Assembly: GCA_016929465.1 (NCBI GenBank)
Contig: JAFGIT010000364.1
Span: 1-6,710 of the forward strand
From: JAFGIT01 sp016929465 [NCBI: Candidatus Coatesbacteria bacterium]
GTDB lineage: Bacteria > B130-G9
Direction of reading: 5' to 3'
DNA length: 6,710 nt
Below the pieces are notes generated by a model that was not told the DNA's origin, did not search any database, and saw nothing but the letters and a program-made list of their open reading frames with translations. This document shows, one piece after another, positions 1 to 6,710 of the stretch. Positions within the stretch are counted from its first letter, which is position 1. The number at the start of each line of letters is the position of its first letter. Position numbers and translations under genes: made by a program.

Positions 1-244
1 AGACCAACACCCCCTCGTCTCGCTCGAGCGTTCTGTTTATGCTGTAATCCTGAAGCTCGAAGTCAAATTTTACCAGGGACAGGTCGGGCGAGCATTCGAG
101 CGGCGAGATGATGAGTCCCGACACCTCGCTCTTCACTCCGATCGCCGCTGAATTTGTAAAGAAGAGGGCGATCGATAAGAGCCCCAGAATTACCGAAGAA
201 GCAATCCTGTATTGCGTGAATATATGCACACATTGGTGCAACAT
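1..244 (-). CDS. Secreted protein of unknown function, N-terminal part only
   Basis: I do not recognise this protein. Reading from ATG at 244, the first 81 codons are open up to the window edge, so the 3' end is missing. The N-terminus begins MLHQCVHIFTQYR and is followed by a hydrophobic stretch (IASSVILGLLSIALFF, about residues 14-29), then TNSAA, which resembles a Sec signal peptide with a small-residue cleavage site near residues 33-34. The mature part begins IGVKSEVSGLIISPLEC and contains one cysteine. An AGAGGA ribosome binding site lies 9 nt upstream of the ATG (254-259). The gene starts 36 nt after the second DUF507 gene and is probably the last visible member of the guaB-dapF operon. 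Export is inferred from the signal peptide only. The mature cysteine is too far from the hydrophobic stretch to be an obvious lipobox. Confidence 0.7.
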   Translation of the reverse strand, partial: MLHQCVHIFTQYRIASSVILGLLSIALFFTNSAAIGVKSEVSGLIISPLECSPDLSLVKFDFELQDYSINRTLERDEGVLV

Positions 245-280
245 CGTCTTATATCCTCTTTGGTGGCCGAATTAGTAAAG

Positions 281-586
281 TTATTTGAGGACTTCGCGTG
301 CGCCGATCTCCCAATTGCGGCCGCGCTTTGCCAGCTCACTGGCGCACATACGCTCGAAATGGCCCTCCCACTTTGGGGAGTCTCGCTTGACCGACGCCAT
401 GTGCTCCAGCTTGTCCAGCACAAGCTGAACAATCTCGTCCTCCAGTCGAAGCTCTGCGGTTATCGTCCGGTTTATGCAAGCACGGATGATATTCGGGGAA
501 ACCAGAAAGTGCACCCGCTTATCCTTAGCAAGATGATCGGTAAGCCTGAAAGCTATGTCGCTTATCTTGTCGTCATTTAATCTCAT
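281..586 (-). CDS. DUF507 family protein, second of a tandem pair
   Basis: This 101-residue protein has the size and layout of the DUF507 family (about 90-100 aa, function unknown). It opens with MRLNDDKISDIAFRLTDHL, matching the MRL-x4-I start typical of the family and of the neighbouring copy. A middle helical segment (TAELRLEDEIVQLVLDKLE) and a charged C-terminal part (KWEGHFERMCASELAKRG, about residues 72-89) resemble the family pattern ending in ELxKRG. There is no signal peptide or membrane segment, so it is probably cytoplasmic. The ATG at 586 is preceded by a strong GAGGGGA ribosome binding site (591-597). It follows the other DUF507 gene by 36 nt. The two copies are clearly diverged, so they are paralogues rather than a recent duplication. 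Family assignment is from remembered family features, not a search. Confidence 0.85.
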   Translation of the reverse strand: MRLNDDKISDIAFRLTDHLAKDKRVHFLVSPNIIRACINRTITAELRLEDEIVQLVLDKLEHMASVKRDSPKWEGHFERMCASELAKRGRNWEIGAREVLK

Positions 587-622
587 CGTATCCCCTCGAC
601 TGAGTCCGAGAAATGAATTCGG

Positions 623-907
623 CTAGATGACCAGATTGCGCTCCTCAATGAGGCGCCTCTTTATCATCTTAAACATGTCCTGGTAGTTGATGTCCTCCCG
701 GTACATCTTGTCGCGAAACTGCTCCAGCATCTTCCGAACTTCCTCATTGAGCTTATCCTCAACAAGGACCTGCTCGAGCACGAATTCATCCACGTTCACC
801 TGGAGCATCTCGAGATCGGACTTATCGACCTCGATCAGCTTCTCCTTTCGCAGGTCTTTCAGTATTTGATGTGCGATGAATTCGATCTGCTCTCGTTTAA
901 GTCTCAT
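623..907 (-). CDS. DUF507 family protein, first of a tandem pair
   Basis: This 94-residue, highly charged and probably all-helical cytoplasmic protein begins MRLKREQIEFIAHQILKDL and fits DUF507, whose function is unknown. The central part (residues about 30-75) is rich in Glu, Leu and Val with heptad-like spacing. The C-terminus (about 75-94) is RREDINY-like then lysine/arginine rich, ending NLVI. I prefer the ATG at 907 over the GTG at 922: a GGTGGA ribosome binding site (914-919) sits 6 nt before the ATG and would lie inside the longer version. The start overlaps the end of dapF by 11 nt (897-907), so translation is likely coupled. DUF507 genes are known to occur as adjacent pairs in several Gram-negative lineages, as here. 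What the pair does for the cell cannot be read from the sequence. Confidence 0.85.
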   Translation of the reverse strand: MRLKREQIEFIAHQILKDLRKEKLIEVDKSDLEMLQVNVDEFVLEQVLVEDKLNEEVRKMLEQFRDKMYREDINYQDMFKMIKRRLIEERNLVI

Positions 908-1763
908 ATTCAATCCACCCACTAAACGCGAATTCCGTCTTCGCTCGCATTATAATATCGCCATCTTTTTGAATATCGATCTCGAGCGAACCCCCGGGCA
1001 TACTGACGCGGACAGGTGGGTCCACTTTGCCCAGCCGGTTCGCAATGGCAACGACTGCAGATGCGCCGGTCCCGCAGGAAAGCGTCCTGCCGGTTCCCCG
1101 CTCGTAGGGCCAGACCTCGAGCTCACGACGTGATACCAGGCGGACGAAGTGAACGTTGGTCCTCTCGGGAAACGCGGGATGCGACTCGATGGCCGGCCCA
1201 ATCCTGTCGATGGGGACCCTCGAAAGGTCCTCGCAGAAGAGGATAGCGTGCGGATTCCCGACCGAGGCGGCGGATACGACGAATCTCTCCTCCCCGACCT
1301 CGAGAGTCTCCTCGAGGAAATGAGACTCAGCGTCACCCTTCACCGGAATGTCACGTCGCTTGAATAGGGCTTTTCCCATCATGGCCTCACCGACGAGTCC
1401 ACCATCGGAGTCGTGAAGGAGCTTCGCAGTCACAGTCCGCGCGAAGGTGCGTATGCTGACGCCCGAGTTCAGCGCCTTCGCCATGCCTTTCCGCTCATAG
1501 GCGTATCTCGCAATGCACCTGAAGGCAGTGCCGCAGGCGCCCGTCTCAGAACCATCCGGATTGAAGATCCTCGCAACGAAATCGGTATCCGAATCGCCGG
1601 GCTTCAGGAAAATGGTACCATCTCCGCCGATGCTGAAATGAGGCGCGCAGACCTTTTTTGAAAGCGCACTCAAGTCCAGACCATCGACATGATCCTCCGT
1701 CATATCGAATAGCACATAGTCGTTCCCCAACCCGTGCATCTTGGTGAATTCCAGCCTGGTCAC
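897..1763 (-). CDS. dapF: Diaminopimelate epimerase
   Basis: DapF interconverts LL- and meso-diaminopimelate without a cofactor, using two cysteines as acid and base; the product serves lysine synthesis and peptidoglycan. The protein (288 aa; E. coli 274) opens TRLEFTKMHGLGNDY, the family N-terminus. The first catalytic cysteine is Cys77 in FNPDGSETGACGTAFRC and the second is Cys230 in ERGTGRTLSCGTGAS. GNPH (169-172), ERTN (200-203) and the C-terminal MPGGSLEI block also match. The usual CGN after the first cysteine is CGT here. I chose the GTG at 1763 because TGAGGTGA lies 8 nt upstream and the protein then starts at the family's normal position. The frame is open back to a TTG at 1820, which would add 19 atypical residues. 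The gene follows guaB by 69 nt and overlaps the DUF507 gene. Cytoplasmic. Confidence 0.95.
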   Translation of the reverse strand: MTRLEFTKMHGLGNDYVLFDMTEDHVDGLDLSALSKKVCAPHFSIGGDGTIFLKPGDSDTDFVARIFNPDGSETGACGTAFRCIARYAYERKGMAKALNSGVSIRTFARTVTAKLLHDSDGGLVGEAMMGKALFKRRDIPVKGDAESHFLEETLEVGEERFVVSAASVGNPHAILFCEDLSRVPIDRIGPAIESHPAFPERTNVHFVRLVSRRELEVWPYERGTGRTLSCGTGASAVVAIANRLGKVDPPVRVSMPGGSLEIDIQKDGDIIMRAKTEFAFSGWIEYET

Positions 1764-1771
1764 AGGGGACT

Positions 1772-1779
1772 TCACCTCA
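1772..1779 (-). promoter_or_regulatory. Ribosome binding site deciding the dapF start
   Basis: TGAGGTGA on the minus strand lies 8 nt before the GTG at 1763. It supports that GTG over the GTG at 1775, which lies inside the motif, and over the upstream TTG at 1820. Confidence 0.65.
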
Positions 1780-1832
1780 GCCTGATATCTATGGTCATGT
1801 CTAGCTATCCATTGAGCCAAATATCAGTTCTG

Positions 1833-3302
1833 TCACCTTGGATAATTCGGAGCCTCGCGGGTGATCATCACCCCGTAAGGGTGACTCTCACGCAAGCCAG
1901 AGGCCGTAACCCGAATGAACCGGGCCTTATCCTTGAGTTCTGCTATCGTGTGAGTTCCGAGGTAGCCCATCCCAGCGGAAAGCCCACCCATGAGCTGGCA
2001 TATCAGCGAAGAAACCGAACCCTTATAGGGAACCATGCCCTCGATCCCCTGGGGAACCATCTTCTCCTCCGCCTCTTCTCGATAGAAATAGCGGTCGCTC
2101 CCACCGGCCTTCATCGCGCTGAGCGAGCCCATCCCGCGATACGCCTTGTAGCTCCTGCCCTCAAAGAGCACTATCTCACCCGGCGTCTCCTCGGTGCCGG
2201 CGAACAGGTTTCCGATCATTACGCAGTCGGCGCCTGCCCCGAGCGCTTTCGGAATATCACCAGAGTATTTGATCCCGCCATCTGCAATGAGAGGAATGCC
2301 GAGTTTTGCCGAGGCTCTTCCGCATTCGAAGATGGCCGTTAGCTGCGGAACACCAACTCCGGCAACGACCCGGGTAGTGCAGATTGCAGAGGGCCCGATA
2401 CCGACCTTGACCGCGTCTGCACCGGCTTTGCTCAAGGCCTCCACTCCCTCAGGCGTGACAACATTCCCAGCGATGAAGGCCGTGTCGGGATGCTCAGACC
2501 GCAGCCGAGAAACCATCTGCAATACGACCTTCGAGAATCCGTTCGCCGTGTCCACCACGACTGCGTCAACACCATTTCGAACGAGGGCATCGACACGCTC
2601 CGGCGTATCTGGAGAAACTCCGACCGCGGCTCCGACTCTCAGCCGCCCACGGTCATCCTTGCTTGCCTTCGGGTAGAACATCGACTTCTCGATATCCTTG
2701 AAGGTCATAAGCCCAACGAGCGCCCCTTTCTCGTCAACTACAGGAAGCTTTTCTATCCTGTTCTCATGCAGCATCGCCTTCGCCTCTTCGACCGGCGTGT
2801 TCGGAGCCACTGTAACCAGTTCCTCGAGAGGGGTCATCAGCTCGCGAACCTTCTTGGTGGTGTCTGGCTCGAACCTCAAGTCCCTGTGTGTGAGAAGTCC
2901 CGCAAGTTTCCCCTCCGAATCCACAACTGGAAAGCCCGAAACACCATGCTCGCGAACCATCCGCTTCGCGACACTGACGGGCTCGTCGAGGCCGATTGTG
3001 ACCGGATCCGTTACGACTACGCTCTCCGAGCGCTTCACCCTGTCAACCTCGGCGGCCTGGGATTTGATGCTCATGTTGCGATGGATGATCCCCATTCCCC
3101 CCTCGCGAGCAAGTGCAATCGCGAGGCGGCTTTCTGTCACCGTGTCCATCGCCGCGCTGATTATCGGGATGTTGAGTGCGATATCCCTCGCCACAGTCGT
3201 GCGTGTGTCCACCTCATGCGGAAGAATGTCCGAATGAGCCGGGATTAGAAGAACATCGTCGAAAGTTAAGCCCTGTTTTTCGAATTTCTCGTGGAACTCC
3301 AT
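1833..3302 (-). CDS. guaB: Inosine-5'-monophosphate dehydrogenase
   Basis: GuaB oxidises IMP to XMP with NAD+, the committed step to GMP, in the cytoplasm. The 489-residue length is normal. The N-terminal part (GLTFDDVLLIPAHSDILP, 11-28; SAAMDTVTESRLAIALA, 49-65) begins the TIM barrel. Two CBS modules occupy about 95-205 and are the usual purine-nucleotide regulatory insert. The catalytic loop is GIGPSAICTTRVVAG with nucleophile Cys308. IADGGI carries Asp341. The mobile flap contains RYF (404-406), the Arg/Tyr that activates water. The C-terminus ESHPYGVMITREAPNYPR is typical. Departures are GPSA instead of GPGS, and Gln418 and Met423 in VPQGIEGMVPYKG where bacterial enzymes usually read VPEGIEGRV. 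ATG 3302 has an AGGAGGGA ribosome binding site 7 nt upstream. It is the first gene after the promoter at 3370-3399. Confidence 0.97.
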   Translation of the reverse strand: MEFHEKFEKQGLTFDDVLLIPAHSDILPHEVDTRTTVARDIALNIPIISAAMDTVTESRLAIALAREGGMGIIHRNMSIKSQAAEVDRVKRSESVVVTDPVTIGLDEPVSVAKRMVREHGVSGFPVVDSEGKLAGLLTHRDLRFEPDTTKKVRELMTPLEELVTVAPNTPVEEAKAMLHENRIEKLPVVDEKGALVGLMTFKDIEKSMFYPKASKDDRGRLRVGAAVGVSPDTPERVDALVRNGVDAVVVDTANGFSKVVLQMVSRLRSEHPDTAFIAGNVVTPEGVEALSKAGADAVKVGIGPSAICTTRVVAGVGVPQLTAIFECGRASAKLGIPLIADGGIKYSGDIPKALGAGADCVMIGNLFAGTEETPGEIVLFEGRSYKAYRGMGSLSAMKAGGSDRYFYREEAEEKMVPQGIEGMVPYKGSVSSLICQLMGGLSAGMGYLGTHTIAELKDKARFIRVTASGLRESHPYGVMITREAPNYPR

Positions 3303-3332
3303 GGCACTGTCCCTCCTGATTATCGCTCTTCA

Positions 3333-3351
3333 TCGCAATTCGTCGTTGCGA
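3333..3351 (-). promoter_or_regulatory. Possible small hairpin in the guaB leader
   Basis: TCGCAA and TTGCGA form a 6-bp inverted repeat around a 7-nt loop, between the predicted transcription start and the guaB ribosome binding site. It could be a leader hairpin or an operator half-site pair, but a 6-bp repeat can arise by chance. There is no T-tract after it, so it does not look like an attenuator terminator. Confidence 0.25.
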
Positions 3352-3369
3352 ATTTGGAGCCCATATCGA

Positions 3370-3399
3370 AATATACACACGAACCCGATATACGGTCAA
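3370..3399 (-). promoter_or_regulatory. Predicted sigma70-type promoter for the guaB operon
   Basis: Read on the minus strand, TTGACC (3399-3394) is followed after 18 bp by TATATT (3375-3370). Both boxes are close to the sigma70 consensus with near-ideal spacing. Transcription would start near 3363, giving a leader of about 60 nt before guaB. The site sits in the 181-nt gap between the glycosyltransferase stop and guaB, so guaB and the genes after it probably form their own unit. Confidence 0.65.
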
Positions 3400-3483
3400 C
3401 CCCGCTGCATTGGCGCCTGTTTCCCGGGCGGTCCTATCCGCGTCAGAATCGGCCGGGTATGTCTCAGATTGCAGGCGAAATGC

Positions 3484-5094
3484 CTACAGCTCTGGTGCTT
3501 TGATTATGTCGTAGATGATGATCTCGCTGACCTGGTTCTCTGCGTTGTGCCCGGCCGGGAAGCTCACATGTCTCATAAGTCGGAGCCAGCTCTCCTCATT
3601 CAAGCGCGAAACGAACAGGTCGGAGGTCCGATATGGCTTCAGAACGACCAGGAGTCGCCGCTTCCGCGGCCATTGAGCACTCACTTTCCGGATAACGGAC
3701 CTGAACTCGTCCTCGAAATAGGAGAGATCATTCGAGAAGAAACCCGCCGGCATATAGCCCAGTCCAGCCTGCGGGAAGCGTATTCGGGAGACGTCGGAAT
3801 TCGGATGGTAATATAGAAAGGGTGTCACCGTCAGGTCAGTAAACAGCACCAGGTCACTCTCAGTCGCATTGTTCGCAACCCAATTCGCAACATCGCGGTC
3901 GTTGCTCTTCCAGTAAGTCGTGAAATAGGCGTGAAGAGAAATCAGGAGCACCGCGAACAGGAGGATCCCGAGCGCTTTCCGAAGCCAGTCTAAGGGGATT
4001 GATGCAATACCGAGACCAAGGAGCATGTAAACCCCCGGCTGAACTATCGAATCGTATCGACCGGCCACGTAGATCGGCTTGCTATATGACGAGATGAAAG
4101 CGCAGGCAATCGGGAGAACCATATAGCCCAGGACCAGGAAAATGGGCCACGAACAGGCTCTCTCCGACGCCTGGCTTGATTGTATCAGTCGGACAGCGAA
4201 TACAATAATCTGGACGAGAACGACGAGGGCCGCAGCCAGGCCGATACCCCAGGAGACCTTCAACAGGCCCGTCGTCGGGATCCGCCAGCTCTTGAATGTC
4301 AGGTGGAGCGCCGTATCGACCAGCATCCTGAGGTGGGGAGGCAGAATCCAGGCAGTCGTGTTACCCACAACCTGCCGGCTCAACACAATCAACCACGGCA
4401 GATACAAGAGGACCACTCCCGAAAGGGCAAGCATGGGTCGCGGGTCGCGCCGCTCCCTGCGCCTCGCGAGCAGATATAGCCCATCCACGAGCAGGATGAA
4501 TACGCCGTAGTTCTGTGTATAGAGAAGCCCCGCCGTGATCCCGATGAACCAGGCGACTCGCTTTGGCGTCGGATTGTCCGAAACCAGGTGGCAGAAATAG
4601 ACCGATAGAATGGCGAGAAGCGGAGTAAGGGAATACATCCGCGCCTCCTGCGAGTAATAGACCGCAAGCGGCGCAAACGCGAGCATTCCACCCGCCCAGA
4701 GACCAGCAGACCTGTTGAACAGCGAAGATGTAATGAAGAGCACCGCAGCAACTAAGCCTATCCCGAAGAGCGCCGAGAGGAGGCGAATGACGAACTCCGA
4801 ATCCCCGAATGAAGATGTCCAGAAATGCAGCAGCAGGTAATAGAGCGGGGGAGATGAGTCATCGACCTGCATCTGAACGATGGTGGAGACATCCTGACGA
4901 GCAAGGACCGCGGAATAGGCCTCGTCCTGCCACACGCTCTGGTCCCCGAGCCCCCACAGGCGAATTGCCGCCGCAATCAAAATGATCGCGATCGCAGCCG
5001 CCTTTGTCCTCGATGTCCAGCCGCTATCCGATTTATCAGCTATCTCGTTGATCAAATCCTCACCCATCTCGGTGCAATGTGCTGCCAAATGCAT
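3484..5094 (-). CDS. Polytopic membrane glycosyltransferase, GT-C fold (PMT/ArnT-like, GT39-type)
   Basis: The 536-residue protein has a short polar N-terminus, roughly 10-11 hydrophobic membrane segments up to about residue 410, and a soluble C-terminal tail of about 125 residues. After the first membrane segment (about 32-50) comes WQDEAYS (55-61), whose Asp57-Glu58 sits where this superfamily places its catalytic acidic pair in the first external loop. DDSSPPLYYLLLHFW follows (78-92), where relatives often have HPPLYY. QEARMYSL lies at 149-156. Such enzymes transfer sugars from polyprenyl-phosphate donors to lipids, glycans or proteins on the outer face of the inner membrane. Donor and acceptor cannot be read here. 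The start is uncertain: ATG 5094 has only a weak ribosome binding site, with TTG 5100 and ATG 5067 as alternatives. The long upstream gap and downstream guaB promoter suggest a separate transcription unit. Confidence 0.85.
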   Translation of the reverse strand: MHLAAHCTEMGEDLINEIADKSDSGWTSRTKAAAIAIILIAAAIRLWGLGDQSVWQDEAYSAVLARQDVSTIVQMQVDDSSPPLYYLLLHFWTSSFGDSEFVIRLLSALFGIGLVAAVLFITSSLFNRSAGLWAGGMLAFAPLAVYYSQEARMYSLTPLLAILSVYFCHLVSDNPTPKRVAWFIGITAGLLYTQNYGVFILLVDGLYLLARRRERRDPRPMLALSGVVLLYLPWLIVLSRQVVGNTTAWILPPHLRMLVDTALHLTFKSWRIPTTGLLKVSWGIGLAAALVVLVQIIVFAVRLIQSSQASERACSWPIFLVLGYMVLPIACAFISSYSKPIYVAGRYDSIVQPGVYMLLGLGIASIPLDWLRKALGILLFAVLLISLHAYFTTYWKSNDRDVANWVANNATESDLVLFTDLTVTPFLYYHPNSDVSRIRFPQAGLGYMPAGFFSNDLSYFEDEFRSVIRKVSAQWPRKRRLLVVLKPYRTSDLFVSRLNEESWLRLMRHVSFPAGHNAENQVSEIIIYDIIKAPEL

Positions 5095-5160
5095 CTTCAA
5101 TCATGCACTGAGCCGAGGAAGGCCGTCAAGCCCGCTGTAGCTGGGGCGTCAATGTGGAGT

Positions 5161-5178
5161 GCGGTGCGCTCGCACCGC
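5161..5178. other. Strong hairpin (7-bp perfect stem, 4-nt loop)
   Basis: GCGGTGC (5161-5167) pairs perfectly with GCACCGC (5172-5178) around GCTC. On the plus strand it is followed by TTTC only, and on the minus strand by ACTCC, so neither side has a convincing terminator tract. It lies about 65 nt upstream of the glycosyltransferase start and could belong to its leader RNA. Confidence 0.5.
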
Positions 5179-5186
5179 TTTCGATA

Positions 5187-5204
5187 GCCGTGACCCGGCA
5201 CGGC
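5187..5204. other. Second strong hairpin (6-bp perfect stem, 6-nt loop)
   Basis: GCCGTG (5187-5192) pairs with CACGGC (5199-5204) around ACCCGG. It lies 8 nt from the hairpin at 5161-5178. Together they make a structured 44-nt element in the gap between the secreted-protein cluster and the glycosyltransferase. No T-tract follows on either strand. Role unknown. Confidence 0.45.
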
Positions 5205-5228
5205 ATCTAATAAATTGCTTCTCCATTC

Positions 5229-5287
5229 CTGAATGTTGCTGAATGGACAGGTATGGACCTGAATGGACGCGATGGACTTTAATGGAC
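5229..5287. repeat. Short tandem array, GTCCAT units every 9-10 bp
   Basis: On the minus strand five units begin with GTCCAT and are spaced 10, 9, 10 and 10 bp apart: GTCCATTAAA, GTCCATCGC, GTCCATTCAG, GTCCATACCT and GTCCATTCAG. A sixth degenerate unit reads CAACATTCAG. Units three and five are identical. The spacing is about one DNA helical turn, which would put each copy on the same face. The array is non-coding and sits in the gap of 5348-5095. It may be a binding array or simply a low-complexity intergenic repeat. Confidence 0.75.
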
Positions 5288-5348
5288 GGGCGGAAACAAG
5301 CTGCCGCCTCTGCTACAGCTAATCCCGGGTCAATGAAATGGGAAATTC

Positions 5349-5771
5349 TCAGAAGCCTCCGTCTTGATGAGCCGCCGGCACCACATAGCCTCTGCAGGTC
5401 ACTTGGTTATAGATGACTCAATAGGCGTGGATGAAGCCCCCCTCATCGACGCGAAACTTGACATAGCCGTAACTGGCAGTCGTTGGCATCCAGGTAGGCA
5501 CCGAGGGAGTCGTCGAAAATATCAACTGCTCCCTCTGCCGGATGCTGAACATACTGCACTCGGAGTTTCCCAAGATGTCAAAAATTCGGATGCTGACAAT
5601 GTCGCCGGTCTCCTCCGAGCCATTCACAAAGATAAGCAGAGTGTACCAATCGTCTCCGTTCTCCCAGTAGGGAATCAGGCCGTGACCCTTCGCGGAGTCC
5701 CAATCCGCAAAACCAATGCCGCCTGCCATCGCAAGCATCAATGTCAGAATTGCGACGCAAAATCTCCGCAC
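5349..5771 (-). CDS. Small secreted protein, third tandem paralogue, with an in-frame UGA at codon 118
   Basis: I do not recognise this family. The first part (5771-5421, 117 codons) starts MRRFCVAILTLMLAMAGGIG, a clear Sec signal peptide with likely cleavage after FA, then DWDSAKGHGLIPYW and WYTLLIFVNGSEETGD. It is interrupted by UGA at 5420-5418. The same frame then continues for 22 codons (VIYNQVTCRGYVVPAAHQ...) to a second UGA at 5351-5349, in exact correspondence with the C-terminus of the two sibling proteins upstream. The UGA replaces the conserved Cys of HAYCVIYN in the second copy. I prefer GTG 5771 because TGAGG lies 5 nt upstream; ATG 5810, 1 nt after the previous stop, is possible and would add 13 polar residues. 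Read conventionally, the product ends at 5418. It may be a recoded gene or a recently broken one. Confidence 0.7.
5418..5420 (-). other. In-frame UGA at a conserved cysteine position
   Basis: The context is GCC TAT TGA GTC ATC TAT, against TAT TGC GTG ATC TAC in the second paralogue, so a single C-to-A change separates Cys from UGA. Selenocysteine insertion or a nonsense mutation are the two main readings. Confidence 0.8.
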
Positions 5772-5776
5772 GTATG

Positions 5777-5781
5777 CCTCA
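5777..5781 (-). promoter_or_regulatory. Ribosome binding site favouring GTG 5771
   Basis: TGAGG lies 5 nt upstream of the GTG at 5771 and inside the longer alternative beginning at ATG 5810. The shorter start gives a standard signal peptide. Confidence 0.5.
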
Positions 5782-5811
5782 GCTGAATGCGTGTCCAAGT
5801 TAGACCGCATA

Positions 5812-6264
5812 TCAGAAAAGATCCTCGGGGCGGAATGCTGGGATAGAGTAGCCAGTGCCGGTCATAAAATTGTAGATCACGCAATACGCGTGGATGGCGC
5901 CTCCGTCCTCGACCCTGAAGAGGATGTAGCCATAGCTCGCTGTTGTCGGAATATACGTCTCCAAGTGACGACTGGTGCTAAAAACCTGCATTTCTCCAGC
6001 TCGGATCGTGTAGGCATCCTCAGTTGTGCTGGAGCACTGATTGCCATTTGTGTCGAAGCATCTGATGTATATCGTCTCGTCATAGACCTCGGAGCCGTTG
6101 ACGAACACGAGAATGGTCGCCCAATTCTCACCGGTTTCCCAGTAACCAAAGCCGCTGCGCACGCAGGCTTCGTCCCAGCCGGCCTCCGCAACTGCCCCTT
6201 GCAAGAAGAGGGCAAAGGCCAGAATAGAAACAACAATCGCATTAGTCAGTAGAATACTTCTCAT
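5812..6264 (-). CDS. Small secreted protein, second tandem paralogue, intact
   Basis: This is the complete member of the family (150 aa); no known family comes to mind. A signal peptide (residues 1-28, MRSILLTNAIVVSILAFALF then QGAVAEA) precedes a mature domain of about 122 residues. Shared blocks are YWETGENWATILVFVNGSE (41-59), a variable loop with NGNQCSSTTED (73-83), IPTTASYGYILFRVEDGGA (105-123) and HAYCVIYNFMTGTGYSIPA (125-143). Alternating hydrophobic and polar residues suggest a beta-sandwich; this is inference. Mature cysteines are Cys34, Cys69, Cys77 and Cys128, an even number that would suit disulfides in the periplasm or outside. ATG 6264 has GAGAGGTG 7 nt upstream; a TTG at 6294 would only add polar residues before the signal peptide. 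It ends in UGA at the normal C-terminus, 1 nt before ATG 5810. Confidence 0.85.
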   Translation of the reverse strand: MRSILLTNAIVVSILAFALFLQGAVAEAGWDEACVRSGFGYWETGENWATILVFVNGSEVYDETIYIRCFDTNGNQCSSTTEDAYTIRAGEMQVFSTSRHLETYIPTTASYGYILFRVEDGGAIHAYCVIYNFMTGTGYSIPAFRPEDLF

Positions 6265-6324
6265 GGAATCACACCTCTCAATCGTGATTTCCAATGTCAG
6301 ATGACCGAAGGGGCCTGCGAATCA

Positions 6325-6710
6325 TTAGAATCCCCGCTCCTGATGCAAGGCAGGGACTGTGTAGCCGGTTCCCGTCATCTGATTATATATGATGCAATTG
6401 ACAATGATGGTCCCGCCATCATCAACACGAAACTTGATAAATCCAAAACTCGCCGTCGTCGGGATCCAGGTCGGAACTGCCGGCGTCGTGGAGAAGAGTA
6501 GCATCTCCCCTTGGCGAATGCTGAACATGTCACCCGTCGTGTTGCTCGAGCCTCACCCGTTGGTGTCGATGAAGCGGATGCTTATCACATCGCCAGTCTC
6601 CTCCGATATATTGACGAAGATCAGCAATGTGTACCAATTCTCCCCCGTCTGCCAATAAGGGATCAAACCATGGCTTCTGGCGGAATCCCAATCAGCCGAT
6701 GCGACCGCAC
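6325..6710 (-). CDS. Small secreted protein, first tandem paralogue, 5' end missing, with an in-frame UGA
   Basis: The frame enters the window as AVASADWDSARSHGLIPYW, so the signal peptide is mostly outside. It shares WYTLLIFVN and SEETGD with the third copy, then reads FIDTNG followed by UGA (6555-6553). Without any frameshift it continues GSSNTTGDMFSIRQGEM, PTTASFGFIKFRVDDGG, VNCIIYNQMTGTGYTVPA, and stops at UAA 6327-6325, the family's normal end. The UGA lies in the loop where the second copy has NGNQC and the third NSEC. Internal ATG 6528 could start a 67-residue fragment, but it has neither signal peptide nor family N-terminus. The stretch of 60 nt to the next gene suggests one operon. 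As with the third copy, it is either recoded or a recent pseudogene. Confidence 0.65.
6553..6555 (-). other. In-frame UGA in the cysteine-bearing loop
   Basis: The context is ACC AAC GGG TGA GGC TCG. Column for column it aligns with Asn75 of the intact paralogue, two residues before its Cys77, in a loop whose length differs among the copies. It is therefore near, but not exactly at, a cysteine column. Confidence 0.65.

Follow-up and report, generated by a model that had tools for sequence, protein, structure and literature searches.

An in-frame UGA interrupts one copy of a small gene family in a Candidatus Coatesbacteria bacterium, and the locus raises the question of whether this codon is read as selenocysteine or ends translation. 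The window, meaning the whole stretch of 6,710 nucleotides that was analysed, is an entire contig, and three tandem copies of the family (w1, w2 and w3) occupy its minus strand at 5349-6710. The original prediction described the UGA of the third copy as replacing a conserved cysteine and put forward selenocysteine, with a one-base nonsense mutation as the plain alternative. The features needed to follow the argument are these:

5349-5810, minus strand: paralogue 3 (w3), with one in-frame UGA; its terminal UGA is at 5349-5351
5418-5420, minus strand: in-frame UGA of w3, at a strand column occupied by Cys in 11 of the 19 other rows with a residue
5380-5407, minus strand: weak hairpin 3' of the w3 UGA, which fits the loose published SECIS model only
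5815-6264 (stop codon excluded), minus strand: paralogue 2 (w2), uninterrupted, with Cys at the w3-UGA column
6328-6708, minus strand: paralogue 1 (w1), its 5' end truncated by the contig end
6553-6555, minus strand: in-frame UGA of w1, in a loop, at a column lacking Cys in the other rows

Translated from the minus strand with UGA kept as a residue, 5310-5810 reads ...GGFIHAY-U-VIYNQVTCRGYVVPAAHQDGGF-stop. The UGA is residue 118 when counted from the GTG at 5771, and 22 sense codons separate it from the terminal UGA. At the column concerned, the local motifs are HAY-U-VIYN in w3, HAYCVIYN in w2 and VNCIIYN in w1. Because the C-terminal ending is common to the copies of the family, the homology of the 22 codons past the w3 UGA is real, as had been claimed. 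The UGA of w1 (NG-U-GSSN) was absent from the original prediction.

We searched 145 genomes with a profile of the family (E 0.001). Matches numbered 22, with 11 in the genome itself and 7, 3 and 1 in three relatives (G001, G002 and G003), all within one taxonomic family; the other 141 genomes had none, and a further scan of genome contigs for relatives yielded no new family members. At contig ends, four partial matches form two pairs that may each be a single gene in halves (G000:C315 10174-10350 with G000:C233 2-226, and G001:C7 with G001:C167), so the 22 matches may represent 20 genes.

All 22 matches from the four genomes were aligned, two rows ending at contig ends before the w3-UGA column. 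The 19 other rows with a residue at this column have Cys (11), Ala (5), Leu (1), Thr (1) or Ser (1). A UGA at such a Cys-type column is notable, not decisive. The original prediction had suggested looking for alternation of UGA and Cys in homologues; none of the other 21 matches, 11 of them from three selA-bearing relatives, has UGA there. No orthologue with further stops or frameshifts, which the prediction would have counted against selenocysteine, was found. Elsewhere in the alignment, N, S, R, Y or A fill the w1-UGA column. The remaining 20 matches contain no internal stop, and the family is thus interrupted twice by UGA and never by UAA, UAG or a frameshift.

The strand Cys at the w3-UGA column and a Cys at the end of strand 3 are mutually exclusive (0, 6, 9, 2; Fisher p 0.002) in the 17 of 22 rows that were counted, with w3 and four gapped rows left out and few clades carrying the pattern. 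Perhaps the loop Cys forms a disulfide with the one or the other. We also considered completion of a loop/strand Cys pair, in which w1 would combine a loop UGA with a strand Cys, w3 a loop Cys with a strand UGA, and w2 both Cys. This idea was rejected, because the w1 UGA lies 1-2 columns off the loop Cys of other rows and 5 of the 11 strand-Cys rows have no loop Cys.

The genome is equipped to make selenoproteins. The search for the machinery recommended with the original prediction, whose author took its absence as grounds against selenocysteine, found selA (560.5 bits), selB (353.8), selD (356.7) and tRNA-Sec (73.1), all above their curated cut-offs, which were exceeded in 1, 2, 2 and 5 of 14 control genomes, respectively. 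Within the taxonomic family, selA is present in all four genomes and selD exceeds its cut-off in three. SelD of the genome itself reads GAG-U-AAKIGPGDL, with UGA at the equivalent place in G001 and G002. FdhA (G000:C24 1115-3124) reads CARL-U-HSATVAGL, with UGA at the classical site followed by a hairpin with a GGTCT loop; the top-scoring FdhA match in each of G001, G002 and G003 is free of internal stops. The genome therefore decodes UGA as selenocysteine in some genes and as a stop in many: UGA accounts for 409 of 905 gene-end-like stops in the sampled contigs, in line with the earlier view that the codon has not been reassigned wholesale.

These results give substance to the reading in which SelB and Sec-tRNA decode the w3 UGA as selenocysteine in place of the strand Cys, with w1 maybe a second case carrying a loop selenocysteine. 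The UGA sits at a Cys-type column ahead of a conserved tail, UGA is used at the classical sites of SelD and FdhA, and two UGAs stand against no UAA, UAG or frameshift in 22 matches. As in the FdhA and SelD selenoproteins, homologous sequence flanks the in-frame UGA of w3, and the genome encodes selA, selB, selD and tRNA-Sec. Unlike them, w3 has no alternation at the column, a replaceable residue, a predicted beta-sandwich, and nothing of their hairpin type. We consider this reading unlikely; the machinery together with a UGA at a Cys-type column is insufficient for a selenocysteine call.

The hairpin evidence depends strongly on the model applied. A published SECIS model, as set out in PMC13188914, allows a loop of 3-9 nt, an upper stem of 4-16 bp, a spacing of 16-37 and an energy of at most -7.5, with G within the first two loop positions. 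In our versions of this loose model, 47% (minimum-energy fold) or 54% (energy) of 600 random TGA contexts pass. w3 passes with a loop GCAG at spacing 22, its stem consisting of 3, 3 and 4 pairs with mismatch breaks, and a second hairpin with loop GAGGCTA at spacing 25 is also permitted; w1 fails (best -6.5). The lineage's own sites provide a sharper yardstick. The FdhA site has a 7-bp stem, a GGTCT loop and a spacing of 18, and the three SelD genes of the lineage have 5-6 bp stems, loops CGGGT or CGGGA and a spacing of 16. A strict rule that asks for 5 or more unbroken pairs, with a G[G/U]-type loop and a spacing of 12-24, and that was set after seeing these four positives from two gene families, retains 4/4 known sites and passes 6% of 20,000 random TGA contexts (11% with 4 pairs). 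Neither the w3 nor the w1 UGA is followed by a hairpin of the FdhA/SelD type, at 5 or at 4 pairs.

Other hairpin tests were less informative. No Rfam SECIS model matched in 5300-6710; since Rfam missed SelD as well, this negative is weak. FdhA matched Rfam SECIS_3 with E 2.5e-7, under the gathering score. The 48 nt that follow the codon gave folding-energy z-scores of no diagnostic value. According to PMC12013277, bSECISearch overlooked 40 or more known bacterial selenoprotein genes (13.0%), so the lack of a standard hairpin leaves room for selenocysteine.

The predicted fold bears on the same question. AlphaFold models of w3 and w1, built on 19 of the 22 rows with three partial rows omitted, had mean pLDDT values of 86.9 and 89.3, and they predict an ASRT/TM1070-like beta-sandwich for the family. 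Among the matches listed, 1nc7 (TM1070) aligned with the w3 model at Z 12.4 (rmsd 2.4, 103 aligned) and with the w1 model at Z 11.7 (rmsd 2.8, 104 aligned), and the next unrelated structures followed at about Z 7. Anabaena sensory rhodopsin transducer matched at Z 9.2 (w3 model against 2ii9) and 8.9. For the ASRAH superfamily, to which ASRT and TM1070 belong, PMC2739507 places a near-invariant Asn at the end of strand 2 and argues for sugar-like ligands. As described there, strand 2 of the present family (21-29 in the model) ends with an Asn in 18/18 rows. Two Trp are near-invariant in the family (17/17 and 17/18 rows), either of which may correspond to the conserved ASRAH Trp at the start of strand 1. 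The family differs from ASRT/TM1070 in sequence, with 7-12% identity, and strand 2 of the w family (WYTLLIFVN) lacks the His/Cys signature of the ASRT-like family. For 6 members, Pfam models gave no match up to E 1, and no Pfam or NCBIfam model matched at its cut-off. A sequence search of the PDB up to E 10 did not return TM1070. Because no sequence profile matched, we call the family ASRT-like in fold and not an ASRAH member.

Given this predicted fold, the proteins may bind a ligand, and they are probably secreted, judging by eye from an N-terminal hydrophobic stretch that in w3 resembles a signal peptide. Most selenoproteins have a thioredoxin-like fold, and an ASRT/TM1070-like fold is not known to have a redox role, which counts against selenocysteine here. 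If selenocysteine were nonetheless true, the result would be a selenoprotein family with a fold other than the usual redox ones, together with a new kind of SECIS. That a Coatesbacteria-type lineage places selenocysteine in a secreted ASRT-like family, at either of two places (the strand Cys in w3, the loop in w1), by way of a divergent SECIS that escapes the FdhA/SelD pattern appears to us very improbable. Among the literature matches listed, none brings Coatesbacteria together with selenoproteins, which we do not take as a claim of absence from print.

Nonsense copies in multi-copy families are already known, and a paralogue-rich control family supplies the background rate. In FGE-sulfatase (PF03781), which has 44 matches in the genome itself, 3 of 84 matches across the four genomes carry an interruption, one of them a TGA, one a TAA and one a TAG. 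The interrupted share of the present family (2/22) is not significantly higher (Fisher p 0.28), and the genome itself gave 2/11 versus 2/44 (p 0.17). These control copies resemble w3 in having one in-frame stop in a recognisable member of a paralogue-rich family. They differ in that the stop of the TGA copy is not at a Cys column, its position being, we presume, usually Lys/Arg, and in that the TAA and TAG copies are known from the match table alone. In the TGA copy (G000:C47 705-707, minus strand), the Pfam domain spans the single in-frame TGA. The hairpin rule accepts this copy with 4 pairs and rejects it with 5. No internal stop was found in the 3 matches to PF02662 in the four genomes.

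A scan of the genome itself for interrupted genes, run on 129 contigs picked by number with 904,518 bases and 905 gene-end-like stops, returned 39 candidates (16 TAG, 13 TGA and 10 TAA), which by eye were mostly neighbouring genes. A Pfam domain check covered two of these 39 sites, one of which is the FGE-sulfatase copy. The scan missed the FdhA UGA within its sample, and its rate is thus a lower bound. Owing to this poor sensitivity, a figure for enrichment of interruptions in the family (2/10 versus 1/905, p 0.0003), which would favour selenocysteine or special decay, was dropped for the PF03781 control.

Constraint on the sequence after the UGAs was assessed by pairwise comparison. Synonymous sites among w1, w3 and two other copies (C235a and C233) are near saturation, with pS of 0.62-0.92 in the longer segments. 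After versus before the w3 UGA, pN was 0.16 versus 0.18 (w3-C233), 0.22 versus 0.18 (w3-w1) and 0.29 versus 0.24 (w3-C235a); for comparison, the uninterrupted pair C235a-C233 gave 0.27 and 0.26 at the same site. For w1-C235a, pN was 0.19 on either side of the w1 UGA. On the protein tree, w1 has a short branch (0.15), and that of w3 (0.37) is about as long as that of the uninterrupted C235a (0.37). These substitution patterns indicate selection on the tails up to recent times, a picture compatible with selenocysteine and with a young nonsense mutation alike.

The saturation of synonymous sites also bears on the quality of the sequence. One or both UGAs could stem from an assembly or consensus error or from a population polymorphism: the assembly is a metagenome-type draft (423 contigs, 86% complete, 3.48% contamination), and 155 bases separate the w1 UGA from the end of its contig. 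We regard this as highly unlikely, since paralogues so strongly diverged offer no evident near-identical repeat for a mis-join, and single-base consensus errors are rare in general.

The best explanation of the UGAs, and in our view a likely one, is that they are young nonsense mutations in a redundant array; the plain alternative of the original prediction thus fits better than its selenocysteine proposal, of which the machinery and the lack of wholesale reassignment are borne out, but not the decoding of this UGA as selenocysteine. The probabilities that we attach to the several readings are judgements and not computed posteriors. The FdhA/SelD hairpin type is missing after both UGAs, the w1 UGA lies outside a Cys column, and at the w3 column Cys is replaced in 8/19 rows and UGA occurs in none of the 21 others. 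Several observations pull the other way. Of one-step paths to TGA summed over the 22 sequences, 10-22% start from any Cys codon and 2-5% at the w3 column, and the Cys-type position favours selenocysteine several-fold. Both stops are UGA, whereas 26-31% of one-step nonsense paths end in UGA by codon paths, and this favours selenocysteine mildly. The 20 other matches have no internal stop, pN stays about equally low past the UGAs, and w3 passes the loose SECIS model. The missing hairpin, the lack of alternation, the replaceable residue, the fold with no known redox role and the nonsense background outweigh the Cys position and the fact that both stops are UGA.

According to the nonsense explanation, w3 and, independently, w1 would each have been hit by a recent mutation to UGA. 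Translation of w3 would then most likely stop in the middle of a predicted strand (93-101 of the mature protein), with loss of the second half of this strand, the next strand and the conserved C-terminus. The w3 tail would still look conserved because the mutation is young; both this youth and termination in the cell are what we infer.

Elsewhere in the window, DUF507 (PF04368) is found as halves in two adjacent minus-strand genes, with 281-586 corresponding to profile positions 95-181 and 623-907 to positions 1-92 (of 182), which looks like one domain divided between two proteins.
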